Assembly (NCBI RefSeq): GCF_004005855.1
Contig: NZ_SACL01000015.1
Coordinates: 1-64,000, forward strand
DNA length: 64,000 bases
Direction of reading: 5' to 3'
DNA from: Rhodovarius crocodyli
GTDB taxonomy: Bacteria > Pseudomonadota > Alphaproteobacteria > Acetobacterales > Acetobacteraceae
Positions within the stretch are counted from its first letter, which is position 1; the number at the start of each line of letters is the position of its first letter. The notes beneath the pieces are model-generated. The model was given only the letters and a program-made list of their open reading frames with translations, searched no databases and was not told the DNA's origin. Shown piece by piece: positions 1-64,000 of the stretch. Both the position numbers and the translations under genes were made by a program.

Positions 1-2
1 AG

Positions 3-197
3 GCCTGGAGGCGCGACTACAACGAGCGTCGCCCGCACTCGGGCCTCGGCTGGATGACGCCAAGGGACTACGCCAGCGCCTTCTGCGGAGAGACCGGCCG
101 GCACGCTGCGCAGGCTGATAGCTCCGCGCACCGGCCTCTTGCCACCCACCAACACCAAGGCTCAAATCAACCCAGGACTCTCGTTATCGCTGGATGA
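3..197 (+). pseudogene. IS3-family transposase, C-terminal fragment (cut by window start)
   Basis: The frame reads RRDYNERRPHSGLGWMTPRDYA, the usual C-terminal end of the DDE integrase domain of IS3-family OrfB transposases (the YNxxRPHSxLGxxTPxxYA pattern), followed by about 37 unrecognised residues and a stop. Only the tail lies in the window, so whether the copy is intact upstream cannot be told. Its last bases overlap the tail of a second, oppositely oriented IS3-type fragment, which suggests nested or colliding insertions. The family call is firm; the subgroup is not determined. Confidence 0.75.
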
Positions 198-288
198 GAA
201 ATGGGGGGCACGTCAGTTCGGCGGCGAACGCCGCCGGGGTCTCGAAGCCAAGGGCTGAGTGTGGTCGTTCGTGGTTGTGGACAACGCT
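184..288 (-). pseudogene. Second IS3-family transposase C-terminal remnant
   Basis: On the minus strand the frame reads NHERPHSALGFETPAAFAAEL and stops at 184, again the terminal motif of an IS3-type DDE transposase but a different sequence from the fragment at 3-197. Upstream of about 288 the frame no longer resembles a transposase, so only about 34 residues survive. It lies tail to tail with the first remnant, and an HNH endonuclease-like gene begins its 3' end about 35 bp further on. It is a decayed fragment, not a working element. Confidence 0.6.
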
Positions 289-323
289 GCCACCGATGTT
301 GGGGGAGAAGCCAATGGCCGTCG

Positions 324-1337
324 CTAGCCCGTCTGGCTGCCGTCGACTTCCGGGGCGGCGCCGGGCACGATCGCATCGAAGTGCATCCTGAGGATCCGGT
401 TCTCCGATTTGCGTTCCGGATCGTCGAGGAACAGCTGTTTGGTCTGGATCAGTCCGGGTAGAAGCCAAGGCTGCAGCATGTGGAGGTGCGGATACACGAC
501 CACATCAAAAGGCTTGTCGGCAAGTTGCGCGTCCATCTTCGGGCAGGGGACGAAGATTTGGTAGGTCCAGTTGCCGAAAGCCAAGAAGAACATGAGGTAA
601 GGTGCCGCGACTTCAGCCTTACGCCGTAGCAGCGCGATGATCGGTCGCGGGAACGGGCTGGGTCCGGGTACAAAGGTGTGGAAACACCAGTGCCCCTTGT
701 CCGCATAAACCTTGCGAGTCGCCACGTCCTTCTCAAGCAACCAGAGACGCAGTTCCTCGAAATAGGGCAGTTCATCCTCGGGCAGGAGCCCGTAGGCGAT
801 CTTGGCCAGGGCTTTGTAAACGCCGAGAGGACGAAACGGCTGGGTGTCGTATGTGATAACCATCTGCGAGTTCTCATGATCGATCGTGAACACGCCCTCG
901 TCCGCATACTGCTTGATGACTACGCCGGCGGCGTCGCGAACGAAACTTGACTTCTTGCCTTGAGGTTTCAGAGGCGTGAAACCCTTCCGCTTAGGCACCT
1001 GGCTTATCGCACGGTCACCCATCGTCATCTTGGCAAGGTCGTCTTCGAACTGTGAAAAGCGTTCGTTGCAGTCGTCGCACTCGTATCGGCTGAACAGCGT
1101 CTTGTTGCCAACGAACGCCGGAACAAGATGAGCGTCCTTAGAAAAGGTAACCGTCGGCTTCGTTCGGCGGCAAAATCGGCATGTTGGCGGTCTCTCCCCC
1201 CAGATCTCTTTTTTGTTCTCGAGATTCAAGCCCTTGAAGTGCAGCGTGTCGTAATTGGCGCTGTAAAAGGTGATCCCCGCTAGTGCCGTACTCTCGACCG
1301 CTATGGTCTGCGGCCCCTGTTCCGTGTCTTCTGTCAT
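324..1337 (-). CDS. HNH endonuclease domain protein
   Basis: A 337-residue protein. Residues about 50-100 carry a zinc-finger HNH core: CxxC at C53/C56, a DAHLVP segment with H70, then CDDCN at C87/C90/N91, the arrangement seen in HNH_5-type nucleases. The remaining 230 or so residues are unassigned and contain no signal peptide or obvious membrane segment. The ATG is preceded by GGGGATG, a usable ribosome site. Base composition and codon use are less GC-rich than the core genes to the right, and IS remnants abut its 3' end, both pointing to horizontal acquisition. No methyltransferase or other restriction partner is visible. A defence or mobile-element role is possible but is inference; nuclease activity is inferred from the metal-site motif only. 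Confidence 0.7.
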   Translation of the reverse strand: MTEDTEQGPQTIAVESTALAGITFYSANYDTLHFKGLNLENKKEIWGERPPTCRFCRRTKPTVTFSKDAHLVPAFVGNKTLFSRYECDDCNERFSQFEDDLAKMTMGDRAISQVPKRKGFTPLKPQGKKSSFVRDAAGVVIKQYADEGVFTIDHENSQMVITYDTQPFRPLGVYKALAKIAYGLLPEDELPYFEELRLWLLEKDVATRKVYADKGHWCFHTFVPGPSPFPRPIIALLRRKAEVAAPYLMFFLAFGNWTYQIFVPCPKMDAQLADKPFDVVVYPHLHMLQPWLLPGLIQTKQLFLDDPERKSENRILRMHFDAIVPGAAPEVDGSQTG

Positions 1338-1872
1338 TCGTCATCCCCCTTGATCTATTGTGACACCGCAGCTTGATGACGCTTCAGCGAGCCGCCTCCG
1401 CTGTTCGATATAAGCGGCGGATTGGCGTTCGTCCCGCTTAGGAATAGAATTTAATGCTTCTTTCCGCGTTTCCGGTGAGCATTGTTCGATGAGGCAACTA
1501 GGCTTGCTCAACTACGCGGGCAAACGCTTTGAGTCTGTTCCTCCCTGAAATCTGCTCATTGCCGCACCTTCGGGAAAGTCGGTTAAGTCCCAGCTTCCAT
1601 CGTTTGATCGATCAGTCGAGCAGGTCGGAGGAACCGACAGATCCAAAGAGCAATCTCATGTCGGCAATCGGCGGGCAAAACGGAATACCTTGCCAAACGC
1701 CCGAAATGGCCGTCGTTAGCCACCAAAATACCGCCAAAACCCGCCGATAACCGCACAACAGCAAGTATCGTCATAATCATCAAAGGGTTATGATGATCTC
1801 GTAGTTCTCATCTTCGTCTGGCGCTGCCCGCCAATTCGGTCGACATAGCCTTTCAGGCGAACGGCCTGATGC
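1338..1872. other. Intergenic stretch without a recognisable gene
   Basis: About 535 bp between the start of the HNH gene and the end of the merR-like gene. It is visibly less GC-rich than the rest of the window. Short open frames on both strands have no recognisable domains and atypical codon use. The only structure noted is a small inverted repeat TCATAA...TTATGA at 1771-1793. It probably holds the HNH gene promoter next to position 1338; the rest looks like decayed accessory DNA. Confidence 0.4.
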
Positions 1873-2322
1873 TCAGGATCGCGAGAGGTTGCCTCTCGCC
1901 TTCGACTTCTCTGCGTTCCCACGTCTTTTTCCGTGTCTGCCCGCCACGTCCACCAGCCGCCGGAACGCGGGGCATTCCATATGCGAAGGGGCACGACAGT
2001 CGGCGACATGACGGAGCGTGTCGCGCAGGGCGGTCAACTCGTGGATTTGCCGGTCGATCTCGTCGGCTTTCTGATGGAGAACGTCGCGCGGCAGGTCCGG
2101 CATGCCGTTGCGGCCGAACATGCCGGAGATCTCCGCCAGCGAGAATCCGGCCATCTTGCCCATGGAGATCAGCTTGAGCTGCAACATCACCTCCGGCGGG
2201 AACTGCCTGCGCAAGCCATGCCGCGAGATCGAGGAAATCAACCCGGCCTCCTCGTAGTAGCGCAGCGCCGAGGGACTGATTCCGCTTTGTGCCGCGACCT
2301 CTCCGATATCCAGGACTTTCAT
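1873..2322 (-). CDS. MerR-family transcriptional regulator
   Basis: A 149-residue protein from the ATG giving MKVLDIGEVAAQSGI. Residues 1-70 form the MerR winged-helix domain (SPSALRYYEEAGL, then the RRQFPPEV wing), followed by the dimerisation coiled coil. The C-terminal segment has DCRAPSHMECPAF: two cysteines eight residues apart, not the four-cysteine CxxCxC-type cluster of SoxR. It is divergent from an MFS efflux pump, and the intergenic region holds a MerR-type palindrome close to the SoxR box, so it probably regulates itself and the pump. The effector is unknown; metal, thiol or drug sensing through the two cysteines is a guess. Confidence 0.85.
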   Translation of the reverse strand: MKVLDIGEVAAQSGISPSALRYYEEAGLISSISRHGLRRQFPPEVMLQLKLISMGKMAGFSLAEISGMFGRNGMPDLPRDVLHQKADEIDRQIHELTALRDTLRHVADCRAPSHMECPAFRRLVDVAGRHGKRRGNAEKSKARGNLSRS

Positions 2323-2328
2323 GCTTGA

Positions 2329-2346
2329 CCTCAAGTTGACTTGAAG
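2329..2346. promoter_or_regulatory. MerR-family operator (SoxR-box-like palindrome)
   Basis: The 18-bp dyad CCTCAAGTTGACTTGAAG differs at only two positions from the classical E. coli SoxR box CCTCAAGTTAACTTGAGG. It overlaps a TTGACC hexamer that could serve as a -35 element toward the MFS gene, as in promoters controlled by MerR-family twisting. It lies between the divergent regulator and pump starts. The dyad is seen directly; the regulator-site assignment is inference. Confidence 0.7.
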
Positions 2347-2391
2347 TGGCAGCCTGCTGCCGACCCGAAGTTGAGGCAAGAAGGCAAAAGG

Positions 2392-3630
2392 ATGGATCGG
2401 ACTGAACCAGGCGCATCGGCGCAGACGCGATCATCAGTCGCGATAACGCTGGCTATGGCGATGCTGCTGGCCTCATTGGGCACCAGCATCGCCAACATCG
2501 CGCTGCCGACACTGGCCGAGGCATTCTCGGCACCATTCGCGCGGGTGCAGGCGGTCGTCGTCGCCTATCTTGCGGCCTTGACGGCTTCGGTCGTCATCGC
2601 GGGCCGGCTCGGTGACGGCTATGGGCTGAAACGAATGCTGGTCGCGGGTCTGGCCATTTTCGCCGCTGGATCGCTGCTATGCGCCGTTGCGCCGGACCTG
2701 TGGCTGTTGATCGGCGCGCGGGCGTTGCAGGGCACAGGCGCGGCATTCCTCATGACGCTCGCCATGGCGCTGATGCGTCAGACGGCGGGCGAGATGCGTG
2801 TCGGGCGTGCCATGGGCCTGCTCGGCACGATATCGGCACTGGGAACAGCGCTCGGCCCCTCGCTCGGCGGTCTGATGATCCCCATGACGGGATGGCGTGG
2901 CATCTTCTGGGTGCAAGTACCGCTGGCGGTGCTTGCCCTGATCCTTGCTGTCACGACGCTGCCGCACGAGCCGGAAAAAAGAAAGCCGCGATTCCCAGCT
3001 TCATGGTCAAAGACGGATCGGAGCCTGGTGCCCAATCTTGCCGTCAACATACTGGTGGCGGCTGTCATGATGGCGACGCTGGTGGTTGGCCCCTTCTATC
3101 TGAGCCTGGGGCTCGGCCTGGAGGCAACACAGGTGGGCCTCGTCATGGCGGTCGGTCCGGTGATTTCCATCTTCAGCGGGGTTCCGTCCGGCAGGCTCGT
3201 TGATGGCTGGGGAAGTTGCCGGGTGCTTGCCGTTGGGCTGACCCTGCTGACTGTCGGCGCGACTCTCCTGGCTTTTGCGCCACATATGACGGGCGTCGTT
3301 GGCTATCTGTTGTCCATCACCGTGCTGACGCCGGGATACCAGCTCTTTCAGGCGGCCAACAACACAGCCGCGCTGGCGGATGTGCCGAAGGACCGGCGCG
3401 GCACGGTTTCCGGCGCATTGAACCTGTCGCGCAATATCGGGCTGATCGCCGGGGCATCGCTCATGGGGACCGTCTTCGCCTTTGGCGTCGGAACCGGGGA
3501 GTTCACCAATGCCTCCCCAACGGATATCGCCGCCGGGATGCGTCTGACCTTCCTTCTGGCCGGTGCCATGATGCTTGTCGCAATAGGGATCACATTTGGC
3601 CGCCGTAACCCGGCCAAACACCCGCGGTGA
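2392..3630 (+). CDS. MFS drug efflux transporter (DHA2-like)
   Basis: A 412-residue integral membrane protein starting at the ATG that follows AGAAGG. The N-terminal half has SLGTSIANIALPTLAEAF in TM1, the DHA-type motif A region GRLGDGYGLKRML, and motif C-like glycine/proline residues in TLGTALGPSLGG. Hydrophobicity suggests about 12 membrane segments. It is a proton-coupled exporter of the inner membrane; the substrate cannot be read from sequence. It is divergent from a MerR regulator with a SoxR-like operator between them, a common arrangement for inducible drug or redox-cycler efflux. IS remnants on both sides suggest the pair moved as a cassette. Confidence 0.85.
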   Translation: MDRTEPGASAQTRSSVAITLAMAMLLASLGTSIANIALPTLAEAFSAPFARVQAVVVAYLAALTASVVIAGRLGDGYGLKRMLVAGLAIFAAGSLLCAVAPDLWLLIGARALQGTGAAFLMTLAMALMRQTAGEMRVGRAMGLLGTISALGTALGPSLGGLMIPMTGWRGIFWVQVPLAVLALILAVTTLPHEPEKRKPRFPASWSKTDRSLVPNLAVNILVAAVMMATLVVGPFYLSLGLGLEATQVGLVMAVGPVISIFSGVPSGRLVDGWGSCRVLAVGLTLLTVGATLLAFAPHMTGVVGYLLSITVLTPGYQLFQAANNTAALADVPKDRRGTVSGALNLSRNIGLIAGASLMGTVFAFGVGTGEFTNASPTDIAAGMRLTFLLAGAMMLVAIGITFGRRNPAKHPR

Positions 3631-4252
3631 CCGCCCCGTATCCCGGCCTGGCTGGCGGTGTCCTCCCCCGCGCCGCCATCGATGGTGTTGGCCCCTGGCA
3701 GAACTCGCCACCCGCGTCCGAGGCAGAGGAGGCCGAGGCGCAGGCCGCAAAACACCTGTCTTCGGCATCCTCGAATGCGGCGTGCGCGTGCACACCCACC
3801 CCGGACAGGCTCGTCTCCATGTCCGTCACCGTCAGGGCCGCTGCCGCGCAGCATTCGCGAGAGACGGTCGCTGTGTGGCGGACAGCACCCGACATCTCCG
3901 TCATGGCTCTGCTGGAGACCGGGTCCCTGGGCCTGGCGGCCATGCCGGAACCCGGGCCGCCCGTGGAAGGCCTCAAGCCGAGGCTGCCATCCCGCCTGCT
4001 GTCGGGATGGAGCAGCGGCAGGGTAGGCACCTATGATCGATCGCATGGGCCACTGAGCAGGCACCCGATCTGACCAACAGTTCGGGCGCCGACCGGGATC
4101 TGGCCTTGCGGCTGCTGGGGGGGCTGGCCAGGCGCCAGGTTGAAGCGATGGCCGAAAGGCTGGCTTCCTCCGGGGGAGCGGCACCGCTCGTTCCCGCAGC
4201 ACCGGAGCGCTAGCCGCTCTTGGCAGTCCCGGTGGGGTGCCGGTCGGGTGCG
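3631..4252. other. Gene-poor stretch between the MFS gene and the haemoglobin gene
   Basis: About 620 bp. Apart from the possible IS1595-type remnant at 3713-3805, the frames on both strands give low-complexity Pro/Ser/Ala/Arg-rich translations with no recognisable domains. A short frame at 4038-4213 (+) ends in the plausible helical segment LALRLLGGLARRQVEAMAER but has no start and no identified family; it may be the tail of a lost gene. The stretch reads as decayed DNA at the border between the accessory patch and the core genome. Confidence 0.4.
3713..3805 (+). pseudogene. Possible IS1595-type transposase remnant
   Basis: This frame contains a basic GRGGRGAGRKTPVFGILECG stretch, close to the conserved basic-then-KTPVFG segment of IS1595/ISXO2-like transposases, followed by RVHTHPG where intact copies have a RVYTE-like strand. 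The similarity stops after about 30 residues and no flanking domain is open. It is read as a degraded insertion sequence; a chance match cannot be excluded over so short a span. Confidence 0.45.
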
Positions 4253-4660
4253 CTAACGGCCCGCCGGCTTCAGGCTCTCGCCGCGATGGAAGGCGATGCC
4301 CATGCGGAAGCTCTGCGCGATGCGGTGCGCCATCCCGACCACATGCTCCGCGACCTCAGGCTTGAGCGTCCTGGCGGCGGCCGCGCTGAACAGCGCCAGC
4401 CACCGCTCGAAATGAGTCTCGGAAATATCCTGCAGGCGCAGATGGGCCTGGAGCGGCCGCCCATCATAGCGGGATGTCCGCAGCAGGGCGGAGGACCAGA
4501 AGGCGCAGAGGGTTTCGAGGTGCTCCGGCCAGCGCTCTTCCGGGATCTCGCGCCTGAACACGGGGCCGAGAAGATCGTCCGACCTGACAGCATCATAGAA
4601 GCCGTGCACGAGCCGCCGGATGCCGTCTTCGTCCAATGGTGGGGCGGGGGGCTCTGTCAT
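4253..4660 (-). CDS. Group III truncated haemoglobin
   Basis: A 135-residue globin starting at the ATG before TEPPAPPLDED. It has the group III (P-type) signature: HGFYDAVRSDDLLGPVF near the N-terminus, W44PEHLE, the proximal-histidine region PLQAHLRL (H73), then ETHFERWLALF. Such proteins bind haem and O2 or NO in the cytoplasm. The gene is divergent from an iron-uptake-like locus, and a Fur-box-like palindrome lies about 120 bp upstream of its start, so iron-linked expression is plausible but inferred. Confidence 0.88.
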   Translation of the reverse strand: MTEPPAPPLDEDGIRRLVHGFYDAVRSDDLLGPVFRREIPEERWPEHLETLCAFWSSALLRTSRYDGRPLQAHLRLQDISETHFERWLALFSAAAARTLKPEVAEHVVGMAHRIAQSFRMGIAFHRGESLKPAGR

Positions 4661-4780
4661 GACGCGAGTGTAGCCCGGTTCCTGGCCCTCGACGACCATG
4701 GGGCGTCCGGCCTCGACGCCGCCGGGGAGGGCCATGCGGGGCATATAAGGGAAAGGCGCAGACAGCCTTGACCTGCCTAA

Positions 4781-4805
4781 ATTGCGTATGACTCGCAGTC
4801 GCAAT
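4781..4805. promoter_or_regulatory. Candidate Fur box upstream of the FmdE-like operon
   Basis: TGCGTATGACTCGCA at 4783-4797 is an imperfect 7-1-7 dyad, close to TGCGAATCATTCGCA, the core of the perfect palindrome at 8944-8960 in the same locus. An outer pair ATTGCG (4781-4786) and CGCAAT (4800-4805) overlaps it. It sits between the divergent haemoglobin gene and the FmdE-like gene, 36 bp before the latter. Fur, or another iron-responsive factor using this motif, is the likely binder; this is inference from the two matching sites. Confidence 0.5.
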
Positions 4806-4841
4806 AAACTGCCCGCCTGCCGCGATTGAAAGCCATCACCC

Positions 4842-5357
4842 TTGTCCATCCCGTCGATCACCATCCTCAGCGAGGGCAAGCCCCTCCTGCTGCCCTATCG
4901 GGCCGCCGCCGCCTATCACGGTCATTCGGCGCTCGCGATGCTGGCCCTGACCTTCCAGGGGCTGCGCGGCGCGCTGACGCGCCTCTCACCCGCTGCACCC
5001 GTCGACCGCGCGGCTCTCACCGTCACCAGCGGCCATCCCGGCCCGGGCGTGCGTGACGCCATCGAATTCGTCACCCGTGCCGTCACGCGCGGCGCCTATA
5101 CCGTAGACCGCAGCCTGCCCGAGGCCCGGGTGAACCCGCATGCGGCCATCTCCTACAGCTTCCGCCTGCATTGGCAGGATCGCACGCTGGTCGCCGCCCT
5201 GCGTGAGGGGGTGCTGCCCGACCGCTTCTACGCATTGGTCGCCATGCCGAAGGACCAGCACAGCCCGGCCACCCTGGCCGAGGCCGATGCACTCAAGAGC
5301 AGCATCGCAGAGCGCGTTCTGCTGGAGGAACCCGAAAGCCTCTACGCCTATGCCTAG
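4842..5357 (+). CDS. FmdE-like protein lacking the family cysteines
   Basis: A 171-residue soluble protein. The segment YHGHSALAMLALTFQGLR aligns by eye with the FHGHxCPGLxLGYR motif of FmdE-family proteins, keeping HGH but with SAL in place of the CPG; the later DAIEFVTRAVTRGAYTVDR resembles the family's DAIQVxTGxTxGxGN region. The cysteines used by typical FmdE proteins are missing. The start is uncertain: TTG at 4842 is the best available, with a weak ribosome site. The next gene starts inside its last codons (8-bp overlap), so the products are probably made together. It heads a three-gene set convergent with a TonB receptor. Metal or cofactor handling is a reasonable guess only. Confidence 0.6.
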   Translation: MSIPSITILSEGKPLLLPYRAAAAYHGHSALAMLALTFQGLRGALTRLSPAAPVDRAALTVTSGHPGPGVRDAIEFVTRAVTRGAYTVDRSLPEARVNPHAAISYSFRLHWQDRTLVAALREGVLPDRFYALVAMPKDQHSPATLAEADALKSSIAERVLLEEPESLYAYA

Positions 5358-5949
5358 TATCCTGATGCTGACCTACGGCCACGCGGCGGAGACAGGTGCC
5401 GCATTGCGACGCTTCGCCGCGCCGGGCCGGGATGTGGTGCCGCGCGACCAGTACGCGCTGGATGAGGAGCCTCTGGAGCACCACGCCGCGCTGGTGATCG
5501 GCATGCATGCCGACCAGCGACACCTCGCGGCCCGCGCCGGGCGCCTGGCGGGATATCTGGCCCAGGGCGGCACCATCGCTGCCAGCGGCCACCTGGCCTA
5601 TCCCTTCCTGCCCGATGTCTCCGGCTTCCAGCCGTTGCCGACCGGCCATCTGGACGATCTGCGCATCCATCGTGAGGCCGCACACCCGATCTGGGCCGGG
5701 GTGAGCGAGCAGGATCTCACCTTCAGGCGCGGTGTCGCCGGCTTCTACGGCCGGGGCTGGCATATACCGCCACCCCGCGCGCGGGTGCTGCACAGCGTAG
5801 GCCGGGAGCACCGGCCGCTCGACATCATGTGGCGCCATGGGAAGGGCAGGGTGCTGCTGCACGGCGGCAACGACCTCTGGAGCTTCGGCGCCGGCGACAT
5901 CGCCCGCAACCTGTTCGATTGGCTGCTCGCCGGGCCGGAGGTGCTCTGA
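5350..5949 (+). CDS. Uncharacterised protein, possible class I glutamine-amidotransferase-like fold
   Basis: A 199-residue protein with no signal peptide. It begins with a Rossmann-like strand (SILMLTYGH), has LVIGMHADQRHLAARAGRL and LAQGGTIAASGHLA, and ends with HGKGRVLLHGGNDLWSFG, a pattern reminiscent of ThuA/GATase1-like domains, where a late strand carries a Gly-rich turn. No nucleophilic cysteine elbow is visible, so amidase activity is unlikely. It overlaps both neighbours (8 bp upstream, ATGA downstream), showing tight translational coupling. I do not recognise a named family; fold assignment is tentative. Confidence 0.6.
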   Translation: MPSILMLTYGHAAETGAALRRFAAPGRDVVPRDQYALDEEPLEHHAALVIGMHADQRHLAARAGRLAGYLAQGGTIAASGHLAYPFLPDVSGFQPLPTGHLDDLRIHREAAHPIWAGVSEQDLTFRRGVAGFYGRGWHIPPPRARVLHSVGREHRPLDIMWRHGKGRVLLHGGNDLWSFGAGDIARNLFDWLLAGPEVL

Positions 5950-6593
5950 TGCTCGCTGTTCTCGATGCCGGCAGCTACTACCATCACCACGCCATCCACG
6001 GCGCGCCCTATCGCCACCTGTTCGACCGCGTGATCTACACGCCCGATCTGGACCGCGCCGCGCTGGAGGGCGTTTCGGTGCTGCTGGTGGCCGACCGCAA
6101 CAACCCCGTGCTGCTGCGCCGGCACGCCGATCTCATCCTCGGCCATTGGCGCCGCGGCGGCACGCTGGTGGTGCTGGGTGAGAATGAGGCCGAGAGCTGG
6201 GTGCCCGGTGTCCGCTGGTCCCCGCGCCCCACCAATTTCTGGTGGTGGCTGGAGCCGGGTGCCAAGCCCGAACACCAGTATCCCCGCCCAGAACACGAGT
6301 TCTTCCGTCATGTGCCGCCCGAGGACACGGTCTGGCACTATCACGGCGTGCTGCAGCCACCCCCGGGCGCCGAGGCGCTGATCACCGTGCCGCCCGACCC
6401 GGAGGGCCGGGACCAGGGCGGGGCGCTGCTGTATGAGGACCGTGCCTCGGAGGCCGGGCGGCTGCTGATCGCGACGCTTGATCCGTTCTATCACCACGGC
6501 AGCCGCTTCATGCCCAGCACCACGCGGTTCCTGGACGGCTTCCTGCCCTGGATGAACCGGCTGGCGAGGCAGGAAGCGGTGGCGGAAGGCTAG
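5949..6593 (+). CDS. Uncharacterised His/Trp-rich protein, possibly related to its upstream neighbour
   Basis: A 214-residue soluble protein. It starts LAVLDAGSYYHHHAIHGAPY, continues with VSVLLVADRNNPVLLRRHAD and HWRRGGTLVVLGENEAE, and later has ATLDPFYHHGSRFMP. The alternation of strands and Gly-rich turns resembles a GATase1/ThuA-like fold, like the preceding gene, so the two may be paralogues, but no catalytic cysteine is seen. The HHH, FWWW and YHH clusters could form a metal or haem site; that is speculation. It is last in the three-gene operon and converges on the TonB receptor gene across a strong hairpin. Confidence 0.6.
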   Translation: MLAVLDAGSYYHHHAIHGAPYRHLFDRVIYTPDLDRAALEGVSVLLVADRNNPVLLRRHADLILGHWRRGGTLVVLGENEAESWVPGVRWSPRPTNFWWWLEPGAKPEHQYPRPEHEFFRHVPPEDTVWHYHGVLQPPPGAEALITVPPDPEGRDQGGALLYEDRASEAGRLLIATLDPFYHHGSRFMPSTTRFLDGFLPWMNRLARQEAVAEG

Positions 6594-6611
6594 GCGACCG
6601 CTGCTCCGGAC

Positions 6612-6636
6612 CACCCGGGGGCAAGGCCCCCGGGTG
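6612..6636. terminator. Bidirectional GC-rich hairpin between convergent genes
   Basis: Perfect 11-bp arms CACCCGGGGGC (6612-6622) and GCCCCCGGGTG (6626-6636) with a 3-nt loop. It lies between the end of the small-protein operon and the end of the TonB receptor gene. There is no U-tract on either side, so it may stall or stabilise transcripts rather than act as a textbook intrinsic terminator. Confidence 0.6.
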
Positions 6637-6642
6637 TCACCA

Positions 6643-8862
6643 TCAGAATCGGTTGCGCAACCCGATCAGGAAGGTACGCCCGGGTTCCAGCAGCGGGTTG
6701 GTGTCGCTCTGCCGGTAATTCATGTTCGCGATCGTCGCGGCGCTGCGATAGGACGCATCGAACAGGTTGTTCGCCGACAGCGACAGGGTGGTGTTGCCCA
6801 GCCGCGGAGAGACCAGCCGGTCCAGCCGGAATTCCGCCGACAGGTTCATCACCGCATAGCCCGTGGTCTTGTATTCGCTGGCCGTGTCGATGCGCGTTTT
6901 GCCGGCCGCCCAGTTCAGCGTGCCGGTCAGGGCGATGCCCTGGTCCGCCAGAACATATTGCAGGCCGGCCCGCCCGCCGAAGGGCATGATCTGCGCCACC
7001 GGACGGTGGGTGGTCACATTGTCCGCGCGCAGCACCGTGACATTGCCGAAGAAGTTCAGCGCGGGGTTCAGCTGCCACCGCCAGTCGCCCTCGAAGCCCG
7101 TCATGTGCACCTGGCCGACATTCTGGCGCTGCGTCGCCAGATAGCCGTTGTAGGTGGTGCTGACATTGGCCAGGAAGTTCTCGAAGCGGCTGTGGAACAT
7201 GGTGGCGCGGAAGGTGGCGTTCGGGAAATGCACCCGGAAGCCGCCCTCGAAATTCACCCCGCGCTCAGGCCGCAGGTCGGGGTTCGGGATGGTGTAGGTT
7301 GAGCCTGACAACCCCTGCGAGAACAGCTCCGACGGGACCGGATACCGGAAGGAGTTGTTGATGTTGCCGATGAATTCGATGAGGCGGATCGGGCGGTAGT
7401 TCACGCCGATGGCCCCCGTCACGGCGGTGGCCGTGGTGTCCTGCGCCGCACGGAAGGCCGGCAGCAGGTTGGCCGAGGACAGGCCCGTCAGCGACGGGTT
7501 GGAGTAGACATAATCGAAGCGGCCGGCGGCACTCAGCGTCAGCTCGCGCGTCGCGTCCCATTCGGTGGTGACGAAGGCGCCCGCATTCACCTGGTCCACC
7601 GCAGGGCCCGTCTGCCGGCGGGCGGTGGGCGTGATGCTCAGCAGGTCGCCGGCGCTGTTGTAGCGGTTGACGGCGCTGGAACTGTCGGAGCCCGGGCGCT
7701 GCTCGCTGATCACATCCAGGCCCAGGGTGGTGCGCGTCGGCCCCCAGGGGATCATGCCCGACACCCGCCCGCCCCACATCACCGGGCCCATGACATAGCT
7801 GTTGGAAGTGGTGATCTGGGAGGCCGCGCGGGTGCTGGTGACGAGCTTGGTGTAGAACTCGTTGCGGTAGATGCTGGCCTCGATGCTGCGGAACAGGCCG
7901 TGGTCGAAGGTGCCGCTATAGGCGATGCGGCCTGAATAGAGGTTCAGCACCGCCTCGCGCAGGGTCGCGGCGGGGGCAGCCGGCTGGTTGCTGCCGCGGC
8001 CGTCGGTCACGCTGGTGACGCGCAGGCCCAGCTCCACCCGCTGGTTGGCGCTCGGCGAATAGCCGATGTTGAGGCCGAGGCTGCCCGTCTCGTAGTCGCT
8101 GTTGCGCACGCGGCCGGCCCCTGAGCGGTAGTCGTCGCTGCGGCGCCCGGTGATGCTGACGCGCGCGTCGAAGCCCGAGCCCGCCGCCTCGATGCCGATG
8201 CCGCCATCCACCCGGTTCCCGTTCGTGCCGTACAGGATGAAGCTGTCGCCGCCGGTGATGGAAAAGCCCGGCTGGAAGGCGTTGCCGCGCGGCCGGCGGG
8301 TGACGACGTTGACCAGCCCGCCCAGCGAATCGCTGCCATAGGCGAAGGAGGCGGCCCCGCGGATCACCTCGATCCGCTCGATCTCCTCGGGCGAGAGCAG
8401 CATCAACTGCAAGGTGTTGCGGCCGCGTGCGCGGTCCCCATCGATGTACATCGGCACGCGGAAGTCATTGGTGTTGAAGCCGCGCAGGAAGATGGTGCCG
8501 TTGATGCCGCCGACGCGGTTGATCGACACGCCCGGCACGCTTTCCAGCAGCTCCAGCATGCCCGGCGCGTTGCTGCGCTCGATATCCGCGCGGTCGATCA
8601 CGCTGGCGGAGGTGCTGGGCAGGAGCGGGATGAGCGGCGCGGGCGGCACGGCGCCCAGCGGGCGCAATTCACCCAGCGCGGCGCCGGCGCGCACATTCAC
8701 CTCGTCGATGCGAATGGCGGGGATGGTCTGACCTGGCTCTGTCCGGCTGGGCTCTGTTTGGCTGGGCGTGGCGGTGGCGGGGGTGGTTGCCGTGGTCTGG
8801 GCCAGTGCCGGGGCCGCGGAAAGCGCGGTCATCAGGCAGAGCAAGGTCGGACTGCGTGGCAT
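6643..8862 (-). CDS. TonB-dependent outer membrane receptor
   Basis: A 739-residue protein. The start is the ATG before PRSPTLLCLMTALSAAPALAQ, a clear signal peptide. A Thr/Pro/Glu-rich linker follows, then DEVNVRAG as a possible TonB box region. The plug domain shows ASVIDRADIERSNAPGMLELL, GTIFLRGFNTNDFRV, IERIEVIRGAASFAYGSDS and GGLVNVVTRRP, followed by a roughly 550-residue beta-barrel ending in the typical terminal Phe (LIGLRNRF). It would bring a metal chelate or similar ligand into the periplasm for the divergent ABC importer at 9.0-11.8 kb. A perfect Fur-like palindrome lies 82 bp upstream. The ligand (siderophore, haem, cobamide) cannot be fixed from sequence. Confidence 0.93.
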   Translation of the reverse strand: MPRSPTLLCLMTALSAAPALAQTTATTPATATPSQTEPSRTEPGQTIPAIRIDEVNVRAGAALGELRPLGAVPPAPLIPLLPSTSASVIDRADIERSNAPGMLELLESVPGVSINRVGGINGTIFLRGFNTNDFRVPMYIDGDRARGRNTLQLMLLSPEEIERIEVIRGAASFAYGSDSLGGLVNVVTRRPRGNAFQPGFSITGGDSFILYGTNGNRVDGGIGIEAAGSGFDARVSITGRRSDDYRSGAGRVRNSDYETGSLGLNIGYSPSANQRVELGLRVTSVTDGRGSNQPAAPAATLREAVLNLYSGRIAYSGTFDHGLFRSIEASIYRNEFYTKLVTSTRAASQITTSNSYVMGPVMWGGRVSGMIPWGPTRTTLGLDVISEQRPGSDSSSAVNRYNSAGDLLSITPTARRQTGPAVDQVNAGAFVTTEWDATRELTLSAAGRFDYVYSNPSLTGLSSANLLPAFRAAQDTTATAVTGAIGVNYRPIRLIEFIGNINNSFRYPVPSELFSQGLSGSTYTIPNPDLRPERGVNFEGGFRVHFPNATFRATMFHSRFENFLANVSTTYNGYLATQRQNVGQVHMTGFEGDWRWQLNPALNFFGNVTVLRADNVTTHRPVAQIMPFGGRAGLQYVLADQGIALTGTLNWAAGKTRIDTASEYKTTGYAVMNLSAEFRLDRLVSPRLGNTTLSLSANNLFDASYRSAATIANMNYRQSDTNPLLEPGRTFLIGLRNRF

Positions 8863-8943
8863 GCGGTGTGCCTTCTGAGAGATTTCACGGCACCGCTTGC
8901 GGCAGTGCCGCATCGCGTATATGTCCCATGTCATTCGATGACA

Positions 8944-8960
8944 ATGCGAATCATTCGCAT
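8944..8960. promoter_or_regulatory. Perfect Fur-box-like palindrome
   Basis: ATGCGAATCATTCGCAT is an exact 17-bp palindrome (8-1-8). It matches the GATAATGATAATCATTATC-type Fur pattern at the central AATCATT and the flanking bases. It sits between the divergent receptor (start 8862) and binding protein (start 9003) genes, where one site could control both. A related site stands before the FmdE-like operon. Confidence 0.75.
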
Positions 8961-9002
8961 CAAAACCATGTAACAGCATAAATCCCCGGCAGGGAGACAT
9001 GA

Positions 9003-10079
9003 ATGCCACACAGGCACCGCGGACACCGCCCGGCCGCCCTCCTCCTGGCGGCGTCGCTGGCCGGCGCCTTGCCTGCCGGGGCGGCGGAATTCCTCGATCA
9101 GCGGGGCGTCGCGCACCGGATCGACCGTCCGGTGGAACGCGTCGTCACCCTGCCCATGCCGCTGCCCTCGACCTACATGGCGATCGACGGGACGGAGCGG
9201 CATGTGGTGGGGATGAACCCCAGCTCCGGCGCCGCGCTGCGGGACGGTATCCTGGCGCGCATCTTTCCCCGCGCGCGTGCCATCGCCACCGACATCACGC
9301 GCGGCGCGGGCTTCACGCCGAACATCGAAGCCATCCTCGCGCTCAGGCCCGACGCGGTCTTCCAATGGGCCTCCCAGGGGCCGGAGCTGCTGGAAGTGCT
9401 GGACCGGGTGGGGCTGCGCACCATCGGCATCACCTGCTGCAGCCAGGCCGATTTCGCGGCCTATACCGGCTTCATGGGGGAGTTGTCGGGCAGGCAGCCG
9501 CGCGCGGCCGAACTGCTGCGCCGCCAGGATGCCGTGCGCGCCCGCCTGGCGGCCGCGACCGAAGCCATTCCCGACGCGCGGCGCCCGCGCGTGGCCTATG
9601 TCGGCCGCTACACCGACAGCATGCGCATCGCGGGCCCCGGCACCTACAACGACATGTATCTGCGCCTGGCGGGCGGGCGGAACGCGGCCACCTCGGCGCC
9701 CGCCGCCGTCACGCTGGAACAGGTGCTGGCCTGGGATCCGGAAGTGATCCTGCTGGGCAATTTCGACACCGCCATGCCGGCGGATGTCTATGCCGATCCG
9801 CGTTGGGCGGGGCTCGCCGCCGTGCGCAGCCGGCGCGTCTACCGCATGCCGCTCGGCGGCTATCGGTGGGATCCGCCCAGCCATGAATCGGCGCTGACCT
9901 GGATCTGGCTGGCGGAGCTGCTGCAGCCGGGGGCCTCCGGGTTCGACCTGCGGGCGGAAATGCGGGAGTGGTTCCGCTTCCTCTATGGCCATGAACTGGC
10001 CGAGGACGACATCGACGCCATCCTGTTCGCGGGCCCGAACCAGGGTGCCGCCGGCTATGACAGGTTGCTGCGCCGATGA
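9003..10079 (+). CDS. ABC transporter periplasmic substrate-binding protein (TroA/BtuF-like)
   Basis: A 358-residue protein with a signal peptide of about 28 residues ending PAGAA. The mature part has the two-lobed helical-backbone pattern: DRPVERVVTLPMPLPSTYMAIDG at the start, ALRPDAVFQWASQGPELLEVLDRVGL for the first lobe, and VAYVGRYTDSMRI and LAWDPEVILLGNFDTAM for the second. The ATG is preceded by AGGGAG. It overlaps the permease gene by 4 bp. Such proteins capture chelated iron, haem or cobamides. ITCCSQ is an unusual adjacent cysteine pair. Ligand identity is unknown. Confidence 0.88.
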   Translation: MPHRHRGHRPAALLLAASLAGALPAGAAEFLDQRGVAHRIDRPVERVVTLPMPLPSTYMAIDGTERHVVGMNPSSGAALRDGILARIFPRARAIATDITRGAGFTPNIEAILALRPDAVFQWASQGPELLEVLDRVGLRTIGITCCSQADFAAYTGFMGELSGRQPRAAELLRRQDAVRARLAAATEAIPDARRPRVAYVGRYTDSMRIAGPGTYNDMYLRLAGGRNAATSAPAAVTLEQVLAWDPEVILLGNFDTAMPADVYADPRWAGLAAVRSRRVYRMPLGGYRWDPPSHESALTWIWLAELLQPGASGFDLRAEMREWFRFLYGHELAEDDIDAILFAGPNQGAAGYDRLLRR

Positions 10080-11083
10080 AGGTCTCCGTGCTGTGGAGCG
10101 GGCTGGTGCTGCTGCTGGCGGCGGTGCTGCTCCTCTCTCTGGCGGCGGGGCGCTATCCCGTGCCGATCGGCCATGTGGCGGCGATACTGGCGGCGCCGGT
10201 GTTCGACATCACGCCCTCCTGGTCGCCCGCCGAGGCGCTGGTGGTGCGCACCGTGCGCCTGCCGCGTCTGCTGACGGCGGGGCTGGCGGGGGCGGGGCTG
10301 GCCCTGTGCGGCGCGGTGCTGCAGGGCATCTTCCGCAACCCGCTGGTGGGGCCGCAGACCATCGGCGTTTCCTCCGGCGCGGCGCTCGGGGGTGTCGTGG
10401 CCATCATGTTGCTGGGCTTCGGCTGGCCGGTGGCGGGCGGTGCCTTCCTGGGGGCGGTGCTGGCGCTGCTGGCGGTGCTGGCGATCCATGACGGGCGCGG
10501 CCTGTCGGCGGTGCTGACGCTGGTGCTGGCGGGGGTGGTGGTCAGTGCCTTCTGCGGCGCCATGGTCAGCTTCGCCACCTATGTGGCGGACCCCGAGACC
10601 AAGTTGCCCGGGTTGGTCTTCTGGCTGATGGGCAGCTTCGCCACGGCCACCTGGCCCAAGCTGGGTCTGCTGGCGCTGTGCAGCCTGCCGGCCGGGGCGC
10701 TGATGCTGGCCATGCGCTGGCGCATCAACATCCTCTCGCTGGGTGACGAGGAGGCCCGCAGCCTGGGCGTGCACCCCGCCCGCGACAGGCTGATCCTGTT
10801 CGGGGCCATCTGCGCCCTGGTGGCGGCCCAGGTCTCGGTCAGCGGCGCCATCGGCTGGGTGGGGTTGGTCATTCCCAACCTGTGCCGGATCGCGATGGGC
10901 GCGGATCATCGCCGCCTGCTTCCGGCCTCCGCCCTGTTGGGTGCCAGCTTCCTGATGCTGGCCGACACGCTGGCCCGCAGCGTCACCGCGGCCGAGGTGC
11001 CGGTGGGCATCGTCACCGCCCTGGTGGGCACGCCGGTCTTTGCCTGGCTGCTGCACAGGGCCGCCGGGGGGCGGCAGGCATGA
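10076..11083 (+). CDS. FecCD-family ABC transporter permease
   Basis: A 335-residue inner-membrane protein with about nine to ten membrane segments. FecCD hallmarks are present: VRLPRLLTAGLAGAGLALCGAVLQ near the N-terminus, RNPLVGPQTIGVSSGAALG, and the late GAIGWVGLVIPNLCRIAMGADHR coupling region. It starts within the stop of the binding protein gene (ATGA) and its own stop overlaps the ATPase start, giving a three-gene operon. Imports iron chelates, haem or cobalamin-type ligands. Confidence 0.92.
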   Translation: MKVSVLWSGLVLLLAAVLLLSLAAGRYPVPIGHVAAILAAPVFDITPSWSPAEALVVRTVRLPRLLTAGLAGAGLALCGAVLQGIFRNPLVGPQTIGVSSGAALGGVVAIMLLGFGWPVAGGAFLGAVLALLAVLAIHDGRGLSAVLTLVLAGVVVSAFCGAMVSFATYVADPETKLPGLVFWLMGSFATATWPKLGLLALCSLPAGALMLAMRWRINILSLGDEEARSLGVHPARDRLILFGAICALVAAQVSVSGAIGWVGLVIPNLCRIAMGADHRRLLPASALLGASFLMLADTLARSVTAAEVPVGIVTALVGTPVFAWLLHRAAGGRQA

Positions 11084-11814
11084 TCGCGGCAGAGAATGGG
11101 GGCCATGGCTACCGGCCCGGCCAATGGCTGTTCCGCCACCTGGATTTCCGCGTGGCGCCGGGCGAGGTGATGGCGGTGCTGGGCCCCAACGGGCGCGGCA
11201 AGACCACCCTGCTGCGGGGTCTCTGCGGCACTCTGGCCTGGCGGGAGGGCAGGGTGCGCCTGGGCGGCGCGCTGGGCTATGTGCCCCAGGCCCTGGCCAC
11301 CGAAACCGGCTACACGGCGCTGGAGATGGTGCTGATGGGCCGCAGCCGCTTCCATGGCCGCTTCGGCACGCCTGGCCGTGCCGATGTGGCGCGCGCGGAG
11401 GCCTGCCTGGATGAGGTGGGGCTTGCAGATGTCGCCCGCAGCCGCTTCGACCGGCTCAGCGGGGGGCAGCGCCAGCTGGCGCTGCTGGCGCGCGCCCTGG
11501 CCACGGATTGCGCCGCGCTGGTGCTGGATGAGCCCGCCTCGGCGCTTGATCTCGCCAACCAGGGCGTGATGCTGCGGCTGCTGCGCCGCCTGGCGGCCGA
11601 AAAGGGGTTGGCGATCCTGTTCACCACTCACCATCCCGACCATGCGCTGGCCATCGCCCATCAGGCGCTGTTGATGCTGCCGGCCGGGGAACATCTGCAT
11701 GCCCCCCGCGACGAGGCGCTGAGCGAGGCCAATCTGCAGCGTCTGTACGGGGTGCCGATCCGGCGTGTCGCGTTCGAGGGTGGAGAGACCCTGGTGCCGA
11801 TGCACAGTCTGTAA
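11080..11814 (+). CDS. ABC transporter ATP-binding protein (FecE/BtuD type)
   Basis: A 244-residue ATPase starting at the ATG that overlaps the permease stop. Walker A is GPNGRGKTT, with Arg where many members have Ser/Ala; the signature is LSGGQRQLALLARAL; Walker B is ALVLDEPAS; the H-loop is FTTHHPDHA. It powers the FecCD-type permease upstream. An intrinsic terminator follows 26 bp after the stop, closing the operon. Confidence 0.92.
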   Translation: MIAAENGGHGYRPGQWLFRHLDFRVAPGEVMAVLGPNGRGKTTLLRGLCGTLAWREGRVRLGGALGYVPQALATETGYTALEMVLMGRSRFHGRFGTPGRADVARAEACLDEVGLADVARSRFDRLSGGQRQLALLARALATDCAALVLDEPASALDLANQGVMLRLLRRLAAEKGLAILFTTHHPDHALAIAHQALLMLPAGEHLHAPRDEALSEANLQRLYGVPIRRVAFEGGETLVPMHSL

Positions 11815-11840
11815 GGCGGCCGTGATTGAATCGGCAAAGG

Positions 11841-11859
11841 CGGCAATGTGCCGTTTTTT
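11841..11859 (+). terminator. Intrinsic terminator of the ABC importer operon
   Basis: A short hairpin, CGGCA / TGCCG with a 3-nt loop, followed directly by six T residues (11854-11859). It lies 26 bp after the ATPase stop and about 80 bp before putA, so it should separate the two transcription units. Confidence 0.65.
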
Positions 11860-11940
11860 CCACGCCATTGAGCCGAAAAATGCTGTATAGATGCACCAGA
11901 TCCGCTGCTACCCCGAAGGCTTGGCCCCGAGAGAGCACGC

Positions 11941-14900
11941 ATGACCCGCATCGCCCCCTTCCAGCCCCTCGCTGAGCGTATTGTCCCGCCCTCGCCGCTG
12001 CGCGCCGCCATCACCGCCGCCACCCGCCGGCCGGAGGAGGAGTGCCTGCCGCCCCTGCTGGCGGCGGCGGCCCTGACGCCCGCCCAGGATGCGGCGGCGG
12101 CGGCGCTGGCCTCACGCCTCGTCACCGCCCTGCGCGCCAGGCCGCGCGGTGCAGGGGTAGAGGCGCTGGTGCAGGAGTTCTCCCTCTCAAGCCAGGAGGG
12201 CGTGGCGCTGATGTGCCTGGCAGAGGCCCTGCTGCGCATTCCCGATACCGAAACCCGCGACGCGCTGATCCGTGACAAGATCGGCGATGGCGACTGGTCC
12301 GCGCATCTGGGCCAGTCGCCATCGCTGTTCGTCAATGCGGCGACCTGGGGGCTGGTCGTCACCGGCCGGCTGGTGGGCGCGCATGGTGAGGCGGGTCTGG
12401 GCGCCGCCCTGAAGCGGCTGGTGGCGCGTGCCGGTGAGCCCGTGATCCGGCGCGGCATGGACATGGCCATGCGGCTGATGGGCGAACAATTCGTCATGGG
12501 CCAGACCATCGATGAGGCGCTGGACCGCGCGAAGGAACGCGAGGCGCGCGGTTTCCGCTACTCCTACGACATGCTGGGCGAGGCGGCTGCCACCGCCGCC
12601 GATGCCGCGCGCTATCTGCGGGACTATGAGAACGCGATCCACGCGATCGGCCGCGCCTCGGCTGGGCGGGGCATCCGGCAGGGGCCGGGCATCTCCATCA
12701 AGCTGTCGGCGCTGCACCCACGCTATTCGGTGGCCCAGAAGCCGCGCGTGATGGCAGAGCTGCTGCCGCGCCTGGTGGGCCTGGCCGTGCTGGCGCGGGA
12801 ATACGACATCGGCCTGAACATCGACGCCGAGGAAGCCGACCGGCTGGAACTGTCGCTGGATCTGCTGGAGGCGCTGTGCCGCGAACCGCGGCTGGCGGGT
12901 TGGGACGGGGTGGGCTTCGTCATCCAGGCCTATCAGCGCCGGGCGCCTTTCGTCGTGGACGCGGTGATCGACATGGCCCGCCGGACCGGGCGTCGCATGA
13001 TGCTGCGCCTGGTCAAGGGCGCCTATTGGGACAGCGAGATCAAGCGCGCGCAGGTCGATGGGCTGGAGGGCTTTCCGGTCTTCACCCGCAAGGTTCACAC
13101 CGACGTGTCCTACCTGGCCTGCGCGCGGAAGCTGCTGGCCGCACCCGATGCGGTGTTTCCGCAATTCGCCACCCACAATGCCCGCACCCTGGCGGCCATC
13201 CATGAAATGGCGGGCGAATGGCACCCCGGCCAATACGAGTTCCAATGCCTGCACGGCATGGGGGAGCCGCTCTACGACGAGGTGGTCGGGCAGCTCGGCC
13301 GTCCCTGCCGTGTCTACGCCCCCGTCGGCACGCATGAGACGCTGCTGGCCTATCTGGTGCGGCGCCTGCTGGAAAACGGGGCCAATTCCAGCTTCGTGAA
13401 CCGCATCAACGACCCCGATGTGCCGGTGGCCGCCCTGGCGGCCGACCCGGTGGCCGAGGCGCGGGCCCTGGCAGGCCGCCCGCATGACGCCATTGCCCAG
13501 CCGCGCGACCTGTTCGGCCCGGCGCGTCGCAACTCCGCGGGGATCGACCTGGCCAGCGAGGCGCGGCTGGCGGATCTGGCCGAGGTGCTGACGGTGCCTT
13601 GGGCGTTGCGGGCGGGGCAGGGCGGCACGGCGCGCCCGGTGCTGAACCCGGCCGACCGGCGCGATGTGGTGGGCGAAGTGATCGAAGCCGAGGAGGCCAC
13701 GGTCGAGGCGGCGCTGGCCGCCAGCCGCTGGTCCGCGCCCCCGGCCGAACGTGCCGCCCTGCTGGAAGGCGCCGCCGATCTGATGGAGGCGCGCATGCCG
13801 GCGCTGCTCGGCCCCATCGTGCGGGAGGCGGGCAAGACGCTCCCCAACGCCGTGGGCGAGGTGCGTGAGGCGGTGGATTTCCTGCGCTATTACGCGGGCC
13901 AGGCGCGCGGGTTGGGCGGTCATCGGCCGCTGGGGCCGGTGGTGTGCATCTCGCCCTGGAACTTCCCGCTGGCGATCTTCACGGGCCAGGTGGCGGCGGC
14001 CCTGGCGGCCGGCAACCCGGTGCTGGCCAAGCCGGCCGAGGAGGTGCCGCTGATCGCCTCGCTGGCCGTGGCCTGCCTGCATGATGCCGGCATCCCGCCC
14101 GAGGCGCTGCAGCTGCTGCCCGGGGACGGGCGCGTGGGCGCGCGGCTGGTGGCCGATGCACGCGTGCAGGGGGTGATGTTCACCGGCTCCACCGAGGTCG
14201 CGCGGCTGATCCAGAAGCAGCTCTCGACACGGCTCGGCGCCCATGGCGCGCCGGTGCCGCTGATCGCCGAGACAGGGGGGCAGAACGCGCTGATCGTCGA
14301 CAGCTCCGCCCTGGCCGAGCAGGTGGTGGCCGATGTGCTGGCCTCGGCCTTCGACAGCGCGGGGCAGCGCTGTTCCGCCCTGCGCGTGCTGTGCCTGCAG
14401 GAGGATGTGGCCGACCGGATCCTGGCCATGCTGAAGGGCGCGATGGCGGAACTGGCGATCGGCCGCCCCGACGCGCTGGAAACCGATATCGGCCCCGTCA
14501 TCACCGATGAGGCGCGCGACAGCATCCTCGCCCATGTCGAGGCCATGCGCGCAGCCGGCCACCCGGTGCATGCGGCCCCCCTGCCGGAGGCCGCGCGCCA
14601 TGGCAGCTTCGTCGCCCCCACCGTGATCGAGATCGACCACATGCGCGCCCTGACGCGCGAGGTGTTCGGCCCGGTGCTGCACGTGCTGCGCTTCCGGCGT
14701 GAGGGGCTGGATGCGCTGCTGCGCGACATCGCGGCCACCGGCTACGCGTTGACCTTCGGCGTCCATTCCCGGCTGGACGAGACCATCGAACGCCTGTGCT
14801 CGCGTGCGCCGGCCGGCAACATCTACGTCAACCGCAACCTGATCGGCGCGGTGGTGGGTGTGCAGCCCTTCGGCGGGCACGGGCTGTCCGGCACCGGGCC

Positions 14901-15324
14901 CAAGGCGGGCGGGCCGCTGTATCTGCGCCGCCTGCTGGCGGACCCGATGACGGCGCCCGTGACGACGGGCCTGTTGCCCGGCCCGGTGGGGGAGGAGAAC
15001 CGCTATGAGCTGCACCCGCGCGGCACGGTGCTGTGCGCCGGTTCCTCGCCTGAGGACCTCAGGGCGCAGCGGGAGGTCTGCCGGGCCACCGGCAATATCG
15101 CCCGCGCGGGCGACGACCCCACCGGCTGCGCCGCCGTGCTGTTCGCGGGCGATGAGGCGGCGCTGCTGGCCATGCTGGCGCGGGTGGCCGCGCTGGATGG
15201 GCCGATCCTGCCGGTCATCGTCGCGCGCGACGGGGTCTATCCGACGGAGATGCTGGTGCAGGAGCGATCCATCAGCATCAACACCGCCGCCGCCGGCGGC
15301 AATGCCAGCCTGATGAGCCTGTGA
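11941..15324 (+). CDS. putA: Bifunctional proline dehydrogenase / glutamate-semialdehyde dehydrogenase
   Basis: A 1127-residue PutA that oxidises proline to P5C (FAD) and then to glutamate (NAD+). The proline dehydrogenase barrel runs from about residue 170 to 480 (ISIKLSALHPRY, NIDAEEADRLELSLD, RLVKGAYWDSEIKRAQ, LLAYLVRRLLENGANSSFVN). The aldehyde dehydrogenase domain spans about 530-1010, with SPWNFPLAIFTGQ, FTGSTEVARLI and the catalytic Cys in SAGQRCSALR; a C-terminal extension follows. It lacks the N-terminal ribbon-helix-helix DNA-binding domain of enteric PutA, so it is not its own repressor; the overlapping Lrp-type gene is the likely regulator. Confidence 0.96.
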   Translation: MTRIAPFQPLAERIVPPSPLRAAITAATRRPEEECLPPLLAAAALTPAQDAAAAALASRLVTALRARPRGAGVEALVQEFSLSSQEGVALMCLAEALLRIPDTETRDALIRDKIGDGDWSAHLGQSPSLFVNAATWGLVVTGRLVGAHGEAGLGAALKRLVARAGEPVIRRGMDMAMRLMGEQFVMGQTIDEALDRAKEREARGFRYSYDMLGEAAATAADAARYLRDYENAIHAIGRASAGRGIRQGPGISIKLSALHPRYSVAQKPRVMAELLPRLVGLAVLAREYDIGLNIDAEEADRLELSLDLLEALCREPRLAGWDGVGFVIQAYQRRAPFVVDAVIDMARRTGRRMMLRLVKGAYWDSEIKRAQVDGLEGFPVFTRKVHTDVSYLACARKLLAAPDAVFPQFATHNARTLAAIHEMAGEWHPGQYEFQCLHGMGEPLYDEVVGQLGRPCRVYAPVGTHETLLAYLVRRLLENGANSSFVNRINDPDVPVAALAADPVAEARALAGRPHDAIAQPRDLFGPARRNSAGIDLASEARLADLAEVLTVPWALRAGQGGTARPVLNPADRRDVVGEVIEAEEATVEAALAASRWSAPPAERAALLEGAADLMEARMPALLGPIVREAGKTLPNAVGEVREAVDFLRYYAGQARGLGGHRPLGPVVCISPWNFPLAIFTGQVAAALAAGNPVLAKPAEEVPLIASLAVACLHDAGIPPEALQLLPGDGRVGARLVADARVQGVMFTGSTEVARLIQKQLSTRLGAHGAPVPLIAETGGQNALIVDSSALAEQVVADVLASAFDSAGQRCSALRVLCLQEDVADRILAMLKGAMAELAIGRPDALETDIGPVITDEARDSILAHVEAMRAAGHPVHAAPLPEAARHGSFVAPTVIEIDHMRALTREVFGPVLHVLRFRREGLDALLRDIAATGYALTFGVHSRLDETIERLCSRAPAGNIYVNRNLIGAVVGVQPFGGHGLSGTGPKAGGPLYLRRLLADPMTAPVTTGLLPGPVGEENRYELHPRGTVLCAGSSPEDLRAQREVCRATGNIARAGDDPTGCAAVLFAGDEAALLAMLARVAALDGPILPVIVARDGVYPTEMLVQERSISINTAAAGGNASLMSL

Positions 15325-15782
15325 TGGACCTCGACCGCACCGACCGCATGATCCTGGGCATCCTCCAGCGTGAGGGCCGGATCACGAACCTGGAGCTGGC
15401 CGAGCGCATCGGCCTGTCGCCCACCGCCGCCAGCGAGCGCACGCGCCGCTTGCAGAAGGACGGCTACGTCACCGGCTATGGCGCGCGGCTGGACTCGGCG
15501 CGGCTGGGCTTCGGCCTGCTGGTGTTCGTGGAGGTGCTGCTGGACAAGACGACGCCCGACATCTTCGACCATTTCGCCGCCGCCGTGCGCCGCGCGCCGG
15601 AGGTGCTGGAATGCCACATGGTGGCCGGCGGCTTCGACTATCTGCTGAAGGCGCGGATGAAGGACATGGCGGCCTACCGGCATTTCCTGGGCCATGCGCT
15701 GCTGGCCCTGCCCGGGGTGAAGGAAACCCGGACCTATGCCGTGATGGAGGAAGTGAAGACAGAAGGGCCGCTACCCTTGTAG
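15324..15782 (+). CDS. Lrp/AsnC-family regulator, probable PutR-type
   Basis: A 152-residue protein. The N-terminal HTH is LDRTDRMILGILQREGRITNLELAERIGLSPTAA in outline, followed by the RAM ligand-binding domain (VLECHMVAGGFDYLLKARMKDMAAY, LPGVKETRTYAVMEEVK). The ATG at 15324 overlaps the putA stop; an in-frame GTG lies one codon earlier. In many alphaproteobacteria a divergent Lrp-type PutR activates putA in response to proline; here it follows putA on the same strand. The proline link is inferred from position. Confidence 0.88.
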   Translation: MDLDRTDRMILGILQREGRITNLELAERIGLSPTAASERTRRLQKDGYVTGYGARLDSARLGFGLLVFVEVLLDKTTPDIFDHFAAAVRRAPEVLECHMVAGGFDYLLKARMKDMAAYRHFLGHALLALPGVKETRTYAVMEEVKTEGPLPL

Positions 15783-15788
15783 CGGCCC
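15765..15788 (+). terminator. Hairpin overlapping the stop codon of the Lrp-type gene
   Basis: Perfect 10-bp arms GGGCCGCTAC (15765-15774) and GTAGCGGCCC (15779-15788) with a 4-nt loop. The stop codon lies inside the second arm. No U-run follows; it probably ends or protects the putA transcript. Confidence 0.6.
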
Positions 15789-15803
15789 CAACAGTCACCT
15801 TCG

Positions 15804-15819
15804 CTTCTGTAGAAAGAAG
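15804..15819. repeat. Decayed partial copy of the AT-rich hairpin element
   Basis: CTTCTGTAGAAAGAAG keeps the TTCTGTAGAA loop and one arm of the CTTCTTTTTC-TGTA-GAAAAAGAAG hairpin found intact at 24081-24104 and, inverted, at 40336-40359. Like those copies it lies between the ends of two convergent genes. Confidence 0.4.
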
Positions 15820-15825
15820 AATGCT

Positions 15826-16815
15826 TCAGCTGTCGATCCGCTGCAGCTTCCCGCTATCCACCAGACCCTTCCAGGTCGCGACCTGCCGGCGGAAGTATTC
15901 GCCGAAGGGCGCAGCGCTGGTCGGCAGCGGCTGGGCGCCGGTCTGGGCCAGCTTCTCCTGCACCTCGGGGGTGGCGATGGCCTTGATATTGGCCTCCTCC
16001 AGCCGGGCGAAGGCGTCGGAGGGCGTGCCGGTGCGGGTGAAGAAGCCCAGCCAGGTGCTGAACTCGTAATCCGGCACGCCGGCTTCGATGATGGTCGGCA
16101 CATTCGGGAAGGCGGCCGAACGCGCGGTGCTGCTGACCGCCAGCGCCCGCACCGCGCCGCTGCGCGCCTGCCCGCTGGAGGAACCCATGGCATCCAGCAG
16201 GAAGGAGATGCGCTGGCCGATCAGGTCCGGATACACCGCGCCGGAGCCGCGGTAGGGCACATGGGTGAAGGTGGCACCCGTGGCCGCCGAGAGCAGTTCC
16301 CCCGCCAGGTGGCTGGCGGTGCCGATGCCCGAGGAGCCGTAGTTGAGCGCGCCGGGCCGGCGGCGCGCGTCGGCCAGCAATTCCTGGAAGGTCTGCCAGG
16401 GGGCCTCGGGCGAGACGACGCACATCATGGGCACGGCGCCGATGCCGCCCAGCGGCGTCAGCCCGCCGATCGGGTCATAGCTCAGATTCTGCAGGGAAGG
16501 GCCGGTGGCATTGGAATTCGACGCCAGCAGGAAGGTATATCCATCGGCGCGGGCGGTGTTGGCCACATAGGCCCCGCCGATATGCCCGCCGGCACCGGCG
16601 CGCAGCTCGACCACCACGGTCTGGCCAAGCACCTTGCTCATCTCGGAAGCGACGACCCGGCCTAGCACATCGGCGGAACCGCCGGGCGCGTAAGGCACGA
16701 TCATGGTGACGGGACGGTCAGGGAAGGCGGCAAGCGCCAGGCGCGGGGCTGCAAGCACGCCGGTGGCGAGCGCAGCCCCATGGGCGAACAACGAACGACG
16801 AGGGAGCATCGGCAT
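15826..16815 (-). CDS. Bug/TctC-family periplasmic binding protein
   Basis: A 329-residue protein with a Tat-like leader (RRSLFAHGAALATGVLAAP) cleaved near ALA-AFPDRPV. Family motifs are clear: VTMIVPYAPGGSADVLGRV, GQTVVVELRAGAGGHIGG, LNYGSSGIGTASHLAGELL and FTHVPYRGSGAVYPDLIG. Bug proteins capture organic acids and other small metabolites in the periplasm, sometimes for TctAB, but no membrane partner is encoded here. It lies 48 bp downstream of the acyl-CoA synthetase gene on the same strand, so its ligand may feed that pathway. Confidence 0.92.
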   Translation of the reverse strand: MPMLPRRSLFAHGAALATGVLAAPRLALAAFPDRPVTMIVPYAPGGSADVLGRVVASEMSKVLGQTVVVELRAGAGGHIGGAYVANTARADGYTFLLASNSNATGPSLQNLSYDPIGGLTPLGGIGAVPMMCVVSPEAPWQTFQELLADARRRPGALNYGSSGIGTASHLAGELLSAATGATFTHVPYRGSGAVYPDLIGQRISFLLDAMGSSSGQARSGAVRALAVSSTARSAAFPNVPTIIEAGVPDYEFSTWLGFFTRTGTPSDAFARLEEANIKAIATPEVQEKLAQTGAQPLPTSAAPFGEYFRRQVATWKGLVDSGKLQRIDS

Positions 16816-16863
16816 AATTCCTGTAACGGCCGCCGCCTCCCGGCAGGGAGCAGCGCGCCTGGT

Positions 16864-18378
<1,515 letters not shown>

Positions 18379-18381
18379 TCT

Positions 18382-18819
18382 TCAGGCCTTCGGCGGGGCA
18401 GGGGGGGCAGTCAGATAGGCACCGCGCCCGGAGGCGCAGAGCTTGCCGTCGCCGTCGAACACCTGGGCCTCGGCCACCGAGAACTGGCCGCCGAACCGCA
18501 CGACCTTGCCCTTCACGGTCAGGTCGCCCGGCATCGCCGCGCGGTGGTAGTCCACCCGCATGTCGATGGTCGGCACGCCGCGCCCGGTGGAGGACACCAG
18601 CGCCCAGTCGGCCGTCAGGTCGATCAGGGCCGCCAGGATGCCGCCATGGGTATAGCGGCGGTCGGGGTTCACCACCCACTCCTCGCGCCAGGTGGCCTTC
18701 AGCTCGATGGTGCCTTCGCCGACGGCGATCACCTTGATGCCCAGCCACTGGTGGAAGGGCCCGCGCAGCAGCAGGGCCTCGACCTCGGCGGGGGTGGGCA
18801 GGGGCTTCTTCTCACTCAT
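18382..18819 (-). CDS. PaaI-family hotdog thioesterase
   Basis: A 145-residue hotdog-fold protein. The motif RRYTHGGILAALIDLTADWAL carries the HGG turn and the Asp/Thr helix typical of PaaI/YdiI acyl-CoA thioesterases, followed by TIDMRVDYHRAAMPGDLTVKGKV. It probably hydrolyses aromatic or medium-chain acyl-CoA in the cytoplasm. Its start overlaps the dehydrogenase stop by 4 bp and the ligase starts 3 bp after its stop, indicating an operon. Confidence 0.88.
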   Translation of the reverse strand: MSEKKPLPTPAEVEALLLRGPFHQWLGIKVIAVGEGTIELKATWREEWVVNPDRRYTHGGILAALIDLTADWALVSSTGRGVPTIDMRVDYHRAAMPGDLTVKGKVVRFGGQFSVAEAQVFDGDGKLCASGRGAYLTAPPAPPKA

Positions 18820-19820
18820 GGCGTCACGATCACCTTGCCGAGCACTTCACGATCGCGGATCAGGCGCAGCCCTTCGGCGGCCTGTTCCAGCGGCAGAACC
18901 TTGTCGATGACGGGCTTGATCTCGCCCTTGCTGATCATGTCCATCAGCGCCGACAGGTTGTCGTCGTAGAAGGAGTTGGAGCCGATGATCTGCAGCTCGA
19001 AGGACCAGACGTAGCGCAGGTCTTCCTTGGGGTCGTGGCCGGCGGTCGCACCGCAGACCAGGATCTTGCCGCCGCGCTTCACGCAGCGCAGCGTCTTGGT
19101 CCAGGTGTCGCCGCCGGTGAAGTTGATGACGACGTCCACGCCGCCCTCATAGTTGCGGCGCTGCGGCTTGCCGTATTTTTCGACCGCCCACTTCGAGAAA
19201 TCGACCTCGTTGTAGTTGATCGCCTCGTCCGCGCCCATGTCGAGCAGGGCCTGGCACTTCGCGTCGCTGCCGGCGCAGGCGATGACATGCGCGCCCAGCT
19301 GCTTGGCGAGGATGACGCAGCCCGTGCCCACGCCGCCGGAGGCGCCGAGGATCAGCACCTTGTCGCCCGCCTTGATGGTGTTGTGCGTCACGATCATGCG
19401 GTGCGCGGTGCCATAGGCCACCGGCAGGGAGGCCGCTTCCTCGAAGGTCACGGCGTCCGGCATCTTGATGAGCTGGTCGGCGGCGACGCGGCAGTATTCC
19501 TCCATGCCGCCGTCGAGCATCTCGCCCATCAGGCCCTTCTTCTTGTTCAGCGGGTTCACCAGCACGCGGTCGCCCACGGCCCAGCCGGAAACACCTTCGC
19601 CGATCTCGGTGATGGTGCCGGCCATGTCCAGGCCGATCACGACCGGCATGGGCACCTTGATGCCCGGCATGCCCTTCACCGTGAACACGTCATGGTAGTT
19701 GAAGGAGGAGGCGCCGACGCGGATCACCACATGGCCGGCATCGGCCACGGGCATCGGGTGGTCGTCCACGACCTTCAGCATGTCGAGGTCGCCGTGTTCG
19801 TTCAGCACTAACGCGCGCAT
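18816..19820 (-). CDS. MDR-family NAD(P)-dependent dehydrogenase, catalytic-zinc residues absent
   Basis: A 334-residue medium-chain dehydrogenase. The N-terminal GroES-like domain has SSFNYHDVFTVKGMP where zinc enzymes have a Cys ligand, and GLDMAG where they have GHExxG, so the catalytic zinc site is incomplete and a quinone-reductase or enoyl-reductase role is more likely. The Rossmann motif is VLILGASGGVGTGCVILAKQLGA. It leads a gene set with the thioesterase and acyl-CoA synthetase and lies 114 bp downstream of a LysR gene on the same strand. Substrate not known. Confidence 0.85.
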   Translation of the reverse strand: MRALVLNEHGDLDMLKVVDDHPMPVADAGHVVIRVGASSFNYHDVFTVKGMPGIKVPMPVVIGLDMAGTITEIGEGVSGWAVGDRVLVNPLNKKKGLMGEMLDGGMEEYCRVAADQLIKMPDAVTFEEAASLPVAYGTAHRMIVTHNTIKAGDKVLILGASGGVGTGCVILAKQLGAHVIACAGSDAKCQALLDMGADEAINYNEVDFSKWAVEKYGKPQRRNYEGGVDVVINFTGGDTWTKTLRCVKRGGKILVCGATAGHDPKEDLRYVWSFELQIIGSNSFYDDNLSALMDMISKGEIKPVIDKVLPLEQAAEGLRLIRDREVLGKVIVTP

Positions 19821-19934
19821 ATCCTGCCCATCTGTTGTTTACTGGAACGGTGTTACAGCAATCGGTACGCCCTGTGCACCCCCAAATAGGCCCTGTGGAA
19901 TGTCACCTTCTACAGATGGGTGCGCAACCCCCGA

Positions 19935-20909
19935 TCAGGAAGCCCGCAGAATGGGCGTATGCGCGGCAAGGTGCCGCAGCAGCTGCTGGGCGGCCGGTGA
20001 CAGGCGACGGCCGCGCCGCGTCACCAGTTGCGCCTCGGCCCCTTCCAGGATGCCGCTTTCGGCCTCCAGCGCGACCAGCCGCTTCTCCAGCACCTCGGGC
20101 GCCACGGCGAAGGCCGCGGTGATGACCACGCCGCCCCATTCCTCGGCAAAGCGCAGCAGGGCGCGGGCGGAGTTGCTGCGCAGCTGCGGTTCCAGCCGCA
20201 CGCGCTCGCCATGCTCGGCCGAGAGCAGCAGCTGCCGCACGCCATGGCTGCCGGTCAGCATGCCCAACCGGTGCTGGCGCAGGTCCTGCAGGGTGATCTT
20301 GCGTCCCAGCCGGTGCAGCGGGTGGCCGGGCGCCACCACGATGCGCATCGGGTGGCGCCGCGCGGCGTGGGATTGCAGGCGCGGGTCGGGCGGCAGGTTG
20401 TACAGCACCGCCATCTGGATGCTGTCATCCAGCAGTTGCGCCACCAGCTGATCGGTGCTGCCGACCGAGAGCTCCATGTGCAGCTGCGGGTGCGCCTGGG
20501 CGAAGCCGCGCAGGGGGCCGCGCATCAGGTGCCACAGGAAGCCCTCCCCGGTGCCCAGCGAGATCTGGCCGCGCCGTGCCTCCGTGATGTCCTGCAGCTG
20601 CGCCACCACGCCGTCCAGCCGCGCGCGCTGTTCCTCGAAATAGTCGTTCAGCAGCGCGCCGGCCTCGGTCACGCGGGCGCCGCGCCCGTGGCGCTCCAGC
20701 AGCATGATGCCGAGGTCCTCCTCCATCCGCGCCACCTGGCGGCTGAGGGCGGAGGCGCTGATGCCGAGCCTTTCGGCGGCGCCCCGGACGGAGCCCGCGC
20801 CCGCTACCTCATGCAGGCCCAGCAGGCCGCGATGGTCGATCGCGGCCAGCCGGCCGGCCAGCTGCTGGCGCTTCTTTTCCGACAGCAGGCTTCGGCGGGT
20901 GCCCGTCAT
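19935..20909 (-). CDS. LysR-family transcriptional regulator
   Basis: A 324-residue LysR regulator. HTH: HEVAGAGSVRGAAERLGISASALSRQVARMEE in outline; the effector domain includes GTGEGFLWHLMRGPLRGF and LQDLRQHRLGML. I chose the ATG giving MTGTRRSLLSEKK, preceded by GGATGA; ATGs 12 nt upstream and further out are alternatives. A LysR-type T-N11-A palindrome lies immediately upstream. It is divergent from a Bug-flavin monooxygenase-Bug set and could also run into the dehydrogenase operon, so it may control both. Confidence 0.88.
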   Translation of the reverse strand: MTGTRRSLLSEKKRQQLAGRLAAIDHRGLLGLHEVAGAGSVRGAAERLGISASALSRQVARMEEDLGIMLLERHGRGARVTEAGALLNDYFEEQRARLDGVVAQLQDITEARRGQISLGTGEGFLWHLMRGPLRGFAQAHPQLHMELSVGSTDQLVAQLLDDSIQMAVLYNLPPDPRLQSHAARRHPMRIVVAPGHPLHRLGRKITLQDLRQHRLGMLTGSHGVRQLLLSAEHGERVRLEPQLRSNSARALLRFAEEWGGVVITAAFAVAPEVLEKRLVALEAESGILEGAEAQLVTRRGRRLSPAAQQLLRHLAAHTPILRAS

Positions 20910-20921
20910 GCATTCATCCAT

Positions 20922-20940
20922 CGTTGCGTCCGGTGCAACG
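20922..20940. promoter_or_regulatory. LysR-type operator palindrome
   Basis: CGTTGC and GCAACG arms flank a 7-bp centre, containing TTGC-N7-GCAA, the T-N11-A form of LysR recognition sites. It is between the LysR start and the divergent Bug gene at 21030, 90 bp from the latter. Assignment to this LysR is inferred. Confidence 0.6.
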
Positions 20941-21029
20941 CTTGCGACGAAACACGAAACACCAGCCTGTCGCAACTCTGACACAGTGCAGCAATCGGGC
21001 GGTCACCGGGATCGCTGCCGGAGAACCGC

Positions 21030-21992
21030 ATGACCCTCATCAACCGACGCGCCCTGGCGGGCGTCGCCGCAGCCCCAGCCCTTGCGCATGCCGCCACCTG
21101 GCCGGAGCGTTCCATCACGGTCGTGGTCCCGTATTCGGCCGGTGGCCCGTCGGACATCTTCGGCCGCGCCATGGCCGCCGGCCTGCAGCCTGCCCTGGGC
21201 CAGGCGGGGGTGGTGGAGAACCGCGCCGGCGCCAATGGCAGCATCGCCTGCGGCCAGGTCGCGCGCGCGGCGCCCGATGGCCACACGCTGCTGGTGGTGG
21301 CCGGTGGCATCATGACCATCAACCCGCTGCTGATGCGCAACCTGCCCTATGACCCGGTGCGGGATTTCGCGCCGATCACGCTGGGCATCCGCGCGCCCAA
21401 TGTGCTGGTGGTGCCGGCGGCCTCGCCCATCACCACGCTGGACGGCTTCATCGCCGCGGCCCGCGCCAACCCGGCGGCCATCACTTACGGCACGCCGGGG
21501 CCGGGCTCCTCGGAGCACCTGACCATGGCGATGTTCGCGCAGCGCGCGGGCGTCGAGATGACCCATGTGCCCTATCCGGGTGTCGCGCAGACCGTGACGG
21601 ACCTGCTGGGCGGCACCATCCAGTCGGGCTTCCTGGGGCTGGGGGCGACGCTCACGCATATTCAGGGCGGGCGGCTGCGGGCGCTCGCGGTCTCCTCCAC
21701 CGAGGAAAGCCCCGCCTTGCCGGGCGTGCCCGCGGTGGCCGGCCGCTTCGCGGATTTCGAGGCCTATAGCTGGCAGGGCATCGTCGCGCCCCGCGCCGTG
21801 CCCGAGCCCATCCTGGCGCGGCTGCACGGCATCTTCACCGAGACCCTAGCCGCCCCCGCCACGCGTGAACGGCTGGGCGCGCTCGGCTTCACCATTGTCG
21901 GCAGCACGCGCGAGGCGATGGCCGCCCAGATCGAGAGCGAGACCGCGCGCTGGCGCGCCGTGGTCAACGCCGCCAACATCAGCCTCGGCTGA
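21030..21992 (+). CDS. Bug/TctC-family periplasmic binding protein
   Basis: A 320-residue protein with a signal peptide ending near AHA-ATWPERS. Family motifs: ITVVVPYSAGGPSDIFGRAM, GQAGVVENRAGANGSIA, YGTPGPGSSEHLTMAMFAQ and MTHVPYPGVAQTVTDLL. It is the first gene after the LysR operator and is followed 12 bp later by a flavin monooxygenase gene, so it probably binds that enzyme's substrate or precursor. No cognate permease is nearby. Confidence 0.92.
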   Translation: MTLINRRALAGVAAAPALAHAATWPERSITVVVPYSAGGPSDIFGRAMAAGLQPALGQAGVVENRAGANGSIACGQVARAAPDGHTLLVVAGGIMTINPLLMRNLPYDPVRDFAPITLGIRAPNVLVVPAASPITTLDGFIAAARANPAAITYGTPGPGSSEHLTMAMFAQRAGVEMTHVPYPGVAQTVTDLLGGTIQSGFLGLGATLTHIQGGRLRALAVSSTEESPALPGVPAVAGRFADFEAYSWQGIVAPRAVPEPILARLHGIFTETLAAPATRERLGALGFTIVGSTREAMAAQIESETARWRAVVNAANISLG

Positions 21993-22004
21993 GGAGGAAA
22001 CAAC

Positions 22005-23081
22005 ATGACCCGACCTTTGCGCATCGGCATCTGGGCGCTGGTTCACGGCAACCGCGCCGCCCTGCATGACCCGCAGGAACCCTATGACGCCAGCTGGCGC
22101 CGCAACCGCGCGCTGATCCTGGAGGCCGAGCAGCTCGGCTATGACTGCGTGCTCGTCGCCCAGCACACGATGAACCCGCACAAGCCGGATCTGGACCAGC
22201 TGGAGACCTGGACGGCCTGCGCCGCGCTCGCCGCCGAGACGAAGCGCATCGAGCTGATCGCCGCCATCAAGCCCATGCTCTACCACCCGGTGGTGCTGGC
22301 AAAGATGGCGACCCAGATCCATGAGATCAGCGACGGCCGCTTCGCCATCAACCTGGTCAATGCCTGGAACCGCAAGGAGATCGAGGATGCGGGCCTCGAA
22401 TTCCGCGAGCACGACGAGCGCTACGCGTATGGCGGCGAGTGGCTGTCCATCGTCGAGCGCCTGATGCGGGGCGAGGAGGTGCAGCATGACGGGCGGTACT
22501 TCAACGTCCACAACTACATGCTGCGCCCGGCGGGGCACCGGCCGCGCCCGACCATCTATGTCGGCGGTGAAAGCGGCCCGGCGCGCGACCTGGTCGCGGC
22601 CCAGGCCGATGTCTGGTTCATCAACGGCCAGCCGCTGGAGGCCGTGCAGGCGCTGATCGCCGACGTGCGCTCGCGCCCCCGCCCCGCCGACCTGCCGCCC
22701 GCGCGCTTCGGCCTGTCCACCTTCGTCATCGCACGAGAGACGGAGGCCGAGGCGCAGGAGGAGTTCCAGCGCCTGTTCGAGCTGGCCAAGGAGGATGCCG
22801 AGATCAAGGCCTATGTGAAGGCCAACACCGACCCCGCCGTGGCCATGCGCAAGACCCAGGCCAAGTACCAGACCGTGGGCACCAATGGCGGCACGGCGGC
22901 CGGCACGGTCGGCAGCTATGAGCAGGTGGCCGAGCGTCTGGCGGCCTTCCACGCGGCCGGCATCGACACGCTGCTGACCCAGTTCCAGCCCTTCGAGCCG
23001 GAGATGCGGCGCTTCGCCCAGCATGTCGTGCCGCGCCTGCGGGCGATGGGGGCGGTCCAGCCGGCGATGGCCGCGGAATGA
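22005..23081 (+). CDS. LLM-class flavin-dependent monooxygenase
   Basis: A 358-residue bacterial-luciferase-like TIM barrel. Recognisable parts are the N-terminal LRIGIWALVHGNRAAL strand, AAIKPMLYHPVVLAKMATQIHEISDGRFAINLVNAWNRKEI in outline, and GTVGSYEQVAERLAAFHAAG near the C-terminus, close to the SsuD/SfnG/DmoA subgroup that uses FMNH2 to oxidise sulfones, sulfonates or related compounds. A GAGGAGG-like site precedes the ATG. It overlaps the following Bug gene by 4 bp. A flavin reductase partner is not encoded nearby. Substrate inferred only at class level. Confidence 0.88.
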   Translation: MTRPLRIGIWALVHGNRAALHDPQEPYDASWRRNRALILEAEQLGYDCVLVAQHTMNPHKPDLDQLETWTACAALAAETKRIELIAAIKPMLYHPVVLAKMATQIHEISDGRFAINLVNAWNRKEIEDAGLEFREHDERYAYGGEWLSIVERLMRGEEVQHDGRYFNVHNYMLRPAGHRPRPTIYVGGESGPARDLVAAQADVWFINGQPLEAVQALIADVRSRPRPADLPPARFGLSTFVIARETEAEAQEEFQRLFELAKEDAEIKAYVKANTDPAVAMRKTQAKYQTVGTNGGTAAGTVGSYEQVAERLAAFHAAGIDTLLTQFQPFEPEMRRFAQHVVPRLRAMGAVQPAMAAE

Positions 23082-24034
23082 GGCGCCGCGTTTTCCTGGC
23101 GTCGACCGTCGCGACGCCCGCGATCGCCCAGACCCGTTGGCCGGAACGCCCGCTGCGCCTGATCGTGCCCTTCCCGCCGGGTGGTGCCTCGGACCTGCTC
23201 GGGCGGCTGATGGCGGAGCGGCTGTCCGCGCGGCTGGGCCAGCCCGTGGTGGTGGAGAACCGGGGCGGGGCGGGCGGGCGCACGGCCGCCGAATACGTCG
23301 CGCGTGAACCGGGCGACGGCTACACGCTGATGCTCGGCACCCAGCCGACCCATGTGTTCAACCGCTACCTCTACAGCAACCTCAGCTACAACCCGGACCG
23401 GGACTTCACGGCGCTGTCGACGCTGGCGGCCTTTCCCTATTGCCTGATCGTTTCGCCCAGCCTGCCGGCACGGAACCTGACGGAGCTGGTGGCCTATGCG
23501 AAGGCCAATCCGGGCAAGCTGAACTACGGCTCCTCCGGCATCGGGGGCGGCACGCATCTGGCCACCACCCTGTTCGCGCAGGTGACGGGCACGGAGCTGA
23601 TGCATGTGCCCTATCGCGGTGCCGCCGCCGCGGTCACGGCCGTGATGCAGGGCGAGGTGCAGGTGATGGTCGAGCTGGTCTCGAACTGCCTGCCGCAGCT
23701 GCAGGCGGGGCATGTGCGCGGGCTTGCGGTGGGGCTGCCGGAGCCCTCGCCGCTGCTGCCGGGGGTGCCGACCTTCCGCAGCTTCGGCATCACCGATTTC
23801 GACGTGCCGAGCTGGTTCATCATCGTCGCGGCGGGGCGCGTTCCGCCGGCCATCGCCGAACGCCTGCGCGTGGCCTGCGATGAGGCGGTGCGCGATCCCA
23901 GCTTCGCCGAAAGGCTGGCAGCCACCACCGCCCAGCCCATGCCGATCTCAGGCCAGGCGCTGACCGACTTCCTGGCCGATCAGAACCAGCGCTGGGCGGG
24001 GATCATCCGGGGCGCGAATGTCCGGTTGGATTAA
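23078..24034 (+). CDS. Bug/TctC-family periplasmic binding protein
   Basis: A 318-residue protein; the short leader ends near ATPAIAQ-TRWPERP. Motifs: LIVPFPPGGASDLLGRLM, GQPVVVENRGGAGGRTA, LNYGSSGIGGGTHLATTLF and LMHVPYRGAAAAVTAVM. Its start overlaps the monooxygenase stop, so the operon holds two Bug proteins around one enzyme, possibly for two related ligands. An AT-rich hairpin pair follows. Confidence 0.92.
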   Translation: MRRRVFLASTVATPAIAQTRWPERPLRLIVPFPPGGASDLLGRLMAERLSARLGQPVVVENRGGAGGRTAAEYVAREPGDGYTLMLGTQPTHVFNRYLYSNLSYNPDRDFTALSTLAAFPYCLIVSPSLPARNLTELVAYAKANPGKLNYGSSGIGGGTHLATTLFAQVTGTELMHVPYRGAAAAVTAVMQGEVQVMVELVSNCLPQLQAGHVRGLAVGLPEPSPLLPGVPTFRSFGITDFDVPSWFIIVAAGRVPPAIAERLRVACDEAVRDPSFAERLAATTAQPMPISGQALTDFLADQNQRWAGIIRGANVRLD

Positions 24035-24080
24035 GACGTCCGCTGAGATGGAATAGTATGAAGCGCCTTAGTTAAGTATT

Positions 24081-24201
24081 CTTCTTTTTCTGTAGAAAAA
24101 GAAGCAAAAAGACTTTTGTTGGATTTTTAGGCTGGGCGCTTCAATTTCGGTACTCCGTCAAACTGCCAAAAGTTTTTTGGTTCTTTTTTACAAAAAAGAA
24201 C
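24081..24201. repeat. AT-rich two-hairpin element, copy 1 (facing terminators)
   Basis: Two perfect hairpins. The first has CTTCTTTTTC (24081-24090) and GAAAAAGAAG (24095-24104) with loop TGTA, then CAAAAAGACTTTT. The second has GTTCTTTTTT (24180-24189) and AAAAAAGAAC (24192-24201). The poly-T arms make each a plausible intrinsic terminator for one of the two convergent genes (stops at 24034 and 24217). The same pair occurs in inverted order at 40272-40359. Confidence 0.75.
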
Positions 24202-24216
24202 AAGCTCTTTCGGCAG

Positions 24217-25044
24217 TCATGACTGGAACCCATACAGCCGGGCCGGATTGTCCACCAGCAGCTTCCGCAGCCCGGCCTCATCGGCCATTTGCGGCAGCAG
24301 TTCCATCAGCCCCGCGTCATCCTCGATCAGATGGCGCGGGTTGGAGTGCGGGTAGTCCGTGCCCCAGACCACGCGGTCGGGGGCCGCCGCGATCAGCGCC
24401 CGGGCGAACGGCACCGCATCCGTGAAGGGCGCTCCGGCGGCCGAGACGCGGTCGCTGCCGGACACCTTCACCCAGCAGTTCTCGCGCTTCACCTGTTCCA
24501 GCAACGCCTGGAACGGCGCCTGCTCCAGCCCCTTCGCGGCATCGACGCGGCCCATATGGTCGATGACGAAGGGGATGGTGAGCTTGTCCAGTTCCTCGCG
24601 CAGTTCCAGCAGGTCGCCCGCGTCCAGATGGATCTGGGCGTGCCAGCCGAGCGGGGCGATGCGCGCCACCGTGCGGCGGAAGAAGCCGAGGTCCGGCCGG
24701 CGGCCCAGATGCTGCACGAAGCCGAAGCGCACGCCCCGGATGCCGCCTTCATGCAGCTTGATCAGCGCCTTTTCGTCGAAGCTGTCGTCGATCAGCGCGA
24801 TGCCGCGATAGCGTCCGCCGGAATGCGCGATCGCATCCAGCATCGCCGCATTGTCGGTGCCATAGACCACCGCCTGCACGATGACGGATCGCGTGATGCC
24901 GAGGCGCCGGTACAGCGCCGCCAGATCGTCCTTGGTGCGCTCGGGCGGGGTGAAGGGGCGGTTCTCCTGGAAGGGAAACCGCGCGACGGGGCCCCAGACA
25001 TGGCAATGCGCGTCGCAGGTGTTTTCGGGCGGGACGTAGACCAT
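24217..25044 (-). CDS. Amidohydrolase, 2-pyrone-4,6-dicarboxylate lactonase-like
   Basis: A 275-residue TIM-barrel hydrolase. It shows the metal-site or base motifs CDAHCHVWGP (HxH), FVIDHMGRVD and WGTDYPHSNP, the pattern of the LigI/PDC-hydrolase and 4-sulfomuconolactonase branch of the amidohydrolase superfamily, which opens lactones formed in aromatic catabolism. The ATG at 25044 overlaps the stop of the upstream Bug gene. It ends the iclR-CMD-SDR-Bug-hydrolase operon. The lactone substrate is not determined. Confidence 0.88.
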   Translation of the reverse strand: MVYVPPENTCDAHCHVWGPVARFPFQENRPFTPPERTKDDLAALYRRLGITRSVIVQAVVYGTDNAAMLDAIAHSGGRYRGIALIDDSFDEKALIKLHEGGIRGVRFGFVQHLGRRPDLGFFRRTVARIAPLGWHAQIHLDAGDLLELREELDKLTIPFVIDHMGRVDAAKGLEQAPFQALLEQVKRENCWVKVSGSDRVSAAGAPFTDAVPFARALIAAAPDRVVWGTDYPHSNPRHLIEDDAGLMELLPQMADEAGLRKLLVDNPARLYGFQS

Positions 25045-26009
25045 CACTCGGGCCTTATGTTGGCGCTGCGCACGACCTGCGCCCAGCGATCCACCTCGGC
25101 CGCGATGAAGGTCGCTGCCTGCTCGGGGCCGCTGGCGACCACGCGGGCGCCCTGGCTGGTGATCTGGCGGGCCGTCTCGGGGCGGGCCAGGGCGGCGGCG
25201 GTCGCGGCATGCAGCCGCGCCACGCGGTCGGGCGGCGTGCCGGCGGGGGCGAAGACGGCGTACCAGTTCTCCACCTCCATGCCCTGCACGCCCGCCTGGG
25301 CGAAGGTCGGTGTCTCGGGCAGGGCGGCGGAGCGTTCGGCACTCGTCACGCCGAGCGGCCGCAGCCGCCCGGCCTGCACATGCGGCAGAAGCACCGGCAC
25401 GTCGAGGAACGCCATGTCCACCTCCTTGGCCAGCAGCGCCGTGATGGCGGGTGCCGCGCCGCGATAGGGCACATGGCCGATCTCGACGCCCGCGCGCATG
25501 GTGAACAGCGCGCCCGCCAGGTGCGGCGTCCCGCCGGGGCCGGAGGAGCCGTAGTTCAGCCGCCCGGGCCGCGCCTTCGCCAGCGCCACCAGCTCTGCCA
25601 CGCTGCGCGCCGGCACATCCGGGTGCACCGCCAGCAGCGACGGCACGGCCGAGACGATGGAGATTGCCGCGATGTCCCGCCGCGAATCATAGGGGTTGTT
25701 GGGCATCAGCGTGACGTTGACGGCCAGCGCCCCCGTGCTGGCGAAGCCCAGCGTGTAGCCGTCGGGTGCGGCCTTCGCGACCGCATCGACCCCCACCACG
25801 CCGCCCGCGCCGGACCGGTTGTCGACCACGACCGATTGCCGCAGTTCCTCGCCCATCGGCTGGGCCAGGATGCGCGCGCCGAGATCCACCGGCCCGCCGG
25901 GCGGGAAGGGCACCACGAGCCGCACCGGGCGGTCGGGGAAGGATTGCGCGAGGGCCGGCGTCGCCAGCGGGGCCGCGAGCAGCGCGCGGCGGGTTGCTGC
26001 TAGTCGCAT
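25044..26009 (-). CDS. Bug/TctC-family periplasmic binding protein
   Basis: A 321-residue protein with signal peptide ending ATPALAQ-SFPDRPV. Motifs: LVVPFPPGGPVDLGARIL, RQSVVVDNRSGAGGVVGV, LNYGSSGPGGTPHLAGALF and IGHVPYRGAAPAITALL. Its 5' end overlaps the SDR gene by 10 bp and its 3' end the amidohydrolase, so it is part of the catabolic operon and probably binds an aromatic acid or ring-cleavage product imported for it. Confidence 0.92.
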   Translation of the reverse strand: MRLAATRRALLAAPLATPALAQSFPDRPVRLVVPFPPGGPVDLGARILAQPMGEELRQSVVVDNRSGAGGVVGVDAVAKAAPDGYTLGFASTGALAVNVTLMPNNPYDSRRDIAAISIVSAVPSLLAVHPDVPARSVAELVALAKARPGRLNYGSSGPGGTPHLAGALFTMRAGVEIGHVPYRGAAPAITALLAKEVDMAFLDVPVLLPHVQAGRLRPLGVTSAERSAALPETPTFAQAGVQGMEVENWYAVFAPAGTPPDRVARLHAATAAALARPETARQITSQGARVVASGPEQAATFIAAEVDRWAQVVRSANIRPE

Positions 26010-26800
26010 CGTACCGACATCCCTCCATCCACGACGATCTCAGTGCCCGTGATGAACCGTGCCTCGTCCGAGGCGAGGAAGAGCGCGGCGTTGGCGGTGT
26101 CCCGGCCGTCACCGGCGAAGCCCATGGGAATGCGCGACAGGCGGGTCTTCAGCAGCGCCTCGACATCGCCGCCGGCGCGCTGGCCCGCCAGCCGCACCTC
26201 GACCATCGGCGTGTGCATCTGGCCGGGCACCACGGTGTTCACCCGCACGTTGCGGCTGGCATATTCGACCGCGACCACGCGTGAGAGCTGAATGACGCCC
26301 GCCTTGGACGCCGCATAGGCGACCTGCGCGGCCCCGGTCCAGCGGATGCCGCTGGTGGAGGCGGTGTTGACGATGGCCCCGCCCCCCTGCGCCACCATGA
26401 TGGGCAGCACATGCTTGCAGGCCAGGAACACGCTTTTCAGGTTGTAGTCGAACTGCGTGTCCCAGACTTCCTCGCTCATCTCGACCGGGCCGCCCTTGGC
26501 GCTGCCGCCGACATTGTTCACCAGGATGTCGATGCGGCCATGCAGCTTGTGGGCTTCCGCCACCATCGCCTCGATGGAGGCGGGCTGCAGCACGTCGCAC
26601 TGGCCCATGGTGAAGGTGCCGCCGAATTCAGCGATGCGCGCGGCGGTCTCGGCCATCGCGGCCGGATCGCGGTCCACGCCATGCACGATGGCCCCTTCCT
26701 GCGCGAACAGCACAGCCGCCGCGCGGCCGTTGCCCCAGCCCGGCCCGACGGAGCCCGCGCCGGTGATGATCGCGACTTTTCCCTGCAGACGGCCGGCCAT
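26000..26800 (-). CDS. Short-chain dehydrogenase/reductase
   Basis: A 266-residue SDR. The NAD(P) motif is TGAGSVGPGWGNGRA (a long TGxxxGxG variant), then NNVGG, the catalytic Ser in ASTSGIRW, and YAASK with the Tyr/Lys pair. The end carries the usual C-terminal FITGTEIVVDGGMS. It oxidises or reduces an alcohol/ketone intermediate. Overlaps the Bug gene by 10 bp and touches the CMD-like gene by 1 bp. Confidence 0.92.
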   Translation of the reverse strand: MAGRLQGKVAIITGAGSVGPGWGNGRAAAVLFAQEGAIVHGVDRDPAAMAETAARIAEFGGTFTMGQCDVLQPASIEAMVAEAHKLHGRIDILVNNVGGSAKGGPVEMSEEVWDTQFDYNLKSVFLACKHVLPIMVAQGGGAIVNTASTSGIRWTGAAQVAYAASKAGVIQLSRVVAVEYASRNVRVNTVVPGQMHTPMVEVRLAGQRAGGDVEALLKTRLSRIPMGFAGDGRDTANAALFLASDEARFITGTEIVVDGGMSVRCD

Positions 26801-27375
26801 CAGACGGGCACCTCATCGCCGGGCTCGGCGCCCAGGTCGGTCTGGAAATTCTCCGGCAGGCCCAGCTCGAAGGTGTTCAGCGTCATGGAGACGAAGGAGT
26901 AGTAGCCGAGCACGCCGATCAGCTCGACCAGCCCCTTTTCCCCCAGCACCGAGACGGCGCGGTCATAGAGCGGGCGCGGCACGCGGCGGGTGGCGAGCAA
27001 CGTGGTCGACACGTCGTAGATCACCTGTTCCTTGTCGTCGCGCAGGGTGGGGGTGCGGCGGGCCGCGATGTCGGCCACCACCGCCGGGTCCATCCCCGCC
27101 TCCAGCCCGATGCGCTTATGGGCGAACCACTCGTAATGCGCGGTCCAGTGCCGGGCCATGATGAGGATCGCGAGCTCGCTGTAGCGCGGCTCCAGCGAGG
27201 TCTGATAGCGCAGCAGCTCCCCCAGCTTCTGGGCGCGGCTGGCGAGCTCCGGGTTCTTCAGCCAGGCGATCATGGGCGCGGGCACGCGGCCGCGGATGCC
27301 GGCGACGGCTTCGGCGCAGGCACGGGCTTCCTCGGGCGTGCGCTGCCCCTCGGGGGTCAGTTCGATACGGGCCAT
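26800..27375 (-). CDS. Carboxymuconolactone decarboxylase-family protein
   Basis: A 191-residue AhpD/CMD-fold helical protein. The core RYSELAILIMARHWTAHYEWFAHKRIGLEAG matches the CMD domain, but the CxxC of peroxidase-type AhpD is absent and the His/Glu pair is kept, favouring a decarboxylase or hydrolase-like role. The ATG is preceded by GGAGG. It is 29 bp downstream of iclR. Together with the PDC-hydrolase-like enzyme it suggests an aromatic ring-cleavage pathway; the exact step is inferred. Confidence 0.85.
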   Translation of the reverse strand: MARIELTPEGQRTPEEARACAEAVAGIRGRVPAPMIAWLKNPELASRAQKLGELLRYQTSLEPRYSELAILIMARHWTAHYEWFAHKRIGLEAGMDPAVVADIAARRTPTLRDDKEQVIYDVSTTLLATRRVPRPLYDRAVSVLGEKGLVELIGVLGYYSFVSMTLNTFELGLPENFQTDLGAEPGDEVPV

Positions 27376-27404
27376 TGCTTGTTCGTTTCCTCCGATTGGC
27401 GCGT

Positions 27405-28130
27405 TCAGCGCCGCAATCGTTCCAAGGGGGTGGGGTCGCCGCCCAGGTCGCGGGTCATGGCGATCGCCTCGCGCATCACCAGCGGCGTGCAGAGCGCCTC
27501 GATCTCGGCGTCGAAGCGATAGAGCGGCACGGAAATGCCGATGGAGCCCGCCACCTCGCCTGCCGCGTTCAGCACGGGGCAGGCGATCGCCGCGATCTGC
27601 GGCAGGCGTTCGCCGCGCGTGACGACGGGCAGGGGCGTACCGGTTTCCAGCGCCACCAGCGAGCGCCCATGCGCGCCCCGGCCGAGCGGCTGCGCCTCTC
27701 CGACATGGGCGATGTCGCGGACGATCTGCGGGGAATCGAGGCGGAACACGCAACGGCGCTGATCGCCCTCGCGCACGAAGAAGGCGGCGCTTTCGCGGCT
27801 TTCGGCGCGCAGGCGTTCCAGCGCGGGCATCACATGATGTTCCAGCCTCAGCGAGCGTTTGAACACGTCGCCCAGCAGCAGCAGGGTCGCGCCCAGCATG
27901 TAGCCGCCGCTGGGCAGGCGCTTGATGAAGCCGTGCCCCTCCAGCGTGCCGAGCAGGCGGAGCGCGGTGGTCATGTTCAGCCCCGCGCGGCGCGAGAGCT
28001 CCGTCAGCGGCAGGGGGCCGTCATCGTCACGGAAGGCGCGCAGCAACACCAGGGCGCGGTCCACCGCGCGCACGCCCTCGACCGGGGCGGGGGCAGGGGG
28101 CGGGACTTCGTGCAGGGCGGGTTTGGCCAT
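27405..28130 (-). CDS. IclR-family transcriptional regulator
   Basis: A 241-residue protein. The N-terminal winged helix is VRAVDRALVLLRAFRDDDGPLPLTELSRRAGLNMTTALRLLGTLE in outline; the C-terminal GAF-like effector domain ends VAGSIGISVPLYRFDAEIEALCTPLV. It heads the minus-strand catabolic operon and is divergent from two Bug genes, with a palindrome between. It probably controls both directions in response to an aromatic acid. Confidence 0.92.
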   Translation of the reverse strand: MAKPALHEVPPPAPAPVEGVRAVDRALVLLRAFRDDDGPLPLTELSRRAGLNMTTALRLLGTLEGHGFIKRLPSGGYMLGATLLLLGDVFKRSLRLEHHVMPALERLRAESRESAAFFVREGDQRRCVFRLDSPQIVRDIAHVGEAQPLGRGAHGRSLVALETGTPLPVVTRGERLPQIAAIACPVLNAAGEVAGSIGISVPLYRFDAEIEALCTPLVMREAIAMTRDLGGDPTPLERLRR

Positions 28131-28148
28131 GCGCGGACGCTAGCAGTC

Positions 28149-28167
28149 ACTTCCGTCAGATGGAAGT
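28149..28167. promoter_or_regulatory. Candidate IclR operator
   Basis: ACTTCC and GGAAGT arms with a 7-bp centre form a 19-bp dyad; GTCACTT also repeats directly at 28147 and 28166. It is 18 bp upstream of the iclR start and 57 bp upstream of the Bug gene at 28225. Regulation by this IclR is inferred from position. Confidence 0.55.
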
Positions 28168-28224
28168 CACTTGCGTAGAATGAAAACGCCCGCCACCATG
28201 CCGCCAACGATGGAGGAAGAGTTC

Positions 28225-29193
28225 ATGCTGCTGCGCAGGCGCGCGGCGCTCGGCCTGTTGGCGGCACCCGCCACGGCCCGGGCGCAATCACCATGGCCGA
28301 CGCGGCCCGTCACCTTCCTGGTTCCCTTTGCGCCCGGCGGCGCTTCCGACATCGTGGCGCGGGCCATCGGCAACCGCATGGCCATGCAGGTCGGCCAGCC
28401 GGTGGCGGTGGACAACAAGCCCGCCGCCAACGGGCAGATCGCGGCCCGCCAGCTCGCGCGCAGCGCGCCGGACGGCTACACGGCGCTGGTGGGCTCGATC
28501 GGCGTGTTCGCGCTGAATGCGGTGCTGTATCGCGACCCCGGCTATGATCCGGTGCGGGACTTCGCGCCCGTCACGCTGGCCGTCACCACGCCCAATGTGC
28601 TGGTGGTCCACCCAGAGCGCGTGCCCGCGACCGACCTGCCCGGCGTTCTCGCCTGGATGCGTGCCAACCGCGGCAACGTGTTCCACGCGACCAGCGGCAC
28701 CGGCTCCTCTCCGCACCTGACCATGGAGCTGTTCACCCAGGTCACGGGCACCGAGGCCACGCATGTGCCCTCTCGCGGGGCCGCGACCGCCATGACCGAC
28801 CAGCTGGCCGGGCGCACCCAGCTGTCCTTCCAGGGCCTGGGCACCATCCTGGGGCCGGTGCGCGACGGCAAGCTGCGCGCCATCCTCGTCACCTCGGCCG
28901 AGCGCGACCCGCTGCTGCCCGATGTGCCCACCGCGCGGGAATGCGGCCTCACGGATTTCGAGGTCGCCTCCTGGCAGGCGGTGATGGTGCCGGCCGCCGT
29001 GCCGGAGGACACGCTGCGCCGCGTGCACGCCGCCGTGACCGGGGCGCTGAAGGACCCGGAGGTGGCGCCGCGCCTGGAGGAAGTCGGCTATCGCGTCGTC
29101 GGCAACACGCCTGCCGAATTCGCTGCCTTCCAGCGCGCCGAGATCGCCCGCTGGCGCCGCGTGGCCGAGGCCGCGCGCATCTCGCTCGATTGA
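28225..29193 (+). CDS. Bug/TctC-family periplasmic binding protein
   Basis: A 322-residue protein. The ATG giving MLLRRRAALGLL follows GGAGGAAGAG, and the leader ends ATARAQ-SPWPTRP. Motifs: FLVPFAPGGASDIVARAI, GQPVAVDNKPAANGQIA, TSGTGSSPHLTMELFTQ and THVPSRGAATAMTDQL. It is the first gene of the plus-strand arm of the IclR divergon, followed 8 bp later by a second Bug gene. Confidence 0.92.
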   Translation: MLLRRRAALGLLAAPATARAQSPWPTRPVTFLVPFAPGGASDIVARAIGNRMAMQVGQPVAVDNKPAANGQIAARQLARSAPDGYTALVGSIGVFALNAVLYRDPGYDPVRDFAPVTLAVTTPNVLVVHPERVPATDLPGVLAWMRANRGNVFHATSGTGSSPHLTMELFTQVTGTEATHVPSRGAATAMTDQLAGRTQLSFQGLGTILGPVRDGKLRAILVTSAERDPLLPDVPTARECGLTDFEVASWQAVMVPAAVPEDTLRRVHAAVTGALKDPEVAPRLEEVGYRVVGNTPAEFAAFQRAEIARWRRVAEAARISLD

Positions 29194-29201
29194 GGACGAC
29201 C

Positions 29202-30170
29202 ATGTTCCGACGCAGCCTGCTGGCAGCACCCCTGCTGGCCACACCGGCATTGGCCACCCCGGCGATTGCCCAGCCGCAATGGCCCGCGCGCCCCGTGCGC
29301 GTCATCGTCCCGTTCCCGCCCGGCGGGTCCAACGACGCCATCGCCCGGCCGCTGTGCGACGAGATGCAGCGCAGCCTGGGCCAGCCCTTCGTCATCGAGA
29401 ACAGGGGCGGCGCCGGCGGCACCATCGGCACGGCGGAGGTGGCGCGCGCGGCCCCCGATGGCCAGACGCTGATGATCACTTCCTCGACCTTCGCGACCAG
29501 CGCGGCGGTGCAGGCCACGCCCTATGACGCGGGGCGGGACTTCGCGATGCTGGCGCTGATCGCCACCGCGCCGCTGGTGATGCTGGGCGCGCCGAATTTC
29601 GCGCCCGACAACATGGAACAGGCTGCGGCCCATATTCGCCGGCACCCGGGCACGGTGGATTACGGCTCGGCCGGGGTCGGCAGCATCGGGCATATGGGCG
29701 GCGCGCTGTTCGCGCTGAAGGCCGGGCTGTCCATGCAGCACGTGCCCTATCGCGGCACCGGGCCGGTGCTGAACGACCTGGCCGCCGGCGTGATCCAGCT
29801 GACCTTCACCACCATCACCGCAGCCGCCGGGCTGATCAGCGGGCGGCGGGTGAAGCTGCTGGGCTGGTGCACCGCCGACCGCCCCGCCAACGCGCCCCAC
29901 GCGCCTACCCCGCGCGAAAGCGGCCTGCCGGATTATGAGGCCGCGATCTGGTGGGGGCTGCTCGGCCGGCGCGACACGCCGGCGCCCACCCGCGCAAGGA
30001 TCAACGCGGCGGCTAATGCGGCGCTCGGCGACAGCCGGCTGGCGGCAAGCCTGGCCCAGGAAGGGGCCGCACCCAGCCCGGGAAGCCTGGAGGACGGGGA
30101 GCGGTTCATCAGCCGGGACCTGTCGCGGTGGCGGGAAGTGGCACAGGCGGCGAATATCCGGATGGAGTAG
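29202..30170 (+). CDS. Bug/TctC-family periplasmic binding protein
   Basis: A 322-residue protein with leader ending ATPAIAQ-PQWPARP. Motifs: VIVPFPPGGSNDAIARPL, GQPFVIENRGGAGGTIG, VDYGSAGVGSIGHMGGALF and MQHVPYRGTGPVLNDL. Second of two tandem Bug genes in the IclR-controlled plus-strand arm; a GC-rich hairpin array follows it. Sequence differs well from its neighbour, so the two are old paralogues rather than a recent duplication. Confidence 0.92.
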   Translation: MFRRSLLAAPLLATPALATPAIAQPQWPARPVRVIVPFPPGGSNDAIARPLCDEMQRSLGQPFVIENRGGAGGTIGTAEVARAAPDGQTLMITSSTFATSAAVQATPYDAGRDFAMLALIATAPLVMLGAPNFAPDNMEQAAAHIRRHPGTVDYGSAGVGSIGHMGGALFALKAGLSMQHVPYRGTGPVLNDLAAGVIQLTFTTITAAAGLISGRRVKLLGWCTADRPANAPHAPTPRESGLPDYEAAIWWGLLGRRDTPAPTRARINAAANAALGDSRLAASLAQEGAAPSPGSLEDGERFISRDLSRWREVAQAANIRME

Positions 30171-30176
30171 GGCTCA

Positions 30177-30417
30177 GGGGCGTTCCCCCCGAGACCCCCA
30201 GCCAGGGGCTCTGCCCCCGGCACCCCCGCCAGGAGATAATATCTCCTGGACCTGATAAGAGTTTGGCGCCTGCGCTGGGTAAGCGGTACGCCAATTAAAA
30301 ATCAATGGGAAACCCAGGCAAGGTCAGTACCAACCTGCCGAAGGTCCAGGAAACTGAGTTTCCTGGCGGGTGTCCAGAGGGCAGCGCCCTCTGGTGGGGG
30401 CCGGGGCAACGCCCCGG
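30177..30417. repeat. Paired GC-rich hairpin arrays between convergent genes
   Basis: Two facing arrays. Left: GGGGCGTTCCCC (30177-30188), the GGGGCTCTGCCCC hairpin (30205-30217), and the palindrome CCAGGAGATA-A-TATCTCCTGG (30229-30249). Right, inverted: CCAGGAAACT-G-AGTTTCCTGG (30346-30366), CCAGAGGGC/GCCCTCTGG (30374-30394) and CCGGGGC/GCCCCGG (30401-30417). Hairpin order and the ACCCC-type spacers match between sides. It fills the junction of the Bug gene (stop 30170) and kdpC (stop 30422). Comparable arrays occur at 58664-58909. Confidence 0.75.
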
Positions 30418-30421
30418 GGTC

Positions 30422-30967
30422 TCACCGCTGCGCATCCAGCGCCAGGTTCAGCCGCAGCACATTCACGCGCGGCTCCCCCAGCACACCCAGCGTCCGCCCT
30501 TCCACATGCTGTTCCACCAGTGCCAGCACCCGCTGCGGCGTCACCCCCCGCGCCGTGGCGATGCGCGGGATCTGCGACAGCGCGTTCTCCGGGCTGATAT
30601 GCGGGTCCAGGCCCGAGCCCGACATGGTGACCGCATCCGGCGCCACGCCGCGCCGGCCATCCAGGCGGCCCTGCACCGCCTCCAGCAACGCCGCGCTGGT
30701 CGGGCCCAGATTGCTGGCGCCCGAGGAAGCACCGTCATAGCCCTGGCCCGCATTGGACGCGCGCGGATGGAAATAGCGCGGGCCCTCGAAGCCCTGGGCC
30801 AGCAGCTCGGAACCCACCACCTGGCCGTCACGCTCGATCAGCGAGCCGTTGGCCTGGCGGGGAAAGGCGAATTGCGCGAGGGCCGTGAAGCCCAGCGGCA
30901 CGATGATGCCGAGCACCAGGGTGAAGCTGCCCATCATCACCAGGGCGGGGCGCAGCAATGCGAACAT
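30422..30967 (-). CDS. kdpC: Potassium-transporting ATPase subunit KdpC
   Basis: A 181-residue single-span membrane protein (one hydrophobic N-terminal segment, LLRPALVMMGSFTLVLGIIVPLG). Family features: FPRQANGSLIERDGQVVGSELLAQ, YFHPRASNAGQGYDGASSGASNLGP and SGSGLDPHISPENALSQ. It stabilises the KdpFABC complex and supports ATP binding by KdpB. Last gene of the kdp operon, 2 bp after kdpB. Confidence 0.97.
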   Translation of the reverse strand: MFALLRPALVMMGSFTLVLGIIVPLGFTALAQFAFPRQANGSLIERDGQVVGSELLAQGFEGPRYFHPRASNAGQGYDGASSGASNLGPTSAALLEAVQGRLDGRRGVAPDAVTMSGSGLDPHISPENALSQIPRIATARGVTPQRVLALVEQHVEGRTLGVLGEPRVNVLRLNLALDAQR

Positions 30968-30969
30968 GC

Positions 30970-32958
30970 TCAGAATACTCCCAGGATCAGGTCGATGATC
31001 TTGATGCCGATGAAGGGTGCGACGACCCCGCCCAGCCCATAGATCAGCAGGTTGCGGCGCAGCAGAGCGGCCGCCCCCACGGGCGCGTAGCGCACGCCCT
31101 TCAGCGCCAGCGGCACCAGGGCGATGATGATCAGCGCATTGAAGATGACGGCCGAGAGGATGGCGCTTTCGGGGCTGTTCAGCCCCATCACGTTCAGCGC
31201 GGCCAGGCCCGGATACTGCGCCACGAAGATGGCGGGCAGGATGGCGAAGTACTTCGCCACGTCATTGGCGATGGAGAAGGTGGTCAGCGCGCCGCGCGTG
31301 ATCAGCAGCTGCTTGCCGATCTCCACCACCTCGATCAGCTTGGTGGGGTCGCTGTCCAGGTCGACCATGTTGCCGGCCTCGCGCGCGGCCTGGGTGCCGG
31401 TCTGCATGGCCAGCCCCACATCGGCCTGCGCCAGGGCTGGGGCGTCATTGGTGCCGTCGCCGGCCATGGCGACCAGGCGTCCCTCCTTCTGGGCATTGCG
31501 GATATAGGCGAGCTTGTCCTCGGGTGTGGCCTCGGCGATGAAGTCGTCCACGCCCGCCTCGGCCGCGATGGCCGCCGCCGTCAGGCGGTTGTCGCCGGTC
31601 ACCATGACGGTGCGGATGCCCATGCGGCGGAGCGCGTCGAAGCGGTCGCGCATGCCGGGCTTCACGATGTCCTTCAGCTCGATCACGCCCAGCACGCGGC
31701 CGTCCCTGGCCACGGCGAGCGGCGTGGCGCCGGCGCGGGCGATGCGCTCGGCGATGTCCTTCACCTCCGCCTGCCCCATGCGATCCACGGCGCCCTTGCG
31801 GAAGCTGCCGCGGCCGGGAATGTCCAGGCCCGAGATGCGGGTCTGCGCGGTGAAGGGCACGATCGCGGCACCCTGCGGCATCTCGGCCGAGAGCCCGTAG
31901 CGGTCCCGCGCGAAGGCCAGGATGGAGCGGCCCTCGGGCGTCTCGTCGGCCAGCGAGGCCAGCATGGCGGCCTCGGCCAGCTCGGCCTCGGAAACGCCCG
32001 GCGCGGCGAAGAAGCCGGCGGCCTGGCGGTTGCCCAGCGTGATGGTGCCGGTCTTGTCCAGCAGCAGAACGTCCACGTCGCCTGCCGCCTCCACCGCGCG
32101 GCCGGAGGTGGCCACCACGTTGAACCGCACCAGACGGTCCATGCCCGCGATGCCGATGGCCGACAGCAGCCCGCCGATGGTGGTCGGGATCAGCGTGACC
32201 AGCAGCGCCGCCAGCACCGGCACCGAGGGCGGCGTGCCGTTGAAGCTGGCAAGCCCCACCACGCTCGCGACCGCGATCAGGAACACGATGGTCAGCCCGG
32301 CCAGCAGGATGTCCAGCGCGATCTCGTTCGGCGTCTTCTGCCGCGCGGCGCCTTCCACCAGGGCGATCATGCGGTCGAGGAAGGAATTGCCCGGGGCCGC
32401 GGTGACGCGCACCACCAGCCAGTCCGAGACGACCAGCGTGCCGCCGGTGACGGCACTGCGGTCGCCGCCGCTCTCGCGGATCACGGGGGCGGATTCACCG
32501 GTCACCGCCGCCTCGTTCACGCTGGCGATGCCCTGGATCACCTCGCCATCGGCGGGGACCAGGTCACCGGCCTCGACGAGAACCACATCGTTCTCGCGCA
32601 GCTCCGGCGCGTCGCGCCAGTGCCACAGGCTGCGGTCGTCGTGGCGGGCCATCAGCTTGGCGCGGGTCTCGCCGCGGGCGCGGCGCAGGCTTTCGGCGCG
32701 CGCGCGCCCCCGGCCCTCGGCCACGGCCTCCGCGGCGTTGGCGAACAGCACGGTCAGCCACAGCCAGGCGGCGATGCCGGCCTGGAAGGCCCAGGGCTCG
32801 CCGCGCGCGGCGGCCATGGCCGCCAGCAGCGTGACCAGGATGGACACCACCTCGGTGACGAAGATCACCGGGTTGCGCAGCAGGGTGATGGGGTTGAGCT
32901 TGCGCAGCGCGTCGAGCGCCACGCGGGAGAGCGGCACGGAAGCCGTTTCGGTGGTCAT
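30970..32958 (-). CDS. kdpB: Potassium-transporting ATPase ATP-binding subunit KdpB
   Basis: A 662-residue P-type ATPase. The phosphorylated Asp is D301 in [11 protein letters not shown]; the actuator motif is VTGESAPV; the hinge is [21 protein letters not shown]. Several membrane helices frame these domains. It hydrolyses ATP to drive K+ uptake through KdpA. Lies 7 bp after kdpA. Confidence 0.98.
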
Positions 32959-32965
32959 CGGAACC

Positions 32966-34657
32966 TCAGAAGCTCTGGCCCGCCAGCATCGCGAAGTGTT
33001 CCGCGATGGGGCCGAGGAAGAGGGAAGGCAGGAACTGCAACCCGCCCAGGATCAGGATCACGCCCGTCAGCAGCCCGACAAACAGCGGGCCGTGGGTCGG
33101 GAAGCTGCCGCCGCTGGCCGGCAGGCGCGGCTTGGCTGCGATGCTGCCCGCCATGGCCAGCACCGGCACGATGATGGCGAAACGGCCGAGCAGCATGGCG
33201 ATGCCGAGCGTGGTGTTCAGCCAGGGCGTATCCGCCGTCAGCCCGCCGAAGGCCGAGCCGTTGTTGCCGGCGGCCGAGCTGTAGGCATAGAGCAGCTCCG
33301 TAAGGCCATGCGGACCCGCGTCCTGAACCGATGACAGCGCCATCGGCAGCACGGCGGCCACGGCCGTGAAGCCCAGGATGCACAGCGGCACGATCAGCAC
33401 CGCGAGCATGGCGAGCTTCACCTCACGCGCCTGCACCTTCTTGCCCAGGTATTCGGGCGTGCGGCCGACCATGAGGCCTGCCACGAACACCGCCAGCAGC
33501 ACGAAAACCAGCATGCCGTAGAGTCCGGAGCCCACCCCGCCCGGCAGCACCTCGCCCAGCTGGATCAGGAACAGCGGCACCAGCCCGCCGAGCGGGGTGA
33601 AGCTGTCATGCATGGCGTTCACCGAGCCGTTGGAGGCACCGGTGGTGATCGCGGCCCACAGCGCGCTGGCCGAGGTGCCGAAGCGGACTTCCTTGCCCTC
33701 CATGTTGCCCAGGCCCCGCGCCACGCCCTGGGCCAGGTGCAGCGGGTTGCCGCCGGCCTCGGCGGCATAGGTGGCCCAGGTGCCGGCCACGACGAACAGC
33801 ATCATCACGGCCAGGATCGCCCAGCCCTGGCGCCGGTCGCCCACCATCCGCCCGAAGCTGAGCGCGAGACCCATGGGCAGGGCGATGATCGCCCAGCTCT
33901 GCCAGAAGTTGGTCCAGGGGGTGGGGTTCTCGAACGGGTGCGCCGAGTTCACGCCGAAGAAGCCGCCGCCGTTGGTGCCCAGCTGCTTGATCGCGATCTG
34001 CAAGGCGGCGGGGCCCATGGGAATGGTCTGCGTGCCGCCTTCGAGCGTGTTCGCCGTGACATAGCCCGCCAGGTTCTGCGGCACGCCGTCGGCCACCAGC
34101 ATCAGGGCGAACACGATGCTCAGCGGCAGCAGCAGCAGCACCGTGACGCGCGTCAGGTCCACCCAGAAATTGCCCAGGTCGCTGGTGCTGCCGCGGGCGA
34201 AGGCGCGGATGACCGCGAAGGCCAGCGCGATGCCCGTGGCGGCGGACAGGAAGTTCTGCACCGCGAGCCCCGCCATCTGCGAGAGGTAGCTCATCGCCGC
34301 CTCGCCGCTATAGGCCTGCCAGTTGGTGTTGGTGACGAAGCTGATCGCCGTGTTGAAGGCGAGCCAGGGCGAGAGCCCGTCCAGCCCCTGCGGGTTGAAG
34401 GGCAGCACGCCCTGCAGGCGCAGCAACGCATACAGCAGCAGGAAGCCGGCGAGGTTTACCGCCAGCATGGCCAGCACATAGCCGCGCCAGCCCATGCCGC
34501 GCGCCGGGTCGATGCCGGCCGCGCGGTACAGGGCGCCCTCGCCGGGCAGCCGCCAGCGCCCTTCGGCGATGTTGGCCATGGCGGCGCCCAGCGGCATGGC
34601 CGTGGCCGTCACCAGCAGCAGCACGAGCGCGATCTGCGCCCATCCGATCATGGTCAT
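32966..34657 (-). CDS. kdpA: Potassium-transporting ATPase K+-binding subunit KdpA
   Basis: A 563-residue channel-like membrane protein with about ten segments. Selectivity-filter regions are visible as [53 protein letters not shown] and [18 protein letters not shown]. It binds and passes K+ in the KdpFABC pump. Preceded by kdpF and a second micro-peptide gene. Confidence 0.98.
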
Positions 34658-34673
34658 GGTTATAGGTCCCCCA

Positions 34674-34760
34674 TCAAAGGGATTCCGGACGCAGCAGCGC
34701 CCAGAACAGGTAGAGAAGCAGGCCGAGGGCGACGCCGCCGCCGAGGAGAAGTTCGGTCAT
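34674..34760 (-). CDS. kdpF: KdpF micro-subunit of the potassium pump
   Basis: A 28-residue peptide, [20 protein letters not shown] plus ALLRPESL, one hydrophobic helix ending in the characteristic (R/K)PE(R/K/S) tail of KdpF. It lies 16 bp before kdpA. KdpF stabilises the assembled pump in the membrane. Confidence 0.9.
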
Positions 34761-34765
34761 GGCGG

Positions 34766-34849
34766 TCAGACCCGGTCGCAGCCGGCGACATAGAGGGCCA
34801 TCAGCGCGAAGCCGCCGACCCCCAGCATGAGCATGATGATGTCGAGCAT
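34766..34849 (-). CDS. 27-residue membrane peptide upstream of kdpF
   Basis: The frame encodes MLDIIMLMLGVGGFALMALY followed by VAGCDRV: a single hydrophobic helix with a C-terminal AxxCDRV. Its stop is 5 bp before the kdpF start. Similar short peptides ending YxxxCDRL are often found just upstream of kdpF in alphaproteobacteria, usually unannotated. Position suggests a further small component or leader peptide of the kdp operon; function is unknown. Confidence 0.7.
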   Translation of the reverse strand: MLDIIMLMLGVGGFALMALYVAGCDRV

Positions 34850-34971
34850 GAGTGTTCCCAGCCGGGCATGGTCCGGCACGGCGCCCAATCTCGGTCAGGA
34901 CGGCGCAAGGGCTCGATGGGGAAGGGGAGGCAGGTGCATAAGGAGAGCGCAAGGACGCGAAGGAACCCGCG

Positions 34972-35475
34972 ATGCAGCCGAGCCCGATGCTACGCCCGCT
35001 TCCGCTGCCGCCGGAGGTGGCGGGCAGCCTGTTCCTGACCGCCATGCCCGGGCGCTTCGGCCCGCTGGAGGATGTGGGCGCCGCGCTGCGGCAACACGGG
35101 GTCGGTCAGGTTCTGTGCCTGACGGGCGAGGCCGAGATCGCCGCGAAGTCACCTGCCTATGCGGCGGCGCTCGCGGCGGGGGCGCTGCCGGCGCGCCATG
35201 ACCCGCACCCCATTCCGGATTTCGCGACACCTGCCGATGAGGCGGCCTTCGCGGCCTGGGCCAAGGCCGCCGCCGGCCGCTTGCGCGCCGGCGAGCGTGC
35301 CGTGCTGCATTGCGCGGCCGGCATCGGGCGCACAGGCACCGTCGCGCTGTGCCTGCTGCACCTGCTGGGCGAAGAGCCCGATCGCGCCGAGGCGCTGGTG
35401 CAGGCGGCGGGATCGGGGCCCGAAACCCCGGCCCAGCGCGACTTCGTGGCGCGCTTCCGCCTGGGCGTGCGTTAG
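34972..35475 (+). CDS. Dual-specificity/tyrosine protein phosphatase-like protein
   Basis: A 167-residue cytosolic protein. The P-loop HCAAGIGRTGT holds the nucleophile C114 and the Arg; the general-acid loop is likely HPIPDF. The compact size matches DSP/CDKN3-like phosphatases. It is divergent from the kdp operon, whose start region lies 122 bp away. Whether it acts on a protein, lipid or nucleotide is open. Confidence 0.85.
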   Translation: MQPSPMLRPLPLPPEVAGSLFLTAMPGRFGPLEDVGAALRQHGVGQVLCLTGEAEIAAKSPAYAAALAAGALPARHDPHPIPDFATPADEAAFAAWAKAAAGRLRAGERAVLHCAAGIGRTGTVALCLLHLLGEEPDRAEALVQAAGSGPETPAQRDFVARFRLGVR

Positions 35476-35512
35476 CGGGTGCGGCACCGGCCGCCCCCGC
35501 CGCCGCCGGTGC

Positions 35513-35540
35513 CGGGAATGCGCGCAGGCGCGCATTCCCG
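35513..35540. terminator. Hairpin between convergent phosphatase and Bug genes
   Basis: Perfect 13-bp arms CGGGAATGCGCGC and GCGCGCATTCCCG separated by 2 nt. A second GC-rich dyad (GGCACCGG...CCGGTGCC) precedes it. No U-run; probably a bidirectional transcript end. Confidence 0.6.
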
Positions 35541-35549
35541 AACAGGCGC

Positions 35550-36482
35550 TCAATCCCCCGGGCGCAGCCCGGCCGACTGGATCACCTGCCTGAACTTCTC
35601 CAGCTCCGCCGCCTGGAAGGCCGCGAAATCGGCCTGGCCGCGGAAGGTGATGGGGGTGGCCAGCCGGGCGAAGCCGTCGATCACGCTGGCCGCACCCAGC
35701 GCGCTCCGGCAGGCCGCCTCCAGCCGCGCCAGGGTCGCGGGGGGCGTGGCGGCGGGGGCATAGAGCCCGGCCCAAATGGAATAGACCATGTCCACGCCCT
35801 GCTCGCGCAAGGTGGGCGTCTCCGGGAACTCCGCGGTGCGGGCTGCGGCCATCACGCCCACCGGCACCAGGTTGTTGGCGCGCAGCCCGCCCGGCAGGTC
35901 GGCATAGACCGACACGTCATCGCGCAGCAGGGCGATGATGGCCTCCGCGCTGCCGCGGAACGGCACATGCGTCATCTGCGCGCCGCTGCTCTGGGCCAGC
36001 GCCGCCATCACGATATGCGGGATGGAGCCTGGCCCGGCCGAGCCGTAGTTGATGCCGTTGTCGCGCCGCGCGCGCGCCAGCAGGTCCGCCACGCTGCGGA
36101 TGCCGCTGACGGGCGCCGCCATCATCATGACCGGCGCATCGCCCAGCAGGCAGACCGGCGCGAAATCTGCCACGCGATAGGGCAGGTCCGCGCGGAAATG
36201 CGGCTGTATGGCCATGGGCCCCGTGGTGGTCAGCAGCAGGGTGGTGCCGTCCGCGCGGGCACGGGCGACCTCTGTCGCGCCGATGGCGCCGGCGGCGCCC
36301 GTGGTGTTCTTCACCACCACCTGGGTGCCCAGGACGGTGCCCATCTCAGGCGCGATCAGCCGCGCCATGCGGTCGGCGCTGCCGCCTGAGCCGAAATTGA
36401 CCACGATGGTCGAGGCATTCTGCGCGACGGCCGAGGCCATCGCGACACCGTAGAACAGCAATCCCAGCAGGCAGTGTCGCAA
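35550..36482 (-). CDS. Bug/TctC-family periplasmic binding protein
   Basis: A 310-residue protein with a short leader (LLGLLFYGVAMASAVAQ). Motifs: VNFGSGGSADRMARLIA, GTQVVVKNTTGAAGAIG, INYGSAGPGSIPHIVMAAL and MTHVPFRGSAEAIIALL. The strand is VNFGSGGSAD instead of the usual VPFxPGG, a divergent binding-site edge. The start is a TTG at 36482; other starts are possible. It follows the ureohydrolase gene by 57 bp on the same strand. Confidence 0.88.
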   Translation of the reverse strand: MRHCLLGLLFYGVAMASAVAQNASTIVVNFGSGGSADRMARLIAPEMGTVLGTQVVVKNTTGAAGAIGATEVARARADGTTLLLTTTGPMAIQPHFRADLPYRVADFAPVCLLGDAPVMMMAAPVSGIRSVADLLARARRDNGINYGSAGPGSIPHIVMAALAQSSGAQMTHVPFRGSAEAIIALLRDDVSVYADLPGGLRANNLVPVGVMAAARTAEFPETPTLREQGVDMVYSIWAGLYAPAATPPATLARLEAACRSALGAASVIDGFARLATPITFRGQADFAAFQAAELEKFRQVIQSAGLRPGD

Positions 36483-36539
36483 GCGACGGATCCTCTTGTA
36501 ACGGGGGCGATCCGTCCGCCTAGCAATGTTGGGGCCAGT

Positions 36540-37523
36540 TCAGCCCCCGACGCGCGCCTCGGCCATCAGGCACAGGATCTCGAACATCATGTTCGCGCCG
36601 ATCAGCGCCGTGCAGCCGCCGTGGTCGAAGGGGGGGGCCACCTCCACCACATCGGCGCCCACGATGTTCAGCCCCCGCAGGGCACGGAGCATGCGTTGCG
36701 CCTCACGCGGGGTCAGCCCGCCGATCTCGGGCGTGCCGGTGCCGGGTGCGAAGGCGGGGTCCAGGCTGTCCACGTCGAAGGTGAGGTAGGCGGGCTTCTC
36801 GCCCACCACGCGCCGGGCCTCGGCCATGGTGGCATCCACGCCCAGCGCCTCGAACTCCTCGATCGTGATGATGCGCACGCCCTGCTCGCGGGCCCAGTCC
36901 ATGTCCTCAGGGTCGAACAGGGAACCGCGGATGCCGATCTGCACGATGCGCGCGGGGTCCAGCAGCCCTTCCTCGATGGCGCGGCGGAAGGGGGTGCCGT
37001 GGGTGAAGCGCATGCCGCCGAAATAGCTGTCATTGGTGTCGGAATGCGCATCGAAATGCACCATGCCGAGCGGCCCCAGCCCGGGCTGCGCGCGGTGGAT
37101 GCCGCGCAGGATGGGCAGGGAGATCAGGTGGTCCCCGCCCAGGCACAGGGTCCAGGCGCCGGCCGCGCGGATCTCGGCCACCCGTTCCTCGATCATGGCC
37201 AGAGAGATCATCAGGTCGGCCGGGTTGGTGGGCGTGTCCCCCACATCCGCCACCCGGCACAGGCGGCAGGGTTCCACCCGCGTCACGGGATGCACCCGGC
37301 GGATGATGGAGGACATGTTGCGGATCTCACGCGGGCCGTGGCGGGGCCCGGCGCGGTTGGTGGTGCCGAGGTCGAAGGGCACGCCCAGCAGCGCGATGTC
37401 GAGCGTGGAGGCATCCTCGACCTGGGGCAGGCGCATGAAGGTGACGGGCCCGGCGAAGCGCGGCGTGGTCATGCCGTCCATCGGTTGCGGCCAGGTGGAT
37501 GGCAAGGCTGATGGATCGGTCAT
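36540..37523 (-). CDS. Agmatinase/ureohydrolase family enzyme
   Basis: A 327-residue member of the arginase/agmatinase family, which cleaves a guanidino group to urea. Manganese-site motifs are complete: LGGDHLISLP, MVHFDAHSDT and LTFDVDSLDPAFAPGTGTPE. Length and motifs fit agmatinase, guanidinobutyrase or guanidine hydrolase; sequence alone does not separate them. The adjacent Bug gene suggests a guanidino compound taken from outside, which is inference. No urease genes are in the window. Confidence 0.88.
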   Translation of the reverse strand: MTDPSALPSTWPQPMDGMTTPRFAGPVTFMRLPQVEDASTLDIALLGVPFDLGTTNRAGPRHGPREIRNMSSIIRRVHPVTRVEPCRLCRVADVGDTPTNPADLMISLAMIEERVAEIRAAGAWTLCLGGDHLISLPILRGIHRAQPGLGPLGMVHFDAHSDTNDSYFGGMRFTHGTPFRRAIEEGLLDPARIVQIGIRGSLFDPEDMDWAREQGVRIITIEEFEALGVDATMAEARRVVGEKPAYLTFDVDSLDPAFAPGTGTPEIGGLTPREAQRMLRALRGLNIVGADVVEVAPPFDHGGCTALIGANMMFEILCLMAEARVGG

Positions 37524-37622
37524 GAGCTTCTCCGGGATGCGTCGGCGCAGGCTAGATCAGGCCGGGGCCGGTTGGAATCGCCCCCGGGGCATGCGAAGCC
37601 CGGTCGAGCAAGGAGATTGCCC

Positions 37623-37976
37623 GTGAGCGTGACCATCCATGGCATCAAGAACTGCGACACGATGAAGAAGGCGCGGGACTGGCTGGACGCGCATGGCGTG
37701 GCCTACGCCTTCCATGACTACAAGGTCTCGGGCGTCACGCCGCAGAAGCTGGCCGAATGGTGCGCGGCGCTGGGGTGGGAGGCGGTGCTGAACCGCGCCG
37801 GCACCACGTTCCGCAAGCTGCCCGATGCCGATCGCGAGGGGCTGGACCAGGGGCGCGCCATCGCGCTGATGGTGGCCCAGCCCTCGATGATCAAGCGGCC
37901 GATGCTGGAGGCGGACGGCAGGCTGCTGGCCGGCTTCTCGGCCGATAAATACGCGGCGCTATTCCAGAAAGGCTGA
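37623..37976 (+). CDS. Spx/MgsR/YffB-type ArsC-like protein
   Basis: A 117-residue thioredoxin-fold protein starting at a GTG that follows AAGGAG. It opens VTIHGIKNCDTMKKARDWL, with the single Cys of the KNCDT motif, and has VLNRAGTTFRKL and the conserved MIKRPML segment, all typical of the YffB group of the arsenate reductase-like family. That group has unclear activity, possibly glutathione-linked reduction. Its last 18 bp overlap the convergent hydrolase gene. Confidence 0.88.
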   Translation: MSVTIHGIKNCDTMKKARDWLDAHGVAYAFHDYKVSGVTPQKLAEWCAALGWEAVLNRAGTTFRKLPDADREGLDQGRAIALMVAQPSMIKRPMLEADGRLLAGFSADKYAALFQKG

Positions 37977-38615
37977 GAGGATCCCGGCCAGGCGCTCCGG
38001 CGCCTCCATCGGGATCATGTGGCCCACGCCCTCGACGATGGTGAGCGTCGCGCCGGGGATGCCGTCGCGCAGTTCCTGCGCTTCCTCCAGGGAGCGCAGC
38101 CTGTCCTCGGCGCCGGCGACCACCAGGGTGGGGCAGGTGATGTAGTCCAGCCGGCCGACCTGGTCCTCGCGCTCCAGCAGGGATTGGCGGCGGAAGGCGT
38201 CGGCGCCCATGCGCTCGCCCGCTGCCTGGATGCGGGTGATCAGCACGTCATCGGGTTCACGCAGGGATCGCGCGACGGCCGAGCGGCTGAGGCCCCGGAA
38301 GGCCACATCCGCCGAGGCGCGGCGGCGGGCCTGCACCTGGCTGTCGCCGCGCGCGGAGGTGGCGACCAGCGCCAGCTTCGACACCCGTTCCGGCGCCTGG
38401 CGCAGGATCTCCCGCGCGACATAGCCGCCCATGGAAAACCCCACCACCGCGAAGCGGGGCGGGGCCATGTCCAGTGCGCGGCGCGCCATGCCGGCCAGCG
38501 TGTCGTCCTGGCCGAGGTCGGCGTGCAGGATCGGGCCGAACTGCCGCAGCCCGGGTTCCACATCGCGCCACAGATCGGCGTCGAGCATGAAGCCCGGCAG
38601 CAGCAGCAAGGGCAT
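37959..38615 (-). CDS. Alpha/beta hydrolase
   Basis: A 218-residue alpha/beta hydrolase. The oxyanion and first strand are MPLLLLPGFMLDADLW, the nucleophile elbow is VVGFSMGGYVA, an Asp lies in VVAGAEDRLR, and the catalytic His in GVGHMIPMEAP. It is 1 nt overlapped with the RraA-family gene upstream, so the two are probably co-expressed. An esterase or C-C hydrolase role is plausible; substrate unknown. It overlaps the convergent ArsC-like gene by 18 bp. Confidence 0.88.
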   Translation of the reverse strand: MPLLLLPGFMLDADLWRDVEPGLRQFGPILHADLGQDDTLAGMARRALDMAPPRFAVVGFSMGGYVAREILRQAPERVSKLALVATSARGDSQVQARRRASADVAFRGLSRSAVARSLREPDDVLITRIQAAGERMGADAFRRQSLLEREDQVGRLDYITCPTLVVAGAEDRLRSLEEAQELRDGIPGATLTIVEGVGHMIPMEAPERLAGILSAFLE

Positions 38616-39289
38616 CAGATGCCCTCGACGCCCGCCTTGCGCAGGGTCTCGTCCACCCAGGGGGCGCTGTGGGTGCCGCCCAGGATCGCGGCCATCTGCT
38701 TGTCCTCGGCGGCCTTCTTGGCCTGGGAGGCCTTGAGCACCACGTCCAGATCCGCATAGGGCACGCAGAGGAAGCCGTCCTCGTCGCCGATGATCAGGTC
38801 GCCGGGCTCGATCACCATGCCGTCGATGGCGATGGCGCCGTTGATCACGCCCGGGCCGTCCTTGTAGGGGCCGCGATGCGTGACGCCCGCGGCATAGACC
38901 GGGAAGTCATGCGCGCCGATCCAGCCCGCGTCGCGGATGGCGCCGTTCAGCACGATGCCGCCCAGCTTGCGCATGATCATCTGGTTGGCCATCAGCTCAC
39001 CGATCAGGGCGTTGGTCAGGTCCCCGCCGCCGTCCACCACCAGCACGTCGCCGGCGACCGCCAGCTGGATGGCCTTGTGGATCATCAGGTTGTCGCCGGG
39101 GCGCGTCTTGATGGTCAGCGCGGGGCCGGCCATCACGCCGCCCTTGTGCATCGGGCGGATGCGCGGGCCACCGGCCGTGATGCGGGACATGCAGTCGCTG
39201 ATGTTGGCGACCGGCAGGGGGCGGAACGCCTCCACGATCTCGGGCGACACGGCGCGGGTGCGCTGATGGATGGCAAAACCGACGGGCAT
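38615..39289 (-). CDS. RraA / HMG-aldolase family protein
   Basis: A 224-residue protein of the RraA-like fold. It has VANISDCMSR, the loop GDNLMIHKAIQLA, and GGIVLNGAIRDAGWIG containing the G-x-x-R-D motif of class II HMG/CHA (pyruvate) aldolases. Such enzymes split 4-hydroxy-4-methyl-2-oxoglutarate-type compounds in aromatic degradation; others lack activity. Context (alpha/beta hydrolase, SMP-30 lactonase) favours the aldolase reading. Confidence 0.85.
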   Translation of the reverse strand: MPVGFAIHQRTRAVSPEIVEAFRPLPVANISDCMSRITAGGPRIRPMHKGGVMAGPALTIKTRPGDNLMIHKAIQLAVAGDVLVVDGGGDLTNALIGELMANQMIMRKLGGIVLNGAIRDAGWIGAHDFPVYAAGVTHRGPYKDGPGVINGAIAIDGMVIEPGDLIIGDEDGFLCVPYADLDVVLKASQAKKAAEDKQMAAILGGTHSAPWVDETLRKAGVEGI

Positions 39290-39379
39290 GGATGGCTCCC
39301 CCTAGGCGAGTATGGATGCAGGCGCGACACTGCACCCGAATGGCGCGCGCCCCAAGCCGCCCCCAGCACGGATTCGACC

Positions 39380-40261
39380 ATGAGCTTCTTCGCGCCCCCC
39401 ACCCGTATCGAGACCACCGCCTGGACGCGCCTGCCCGACGAGTTCCGCCGCCTGGTCCCGAGCGCCTGGGCCACCTGGAACCGCGGCGGCAACCCGGTGG
39501 ACAGTTTCCTCGAAGGGCCGTGCTTCGACGAGGACGGCAACCTGCTGGTCACCGACATCCCGTTCGGGCGCATCTTCCGCATCTCGCCCGAGGGCGAGTG
39601 GGAGCTGGTGGTGCAGTATGACGGCTGGCCGAACGGGCTGAAGCGCTCACCCGAGGGCCACTACGTCATCACCGACTACCGCCACGGCCTGCTGCAGCTG
39701 GATGCCGATACCGGCTCCATCACGCCCCTGCTGGAATCCGCGCGCAGCGAGGGCTTCAAGGGCGTGAACGACCTGGCCTTCGGCTCGGACGGCAGCATCT
39801 TCTTCACCGACCAGGGCCAGACCGGCCTGCATGACCCCACGGGCCGCGTGTACCGCCTGCGCCCCGACGGGCGGCTGGACAAGCTGATCGACACGGTGCC
39901 GAGCCCGAACGGCATCGTGGTCGCGCCCGACCTGTCCTATGTGCTGGTCGCCGTCACGCGCGCCAACCAGGTGTGGCGCCTGCCGCTGCACAAGGACGGC
40001 TCCGTCACCAAGGCCGGCATCTTCTCGCACCTGCATGGCGGCACCTCCGGCCCCGACGGCATGGCGCTGGACGAGAAGGGGCGGCTGTATGTGGCCCATG
40101 CCGGGTTCGGCACGGTGTGGCGGCTCTCGGCGCGGGCCGAGCCCGAGCTGCGCATCGCGAGCTGCGCGGGGTGGAACACCACCAACCTGGCGCTGAAGGA
40201 TGGCGAGGCCTTCATCACGGAAAGCGAGACCGGGACGATTCTGCGGGTGACGTTACCGTAG
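39380..40261 (+). CDS. SMP-30/gluconolactonase family protein
   Basis: A 293-residue six-bladed beta-propeller. Blade motifs include FLEGPCFDEDGNLLVTDIPFGRIFRI, GWPNGLKRSPEGHYVITDY, GVNDLAFGSDGSIFFTD and SPNGIVVAPDLSYVLV in outline, with the Glu, Asn and Asp metal ligands of the lactonase site. It hydrolyses a sugar or aromatic-derived lactone. It has no leader peptide and is divergent from the RraA gene. Confidence 0.9.
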   Translation: MSFFAPPTRIETTAWTRLPDEFRRLVPSAWATWNRGGNPVDSFLEGPCFDEDGNLLVTDIPFGRIFRISPEGEWELVVQYDGWPNGLKRSPEGHYVITDYRHGLLQLDADTGSITPLLESARSEGFKGVNDLAFGSDGSIFFTDQGQTGLHDPTGRVYRLRPDGRLDKLIDTVPSPNGIVVAPDLSYVLVAVTRANQVWRLPLHKDGSVTKAGIFSHLHGGTSGPDGMALDEKGRLYVAHAGFGTVWRLSARAEPELRIASCAGWNTTNLALKDGEAFITESETGTILRVTLP

Positions 40262-40271
40262 TGAAAATAAT

Positions 40272-40359
40272 GTTCTTTTTTATAAAAAAGAACCAAAAAA
40301 TTTTTATGAGTTAAAACTGACAAAAAGTCTTTTTGCTTCTTTTTCTACAGAAAAAGAAG
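40272..40359. repeat. AT-rich two-hairpin element, copy 2 (inverted)
   Basis: GTTCTTTTTT (40272-40281) with AAAAAAGAAC (40284-40293), then CTTCTTTTTC (40336-40345) with GAAAAAGAAG (40350-40359), loop TACA. The arms are identical to those at 24081-24201 but in inverted order, and the adjacent AAAAAGTCTTTTTGC matches as its complement. It lies between the convergent SMP-30 and LivF-type genes and can serve both as terminator. Confidence 0.75.
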
Positions 40360-40369
40360 ATTGTTCGGC

Positions 40370-41074
40370 CTACACCGTCAGGTAGCGCGCCCTGACTTCA
40401 TCATCCGCCAGCAGCGCCTGCATGGTCCCGTGCCAGACGATGGCGCCCTTCTCGATGATGCTGGCCGTATCGCCCACACGCCGCGCGAAGTGCCAGTTCT
40501 GCTCCGACAGCAGGATCGACATCCCCTCGTCCCGCAGGGCGCGCACGGCCTCGGCCATGCGGTCCACGATGACGGGGGCCAGGCCTTCGCTGGGCTCATC
40601 CAGCAGCACCAGGCAGGGGTTTCCCATCAGCGTGCGGCCGATGGTCAGCATCTGCTGCTCGCCGCCGCTCATCCGTCCGCCCGGCCGCTTCAGCATGGCG
40701 GCGAGCGAGGGAAACACCGCGCAGACCCGCTCCACCGTCCAGGGCGCCAGCCCTTCACGCGGGCGGCGGCGGCCGACCTCCAGGTTCTCGGCGACCGAGA
40801 GCTCGGCGAAGACGCGCCGTTCCTCGGGCACATAGCCCAGGCCCCGGCGTGCGACCTCGAAGGGTTCCAGGCCCGCGATGGGCTGGCCCAGGAACTCGAC
40901 CCCGCCCGATGTGGGCGGCACCAGCCCCATCACGGCCTTCATGGTGGTGGATTTGCCGGCGCCGTTGCGGCCCAGCAGCACATGAATCTCACCGGGGCGC
41001 ACATGCAGGGACACGCCCTGCAGGATATGGGCGCGGCCGTAATGGGCGTGCAGTTCCGTGACGCGCAGCATCAA
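40370..41074 (-). CDS. livF: Branched-chain-type ABC transporter ATPase, LivF type
   Basis: A 234-residue ATPase: Walker A GRNGAGKSTT, signature MSGGEQQMLTIGRTL, Walker B LVLLDEPSEGLAP, and the LivF-type LGYVPEERRVFAELSV. It forms a heterodimer with the LivG-type ATPase encoded just upstream (4-bp overlap). Last gene of a four-gene importer operon. Confidence 0.95.
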   Translation of the reverse strand: MMLRVTELHAHYGRAHILQGVSLHVRPGEIHVLLGRNGAGKSTTMKAVMGLVPPTSGGVEFLGQPIAGLEPFEVARRGLGYVPEERRVFAELSVAENLEVGRRRPREGLAPWTVERVCAVFPSLAAMLKRPGGRMSGGEQQMLTIGRTLMGNPCLVLLDEPSEGLAPVIVDRMAEAVRALRDEGMSILLSEQNWHFARRVGDTASIIEKGAIVWHGTMQALLADDEVRARYLTV

Positions 41075-41820
41075 TGCGTCCCCTCATGGCCCAGATAGAC
41101 CTCCCGCACACGCGGGTCGGCGCGCACGGCCTCGGGCGCGCCTTCGGCCAGCAGGCGGCCGCGTTCCAGCACCATGATGCGGTCGGCATGGGTGAAGACG
41201 ACATCCATGTCGTGCTCGGTGAACAGCACGCCGATGCCGGATTCGCGCGCGATCCGCGCGGTCAGCGCCATCAGGGCCACGCGCTCGGCGGGCGCCATGC
41301 CGGCGGTGGGCTCGTCCATCAGCAGCAGGCGCGGGGCGTTGGCCAGCGCGATGGCCAGCTCCACCCGCTTCAGATCGCCATAGGCCAGCACGCCGCAGGG
41401 GCGCTGCGCTTGGTCTGCCATGCCCACGCGCTCCAGCAGGGCCAGCGCCTCGGCGGGGTCCTCGGCGGCGAGCGGCTTCCAGAAGCGCAGGATGCGGCGG
41501 CGATGGGACAGCAGGGCGAGCTGCACATTCTCGATCACCGGCAGGGAAGCGAAGGTGGCCGTGATCTGGAAGGTGCGGCCCACCCCCATGCGCCAGACCT
41601 GGCGCGGGGGCTTGCCCGTAATCTCCTGCCCCGCAAGCACCACGCGGCCCTGATCGGGGCGCAGCTGGCCGTTCAGCATGTTGAAGCAGGTGGATTTGCC
41701 GGCACCGTTCGGGCCGATCAGCGCCAGCAGCTCACCTGCGGCCAGGGAGAAGGACACACCCTGCACCGCATGCACGCCACCGAAGCTCTTGGCCAGGTTC
41801 TCGACGACGAGAAGGGTCAT
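41071..41820 (-). CDS. livG: Branched-chain-type ABC transporter ATPase, LivG type
   Basis: A 249-residue ATPase starting at the ATG that overlaps the permease stop by 4 bp. Walker A GPNGAGKSTC, the LivG-specific MGVGRTFQITATFASLPV, Walker B LLLMDEPTAGMAP and the H-loop FTEHDMDVVF. The Q-signature LSGGQ is replaced by GVLAYGDLKRVELA, as usual for LivG. Pairs with LivF. Confidence 0.95.
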   Translation of the reverse strand: MTLLVVENLAKSFGGVHAVQGVSFSLAAGELLALIGPNGAGKSTCFNMLNGQLRPDQGRVVLAGQEITGKPPRQVWRMGVGRTFQITATFASLPVIENVQLALLSHRRRILRFWKPLAAEDPAEALALLERVGMADQAQRPCGVLAYGDLKRVELAIALANAPRLLLMDEPTAGMAPAERVALMALTARIARESGIGVLFTEHDMDVVFTHADRIMVLERGRLLAEGAPEAVRADPRVREVYLGHEGTH

Positions 41821-43646
41821 TGCTTCGCCCCCAGCCCCGCCAGGCCGCGCGGGAAGAACAGCACCAGCGCGATGATGATGGCCCCCAGCACCGCCCGCCA
41901 CAGATCGGTCAGGCGCAGCAGCTGCTCATGCAGGCCGGTATAGGCAATGGCGCCGATGATCGGGCCCGTCACGGTCTGCACCCCGCCCAGCAGCACCATC
42001 AGCAACCCGTCCGTGCTGCGGGAGATGTTCATGTAGGTCGGGAACACGCTGCCCTTGGTGAAGGCGAACAGCCCACCCGCCAGCCCCGCGAAGGCAGCAG
42101 CGATCGCGAAGGCGAACCAGCGGGTGCGCATGGTGTCGATGCCGATGGCCTCGGCCCGCAGCACGCTGTCGCGCTGGGCGCGCAGGGCGGCGCCGAAGGG
42201 CGCGAAGATCATCCGGCGCAGCAGGAAGGCCCCGCCCAGGCACAGCACCAGCGCGCCCCAGGCCTGCACAGGCTTGGGCACCGCCCAGGCCGGCGGCCAG
42301 ACGCCCAATATGCCGTTGTCGCCGCCCGTGAACGCCACCCACTGGAAGGCGGTGGACCAGGCGATCTGCGCGAAGGCCATGGTCAGCATCGCGGCATAGA
42401 CACCCGACAGCCGCACGCAGAACCAGCCGAAGGCCAGCCCCGCGATGCCCGCCGCGAAGGGGGCGGCCAGCAGCGACAGTTCCATGGGTGCCGCCAGGTG
42501 CTTCACCAGCAGCGCGGCGCCATAGGCACCGATGCCGAAATAGGCCGCGTGGCCGAAGCTCGCCATGCCGCCCGGCCCCATGATGAAGTGCAGCGTGGCG
42601 GCGAACAGGATGGCCACGCAGATCTCGGTCATCACGACCAGCGCGTAGTCGGCCAGAACGAGTGGGGCCAGCATGGCCAGCCCCAGCGCCACCGCCGCCA
42701 CCAGCCGCCCGCGCGGCGAGAGCGGCGCGATGGGCGGCTCCACGATATGCAGGCTGGCCGCGTGCCCGGCCGGCGCGCGGCCGAGCAGCCCATAGGGCCG
42801 CACCACCAGCACCGCGGCCATCACCAGGAACACCAGCACCAGCGTGATCTGCGGAAACACCAGGATGCCGAAGGCCTGCATCTGCCCCAGCAGCAGCGCC
42901 GCCAGCGCGGCCCCCGGCAGCGAGCCCAGGCCACCCACCACCACGACGACGAAGGCCTCGGCGATGATGGCCAGGTCCATCTGCAGGTTCACGCTTTCCC
43001 GCGGTACCTGCAGCGCCCCGGCCAGCCCCGCCAGGGCGGAGCCCAGGAAGAACACGCCCGTGAACAGCAGCCGCTGGTTCACGCCCAACGCGCCCACCAT
43101 CTCGCGGTCCGCCGTCGCGGCCCGCACCAGGATGCCGAAGCGCGTGCGCTGGAACAGCAGCCACAGCAGCAGAAACACCGCTATGCCGATGCCGATCAGC
43201 ACCAGGTCATACAGCGGGAAGCGGCTGTCGAAGATATACACCGCGCCCCGCAGCCCCGGTGCGCGCGGCCCCAGCAGGTCCTGCGGGCCCCATATCCAGA
43301 GTGCCGCATCCTGCACGACCAGCACCACGCCGAAGGTGGCCAGAAGCTGGAACAGCTCGGGCGCCTTGTAGATGCGGCGCAGCAGCAGCAGCTCCACCAC
43401 CACGCCCACCAGCCCCACGATGACGGCCGCCAGCACCACCCCGCCCCAGAACGGGACATGCCCGCGCGGCAGGTTGGTCGCCAGCGTCCAGCCCAGGTAG
43501 GCGCCCAGCATGTAGAAGCTGCCATGGGCGAAGTTGACGATGCGGGTGACCCCGAAGATCACCGTCAGCCCCGCCGCGACGAGGAACAGCGACGCTGCAC
43601 TGGCCAGGCCCGACAGGGCCTGGACCGCCAGGTTACCCAGCATCAA
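41817..43646 (-). CDS. Fused LivH-LivM branched-chain-type ABC permease
   Basis: A 609-residue membrane protein joining two permeases normally encoded separately. Residues about 1-295 are LivH-like (LTVIFGVTRIVNFAHGSFYMLGAY; VVVVGGLGSLPGAALAALLLG), a short linker follows (HIVEPPIAPLSPRG), and about 310-609 are LivM-like (LHFIMGPGGMASFGHAAYFGIGAYGA; LLMVLLGGVQTVTGPIIGA). One chain would supply both membrane halves. 4-bp overlaps on both sides show tight operon structure. Substrates of this class range from branched-chain amino acids to amides and aromatics. Confidence 0.93.
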   Translation of the reverse strand: MMLGNLAVQALSGLASAASLFLVAAGLTVIFGVTRIVNFAHGSFYMLGAYLGWTLATNLPRGHVPFWGGVVLAAVIVGLVGVVVELLLLRRIYKAPELFQLLATFGVVLVVQDAALWIWGPQDLLGPRAPGLRGAVYIFDSRFPLYDLVLIGIGIAVFLLLWLLFQRTRFGILVRAATADREMVGALGVNQRLLFTGVFFLGSALAGLAGALQVPRESVNLQMDLAIIAEAFVVVVVGGLGSLPGAALAALLLGQMQAFGILVFPQITLVLVFLVMAAVLVVRPYGLLGRAPAGHAASLHIVEPPIAPLSPRGRLVAAVALGLAMLAPLVLADYALVVMTEICVAILFAATLHFIMGPGGMASFGHAAYFGIGAYGAALLVKHLAAPMELSLLAAPFAAGIAGLAFGWFCVRLSGVYAAMLTMAFAQIAWSTAFQWVAFTGGDNGILGVWPPAWAVPKPVQAWGALVLCLGGAFLLRRMIFAPFGAALRAQRDSVLRAEAIGIDTMRTRWFAFAIAAAFAGLAGGLFAFTKGSVFPTYMNISRSTDGLLMVLLGGVQTVTGPIIGAIAYTGLHEQLLRLTDLWRAVLGAIIIALVLFFPRGLAGLGAKQ

Positions 43647-44845
43647 CCAGCGGGGCGCATGGCGCGGGCGGCGTCCTCGCTCGGCAGATAGGCGCGGCCG
43701 TCGGCGAAGCGCCAGTCTGCCATGGTGCCCTTGCCGCCGCGCACCACCGTGCGGCCCACATAGGCGCCCATGGTGGATTGATGGTCGGCGGCGCGGAACT
43801 CGCTCTCACCCTGGCCGAACACGCCGTTGAACTTCAGGCCGCGCATGGCCTCGACCATGGCCTCGGTCTCCAGGCTCGGCACCTTGCGCAGCATCGCAGC
43901 GATCGCGAGCACGGTGTCATAGGCCACGACCGAGCCAAGCTTGGGCAGCTCGCGGTACTTCGCGCGATAGGCGTCGCGGAAGGCGTTGTGCGTCGGGTTG
44001 TTGATCTGCTCGACCGGATAGCCGGTGACGATCCAGCCTTCCGGCGCCTCGTCGCCCAGCGGCTCCAGGTATTCGGGCTCACCGGTCAGCATCGAGACCA
44101 CGGCCCGGCGCTCGAACAGGCCGCGCGTGTTGCCCTGGCGGACGAAATTGGTCAGGTCCGCGCCGAAGGTAACGTTGAAGATCGCCTCCGGGTTCGCGGC
44201 GGCCAGCGCCTGCACCGTGGCACCGGCATCGATGCGCCCAAGGGCCGGGAACTGCTCCGCGACAAACTGCACATCGGGCTTGGCGCGGGTCAGCATCTCC
44301 TTGAACCAGCGCACGGCGGACTGGCCGTATTCATAGTTGGGCGCGACCACGGCCCAGCGCTTGGCCGGCAGCTTCGCCGCTTCCTCGACCAGCATGGCGG
44401 CCTGCATGTAGGTGCTGCAGCGCAGGCGGAAGGTGTAGCGGTTGCCGCGCGACCAGACGAGCGCGTCGGTCAGCGCCTCGCTGGCCACGAACAGCTTCTT
44501 GTTCTGGTTCGCGAAGTCACCCAGCGCCAGGCCGATATTGGACAGGAAGGCGCCGCTGATCAGCGCCACGCGCTCATTGTTGATGAGTTCACCCGCATGG
44601 CGCACCGCGTCCTCGGGCTTGCCCGCGTCGTCGCGGAAGATGGTGGCGAGCGGCCGGCCGTTGATGCCGCCCTGTGCGTTGATCGTGTCCACCGCCAGCG
44701 TCCAGGCATTGCGGTAGGGCACGAGGAAGGCCGGCTGCGCCGTGTAGCTGTTGATCTCGCCGATGCGGATCGGGTCATTCTGCGCCTGGGCGATGGCCGG
44801 CACGGCGAGGCCGGCGGCAAGGGCGGTACGGCGGGTAACGATCAT
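43643..44845 (-). CDS. ABC transporter substrate-binding protein (Peripla_BP_6 / LivJ-like)
   Basis: A 400-residue periplasmic protein with a leader ending LAVPAIAQA-QNDPIRIG. The type I fold is indicated by IRIGEINSYTAQPAFLVPYRNAWTLAVD in outline, GINGRPLATIFRDDAGKPEDAV and ALISGAFLSNIGLAL. It leads the LivHM-LivG-LivF operon. This Leu/aromatic-acid branch often binds aromatic or amide compounds in soil bacteria; here the ligand is unknown. Confidence 0.93.
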   Translation of the reverse strand: MIVTRRTALAAGLAVPAIAQAQNDPIRIGEINSYTAQPAFLVPYRNAWTLAVDTINAQGGINGRPLATIFRDDAGKPEDAVRHAGELINNERVALISGAFLSNIGLALGDFANQNKKLFVASEALTDALVWSRGNRYTFRLRCSTYMQAAMLVEEAAKLPAKRWAVVAPNYEYGQSAVRWFKEMLTRAKPDVQFVAEQFPALGRIDAGATVQALAAANPEAIFNVTFGADLTNFVRQGNTRGLFERRAVVSMLTGEPEYLEPLGDEAPEGWIVTGYPVEQINNPTHNAFRDAYRAKYRELPKLGSVVAYDTVLAIAAMLRKVPSLETEAMVEAMRGLKFNGVFGQGESEFRAADHQSTMGAYVGRTVVRGGKGTMADWRFADGRAYLPSEDAARAMRPAG

Positions 44846-44921
44846 GGAGAAGCGGCCTTCCTGATTGCTGGCGCCATGCAACTGCATCACTCGCGGCGCC
44901 GCAACCGTGAATCATGTCGAT

Positions 44922-45974
44922 TCAGGCAGGGTCTGCCGCTTCCATGGGCGGATCGACCGGGCTGCGCTCACCAACCCAGCGCCAGCCGCCCGTCTTGCCG
45001 CGCGCGCGCTTCAGCGCGTCCTGCGCCGACCAGAACAGCCGCACCGCGCGCTTGTCCAGGCCGGTCGCGCCCAGCACGTCGCCACCCGCCCAGGGACGGA
45101 ACGGGTTGCCCCGCGCATAGGACCAGATGGCGATGCGCCGCGTGCGCGCGTCCGTCACGCCCCGCCGGTGGAAGCCGCTGGTGTCCGCGATCACCAGCGT
45201 GTTCGCGGGCGCGGAGAACTTGACCGGCGTCCGGTAGCCCAGCGCCGCGATCTCCTCCGGCTCGATGCGCAGCGAACCCTCGCGCGTGCTGCGGTCCTCG
45301 GCATGCGCCGCGCGGATCGACAGCGCCTGCTCCCATTCCAGGTGCCGCTGCGTGGGCATGTGGGAGCCGGGAACATAGGTGAAGCCCGCCTCCTCCTCCG
45401 CCACATCCTCGACGAACAGCCAGGACTTCACGGTCGGGTGGAAGGTGTCCATGTGATAGTCGGACTGCACGTCGGGCTCGGCCGCGCGGAAGTTGCTGTA
45501 GATGGTCTGCACGAACCTGTAGGGCTGCAGCCTGAAGCTGCCGATATAGTCGTGCAGGGCGCGGTATTGCGGATGCTCCAGCGCCGCCGTGGTCGCGGGC
45601 AGGCGCGGCAGGGTCTGCGCGTCCAGCGGGATCAGGCGCGTCAGGGAATAGCCGTCGATGAATTCGCGTGCCTCGATGCGGGCGGCGAACAGTTCCTCCC
45701 GCATCGCCTGGAAGGCGGCGGCGGGCAGGAAGTCGCGCTTGATCAGATAGCCGTCGCGCAGGAAGGCCTCGCGGTCATCGGGCGACAGATAATCGGCCAT
45801 GGCGCGCCGGCGCAGCTCCGCCAGGCGCAGCGCGATGCGGCGGCGGGCCATGTGCAGGCCCCAGCGGTTGAGCCGGGCGCTGCCGATCAGCGGGTTGTTC
45901 TCGAATGACTTCGCGCCGGTCGCCAGGGCGGCGGCATGCAGGGGCAGCAGGGGCCATTGGCGCAGCGGAAGCAT
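44922..45974 (-). CDS. Phytanoyl-CoA dioxygenase (PhyH)-family protein
   Basis: A 350-residue Fe(II)/2-oxoglutarate dioxygenase-like protein. The iron facial triad appears as HMD in SDYHMDTFHPTVKSWLF and the distal His in ADTSGFHRRG, followed by an Arg-rich stretch (TRRIAIWSYARGNPFRP) suitable for 2-oxoglutarate. It lies 76 bp upstream of the LivJ-like gene on the same strand and could be in its operon, hydroxylating an imported compound. The N-terminal 55 residues are unassigned and the start may be further in. Confidence 0.85.
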   Translation of the reverse strand: MLPLRQWPLLPLHAAALATGAKSFENNPLIGSARLNRWGLHMARRRIALRLAELRRRAMADYLSPDDREAFLRDGYLIKRDFLPAAAFQAMREELFAARIEAREFIDGYSLTRLIPLDAQTLPRLPATTAALEHPQYRALHDYIGSFRLQPYRFVQTIYSNFRAAEPDVQSDYHMDTFHPTVKSWLFVEDVAEEEAGFTYVPGSHMPTQRHLEWEQALSIRAAHAEDRSTREGSLRIEPEEIAALGYRTPVKFSAPANTLVIADTSGFHRRGVTDARTRRIAIWSYARGNPFRPWAGGDVLGATGLDKRAVRLFWSAQDALKRARGKTGGWRWVGERSPVDPPMEAADPA

Positions 45975-46072
45975 GCGGGGATGTAACGCCGGGGGTGCCG
46001 GGGCGGCAAGGGAATAACGGGTCCCTTGCCTTCGAACATCAGTCAGGAACGTGTCCGGTCACCCAGGCGCCT

Positions 46073-46471
46073 TCAGCGCGTCTCCACCCGGAACACCTTG
46101 CTCGCCACCTTCCAGCCTTCGCTGGTCTTCAGCAGGATCAGCGCATCGGTGAAGAAGCGCGGCGGGATGGCGCAGTTCAGCTTCACGATCGCCATCTCGG
46201 GCCCCGCCAGGTCCATGGCCAGGATGCGGTCATGCCGCTCCAGCCCCAGATCCTTGGGCTTGGGCCGCGACGCCACGCCGGCCAGCCAGGCCTCGCGGGT
46301 CAGCACCTTCACCTCGCCGCCATCGACATGGCGCAGGTCCGACACGGGGTGGAAGGCAGAGGCCAGCTTCCCGACATCGCCTTCATACAGGCCGTCGAGA
46401 TAGGTGCGGACCACCGCCTCGATCTCATTGAGGGCCGCGGTGTCGGCGCCGGTCACAGGGGCTTCGGGCAT
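46073..46471 (-). CDS. SnoaL/NTF2-like protein (putative lumazine-binding type)
   Basis: A 132-residue cone-shaped alpha+beta-barrel protein starting at the ATG after AAGGAGAAATCC. It reads IEAVVRTYLDGLYEGDVGKL, FHPVSDLRHVDGG and ILLKTSEGWKVASKVFRV, the usual NTF2-like order seen in nuclear transport factor 2/lumazine-binding annotations. No activity can be assigned. Divergent from a Bug gene 67 bp away. Confidence 0.82.
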   Translation of the reverse strand: MPEAPVTGADTAALNEIEAVVRTYLDGLYEGDVGKLASAFHPVSDLRHVDGGEVKVLTREAWLAGVASRPKPKDLGLERHDRILAMDLAGPEMAIVKLNCAIPPRFFTDALILLKTSEGWKVASKVFRVETR

Positions 46472-46537
46472 GGATTTCTCCTTCTTCACGGAAGCGGGGC
46501 GTGCGGGGTAGTGTGCCGCCAAAGGGAGACAAACGCC

Positions 46538-47494
46538 ATGCTCATCACCCGCCGGGCCATGCTCGCGGCACCATCGGTCCTGGCAATGCCAGCGCTTGCG
46601 CAGTCCTGGCCGGCCAAGCCCATCCGGATCATCGTGCCCTATGCGGCGGGTGGCGGCACCGACATCCTGGCCCGCGCGCTGTCAGAGGCGCTGCGTCCCG
46701 GCCTGTCGCAGCCGGTCGTGATCGAGAATCGCGCGGGTGCCGCCGGCGTGGTCGGCACCGAGCAGGTGGTGCGCGCCGAGCCCGACGGCCACACGCTGAC
46801 GGCCGTGGTCAGCACCCATGTGATGAACAAGTACACGCTGCAGAACATGCCCTTCGACGCGCTGCGCGACGTGACGCCCGTGGCGATGCTCGCGCGCAAC
46901 ACCATGCTGCTGGTCACGGGCGTGGACCAGCCCTTCCAGGACCTGGCGGGGCTGAAGGCCCATGCCTCGCGCAGCGGTTCCAGGCTGTCCACGGGCTCGA
47001 CCGAGGCGCTGTCCCAGTTCATCGGCCAGGAATTCGCCCGCCGCCTGCAGGTCGAGATTCCGGATGTGTCCTACCGTTCGGGCGGGCAGCTGATGACCGA
47101 CATCGTGGCGGGCCACCTGCCGCTCGGCACCACCAGCACCGCCAGCGTCACGCCGCATATGGCCACCGGCAAGGTGCGGGTGCTGGCGTGCTCCACACCG
47201 TCGCGCACGCCCTTCTTCCCCGAGGTGCGCACCGCGCAGGAACAGGGGCTGGACGGCTTCGACCTGGCGGGCTGGGTGGCACTTCTGGGCCCCAAGGGCC
47301 TGCCCGCCGAGCTCGCCACGCGCATCCATGCGGCGGTGGCGGGCGCCTTCGCGCAGGAAGCCTTCCGCGCGCGCCTCGCCAGCCTGGGCATCGAGCCCTA
47401 TCTGCTCGACCCCGACGCCACCCGCGCCGCCATGCAGCGCGAGGACCAGATCTGGGCCGCCGCCAGCGCGGCCGGACACATCACCCGCCAGTAA
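46538..47494 (+). CDS. Bug/TctC-family periplasmic binding protein
   Basis: A 318-residue protein starting at the ATG after AAAGGGAGAC, with leader ending AMPALAQ-SWPAKPI. Motifs: IIVPYAAGGGTDILARAL, SQPVVIENRAGAAGVVG, and DVSYRSGGQLMTDIVAG where others have HVPYRG. It is followed 12 bp later by a PEP-mutase/isocitrate-lyase family gene, so the bound acid may be a substrate of that enzyme. Confidence 0.92.
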   Translation: MLITRRAMLAAPSVLAMPALAQSWPAKPIRIIVPYAAGGGTDILARALSEALRPGLSQPVVIENRAGAAGVVGTEQVVRAEPDGHTLTAVVSTHVMNKYTLQNMPFDALRDVTPVAMLARNTMLLVTGVDQPFQDLAGLKAHASRSGSRLSTGSTEALSQFIGQEFARRLQVEIPDVSYRSGGQLMTDIVAGHLPLGTTSTASVTPHMATGKVRVLACSTPSRTPFFPEVRTAQEQGLDGFDLAGWVALLGPKGLPAELATRIHAAVAGAFAQEAFRARLASLGIEPYLLDPDATRAAMQREDQIWAAASAAGHITRQ

Positions 47495-47506
47495 GGAGCA
47501 TCAAGC

Positions 47507-48382
47507 ATGGCGAAACCCTCCCTCAAGGCCGCCTTCGACGCGAAGAAGTTCGTGGTCGCGCCGGGTATCTATGACGGCATTTCCGCCAAGGTGGCTGATG
47601 GCATGGGCTTCGACTGCCTGTACGTCACGGGCTTCGGCACCGTCGCCTCGCATCTGGGCGAACCCGATGCCGGCATCGCGACCTATACCGACATGGTCAG
47701 CCGCGTCAGCCGCTTCGCCCAGATGTCCAGGACGCCCGTGATCGCGGATGCCGACACCGGCTACGGCGGGCTGCTGAACGTGCGCTACACCGTGAAGGGC
47801 TATGAGGCCGGCGGCGTGTCGGGCATCCAGCTCGAAGACCAGGAAGTGCCGAAGAAGTGCGGCCACACCCCGGGCCGCCGCGTTATCCCCGCCGAGGAGA
47901 TGGTGCTGAAGATCAAGGTCGCGGTCGAAGCCCGCACCGACCCCAACTTCCTGATCGTGGCCCGCACCGACGCGCGCACCAGCCTGGGCCTGGAGGAAGC
48001 GATCCGCCGCGGCCGCATGTACGGCGACGCGGGTGCCGACATCGTCTTCATCGAAAGCCCCGAGAGCGAGGCCGAGATGGTGGAGATCGGGCGTTCCATC
48101 ACCACCAAGCCGCTGCTGGCCAACAATGTCGAGGGCGGGCGCACGCCCATCCTCTCCAAGCAGCGCCTGGCCGAGATCGGCTACGGCATCGCCATCTACC
48201 CGGCGGTGGGCTTCCTGGCGGCGGCCGCGGCCTATGAGCGCGCGTTCAGCCACCTGAAGCAGATGGGCGACAGCAACGGCCTGCCCGCGCAGGAAAGCTA
48301 CGGCTTCACCCGCATCTGCGAGCTGATGGGCTTCCCCGAGGTGTGGGAGTTCGACAAGCGCTGGGCCGTGCTGGACAAGTAG
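47507..48382 (+). CDS. Isocitrate lyase / PEP mutase family enzyme
   Basis: A 291-residue TIM barrel of the ICL/PEPM superfamily. Key motifs are VAPGIYDGISAKVADGMGF, PVIADADTGYGG (Mg2+ site), GIQLEDQEVPKKCGH with catalytic C118, and IVARTDARTS. The KKCGH loop indicates a lyase (2-methylisocitrate, dimethylmalate or oxaloacetate type) rather than a mutase. With the Bug gene upstream it forms a two-gene uptake-and-cleavage unit. Its stop is 3 bp from that of the convergent histidine kinase. Confidence 0.9.
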   Translation: MAKPSLKAAFDAKKFVVAPGIYDGISAKVADGMGFDCLYVTGFGTVASHLGEPDAGIATYTDMVSRVSRFAQMSRTPVIADADTGYGGLLNVRYTVKGYEAGGVSGIQLEDQEVPKKCGHTPGRRVIPAEEMVLKIKVAVEARTDPNFLIVARTDARTSLGLEEAIRRGRMYGDAGADIVFIESPESEAEMVEIGRSITTKPLLANNVEGGRTPILSKQRLAEIGYGIAIYPAVGFLAAAAAYERAFSHLKQMGDSNGLPAQESYGFTRICELMGFPEVWEFDKRWAVLDK

Positions 48383-48385
48383 GCC

Positions 48386-49714
48386 TCAGCGGAACACCGG
48401 CAGGCGGACCTCCATCCTCGCGCCCCCGTCCGGGGCGTCGAGGATGGCCAGCCGCCCGCCATGCGCCTCCAGCAGCCCGCGCGCGATCGCGAGGCCGAGC
48501 CCCGCGCCCCCGGTGCGCCGGTTGCGGGAGGCATCGAGCCGCGTGAAGGGCTCCAGCATCGCCAGGCGCTGGTCGGGCGGAATGCCGGGCCCCTCGTCGT
48601 CCACGGTCAGCACCGCTTCCTCGCCCTCGGTCCGCAGGCCCAGATGGGCGGCATGGCCATAGGCGAGCGCATTGCCCACGAGGTTCGCCACCACGCGGCG
48701 CAGGGCCAGCGGGTCCCCCAGCACCACCAGCCATTCGGGCACGTCCAGCGCGAGGGTGGCGCGCGCGCCCTGGGCCAGCCGGTCATCCACCTCGGCCCGC
48801 AGCAGGGCGGGCAGCTCCACCATTTCTTGGGCCAGTTCGCCCGCGCCGGCGCGGCTGGACAGCAGGGCATCGTCCAGCAGCCGGATCATGTCGGCGATAT
48901 CGGTCTCGGCGCGTTCGCGCTCGGCGGCATCGGGCAGGGCGTCGATGCGCAGGCGCAGGCGGGTGGCGAAGCTGCGCACGTCATGCGCGATGCCGCCCAG
49001 CAGCGCCATGCGCGCCTGCAACAGCCCCGACAGCCTTTCCTGCATGCGGGCGAAGGCGCCGACCACGGCGCGGATCTCGGGCGCGCTGCGGCGGACTTCG
49101 GGCAGGGGCACGGGCGGGCCTGCCAGGTCCATCCTGTCGGCGGCGGCCGCCAGCCGTGCCAGGGGCCGGGTTTCCCGCTGCATGATCAGCAGCGCGACCA
49201 GGGCCACCAGCGTGCCGAACAGCCCGGCACCGAAGCCCACCGGCACCCCCAGCGCGGTGACGGGCACCGGGGCGCGGGTATCGACCACCAGCACCTGCCC
49301 GCCCGCCAGCCCGACGCGCAGCTGCATGGCGTTGCGCGGCAGGTTGGACAGGCGGGGAAACCAGCGGTCGGGCAGGGGCGGCTGCGCGAGGGAGAGCGCG
49401 CGGCCCGGCATGGCGGCGGCATAGCCGGCCAGCAGGGCCGCGTCGTAGCGCGGGGGGACGGCCTCTCCGGCGGGCACGAGATGGACCTGGAACTCCTCCG
49501 TGCCCACCGCCAGCAGCAGCGCGGCGCGGCCCTCGGCCGGCAGCCCCTCCAGCAGCCCGGCCAGGGCCGCGATGCGCTCGGGCGCGGGGCGCAGCGCCAT
49601 GCGCTGGGCGAAGTCCTGGCGGAAATAGGCGCCGATCATCAGGATCCAGACCACGCTCAGCGCCATGGCCACGATCAGCGCCAGGCGCATCAGCAGGGTC
49701 AGCTGCCGGGTCAT
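48386..49714 (-). CDS. EnvZ-type sensor histidine kinase
   Basis: A 442-residue membrane kinase: TM1 at about residues 8-30, a periplasmic segment to about 155, TM2 at about 157-178, HAMP, then the H-box LGGIAHDVRSFATRLRLRI with H244 and the N/G boxes (LVGNALAYG, VDDEGPGIPP, GGAGLGLAIARGL). Phosphorylates the response regulator encoded immediately upstream (4-bp overlap). The signal is unknown. It is not KdpD: it lacks the N-terminal KdpD and USP domains. Confidence 0.93.
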   Translation of the reverse strand: MTRQLTLLMRLALIVAMALSVVWILMIGAYFRQDFAQRMALRPAPERIAALAGLLEGLPAEGRAALLLAVGTEEFQVHLVPAGEAVPPRYDAALLAGYAAAMPGRALSLAQPPLPDRWFPRLSNLPRNAMQLRVGLAGGQVLVVDTRAPVPVTALGVPVGFGAGLFGTLVALVALLIMQRETRPLARLAAAADRMDLAGPPVPLPEVRRSAPEIRAVVGAFARMQERLSGLLQARMALLGGIAHDVRSFATRLRLRIDALPDAAERERAETDIADMIRLLDDALLSSRAGAGELAQEMVELPALLRAEVDDRLAQGARATLALDVPEWLVVLGDPLALRRVVANLVGNALAYGHAAHLGLRTEGEEAVLTVDDEGPGIPPDQRLAMLEPFTRLDASRNRRTGGAGLGLAIARGLLEAHGGRLAILDAPDGGARMEVRLPVFR

Positions 49715-50454
49715 GCGCCCAGCCGCCTGACATGGGCGGTGAACAGATAGCCGCCATTGCGCACCGTGGTGATCAGGCCCGATCCAGGGCTCGCGCCTTC
49801 CAGCTTGCGCCGCAGGCGGCTGATCAGCATGTCCACCGTGCGGTCGAAGGGCCCCGCCGCGCGGCCATGGGTGAAATCCAGGATCTGGTCGCGCGTCAGC
49901 ACCCGGCGCGGGTGGCGCGCCAGGCAGGCCAGCAGGTCGAACTCGGCCGTGGTCAGCGCCACGGCCTCGCCGGCTTCCGTCTCGAAGGCGCGGGCGTCGA
50001 GGTCGATCACGAAGCGGTCGAAGCCATAGCGGCGGGCCGGGCTGGTGCCGCCCTCCGTCACCCGCCCCTGCGTCACCCGCCCCTGGGCGCGGCGCAGCAG
50101 GGCGCGGATGCGCGCCAGCAGCTCCCGCGGGCCGAAGGGCTTGGTCAGGTAGTCATCCGCGCCCAGCTCCAACCCGATCACCCGGTCCACCTCCTCGCTC
50201 TTGGCCGAGAGGATGAGGATGGGCACGTCATGGCTCTGCCGCAGGCGGCGGCAGATGGACAGCCCGTCCTCGCCGGGCAGCATCAGGTCCAGGATGATCA
50301 GGTCGGGCCGTATGCGCGTGAGTGCCGCATCCATCGCGGCTCCGCTTTCGGCCAGCTCCGTGGCGAAGCCTTCCCGCCGCAGGAAGGCGGCCGCGAGGCG
50401 GCTTATCTCCGGATCGTCCTCGACCATCAGCAGGGTGGGCGCGCTGTGCTCCAT
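49711..50454 (-). CDS. OmpR/PhoB-family response regulator
   Basis: A 247-residue regulator from the ATG giving MEHSAPTLLMVEDD. Receiver domain: acidic pair in VEDD, phosphoacceptor D56 in LIILDLMLPGEDG, Thr/Ser and Lys in ILSAKSEE and DYLTKPF. The C-terminal winged helix shows ALTTAEFDLLACLARHPRRVLTRDQIL in outline and RTVDMLISRLRRKLE. A Gly/Thr linker (GRVTQGRVTEGG) holds a tandem repeat. First gene of the two-component operon; divergent from a small secreted protein, a likely target. Confidence 0.94.
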   Translation of the reverse strand: MEHSAPTLLMVEDDPEISRLAAAFLRREGFATELAESGAAMDAALTRIRPDLIILDLMLPGEDGLSICRRLRQSHDVPILILSAKSEEVDRVIGLELGADDYLTKPFGPRELLARIRALLRRAQGRVTQGRVTEGGTSPARRYGFDRFVIDLDARAFETEAGEAVALTTAEFDLLACLARHPRRVLTRDQILDFTHGRAAGPFDRTVDMLISRLRRKLEGASPGSGLITTVRNGGYLFTAHVRRLGA

Positions 50455-50638
50455 GGCGGCAAAATCACGATGGCGGCACCCGCTTGGCAAGCGGGAAAGC
50501 CCTGTTTTGACACGTTGTTACACGCCGTTGACGCATGGTGGCCAAACGATGCGCGGCATTGATCGGGCGATGACGCGGGGCGGGCAGGGTGCGCCCAGGG
50601 CCGGCGCCATCGGGGCACCGGCCAGGAGAGACAAGCCG

Positions 50639-50941
50639 ATGACCAAGACCTTTGCCCTTGCCGCCCTGGTTCTCACCGTCGGGCTCGGCGCGGCCGGCGA
50701 TGCCGGCGCCTATGAACGGCGCGCCAGCAGCACCGGCCCGCGCGGCACCAGCACGGTGGATGCGTCGGGCTGGTGCAACGGCGGCAGCTGCGCCCGTTCC
50801 ATCACCCGCACCGGCCCCGGCGGCAACAGCGTGAACCGCAGCGGCAGCGCCAGCTGCGCCGATGGCAGCTGCACCGGCACCAGCACCACCACGGGCCCGG
50901 GCGGGCAGACCCGCACGCGCACCGGCTCCGTCACGCGGTAG
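50639..50941 (+). CDS. Small secreted Cys/Gly/Thr-rich repeat protein
   Basis: A 100-residue protein with a signal peptide (about residues 1-24, ending DAGA-YERRAS) after GGAGAG. The mature part contains degenerate tandem units built as TGPxG...CxxGSC...: two of them carry cysteine pairs (CNGGSCARS and CADGSCTGT), then TRTGPGGNS and TTTGPGGQT. The Cys pairs probably form small disulfide loops in the periplasm or outside. No family name or function is known to me. It faces the two-component operon and precedes a hydroxylase-like membrane protein gene by 4 bp. Confidence 0.78.
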   Translation: MTKTFALAALVLTVGLGAAGDAGAYERRASSTGPRGTSTVDASGWCNGGSCARSITRTGPGGNSVNRSGSASCADGSCTGTSTTTGPGGQTRTRTGSVTR

Positions 50942-50945
50942 CGCC

Positions 50946-51773
50946 ATGGCCATGCTCGCCCAACAGCTTCCGTACCCGCTGCTGCTGGGCGTGCCGGCGG
51001 TGGCGCTGGGTGCGATGGCGCTGGAATTCGCCGCGGCACGCCTGCTGCGCCATGACAGCCACGACTGGCGGGAAACCGCCGCCAGCCTGGGCGTGGCGCT
51101 CGGCCAGAACCTGCTGCGCGCCGCGCAGGCGGGGCTGGTGGCGGTGCCGCTGGAACTCGCCTGGCGGCACCGGCTGCTGGATTTCCCGCAATTCCACTGG
51201 CTGGCGCTGCTCGGCCTCTTTCTGGGCTCGGAGTTCCTCTACTACTGGCATCACCGCGCGTCCCACCGCATCCGCTGGCTGTGGGCCACCCATGCCGTGC
51301 ACCACTCCAGCACGCGGCTGAACCTGACGGCGGCGATCAGGCTGGGCTGGACGGCGGGCCTGTCGGGGCATGTGCTGTTCATGCTGCCGCTGGCGCTGCT
51401 GGGCTTTCATCCGCTGATGATCCTGGGCGCGCTGGCCCTGAACCTGGCCTATCAGTTCTTCATCCATACGGAGCTGGTGCCGCGCCTCGGCGTGCTGGAA
51501 TGGGTGCTGAACACGCCGGCGCATCATCGCGTGCACCATGCCAGCAACCAGGCCTGCCTGGACCGCAACTATGGCGGGGTGCTGATCGTGTTCGACCGGC
51601 TGTTCGGCAGCTTCGCCGAGGCACCGGCCGAGGCGCTGCGCTATGGGCTGGCCGGCCGCCCACCCAGCCACAACCCTTTCCGCATCGCGCTGGGGGAATG
51701 GGCATCGATGCTGCGGGATGCCTGGCGGGCGCGGGGCTGGGCGCGGTTGCGGGCGCTGTTCGGCCCGCCGTGA
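50946..51773 (+). CDS. Sterol desaturase/fatty acid hydroxylase superfamily protein
   Basis: A 275-residue integral membrane protein with the di-iron histidine clusters of this superfamily: YYWHHRASH, THAVHHSSTRLN and HHRVHHASN, between four or more hydrophobic segments. It would hydroxylate or desaturate a lipid such as a fatty acyl chain, carotenoid or hopanoid. It follows the secreted repeat protein by 4 bp, perhaps as one unit. Substrate is unknown. An in-frame ATG two codons later is an alternative start. Confidence 0.88.
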   Translation: MAMLAQQLPYPLLLGVPAVALGAMALEFAAARLLRHDSHDWRETAASLGVALGQNLLRAAQAGLVAVPLELAWRHRLLDFPQFHWLALLGLFLGSEFLYYWHHRASHRIRWLWATHAVHHSSTRLNLTAAIRLGWTAGLSGHVLFMLPLALLGFHPLMILGALALNLAYQFFIHTELVPRLGVLEWVLNTPAHHRVHHASNQACLDRNYGGVLIVFDRLFGSFAEAPAEALRYGLAGRPPSHNPFRIALGEWASMLRDAWRARGWARLRALFGPP

Positions 51774-51833
51774 TTGTTTCCGCCTTGGGCGGGAAGGGGT
51801 AAGGAGGGGCCTTATTCCTTCCGGGGCTGCGCT

Positions 51834-52790
51834 ATGGAACGGCTGGATTGCGACCGCATGTTCGTCGCGGTGCTGGAACTGGGCAGCTTCGCCGCCGCCG
51901 CGCAGCGCCTGGGCACCAGCAGCGGGCAGGCCAGCAAGCTGGTCTCCCGCCTCGAAAGCGACCTGGGCGTGCAGCTGCTGAAACGCACCACCCGCGCCCT
52001 GTCGCCCACCGAGCTGGGGCAGGCCTATCACGCCCGCATCAAGCCGCTGCTGGAGGAGTTCGACGCGCTCGATGCCTCCATCCGCCATGCCTCCGGCGCG
52101 CCCAGCGGGCGGCTGCGGCTGACGGCGCCGCTCTCCTTCGGCACCGTCCAGCTGGCCGCGCCGCTGCTCGATTTCGCCCATGCCTTCCCGGCGATCGAGC
52201 TGGATGTCAGCTTCACGGACCGCACCGTGAACCTGGTGGATGAGGGTTTCGATGCCGCCATCCGCATCGGCACCACCGCCGACAGCAGCCTGATGGCGCG
52301 CCGGCTGTGCCCGGTGCGGATCGTGCTGGCGGCATCCCCCGCCTATCTCGGGCGCCGGGGCACGCCGCAGGTCCCCGAGGATCTGCCCGGCCATGACGCC
52401 GTGATCGACACCAATTTCCGGGACCCGGCGAATTGGCGCCTGCTGCGCGACGGCAGGCCGGTGGTGGTGCCGATGCACGGGCGGCTGCGCTTCGGCAATG
52501 CGGAGGCCTGCACGGCGGCCGCCGTCGCCGGGCTCGGCATCACACGAGTGCCGAGCTTCATCGCCGGCCCCGCCTTCCGGGCCGGGACGCTGCGCCCGGT
52601 ACTGGAAGCCTTCGAGGACCATCCTTCAGCCCTCCACGCGCTCTACCCGCCCGGGCGGCACCTGGCGGGCAAGGTGCGGGTGCTGGTCGATTTCCTCGCG
52701 GCCTGTTTTCGCGGCACGCCGGCATGGGATCAGGGATGGCGTGGCATTGCTTCCGTATCGGAAGGGAACAATCCCGATATTCGCGGATAG
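51834..52790 (+). CDS. LysR-family transcriptional regulator
   Basis: A 318-residue LysR protein. HTH: MFVAVLELGSFAAAAQRLGTSSGQASKLVSRLE in outline; the effector-binding region has PSGRLRLTAPLSFGTVQLA and DEGFDAAIRIGTT, the CrgA/DsdC-like branch. It is followed on the same strand by the DoxX-VOC-reductase-esterase genes, 55 bp to DoxX, and is their likely regulator. Confidence 0.92.
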   Translation: MERLDCDRMFVAVLELGSFAAAAQRLGTSSGQASKLVSRLESDLGVQLLKRTTRALSPTELGQAYHARIKPLLEEFDALDASIRHASGAPSGRLRLTAPLSFGTVQLAAPLLDFAHAFPAIELDVSFTDRTVNLVDEGFDAAIRIGTTADSSLMARRLCPVRIVLAASPAYLGRRGTPQVPEDLPGHDAVIDTNFRDPANWRLLRDGRPVVVPMHGRLRFGNAEACTAAAVAGLGITRVPSFIAGPAFRAGTLRPVLEAFEDHPSALHALYPPGRHLAGKVRVLVDFLAACFRGTPAWDQGWRGIASVSEGNNPDIRG

Positions 52791-52845
52791 TGCGTGGTCC
52801 TGGAAGGTCTATCTCAACGGCACCGCTTCCGCGAAGGAGAGAGCC

Positions 52846-53250
52846 GTGACCGACCCCCGTACCGCCCCCTATGCCGCGCTGCTGCTGCGCCTCAGCCTGG
52901 GCATCCTGTTCCTGGCCCATGCCGGGCTGAAGATCTTCGTCTTCACCCCCGCCGGCACCGCGGGCTTCTTCGGCAGCCTCGGCCTGCCGGGCTGGCTCGC
53001 CTATGTCACCATCGCCTGGGAAGTGCTGGGCGCCGTCGCGCTGATCCTGGGCATCTATGCCCGCGCCGTGGCCATCGCGCTTGTCCCGGTGCTGCTGGGG
53101 GCCATCTTCACCGTGCACGGCAAGGCAGGCTTCTTCTTCACCGCCCAGGGCGGCGGCTGGGAGTTCCCCGCCTTCTGGATCGTCGGCCTGCTGGCGCTGG
53201 CCCTGATCGGCGACGGCGCCCGCGCGCTGCGCCCCACATTCACCAAGTAA
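52846..53250 (+). CDS. DoxX-family membrane protein
   Basis: A 134-residue protein starting at a GTG after GAAGGAGAGA. Four hydrophobic helices; family motifs LLLRLSLGILFLAHAGLKIF and LPGWLAYVTIAWEVLGAVALILG in outline, ending in AFWIVGLLALALIGDGA. DoxX proteins (for example MhqP in Bacillus) occur in quinone and thiol-stress operons. 14 bp before the VOC gene. Biochemical role is not established in the family. Confidence 0.88.
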   Translation: MTDPRTAPYAALLLRLSLGILFLAHAGLKIFVFTPAGTAGFFGSLGLPGWLAYVTIAWEVLGAVALILGIYARAVAIALVPVLLGAIFTVHGKAGFFFTAQGGGWEFPAFWIVGLLALALIGDGARALRPTFTK

Positions 53251-53264
53251 CGAGGAGTTCCGCC

Positions 53265-54056
53265 ATGTCCACGCCCAGCCTCGCGATCGGCCAGGTCACG
53301 CTCACCGTGCATGACCTCGATGTGACCAGCGACTTCTACCAGCGCGTCATCGGCCTGCACCTGCTGCGCGCCGATGCCGCCTCCGCCAGCCTGGGTGTGG
53401 GCGACCGCACCCTGCTGGAGCTGCGGCTGGACAAGGCGGCCCGGGCCCGCACCCACCGCGAGGCCGGCCTGTTCCACACCGCCTTCCTGCTGCCGTCGCG
53501 CGGCGATCTCGGCCGGTGGCTCGGGCATGGGGCACGTCTGCGCACCCCGTTGCAGGGCGCGTCCGACCACCTGGTCAGCGAGGCGCTCTATCTGGCCGAT
53601 CCCGAGGGCAACGGCATCGAGATCTATTCCGATCGCCCGAAGGAAAGCTGGTCCTGGCAGGACGGCCAGGTGCGCATGGCGACCGAGCCGCTCGACCTGG
53701 AGAACCTCTACGCCGCCGGCGCCGGCGGCGAATGGAAGGGCTTCCCGCCGGGCTCAGGCATTGGCCATGTCCATCTGCAGGTGGGCGCGCTGCCGCCGGC
53801 CGAGGCCTTCTATGCCGGCACGCTCGGCCTCGACATCACCTGCCGCTATCCGGGCGGCACCTTCTATTCGGCGGATGGCTATCACCACCATCTGGCCACC
53901 AACATCTGGAGCAGCCGGGGTGCGCCGGTGCGTGAGATGCCCTCGACCGGCCTGACGGAGCTTCGGCTGCTGCTCTCGCCGGAGCGCCTGGCGGCGCAGC
54001 CCGCCGCCGCCCTGGTCGACCCCTGGGGCACCCCCATCGCCCTGGCCGCGATCTGA
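53265..54056 (+). CDS. VOC-family ring-cleavage dioxygenase/glyoxalase-like protein
   Basis: A 263-residue protein after CGAGGAGT with two vicinal-oxygen-chelate halves: LTVHDLDVTSDFYQRVIGLHLL and ALYLADPEGNGIEIYSD in the first, IGHVHLQVGALPPAEAFYAGTLGLDITC and ATNIWSSRGAP in the second. This is the CatE/MhqO-like arrangement of extradiol dioxygenases acting on catechols or hydroquinones. It neighbours DoxX and a glutathionyl-hydroquinone reductase, supporting a quinone-related role. Confidence 0.9.
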   Translation: MSTPSLAIGQVTLTVHDLDVTSDFYQRVIGLHLLRADAASASLGVGDRTLLELRLDKAARARTHREAGLFHTAFLLPSRGDLGRWLGHGARLRTPLQGASDHLVSEALYLADPEGNGIEIYSDRPKESWSWQDGQVRMATEPLDLENLYAAGAGGEWKGFPPGSGIGHVHLQVGALPPAEAFYAGTLGLDITCRYPGGTFYSADGYHHHLATNIWSSRGAPVREMPSTGLTELRLLLSPERLAAQPAAALVDPWGTPIALAAI

Positions 54057-54059
54057 GCC

Positions 54060-55001
54060 ATGCTGGTCGACGGGAAATGGGCTGCCGACTGGCAACCCGT
54101 GCAAGCCACCGACGCCAAGGGCGGCTTCGTGCGCCAGGTCTCGGGCTTCCGTCATTGGGTGACACCCGATGGCGCCCCGGGGCCCACGGGGCAGGGCGGC
54201 TTCAAGGCCGAGGCCGGGCGCTATCACCTCTATGTCGCGCTGATCTGCCCCTGGGCCAGCCGCGCGCTGATCGCGCGCCGGCTGAAGGGGCTGGAGGCGG
54301 TGGTGGGGCTTTCCGTGGTCGAGCCCGAACTGGGCGACGAGGGCTGGGCCTTCGCCGCGCCCGACGCGCTGACCGGGGCGGGGCATATCCATCAGCTCTA
54401 TACCCGCGCGGACCCGCACTACACCGGGCGCGCCACCGTGCCCGTGCTGTGGGACACGCAGCTCGGCACCATCGTGAACAATGAATCGGCCGACATCCTG
54501 GCGATGTTCGACAGCGGCTTCGGCGCCCTGGCCTCGGGCCCCGTGCTGCGCCCCACGGCACTGCTGCCGGCCATCGAGGCGCTGAACGGGCGCCTGTACC
54601 ACACGCTGAACAACGGCGTGTACCGCGCGGGCTTCGCCACCACCCAGGCTGCCTATGCCGAGGCCTTCGCCGATGTGTTCGCCACGCTGGATGCCATGGA
54701 GGCCCGGCTGGCGGAGGGCGGGCCCTTCCTGCTGGGCGAGGCGCTGACCGAGCCCGACATCCGGCTGTTCGTCACGCTGGTGCGCTTCGATGCCGCCTAT
54801 CATGGCCTGTTCAAGTGCAACCTGCGCCGGCTGGCCGACTACCCCGCGCTCAGCGCCTGGATGGCGCGCATGCTGGCGGTGCCCGGCATCCGCCAGACGG
54901 TCAGCATCGATCACATCAAGCGCGGCTACTATTCGATCAAGGCGCTGAACCCGACCGGCATCGTGCCGCTGGGGCCGGAGCTGCCGTGGCTCATGCCATG
55001 A
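54060..55001 (+). CDS. Glutathionyl-hydroquinone reductase (Xi-class GST, YqjG/ECM4 type)
   Basis: A 313-residue glutathione transferase. The active-site Cys is C63 in YVALICPWASRALIARRLKGL; the C-terminal domain has RADPHYTGRATVPVLWDTQ and ETLDA-type helices ending in IKRGYYSIKALNPTGIVPLGP, a signature of Xi-class enzymes. It reduces glutathionyl-hydroquinones to hydroquinones. 3 bp from the VOC gene and 4-bp overlap with the esterase gene: part of one operon. Confidence 0.93.
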   Translation: MLVDGKWAADWQPVQATDAKGGFVRQVSGFRHWVTPDGAPGPTGQGGFKAEAGRYHLYVALICPWASRALIARRLKGLEAVVGLSVVEPELGDEGWAFAAPDALTGAGHIHQLYTRADPHYTGRATVPVLWDTQLGTIVNNESADILAMFDSGFGALASGPVLRPTALLPAIEALNGRLYHTLNNGVYRAGFATTQAAYAEAFADVFATLDAMEARLAEGGPFLLGEALTEPDIRLFVTLVRFDAAYHGLFKCNLRRLADYPALSAWMARMLAVPGIRQTVSIDHIKRGYYSIKALNPTGIVPLGPELPWLMP

Positions 55002-55600
55002 AGCGGCCGCTCGTGATCCTGCTGCACGGCGTGGGCAGCGACGGCGCGGATATCGGCCGGCTGGCGGGTTTCTGGGGCCAGAGCCTGCCGGGCGCGATCT
55101 TCGAGGCGCCCGACGGGCCGGAGCCCATGGGCGCGGGGCGGCAATGGTTCAGTGTGGCCGGGGTGACGGCACAGAACCGGCCCGCGCGCGTCGCCGCGGC
55201 GCGGCCGGGCTTCGATGCGGTGCTGAACGACATCCTGGCCAGGCATCATGTCGATGACCTGCGGGGGGTGGCGCTGGTCGGCTTCTCCCAGGGGGCGATC
55301 ATGGCGCTGGACGGGCTGGCCGACGGGCGCTGGCCGGTGGGGGCGGTGGTCGCCTTCTCCGGCAGGCTGGCCACGCCCCCGCCGCTGGCGCCCGCGACGG
55401 GCACGCCCGTGCTGCTGCTGCATGGCGCACTGGACCCGGTCATGCCGCCCGCCGAAAGCGAGCAGGCGGCCGAGACGCTGCGCGGGCTGGGGGTGCGGGT
55501 GCAATGCCGCATCATCCCGGGGCTGGACCACGCCATCTCGGCCGAGGGCGCGGCCATGGCCGGGCATTTCCTGGCAGGTTGCCTGGCGACCAACCCATAG
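54998..55600 (+). CDS. Phospholipase/carboxylesterase-type alpha/beta hydrolase
   Basis: A 200-residue alpha/beta hydrolase of the PF02230 type. First strand with oxyanion: LVILLHGVGSDGADI; nucleophile Ser in VALVGFSQGAIMAL; Asp in LLHGALDPVMPP; His in GLDHAISAEG. Similar esterases (MhqD) belong to hydroquinone-resistance regulons. Its ATG overlaps the reductase stop. Confidence 0.9.
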   Translation: MKRPLVILLHGVGSDGADIGRLAGFWGQSLPGAIFEAPDGPEPMGAGRQWFSVAGVTAQNRPARVAAARPGFDAVLNDILARHHVDDLRGVALVGFSQGAIMALDGLADGRWPVGAVVAFSGRLATPPPLAPATGTPVLLLHGALDPVMPPAESEQAAETLRGLGVRVQCRIIPGLDHAISAEGAAMAGHFLAGCLATNP

Positions 55601-55632
55601 CCGCGCCGCGCCCGCCGGGCCAATCTGCGGCG

Positions 55633-56469
55633 ATGTCGATGATCCTGTGGCGCGACGGCCTGACCGTCGCGGGTGCCGATGACGGCGCGAGGCGGCCCTG
55701 GTGGAGCCTGACCAAGACCGCCATCGCGGCCGGCGTGCTCGCCCTGGCTCGGGATGGGCTGGTGGCGCTGGACGAGCCCTTGCCTGTGCCGGGCGCCACG
55801 CCGCGCGCCCTGCTGCTGCACCGGGCGGGGCTGCCGGATTACGGCTGGCTTGCCGGGTATCACGCGGCGGTGGCGGAGGGCGGGCCCGCCTGGTCCGCCG
55901 GGGAGATGCTGGCGCGCGCCGCCTTCCTGGCGCCGCCGGCAGCCGGCTTCAGCTATTCCAACATCGGCTACATGCATCTGCGGCAATTGGTGGAGGCGCG
56001 CATGGGCATGCCGTTCTCGGCCGCGATCCGCTCATTGGTGCTGGGGCCGCTGGGCCTCACGGCCACCGCCCTGGCCGATGCCCCCGGCGTGCCGGGGCAC
56101 CCGGATTACGACCCGGGCTGGGTCTATCACGGGCTGCTGATGGGGCCGGTCGAGGAGATGGCGCTGTTCCTGCACCGCCTGTTCACCGGCCCGCTGCTGC
56201 CGCGCGAATTGCTGGCGATGATGCGCGCGGCCGAGCCGGTGGGCGGGGCCCTGCCGGGCCGGCCATGGCTCACGCCCGGCTATGGGCTTGGGCTGATGGC
56301 GGGCGAGATCGCGCCCGGCATCCGCATGGAGGGCCATACGGGCGGCGGGCCGGGCAGCGCCATCGTGGCCTATCGCCGCCCCGATACCGTCAGCGTGGTG
56401 GCGGGGTTCGCCGAAGGCCCGGCGGGCGACGCGCTGGAAAGCGAGGCCGCCCGCCTGTTGCTGGCTTAG
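55633..56469 (+). CDS. Serine beta-lactamase-like hydrolase
   Basis: A 278-residue protein of the class C beta-lactamase/esterase EstB group. SxxK is S25LTK in WWSLTKT; the YxN motif is YSNIGYMHLRQLVE; the late HTGGGPGS replaces KTG, as is usual in esterase members. It lacks a signal peptide, arguing for a cytoplasmic esterase rather than antibiotic resistance. 32 bp after the esterase gene; it may be the last gene of the operon. Confidence 0.85.
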   Translation: MSMILWRDGLTVAGADDGARRPWWSLTKTAIAAGVLALARDGLVALDEPLPVPGATPRALLLHRAGLPDYGWLAGYHAAVAEGGPAWSAGEMLARAAFLAPPAAGFSYSNIGYMHLRQLVEARMGMPFSAAIRSLVLGPLGLTATALADAPGVPGHPDYDPGWVYHGLLMGPVEEMALFLHRLFTGPLLPRELLAMMRAAEPVGGALPGRPWLTPGYGLGLMAGEIAPGIRMEGHTGGGPGSAIVAYRRPDTVSVVAGFAEGPAGDALESEAARLLLA

Positions 56470-57428
56470 AACAGCAGGCCCTTCTTCAGCAGGCCGTGCA
56501 CGCCCTTCTCGCCGTTCACGCTCTGCGTCACGTGGAAGTCCACCGCCAGCGAGCAGAACTGATAGGCGTCGGCGGCCGAGAGGTTGGTGCGGCTGGTGAT
56601 GAAGGTGATCATCTCCCGCAGCGCCTTCTTCATCGCCTCGTCCATGTCCTCATGCATGCCCATGGTGATGTAGTGGGTGGCCGTCTCGGCGCGCGGATAG
56701 ACCTGGTTGGTGGCCTTCTCAAGCGTCAGGCGGAAATGGCCGGTCAGGCAGATCTCCAGCGCGTTGATGCACACCTCGCCGTCGCCCTGCAGGCCGTGCC
56801 CGTCGCCGGCGCTGAACATGGCGCCCGGCACATGCACCGGCAGGAACAGGGTGCTGCCCGCCTGCATCTCCTTGTTGTCCAGATTGCCGCCATGCGCGCG
56901 CGGCTCCTTGGTGGAGATGTTGCCCCAATCCTTGGGCGGGGCCACGCCCATCACCCCGAAGAAGGGCGCCAGCGGCAGCTTGATGCCGCCGCCCATGGGC
57001 ACGGTGCAGGTGCGCTCGTCATGGTTGACCGGGATGTGGATGACGCGGCGATAGGGGAAATCCTCGGGGATGGTGCCGCCGAGCGGACGGAAACCGCAGA
57101 AGCCCCAGTCATTGCCGACCTCGATCTTCTCGATGTCTACGCGCAGCGTGTCGCCGGGCTCGGCGCCCTTCACGGCGATGGGGCCGGTGATCAGGTGGGG
57201 GCCGAGGCGCGGGAGCTTCCCGTCGGCATGGGCCTTGTGCAGGGCCAGCAGCTTGGGCGGGATGGAGAGGCCGCTGCCCTCGGGCGGCATCTGCTCCGGC
57301 CCGCCGGACATGGTCTCCAGCACGACCAGATCGCCGCTCTCGACCGTGAGGACGGGGGCGAAGCTGGCGTCGAAACTGCCGAAGCGGACGTTTTCGGGCG
57401 TGGCCGGGACGTGATATTGGGCGGGCAT
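56466..57428 (-). CDS. Acetamidase/formamidase family protein
   Basis: A 320-residue protein of the FmdA/AmdA family. Motifs: GDLVVLETMSGGPEQMPPEG, ITGPIAVKGAEPGDTLRVDI, LPLAPFFGVMGVAPP and MFSAGDGHGLQGDGEVC, the last typical of the family's active-site region. It hydrolyses a short amide to acid and ammonia. Its stop overlaps that of the convergent serine hydrolase by 4 bp. No amide transporter lies adjacent. Confidence 0.9.
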   Translation of the reverse strand: MPAQYHVPATPENVRFGSFDASFAPVLTVESGDLVVLETMSGGPEQMPPEGSGLSIPPKLLALHKAHADGKLPRLGPHLITGPIAVKGAEPGDTLRVDIEKIEVGNDWGFCGFRPLGGTIPEDFPYRRVIHIPVNHDERTCTVPMGGGIKLPLAPFFGVMGVAPPKDWGNISTKEPRAHGGNLDNKEMQAGSTLFLPVHVPGAMFSAGDGHGLQGDGEVCINALEICLTGHFRLTLEKATNQVYPRAETATHYITMGMHEDMDEAMKKALREMITFITSRTNLSAADAYQFCSLAVDFHVTQSVNGEKGVHGLLKKGLLF

Positions 57429-57533
57429 AGGAACCTCCTGTGTCAGGCGGAGGTTCCGGGATTCGCGCGGGCTTGAAAAGCCGGGGCAGGCCGGTGCGGG
57501 GCGGCCCCGCGCCGGAATTGACCAATAATGCGG

Positions 57534-58190
57534 CTAGGCCAGCCCGCCGAACGCCACCATGGAGGTCTGCACCTGGCGGATCACCTCGGACAGGGAGCGG
57601 TTCAGCTCCTCCAGATCCGCGATCAGGTCCACGCGGGCGGTGGTCTCCTCCAGCTCCGGCGGGGTCAGCAGCAGGGGCACGAGGCCCGTGGCGCGACACA
57701 GGCCCACCAGCAGCGCGTCACGCGGCTCGGGGATATCGTCGGAGAGGATGAGGTCACGCAGGCGCGCGCGCACTTCCTTAACCTCGGCGCTGCCCTCGGC
57801 CGCCTTGGGGTAGCGGCGGTCGGAGAACACCCAGAGGAACTTGCCTTCCTCCAGCTTCAGCACGCCGTGCCTGGTCAGGCGCTCCAGCAGCACATCGCGG
57901 AAATGCTCGCCCTTCAGGCCGAGCTCGGCGATCCAGTGGCGGCTGTCCTCGATGCTGGGGGCTGCCGAGATCATCTCCAGCGCCTCATCCAGCACGGCAT
58001 CGCCGGTGGTCTTGGCATCGGTCACGACCACGCGCTCGATGTCGGTGTCGATGGCGCCACGGAGCGACAGCTCCATCAGCACCGCGCCCGCGATCGCGTA
58101 ATCCGCGGCCGGCGGCGGCAGCCCGACAGGCCGCCCCGTGCGGTCATCGAGCAGGAGAAGGACGATTTCCTCGGGCATTGAGAGCTGCAT
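57534..58190 (-). CDS. GPP34 (Golgi phosphoprotein 3-like) domain protein
   Basis: A 218-residue protein. LSMPEEIVLLLLDDRTGRPV, YAIAGAVLMELSLRGAIDTD and LLERLTRHGVLKLEEGKFLWVFSDRRYP are the conserved helices of the GPP34 fold, known from eukaryotic GOLPH3, which binds phosphoinositides. Bacterial members are uncharacterised; a lipid-binding peripheral membrane role is a reasonable guess. Single gene. Confidence 0.88.
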   Translation of the reverse strand: MQLSMPEEIVLLLLDDRTGRPVGLPPPAADYAIAGAVLMELSLRGAIDTDIERVVVTDAKTTGDAVLDEALEMISAAPSIEDSRHWIAELGLKGEHFRDVLLERLTRHGVLKLEEGKFLWVFSDRRYPKAAEGSAEVKEVRARLRDLILSDDIPEPRDALLVGLCRATGLVPLLLTPPELEETTARVDLIADLEELNRSLSEVIRQVQTSMVAFGGLA

Positions 58191-58282
58191 GCGGGCAGCC
58201 TAGCCCCAGTCGGCCCGGCTGCGGAAGGGCTTCATACAACCTTAAACATCGGGGTGCAGGCTGCGAGGCTGGAGGAAGCGCC

Positions 58283-58657
58283 ATGACGCCACCGACGGCC
58301 CTGACGGACCCGGCAGAGGAGCTGCGCGAAACCCGCGCCCGGCTGGCGCGGCTGCTGGCCGAACAGCAGAAGCTGCACCTGGCCATGCTGGCTGAGGCAC
58401 GCGGCTGGAAACGGTACTCGCTCAACGGCCAGGCCCGGCAGGAAATCGACCTCAGCGCCGATCTGCTGGAACAATACCTCTCGGCCGGCGATGCCTTCCT
58501 GGAGAACATGCGCGGCCGCATGGAAGCACGCCTGGGCCTGCTGCGCCGGGGCGAACCGCTGGTGAACGGCAAACCCGACGACGCCCCTGGCCACGGCGCC
58601 TTCTGGCTCTGCTTCTCCCGCCTCTGCGCCGTGCTGAGGCGGCTGGAGCGGCGGTGA
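58283..58657 (+). CDS. Hypothetical alpha-helical protein
   Basis: A 124-residue protein. The first part, ELRETRARLARLLAEQQKLHLAMLAEARGW in outline, predicts a coiled coil; EIDLSADLLEQYLSAGDAFLENMRGRMEARLGLL continues helical. No signal peptide or known domain. The ATG giving MTPPTALTD is chosen from codon bias; the upstream frame is Cys/Arg-rich and unlike the rest. Function unknown. Confidence 0.6.
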   Translation: MTPPTALTDPAEELRETRARLARLLAEQQKLHLAMLAEARGWKRYSLNGQARQEIDLSADLLEQYLSAGDAFLENMRGRMEARLGLLRRGEPLVNGKPDDAPGHGAFWLCFSRLCAVLRRLERR

Positions 58658-58663
58658 GGTGAG

Positions 58664-58909
58664 CCGGGGGGGGCGCCCCCGGACCCCGAGCCAGGGGCGC
58701 TGCCCCCGGCACCCCCGCCAGGAGCCTGTGGCCCCTGGACCCACTCGAGTCTTCTGAAAGTTTGGGGAAGGGGCTGAAAACGAGCGCGGGGTCAGAGCGC
58801 GCTCTGTGCCCCTTCCCCAAACTTTCAGCGCCCGGTTTCCAAAGGCCCTTCGGCCTTTGGTGGGTCCAGGGCAAAGCCCTGGTCAGGGGTCCGGGGGTGA
58901 AACCCCCGG
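58664..58909. repeat. Paired GC-rich hairpin arrays with a 21-bp inverted repeat
   Basis: Left array: CCGGGGGGGGCGCCCCCGG, CCAGGGGCGCTGCCCCCGG and a CCAGGAGCC...CCCTGG hairpin. Centre: perfect 21-nt arms at 58754-58774 and 58808-58828 (CTGAAAGTTTGGGGAAGGGG core), enclosing a 33-nt loop. Right array, inverted: CCAAAGGCC/GGCCTTTGG (58839-58860), CCAGGGC/GCCCTGG (58866-58882) and CCGGGGGT/ACCCCCGG (58891-58909). It occupies the junction of two convergent genes and repeats the plan seen at 30177-30417. Confidence 0.75.
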
Positions 58910-58916
58910 TTCCACC

Positions 58917-60281
58917 TTACCCCCGTTCGATCGCCACCAGCGCGCTGCGCGGCGGGGTGCCGGGGGTGAAGTCCGGCCAGCGGGTCGCCGGGCGGCTGTA
59001 GCTGCGGCCGGGTTCGGCGCCCGGGGTGCGGATGCAGGTGAACAGTGCCGCGCCGTCGGGCGACAGGCCGAGCCCGCCCACGCGCGCGCCGCGCGGCATC
59101 ACCAGCGCCGGGCGCCCATCGGGGGTCATCACGGTCGAGGAGTAGCCGTAGCCCGCGTCGTTGCCGATCCAGAGCTGGCCGCGCTGGTCCCCGGTCAGCG
59201 CCGAGAGGCCCGGTGCCATCCCGGCCGGCAGCAGGGAGGTGACGCGCGAGGTATCGACCACCCCGCGCAGGCCGGTGGCACCCTGGCCGGGCGCGCCGAC
59301 GACCAGCGCATCCGCCACGATGGCCAGGCTGGCGCCGGCCGGCAGGGGGCGGGCGCCGGCCTGGGCCAGGGCGGCCGGCAGGTCCTGCCAGGCATCGGCG
59401 CCGAGCGGCGCCCAGGTGACGTCGGCGCCGTTGAAGCGCGCGGCCGAGAGCGTGCCGGCCGCCAGCGCGTCGGGTGAGGTCGCGGCCTCCGCCGAGACGA
59501 AGCGGGCGAGGCCGGTCTGGTGCGCCAGGTACACCACCAGCTTGCCCTCGGGCGAGACCTGCGCCGCGATGGCCTGCGGCGCGCGGCCCAGGGCCGTGCG
59601 CTTCACCGGAATGTCGGAGGGCTCGAAGGGGTTCACCTCGACCACCCAGCCCTGGGCGGCGGTGATGCGGCCGGGCAGGCGGTTGGTCCAGTCGCTGGCC
59701 TCGCTTTCGGCCAGCAACAGACGGTCCGCGGTGCCGCAGCCGGCGCCCGCGCCATAGATGCCGTTGATGGCGCCGCCCAGCTGCTCTGCGGCGGGCCCGT
59801 CGGCGCGGCACAGGGTGCGCGCGCCCAGATGGCGCGACTGATAGCCGCCCGAGGAGAGCACCCAGGCGCGCCCGCGCTTCTCCAGGTTGATGATCGAGAC
59901 GCCCTGCATGGCCGCGGAGACGTCGGGGCGGTCACGGCCGTCCGGGTAGGCCATGGCGGGGTCGACGCCCGGATGGGCCACGGCCACCACGGCGCGCGGC
60001 ACGCCGTCGGTGGCGCGCGGCGGGGTGAATACGGCCAGCAGTTCCGCATCCCAGCCGAACTGGGCGGAGACGGCATCGGCATCCGGGGCGTTGGGTGCCC
60101 AGGCCGGGGCATCCGACAGCACCGGGTCGCCCCAGCGGGCCAGCACGTCCAGGCGCCAGCCGCCGGCGACCGAGGTGCCCTGCTGGGCCTGCAGGCCACC
60201 GCTGGAGAGGCCCTGCGCGGAGGCGAGGGCCGGGGCGGCGAGAACGCCGGAGGAAGCGAGGAGAAGACCGCGACGGTTCAT
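58917..60281 (-). CDS. PhoX/DUF839-like secreted protein
   Basis: A 454-residue protein starting at the ATG giving NRRGLLLASSGVLAAPALASAQ, a Tat-like or Sec leader. LDVLARWGDPVLSDAP, GWDAELLAVFTPP and LFTCIRTPGAEPGRS resemble the N- and C-terminal parts of PhoX/DUF839 proteins, whose canonical members are about 650 residues, so this is a short variant. Classical PhoX alkaline phosphatases need calcium and iron and act in the periplasm; activity here is uncertain. 40 bp downstream of the molybdoenzyme gene. Confidence 0.75.
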   Translation of the reverse strand: MNRRGLLLASSGVLAAPALASAQGLSSGGLQAQQGTSVAGGWRLDVLARWGDPVLSDAPAWAPNAPDADAVSAQFGWDAELLAVFTPPRATDGVPRAVVAVAHPGVDPAMAYPDGRDRPDVSAAMQGVSIINLEKRGRAWVLSSGGYQSRHLGARTLCRADGPAAEQLGGAINGIYGAGAGCGTADRLLLAESEASDWTNRLPGRITAAQGWVVEVNPFEPSDIPVKRTALGRAPQAIAAQVSPEGKLVVYLAHQTGLARFVSAEAATSPDALAAGTLSAARFNGADVTWAPLGADAWQDLPAALAQAGARPLPAGASLAIVADALVVGAPGQGATGLRGVVDTSRVTSLLPAGMAPGLSALTGDQRGQLWIGNDAGYGYSSTVMTPDGRPALVMPRGARVGGLGLSPDGAALFTCIRTPGAEPGRSYSRPATRWPDFTPGTPPRSALVAIERG

Positions 60282-60321
60282 GCCCGGAATATCGGCCCGC
60301 AGGCCTTCCCGGGCAATGGGG

Positions 60322-62604
60322 TCACTCCAGCTCGATCGGCGGCGGCACATGAACCTTCACGGGCGGCAGCGGGCCTTCCCAGCGTTCCAGCCGCACCAGG
60401 CAGGATTGCGCGGACAGCCCCTGGGTCAGCGTGCTGGTCGCGATGTCGGGCGCCAGCACATTGGGGTTGCCGTGCACGCACAGGCTGCCCGGCACGCCGG
60501 GCTCCAGCGGGTCGAACCAGGCGCCGGTGGCCATCAGGGCGACACCTTCCAGCAGGTCCTCACGGATCTTGAGCCCGCCCAGGCAGGCGCCGCGCGCATT
60601 GTGGATGCGCACGATGTCGCCCGCCTTCAGCCCGCGCTTCGCCGCATCGGCGGCCGAGATCGTGATGGGCTCGCGCCCCTGGATCTTCGCCTCGGCCGCG
60701 ACGCGGCCCATGTCCAGCTGCCCGTGCAGGCGGGTGGGCGGCTGGAGCGAGAGCAGGTGCAGCTCGTCCTCCGCGGCCGAGAGCAGCGATTCGCGCGGCG
60801 GCAGCCAGCTGGGCATCGGCGGGCAGTCGGGCAGGTTGAAGGCCGCGATGGTCTCGCTCCACAGCTCCACCTTGCCGGTTGGGGTGTCGAGGGGGTGTTC
60901 CTGCGGGTCCGTGTGGAAATCGGTGAACTGGGTATAGGGGGCGTCGGCGCGCGGCACCTCGACATGGCCCTCGGCCCAGAACTCCTCGAAGCTCGGCGGT
61001 TCCCAGCCCATGCGGCCGGAATTGACGCGCCAGCGCTCATAGAGGTGGCGCACCCAGGCCATCTCGTCGCGCTGCTCGGTGAAGCGTTCGCGATAGCCCA
61101 GGGCGTCGGCGATGTCGGCCAGCGCGTCGTGGTCGTTGCGGGCCAGGCCCTGGGGCGGCACGCACTGGTGCATGGCGCGGATGTAGCGGTCGCGGCTGGC
61201 GGAGCCGATGTCGTTGCGCTCCAGCGTGGTGGTGGCCGGCAGCACGATGTCGGCATGGCGGGCCACGCTGGTCCACCAGGGCTCGTTCACCACGATGGTC
61301 TCGGGGCGCGACCAGGCGCGCAGCAGGCGGTTCAGGTCCTGGTGGTGGTGGAAGGGGTTGCCGCCGGCCCACCACACCATGCGGATATCGGGCAGCGGCA
61401 GGTCGCGCCCGTTATAGGGCAGGGTGCCGCCCGGGTTCTCCAGCAGGTCCGCGATGCGGGCCACCGGGATGAAGCGCTGCACCCGGTTGGGCGAGGAAGG
61501 CAGGGAGGGCGAGGGGAGATCGCGGCGGGAGGTCGTGCCCATGCCGTTGATCGAGCCGTAGCCGAAGGCGACCCCCTGGCCCGGCTTGCCGATGGTGCCC
61601 AGCATGGCGGCCAGCGCCACCAGCATCCAATAGGGCTGCTCGCCATAGTCGGCGCGCTGGATGGACCAGGCGCAGGTCAGCATGGAGGGCAGGGTGGCGA
61701 GGTCGCGCGCCAGCGTGCGGATCGTCTCGACCGGCACGCCGGTGATGGCGCTGGCCCATGCCGGGCTGCGGTCGGCGAGCGTCGGCTTCAGCTTGTCCCA
61801 GCCCACGCAATGGCTGGCCAGGAAGGCCTCGTCCGGCCGGCCGAGCGCGATCAGCTCATGCGCGACACCCATCATCAGCGCGGTGTCGGTGCCGGGGCGG
61901 ATCGGGATCCAATCGGCGCCCAGCTCCTCCTCGGTGTCGCCTCGGAAGGGGGAGATATTGACCAGCCGCACCCCGGCCGCCACGGCACGCCGCATGCTGG
62001 GGATGTAGTCATGCGCGCCCGCGCCGCCGGCGCTGACCAGCCCGTTCTTGGCCGCGAGCCCGCCGAAGCACAGCATGATCTTCGCGTGCCGCGCGATGGC
62101 GTCCCAGCCCGTGACCTTGCCCAGCAGCACCTCATTCGTGCCCAGCACATGCGGCAGCAGCGCCTGGGCGGTGGCATAGGAATAGGCGTTGACGCTGCTG
62201 GTATAGCCGCCGCCCAGCGCCAGGAAGCGCTGCAGCTGGGACTTGGCGTGGTGGAAGCGCCCGGCCGAGGACCAGCCGTAGGAGCCGCCGAAGATCGCCT
62301 CGTCGCCGTGCTCGGCGCGGATGCGCGCGACTTCCCCGGCGATCAGCGTCGTCACCTTGTCCCAGCTGACGGGGATGAAGGCATCGCCACCGCGCGGGGC
62401 CCCGGCACGTTCGCCCCGCAGCCAGCCCTTGCGGACATAGGGCTGGTCGATGCGGCTGGGCGCATGCACCGCATCGGCCATGGAGCGCAGCAGCACCGGC
62501 GGCGCGGGATCGGGGCCGAAGGGGCGCACCTCCGTCACGCGGCCCTTGTCGATCACGGCGTCGAAGAAGCCCCAATGGGCGGCGTTGGGCTTGATCTCGG
62601 TCAT
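60322..62604 (-). CDS. Molybdopterin-dependent oxidoreductase, BisC/DMSO-reductase family
   Basis: A 760-residue enzyme of the DMSO/TMAO/biotin sulfoxide reductase group. IFGGSYGWSSAGRFHHAKSQLQRF carries the Ser expected to ligate molybdenum; further MGD-binding motifs are NAYSYATAQALLPHVLGT, WAGGNPFHHHQDLNRLLRAW and GDIVRIHNARGACLGG. No N-terminal iron-sulfur CxxCxxxC and no Tat leader, so it is cytoplasmic like BisC. It could reduce biotin sulfoxide or methionine sulfoxide. No cytochrome or chaperone gene is adjacent. The upstream frame to 62727 is shadow. Confidence 0.92.
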   Translation of the reverse strand: MTEIKPNAAHWGFFDAVIDKGRVTEVRPFGPDPAPPVLLRSMADAVHAPSRIDQPYVRKGWLRGERAGAPRGGDAFIPVSWDKVTTLIAGEVARIRAEHGDEAIFGGSYGWSSAGRFHHAKSQLQRFLALGGGYTSSVNAYSYATAQALLPHVLGTNEVLLGKVTGWDAIARHAKIMLCFGGLAAKNGLVSAGGAGAHDYIPSMRRAVAAGVRLVNISPFRGDTEEELGADWIPIRPGTDTALMMGVAHELIALGRPDEAFLASHCVGWDKLKPTLADRSPAWASAITGVPVETIRTLARDLATLPSMLTCAWSIQRADYGEQPYWMLVALAAMLGTIGKPGQGVAFGYGSINGMGTTSRRDLPSPSLPSSPNRVQRFIPVARIADLLENPGGTLPYNGRDLPLPDIRMVWWAGGNPFHHHQDLNRLLRAWSRPETIVVNEPWWTSVARHADIVLPATTTLERNDIGSASRDRYIRAMHQCVPPQGLARNDHDALADIADALGYRERFTEQRDEMAWVRHLYERWRVNSGRMGWEPPSFEEFWAEGHVEVPRADAPYTQFTDFHTDPQEHPLDTPTGKVELWSETIAAFNLPDCPPMPSWLPPRESLLSAAEDELHLLSLQPPTRLHGQLDMGRVAAEAKIQGREPITISAADAAKRGLKAGDIVRIHNARGACLGGLKIREDLLEGVALMATGAWFDPLEPGVPGSLCVHGNPNVLAPDIATSTLTQGLSAQSCLVRLERWEGPLPPVKVHVPPPIELE

Positions 62605-62645
62605 GGCGGCAGGATGACGGCGGCGGCCCGCAGCGGCAAGCGGCT

Positions 62646-63092
62646 TCAGCCGGTTTCCGCGCCCGCGAACCGCCGCAGCATGGCTATGAAGTCCCGGAAG
62701 CGTTCCTCGCCGACCTCTGCCGCCCATTCGGCCTGGATTTCCTGCAGGCAGGCGAAGATCACGGCGGCCACGGCTTCCCCGCGCGGCGTGAGGTAGACGA
62801 GGCGGCGCGGACCGGGGCCCTTGATGCGGCGTTCCAGATAGCCCTGGGCCTCCATCTGGCCCAGCAGGTGGTTCATGGCCTGGCGTGAGATGGACAGCCG
62901 CCGCGCCAGGTCGGCGGGGCGCCCGGCCTCCGGCAATGGATAGGAGAATACCGAGAGCTGCGCGCCCTGCAGGTCGGTGAAGCCCGCCCGGGCGATCGCG
63001 GCATCGACCCGGTCGCGCACCCGCTGCCAGCCCATGCGAAGCAGGGCGCCGACATAGGGCGGTGCATCCGGGATCGAAACGCTTGACGGCAC
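62646..63092 (-). CDS. MarR-family transcriptional regulator
   Basis: A 148-residue winged-helix protein starting at a GTG after AAAAGG. ARRLSISRQAMNHLLGQMEAQGYLERRIKGPGPRRLVYLTPRG in outline gives the recognition helix and wing, with helices on either side for dimerisation. It is divergent from a cupin gene, with a 15-bp palindrome between them. The ligand is unknown. Confidence 0.88.
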   Translation of the reverse strand: MPSSVSIPDAPPYVGALLRMGWQRVRDRVDAAIARAGFTDLQGAQLSVFSYPLPEAGRPADLARRLSISRQAMNHLLGQMEAQGYLERRIKGPGPRRLVYLTPRGEAVAAVIFACLQEIQAEWAAEVGEERFRDFIAMLRRFAGAETG

Positions 63093-63118
63093 TGGGGGAC
63101 CTTTTCTACTCAGCAGAC

Positions 63119-63133
63119 GTAAAAATAATTTAC
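63119..63133. promoter_or_regulatory. Candidate MarR operator
   Basis: GTAAAAATAATTTAC, an AT-rich dyad with 5-bp arms (GTAAA/TTTAC) in otherwise GC-rich DNA, 27 bp upstream of the MarR start and 17 bp upstream of the cupin start. The size and placement suit a MarR site for both directions. Confidence 0.55.
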
Positions 63134-63149
63134 AAAACGAGGCGACGAC

Positions 63150-63593
63150 ATGGAACCCCTCCCACCCCCGAGCCAGCACCCGGTGGTGCATATCGGTGCG
63201 CTGGAACTGCGTTTCCTGGCCGATGAGACGACCGGCAGCGGCGATCTGGTGATGTTCGAGTTCACGGTGCCGCCCGGCGCGCGCGTGCCCGCGCCGCATT
63301 TCCATGAGCGCGTGGATGAGGCGGTCTACGGGCTTTCCGGTTGCCTGGCATCCCGCCGCGGGGAGGAACGCTTCGCCATCCGCCCCGGCGATAGCCTGCT
63401 GATCCCGCGCGGGGTGGTGCATCACCATGAAAACCTGCTGCCCGAACCCGCCAAGGTGCTGGTGGTGCTGACGCCGGGTTCCATCGGCCGGCGCTATTTC
63501 GAGGAGACCGCCGCCCTGTTGGCCCGGCCCGGCCCGCCGGACCCCGCGGCGATGCAGGCGCTGATGCGCCGCCACGGGCTGGTGCCCGCCTGA
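63150..63593 (+). CDS. Cupin-domain protein
   Basis: A 147-residue single-cupin protein. Motif 1 is PAPHFHERVDEAVYGLSG (His, His, Glu) and motif 2 is PRGVVHHHENLLPEP, giving a metal site. The C-terminal helix is about 30 residues. Such cupins may be small oxygenases, isomerases or binding proteins; no activity is assigned. Divergent from marR and probably under its control. Confidence 0.88.
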   Translation: MEPLPPPSQHPVVHIGALELRFLADETTGSGDLVMFEFTVPPGARVPAPHFHERVDEAVYGLSGCLASRRGEERFAIRPGDSLLIPRGVVHHHENLLPEPAKVLVVLTPGSIGRRYFEETAALLARPGPPDPAAMQALMRRHGLVPA

Positions 63594-63653
63594 CGGTGGC
63601 CCCGGTCGCGCCGCCGGGGCATGCTGCGTCCCCGTAACGAACCGGGGCTGTCG

Positions 63654-64000
63654 ATGCGTCGCTACCTGTTGCTCGGCTATGTGCTGGCGGGGCTGGCCCT
63701 GGGGCTGGCGCTGCATCTGGCGGGGCTGCCGCTGGGCGCGCGGGTGGCGTGGTCGCTGGCCGCCCTGCCGGTGGCGGCGCATGTGGGGCTGGGGGTGGCG
63801 CGCGCGCTGGCCGGCGGACAGTTGGGCGTGGATGTCATCGCGCTGGCCGCCATCCTCGTCGCGGTGCTGCTGGACGAGGCCGCCGCCGCCGCCCTGATCG
63901 GCCTGATGGTGGCGGGCGGCGAGGCGCTGGAAGCCTGGGCGGAGGGCCGCGCCACCAGCGCCCTGCATGAACTGATGGCCCGCGCACCGCGCGGTGCCGC
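63654..64000 (+). CDS. Heavy-metal P1B-type ATPase, N-terminal part (cut by window end)
   Basis: The frame from the ATG at 63654 stays open to the window end (115 residues). It opens with RRYLLLGYVLAGLALGLALHLAG, a first membrane hairpin, and continues GVDVIALAAILVAVLLDEAA and MVAGGEALEAWAEGRATSAL, the TM3-TM4 region and helix typical of P1B metal pumps such as ZntA/CadA. There is no N-terminal HMA metal-binding domain. Catalytic motifs lie beyond the window, so class and metal cannot be set. Confidence 0.75.
   Translation, partial: MRRYLLLGYVLAGLALGLALHLAGLPLGARVAWSLAALPVAAHVGLGVARALAGGQLGVDVIALAAILVAVLLDEAAAAALIGLMVAGGEALEAWAEGRATSALHELMARAPRGA

What the first reader, a model, noticed from the sequence alone, without database searches (positions are those of the whole stretch)
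4781..11814. Putative Fur-regulated TonB/ABC uptake locus with three uncharacterised coupled proteins
A TonB receptor and a binding protein-FecCD-ATPase importer share a divergent promoter with a perfect Fur-like palindrome. Converging on the receptor is a tightly coupled three-gene operon (overlaps of 8 bp and 1 bp) with a second Fur-like site: an FmdE-like protein that keeps HGH but lacks the family cysteines, and two proteins with a possible GATase1/ThuA-like fold but no visible catalytic Cys. None has a signal peptide, so they would act in the cytoplasm, perhaps releasing, modifying or storing the imported metal or cofactor. I know of no described system with this set; that novelty is not tested here.
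Basis: partly seen in the sequence, partly recalled or inferred. Interest (0 to 1): 0.78.

Follow-up and report, generated by a model that had tools for sequence, protein, structure and literature searches.

The report
Iron-uptake partner proteins of unknown family
Three small uncharacterised proteins beside an iron-type uptake system in this bacterium belong to a module found in many bacteria and in haloarchaea, often preceded by iron-starvation control sites and paired with importers of four different kinds, so they probably free iron from whatever chelate has been imported.

Summary
g1 (4842-5357), g2 (5350-5949) and g3 (5949-6593) overlap by 8 and 1 bp, contain no cysteine, and converge on a TonB receptor that shares a promoter with a binding protein-FecCD-ATPase importer. 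Both Fur-like window sites belong to a genome-wide set of 15 (reversed control: 1). g2 and g3 are homologous, with a class I glutamine-amidotransferase-like fold but no cysteine nucleophile; g1 has the FmdE fold. 79 of 87 loci with g3 have an ABC importer within 6 kb, of three types; an archaeal locus adds a fourth. Importer type changed at least 10 times on the g3 tree. Iron is the common theme: Fur boxes precede module genes in 35 of 38 Bacillota loci, and DtxR/IdeR boxes lie in 14 of 20 module upstreams in Actinomycetota (3 of 144 others). Best reading: a transferable cytosolic module that takes iron out of, or processes, an imported ferric chelate through an invariant Trp/His/Asp set in g3. 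The iron link is strong; chemistry and chelate are inferred. Heme-degradation genes in two or three loci and C-P lyase genes in three leave the substrate open.

The parts
4783..4797 (.). Fur-like site TGCGTATGACTCGCA upstream of g1 (2 mismatches to TGCRAATNATTYGCA)
4842..5357 (+). g1: FmdE-fold protein, 171 aa, TTG start, no Cys
5350..5949 (+). g2: GATase1-like protein without Cys, 199 aa; constant neighbour or fusion partner of g3
5949..6593 (+). g3: GATase1-like protein without Cys, 214 aa; invariant Trp/His/Asp residues
6643..8862 (-). TonB-dependent receptor; relatives at 42-45% identity stand in the g1-g2-g3 loci L004, L067 (in two pieces), L113 and L114
8944..8960 (.). perfect 17-bp palindrome ATGCGAATCATTCGCAT between the receptor and SBP genes
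9003..10079 (+). periplasmic binding protein (Peripla_BP_2)
10076..11083 (+). FecCD-family permease
11080..11814 (+). ABC ATPase

Best explanation
The locus is a complete iron-chelate acquisition system. TonB receptor, SBP, FecCD permease and ATPase bring a ferric chelate into the cytoplasm when iron is scarce. There g2 and g3, two homologous pseudo-amidotransferase-fold proteins that form a unit (fused in several lineages), bind the chelate in a site lined by g3's invariant Trp, His and Asp residues and, helped by the FmdE-fold g1, process it so that iron is released. The module is tied to its cargo, not to one importer: it has moved repeatedly between FecCD, oligopeptide/nickel-type and NMT1/Ssu-type importers, and stands with an Fbp-like one in an archaeon. 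Shown: genes, folds, conservation, linkage, iron-regulator sites, importer switching. Inferred: cytosolic action on the cargo, the unit of g2 with g3, one pocket, iron release, the chemistry. Unknown: the chelate.
For: Linkage: importer within 6 kb in 79 of 87 loci; same run or divergent in 66 of 82 (the window, whose module converges on the receptor, is not among the 66); importer genes are 0-6% of genes 7-10 kb away. 16 of 17 opened plasmid records show an annotated ABC importer beside the genes; the 17th is unannotated. Four SBP families by Pfam, one or two examples each: Peripla_BP_2, SBP_bac_5, NMT1, SBP_bac_6/8. At least 10 importer-type changes on the g3 tree, 71 of 82 rows labelled. 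Iron control: Fur box >=13/15 in 50 of 89 module upstreams vs 20 of 297 others, p=1e-22, while Zur, PerR and four control palindromes at >=14/15 give 0 of 89 (Fur: 36 of 89); DtxR/IdeR box >=14/19 in 14 of 20 vs 3 of 144, p=4e-13; perfect palindrome in the window and L125. W99, W100, W129, H130, H132, D178 and H182 identical in 40 of 40 g3 rows aligned, one archaeon included. g2-g3 homology: hhalign probability 99.5; fusion in 8 of 82 loci. The TonB receptor of L085 reaches the siderophore-receptor cut-off (363 vs 223.5 bits); PepSY_TM, DUF3649 and DUF3325 genes beside L114. Most PF02663 genes adjoin metal-ion transporter genes (PMC2954224, section 3.7 read).
Against: No biochemistry, expression or mutant data were found. 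No cofactor or redox motif was recognised, so reduction is unsupported. Three of the four FmdE metal ligands are missing in most g1 rows. 8 of 87 loci lack a listed importer within 6 kb. 20 of 297 other upstreams also carry Fur boxes and were not examined. No Irr-type ICE box (<=1 mismatch) turned up in 26 alphaproteobacterial stretches, so iron control is unshown in Rhizobiales. NicO, HupE_UreJ or CbiQ genes in L006, L037 and L106 suggest Ni/Co in some systems. The loci were gathered with the window's g3 and are not independent.
Confidence: 0.55

Rival explanations
1. The cargo is heme or a related tetrapyrrole, and g1-g2-g3 handle or open it alongside or instead of heme oxygenases.
For: The window receptor's best NCBIfam models are the hemin/hemoglobin receptors (233 bits, cut-off 316.85). 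HmuQ heme-degrading genes, above cut-off, lie in L022 (between g2 and g3) and in L084, which also has a true hemin receptor; L044 has a gene of the same BLAST cluster, not scanned itself. HemP beside L085 and L113. Trp/His-rich invariant set.
Against: The hemin and hemoglobin cut-offs are missed by the window, L004, L010 and L050 receptors. The true hemin receptor of L084 matches the window receptor only in part, at 23%. Only 3 of 87 loci hold a gene of the HmuQ cluster; other heme-oxygenase families were not searched for.
Confidence: 0.13
2. The three proteins are not enzymes on the cargo but a chaperone, store or cargo sensor that passes iron on or adjusts the importer.
For: GATase fold without cysteine nucleophile; LysR genes of one cluster in 11 of 87 loci; chaperone activity was once suggested for one FmdE protein and metal sensing for the zinc-finger members (PMC2954224, abstract passage and section 3.7).
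Against: Invariance of a polar and aromatic residue set over two domains of life looks like chemistry or a specific ligand site; no Pfam DNA-binding domain in g1, g2 or g3.
Confidence: 0.17
3. The imported compound is a chelator used as food (for example a phosphonate or aminopolycarboxylate), and g1-g2-g3 start its breakdown; iron is the passenger.
For: In Martelella L087, Labrenzia L105 and Agrobacterium L110, SBP-FecCD-ATPase-g1 runs straight into phnG and phnH of C-P lyase (phnI, phnJ also seen in L087, phnI in L110), with 26-bp overlap of g1 and phnG in L087 and L110 and a 34-bp gap in L105.
Against: Only three loci of one order; in L110 g2-g3 sit in a neighbouring importer set with its own g1; in Bacillota and Actinomycetota control looks iron-based.
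Confidence: 0.07
4. The module serves nickel or cobalt uptake.
For: NicO in L006 and L037, HupE_UreJ_2 in L037 and L106, CbiQ in L006; the SBP_bac_5 protein of L106 is annotated as nickel-binding.
Against: Fur and DtxR/IdeR boxes dominate where tested; no Rfam riboswitch at gathering cut-off in 23 loci.
Confidence: 0.06

Closest known systems
FmdE family PF02663 (g1)
   Same: Fold: Foldseek 2glz E 4e-6, 2gvi E 6e-5; 18 of 32 rows hit PF02663 at E<=0.1; family genes mostly adjoin metal-ion transporter genes (PMC2954224, section 3.7).
   Different: No cysteines in the window protein; FHGHxC reduced to YHG in most rows; the window protein itself gives no Pfam hit; no formylmethanofuran dehydrogenase gene seen in the annotated regions opened.
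Class I glutamine amidotransferase-like / ThuA-like folds (g2, g3)
   Same: Foldseek of the natural g2-g3 fusion: GATase-like 3fij, 2a9v, 3rht, with glycoside-hydrolase chains among the matches too; ThuA weakly in 3 of 40 g3 rows.
   Different: No Cys in the window proteins; TM-scores moderate (about 0.5 by target); own invariant motifs TNFWWWLE, WHxHG, LDPxxHxGxxFMP.
Cytosolic iron-release factors of siderophore and heme uptake (FhuF, siderophore-interacting proteins, Fes-type esterases, IsdG/HmuQ; their features are recalled, papers seen in listings only)
   Same: Proposed place in the pathway: after ABC import, under iron control.
   Different: No cysteines for an Fe-S cluster as in FhuF; none of these proteins among the 50 Foldseek matches listed for either model.
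HiuB/FoxB-type PepSY siderophore reductases (PMC12424826, abstract and passages seen)
   Same: Fur-regulated accessory proteins that help free iron from siderophores; a PepSY_TM gene stands beside L114.
   Different: Those are inner-membrane proteins; g1-g3 look cytosolic by eye.

Membership tests
FmdE PF02663 (g1) | FmdE alpha+beta core fold | tested here: met
   AlphaFold pLDDT 96.4, pTM 0.92; Foldseek top three are FmdE structures
FmdE PF02663 (g1) | Profile score at Pfam's gathering cut-off | tested here: not met
   Window protein: no hit; L114 22.2 vs 22.9 bits; best of 32 rows E 4.7e-6, its bits not shown
FmdE PF02663 (g1) | Metal site His-His-Cys-Cys (FHGHxC plus a second Cys) | tested here: not met
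   0 Cys in the window protein; first His in 31 of 32 rows, second His replaced in most; ligands from PMC2954224 passages
Class I GATase (g2, g3) | GATase1 fold | tested here: met
   Fusion model pLDDT 86, pTM 0.80; Foldseek E 6e-5 to 1e-3, TMt about 0.5 to stand-alone GATase-like chains. Which half matched is not reported; the two halves are homologous
Class I GATase (g2, g3) | Cys nucleophile of the catalytic triad | tested here: not met
   0 Cys in window g2 and g3; the residue after Gly77 of g3, which I take as the nucleophile place, is Glu or Pro in 35 of 40 rows
ThuA PF06283 | Profile score | tested here: inconclusive
   3 of 40 g3 rows, best E 0.0026
TonB hemin receptor TIGR01785 | Curated cut-off 316.85 bits | tested here: not met
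   233 bits
FecCD siderophore/B12-type importer | FecCD permease with Peripla_BP_2 SBP and ATPase | tested here: met
   no NCBIfam cut-off reached among the rows shown, so the cargo is unnamed
Fur regulon | Palindromic Fur-type sites | tested here: met
Fur regulon | Fur binding and iron-dependent expression | not testable with these tools
   needs bench work
FhuF-type ferric reductase | Cys-ligated Fe-S cluster (recalled) | tested here: not met
   0 Cys in g1, g2, g3

The most novel reading that the evidence does not exclude
g1-g2-g3 are a new, widely shared kind of cytosolic ferric-chelate processing complex: a heterodimeric pseudo-amidotransferase with a metal-type His/Asp site and a Trp platform, plus an FmdE-fold partner. 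It defines one class of chelate used as an iron source across four bacterial phyla and haloarchaea and has been plugged into ABC importers with at least four different binding-protein families.
Probability: 0.4. Interest if true: 0.86.

Novelty: new variant of a known kind. Interest (0 to 1): 0.72.

Why it matters
How iron leaves its carrier after import is one of the less known steps of iron uptake, and few cytosolic release factors are described (from general knowledge). Here is a set with no curated family for two of its three proteins. It has iron-regulator sites in three phyla, with statistics in two, and keeps an invariant residue set from an archaeon to Staphylococcus. It follows its cargo between importers of different families. 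That makes it a handle both on a possible new release chemistry and on an unidentified but common iron source, testable by gene removal in harmless soil bacteria.

Tried and rejected
Cobalamin, thiamine or nickel-cobalt riboswitch control: an Rfam scan of 23 loci at gathering cut-offs gave only tRNAs. Zur and PerR sites: 0 of 89 module upstreams at >=14/15 (PerR 3 of 297 others). Irr-type ICE boxes: none within 1 mismatch in 26 alphaproteobacterial stretches, two of which cover the same locus. Sequence search of the PDB with g1, g3 and g2 profiles and with g3 alone: nothing credible. Two Aliivibrio salmonicida iron papers were searched for the plasmid genes; the passages seen name no gene of this locus (PMC4324432; PMC5511505; supplements not opened). 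Ten paper searches showed no prior description in the rows listed; the lists are capped at 8-20 rows, some out of hundreds or thousands of matches, and the library is open-access only. A mixed alignment of g2, g3 and fusions misplaced one family on the other, so the fold used fusions plus g3 rows only (A4); g2's half therefore rests on 8 fused rows, one of them truncated. The structural aligner library was absent. A sulfur-compound cargo was considered because of NMT1/Ssu importers, an O-acetylhomoserine sulfhydrylase-like gene (L011, named by eye) and a gene hitting Sulf_transp just below cut-off (L063), and dropped for lack of consistency.
Full report
What is in the window. Searches give three + strand ORFs, g1 4842-5357, g2 5350-5949 and g3 5949-6593, overlapping by 8 and 1 bp. 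They end 49 bp short of a TonB receptor on the - strand (6643-8862). The receptor shares its promoter with an SBP (9003-10079), a FecCD permease (10076-11083) and an ATPase (11080-11814). Pfam supports the receptor and importer; g1, g2 and g3 reach no cut-off in Pfam or NCBIfam. None of the three holds a cysteine.

Regulatory sites. The shared promoter carries ATGCGAATCATTCGCAT (8944-8960), a perfect palindrome. In the 5.27-Mb genome its core has 4 sites at up to 1 mismatch (reversed control 0) and 15 at up to 2 (reversed control 1). The window contributes the only perfect site and a 2-mismatch site, TGCGTATGACTCGCA at 4783-4797, 44 bp before g1. Of the 13 others, 5 stand near iron genes: FeoB (L095), an Fbp-like SBP followed by a ferritin-family gene (L101, L102, two adjacent sites) and two TonB receptors (L097 close, L093 about 850 bp away). 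At the other 8 no iron gene was recognised: L090 has a DUF1826 gene, L092 a TctC gene, L099 an outer-membrane efflux gene, L091 a gene without Pfam hit, and L096, L098, L100 and L103 were judged by eye only. So the motif behaves as an iron box in this genome, and the second window site is probably real rather than proven.

Relatives. A genome-contig scan with g3 found 99 relatives, of which the best 80 were kept, in Alphaproteobacteria, Betaproteobacteria, Bacillota, Actinomycetota and Chloroflexota; 32 plasmid records match too, two from haloarchaea. The module is patchy: besides the window's own genome, 1 other of the 200 genomes drawn from its family and 3 others of the 299 drawn from its phylum, one of them weak. 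A g2 match lies in the same locus as g3 in 82 of 82 loci compared, and the two are one ORF in 8. g1 is present in 34 of 87 loci, within 6 kb of g3 in 29 of 87, and in further loci.

Neighbourhood. Genes were called with a simple codon-usage script and clustered by BLAST; cluster names were checked by Pfam on single examples. Of 87 loci (80, L003, five plasmid loci and the window), 79 have an importer within 6 kb: 39 FecCD/SBP type only, 29 oligopeptide type only, 6 NMT1/Ssu type only, 5 mixed; 8 have none. In 66 of 82 loci the pair is in one co-directional run with an importer or ABC ATPase gene (50) or diverges from an importer (16); the window, whose module converges on the receptor, is not among the 66. 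In the 60 loci with full flanks an importer gene lies within 5 kb in 53, and beyond 5 kb in 18. Of 17 plasmid records opened from the 32, 16 show an annotated ABC importer beside the genes and one is unannotated; in the annotated ones g2 and g3 are called hypothetical. The haloarchaeon Natribaculum has an Fbp-like SBP (SBP_bac_6/8), g2, g3, an 'iron ABC transporter permease' and an ATPase in a row. The same parts as in the window, importer plus g1-g2-g3 facing a TonB receptor, recur in Methylocystis L113 and Methylosinus L114, there with the importer and the three genes in one run. Their receptors are 44-45% identical to the window's, as is that of L067 (44%, in two pieces); L004 has one at 42%, and L010, L050 and L107 at 32%.

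Importer switching. On a g3 tree of 82 rows, the importer label (FecCD, oligopeptide, Ssu within 4.5 kb; the 11 mixed or unlabelled rows left out) needs at least 10 changes; all six labels together need 18 against a shuffled mean of 37.9. The tree is a quick one with 21 open forks, so the exact number is soft, but starred branches alone force 7 changes for the FecCD label and 6 for the oligopeptide label.

Iron control in other phyla. In 38 loci counted as Bacillota, 35 carry a Fur box of at least 13/15 before a module gene: 50 of 89 module upstreams against 20 of 297 others (p 1.4e-22); at 14/15 it is 36 of 89 against 15 of 297. Zur, PerR and four control palindromes reach 14/15 in none of the 89. 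The three loci without are L058, L069 and L071; the 20 other upstreams were not examined. 'Module' here includes any ABC ATPase cluster member, the cut-off was set after a first look, and L064, a MAG, was placed with Bacillota by me. In 16 Actinomycetota loci, DtxR/IdeR-type sites of at least 14/19 occur in 14 of 20 module upstreams against 3 of 144 others (p 3.6e-13), including L054 and L061, which have no listed importer nearby. L125 has the perfect palindrome TGCGAATGATTCGCA just before g2. Consensus strings for Fur, Zur, PerR, IdeR and ICE were recalled, not taken from a call. Loci within a genus are not independent, so the p-values overstate.

Structure and conserved residues. g1 models at pLDDT 96.4 and matches FmdE structures 2glz and 2gvi. 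18 of 32 g1 rows touch PF02663 at E up to 0.1. The FmdE metal ligands are two His and two Cys, and most PF02663 genes adjoin metal-ion transporter genes (PMC2954224, passages and section 3.7 seen). In g1 only the first His is generally kept, while a GPGxRDxxExxTR block is near-invariant. A natural g2-g3 fusion from L026 models at pLDDT 86, pTM 0.80 and matches class I glutamine-amidotransferase-like chains as well as glycoside-hydrolase chains. Profiles of g2 and g3 align over 198 columns at 99.5% probability. Among 40 g3 rows aligned, one archaeon included, W99, W100, W129, H130, H132, D178 and H182 never change; TNFWWWLE is nearly invariant.

Reading. The module follows iron control and importers with four SBP families and lacks signal peptides by eye, so it should act after import. 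A shared substrate class, rather than a shared importer, is what stays constant. I therefore favour processing of an imported ferric chelate with release of iron, g2-g3 as the ligand-binding unit and g1 as partner. The chelate is open. HmuQ in L022 and L084 points to heme. C-P lyase genes directly after g1 in L087, L105 and L110 point to phosphonates. NicO, HupE and CbiQ genes in L006, L037 and L106 point to Ni/Co. A receptor above the siderophore-receptor cut-off in L085 and PepSY_TM, DUF3649 and DUF3325 genes in L114 fit a siderophore.

Novelty. g2 and g3 reach no curated family cut-off. Ten paper searches listed no description, within capped lists of an open-access library. The step (cytosolic iron release) is a known kind; the protein set is new for it as far as I could see.

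Noticed in passing
window 4253-4744 (-): A bacterial globin gene (Pfam Bac_globin 24.2 bits, cut-off 21) diverges from g1 across the 97-bp gap that holds the Fur-like site.
   Followed up: no
L087 11716-14254, L105 10704-12245, L110 12266-14585: SBP-FecCD-ATPase-g1 runs directly into C-P lyase genes phnG and phnH (and I, J in L087), g1 overlapping phnG by 26 bp in L087 and L110: iron-type import physically tied to phosphonate breakdown.
   Followed up: partly
L047 10594-14764 and L029, L058, L076, L081, L082: In oligopeptide-type operons g2-g3 are followed by an FtsE-like ATPase (by eye), an FtsX protein and one or two secreted proteins, without a Pfam hit in L047, whose mature part would by eye begin Ala-His.
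   Followed up: partly
L073 5077-8287 (-): Nitrogenase-like genes (Oxidored_nitro, NifH family) stand close to g2-g3 and an Ssu-type importer in Romboutsia.
   Followed up: no
L070, L072, L064, L078, L080, L016: g2-g3 duplicated: two pairs (three in L016), divergent or in tandem, next to one importer.
   Followed up: no
L022 182-3646: A DUF2325 gene and the heme-degrading gene hmuQ lie between g2 and g3 in an alphaproteobacterial MAG.
   Followed up: partly
L027 6886-8562: OppC-type permease fused to an OppD-type ATPase; the same cluster recurs across oligopeptide-type loci.
   Followed up: partly
L090 1800-2579 (own genome C4): A DUF1826 gene lies near a 1-mismatch copy of the iron-box palindrome.
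   Followed up: no
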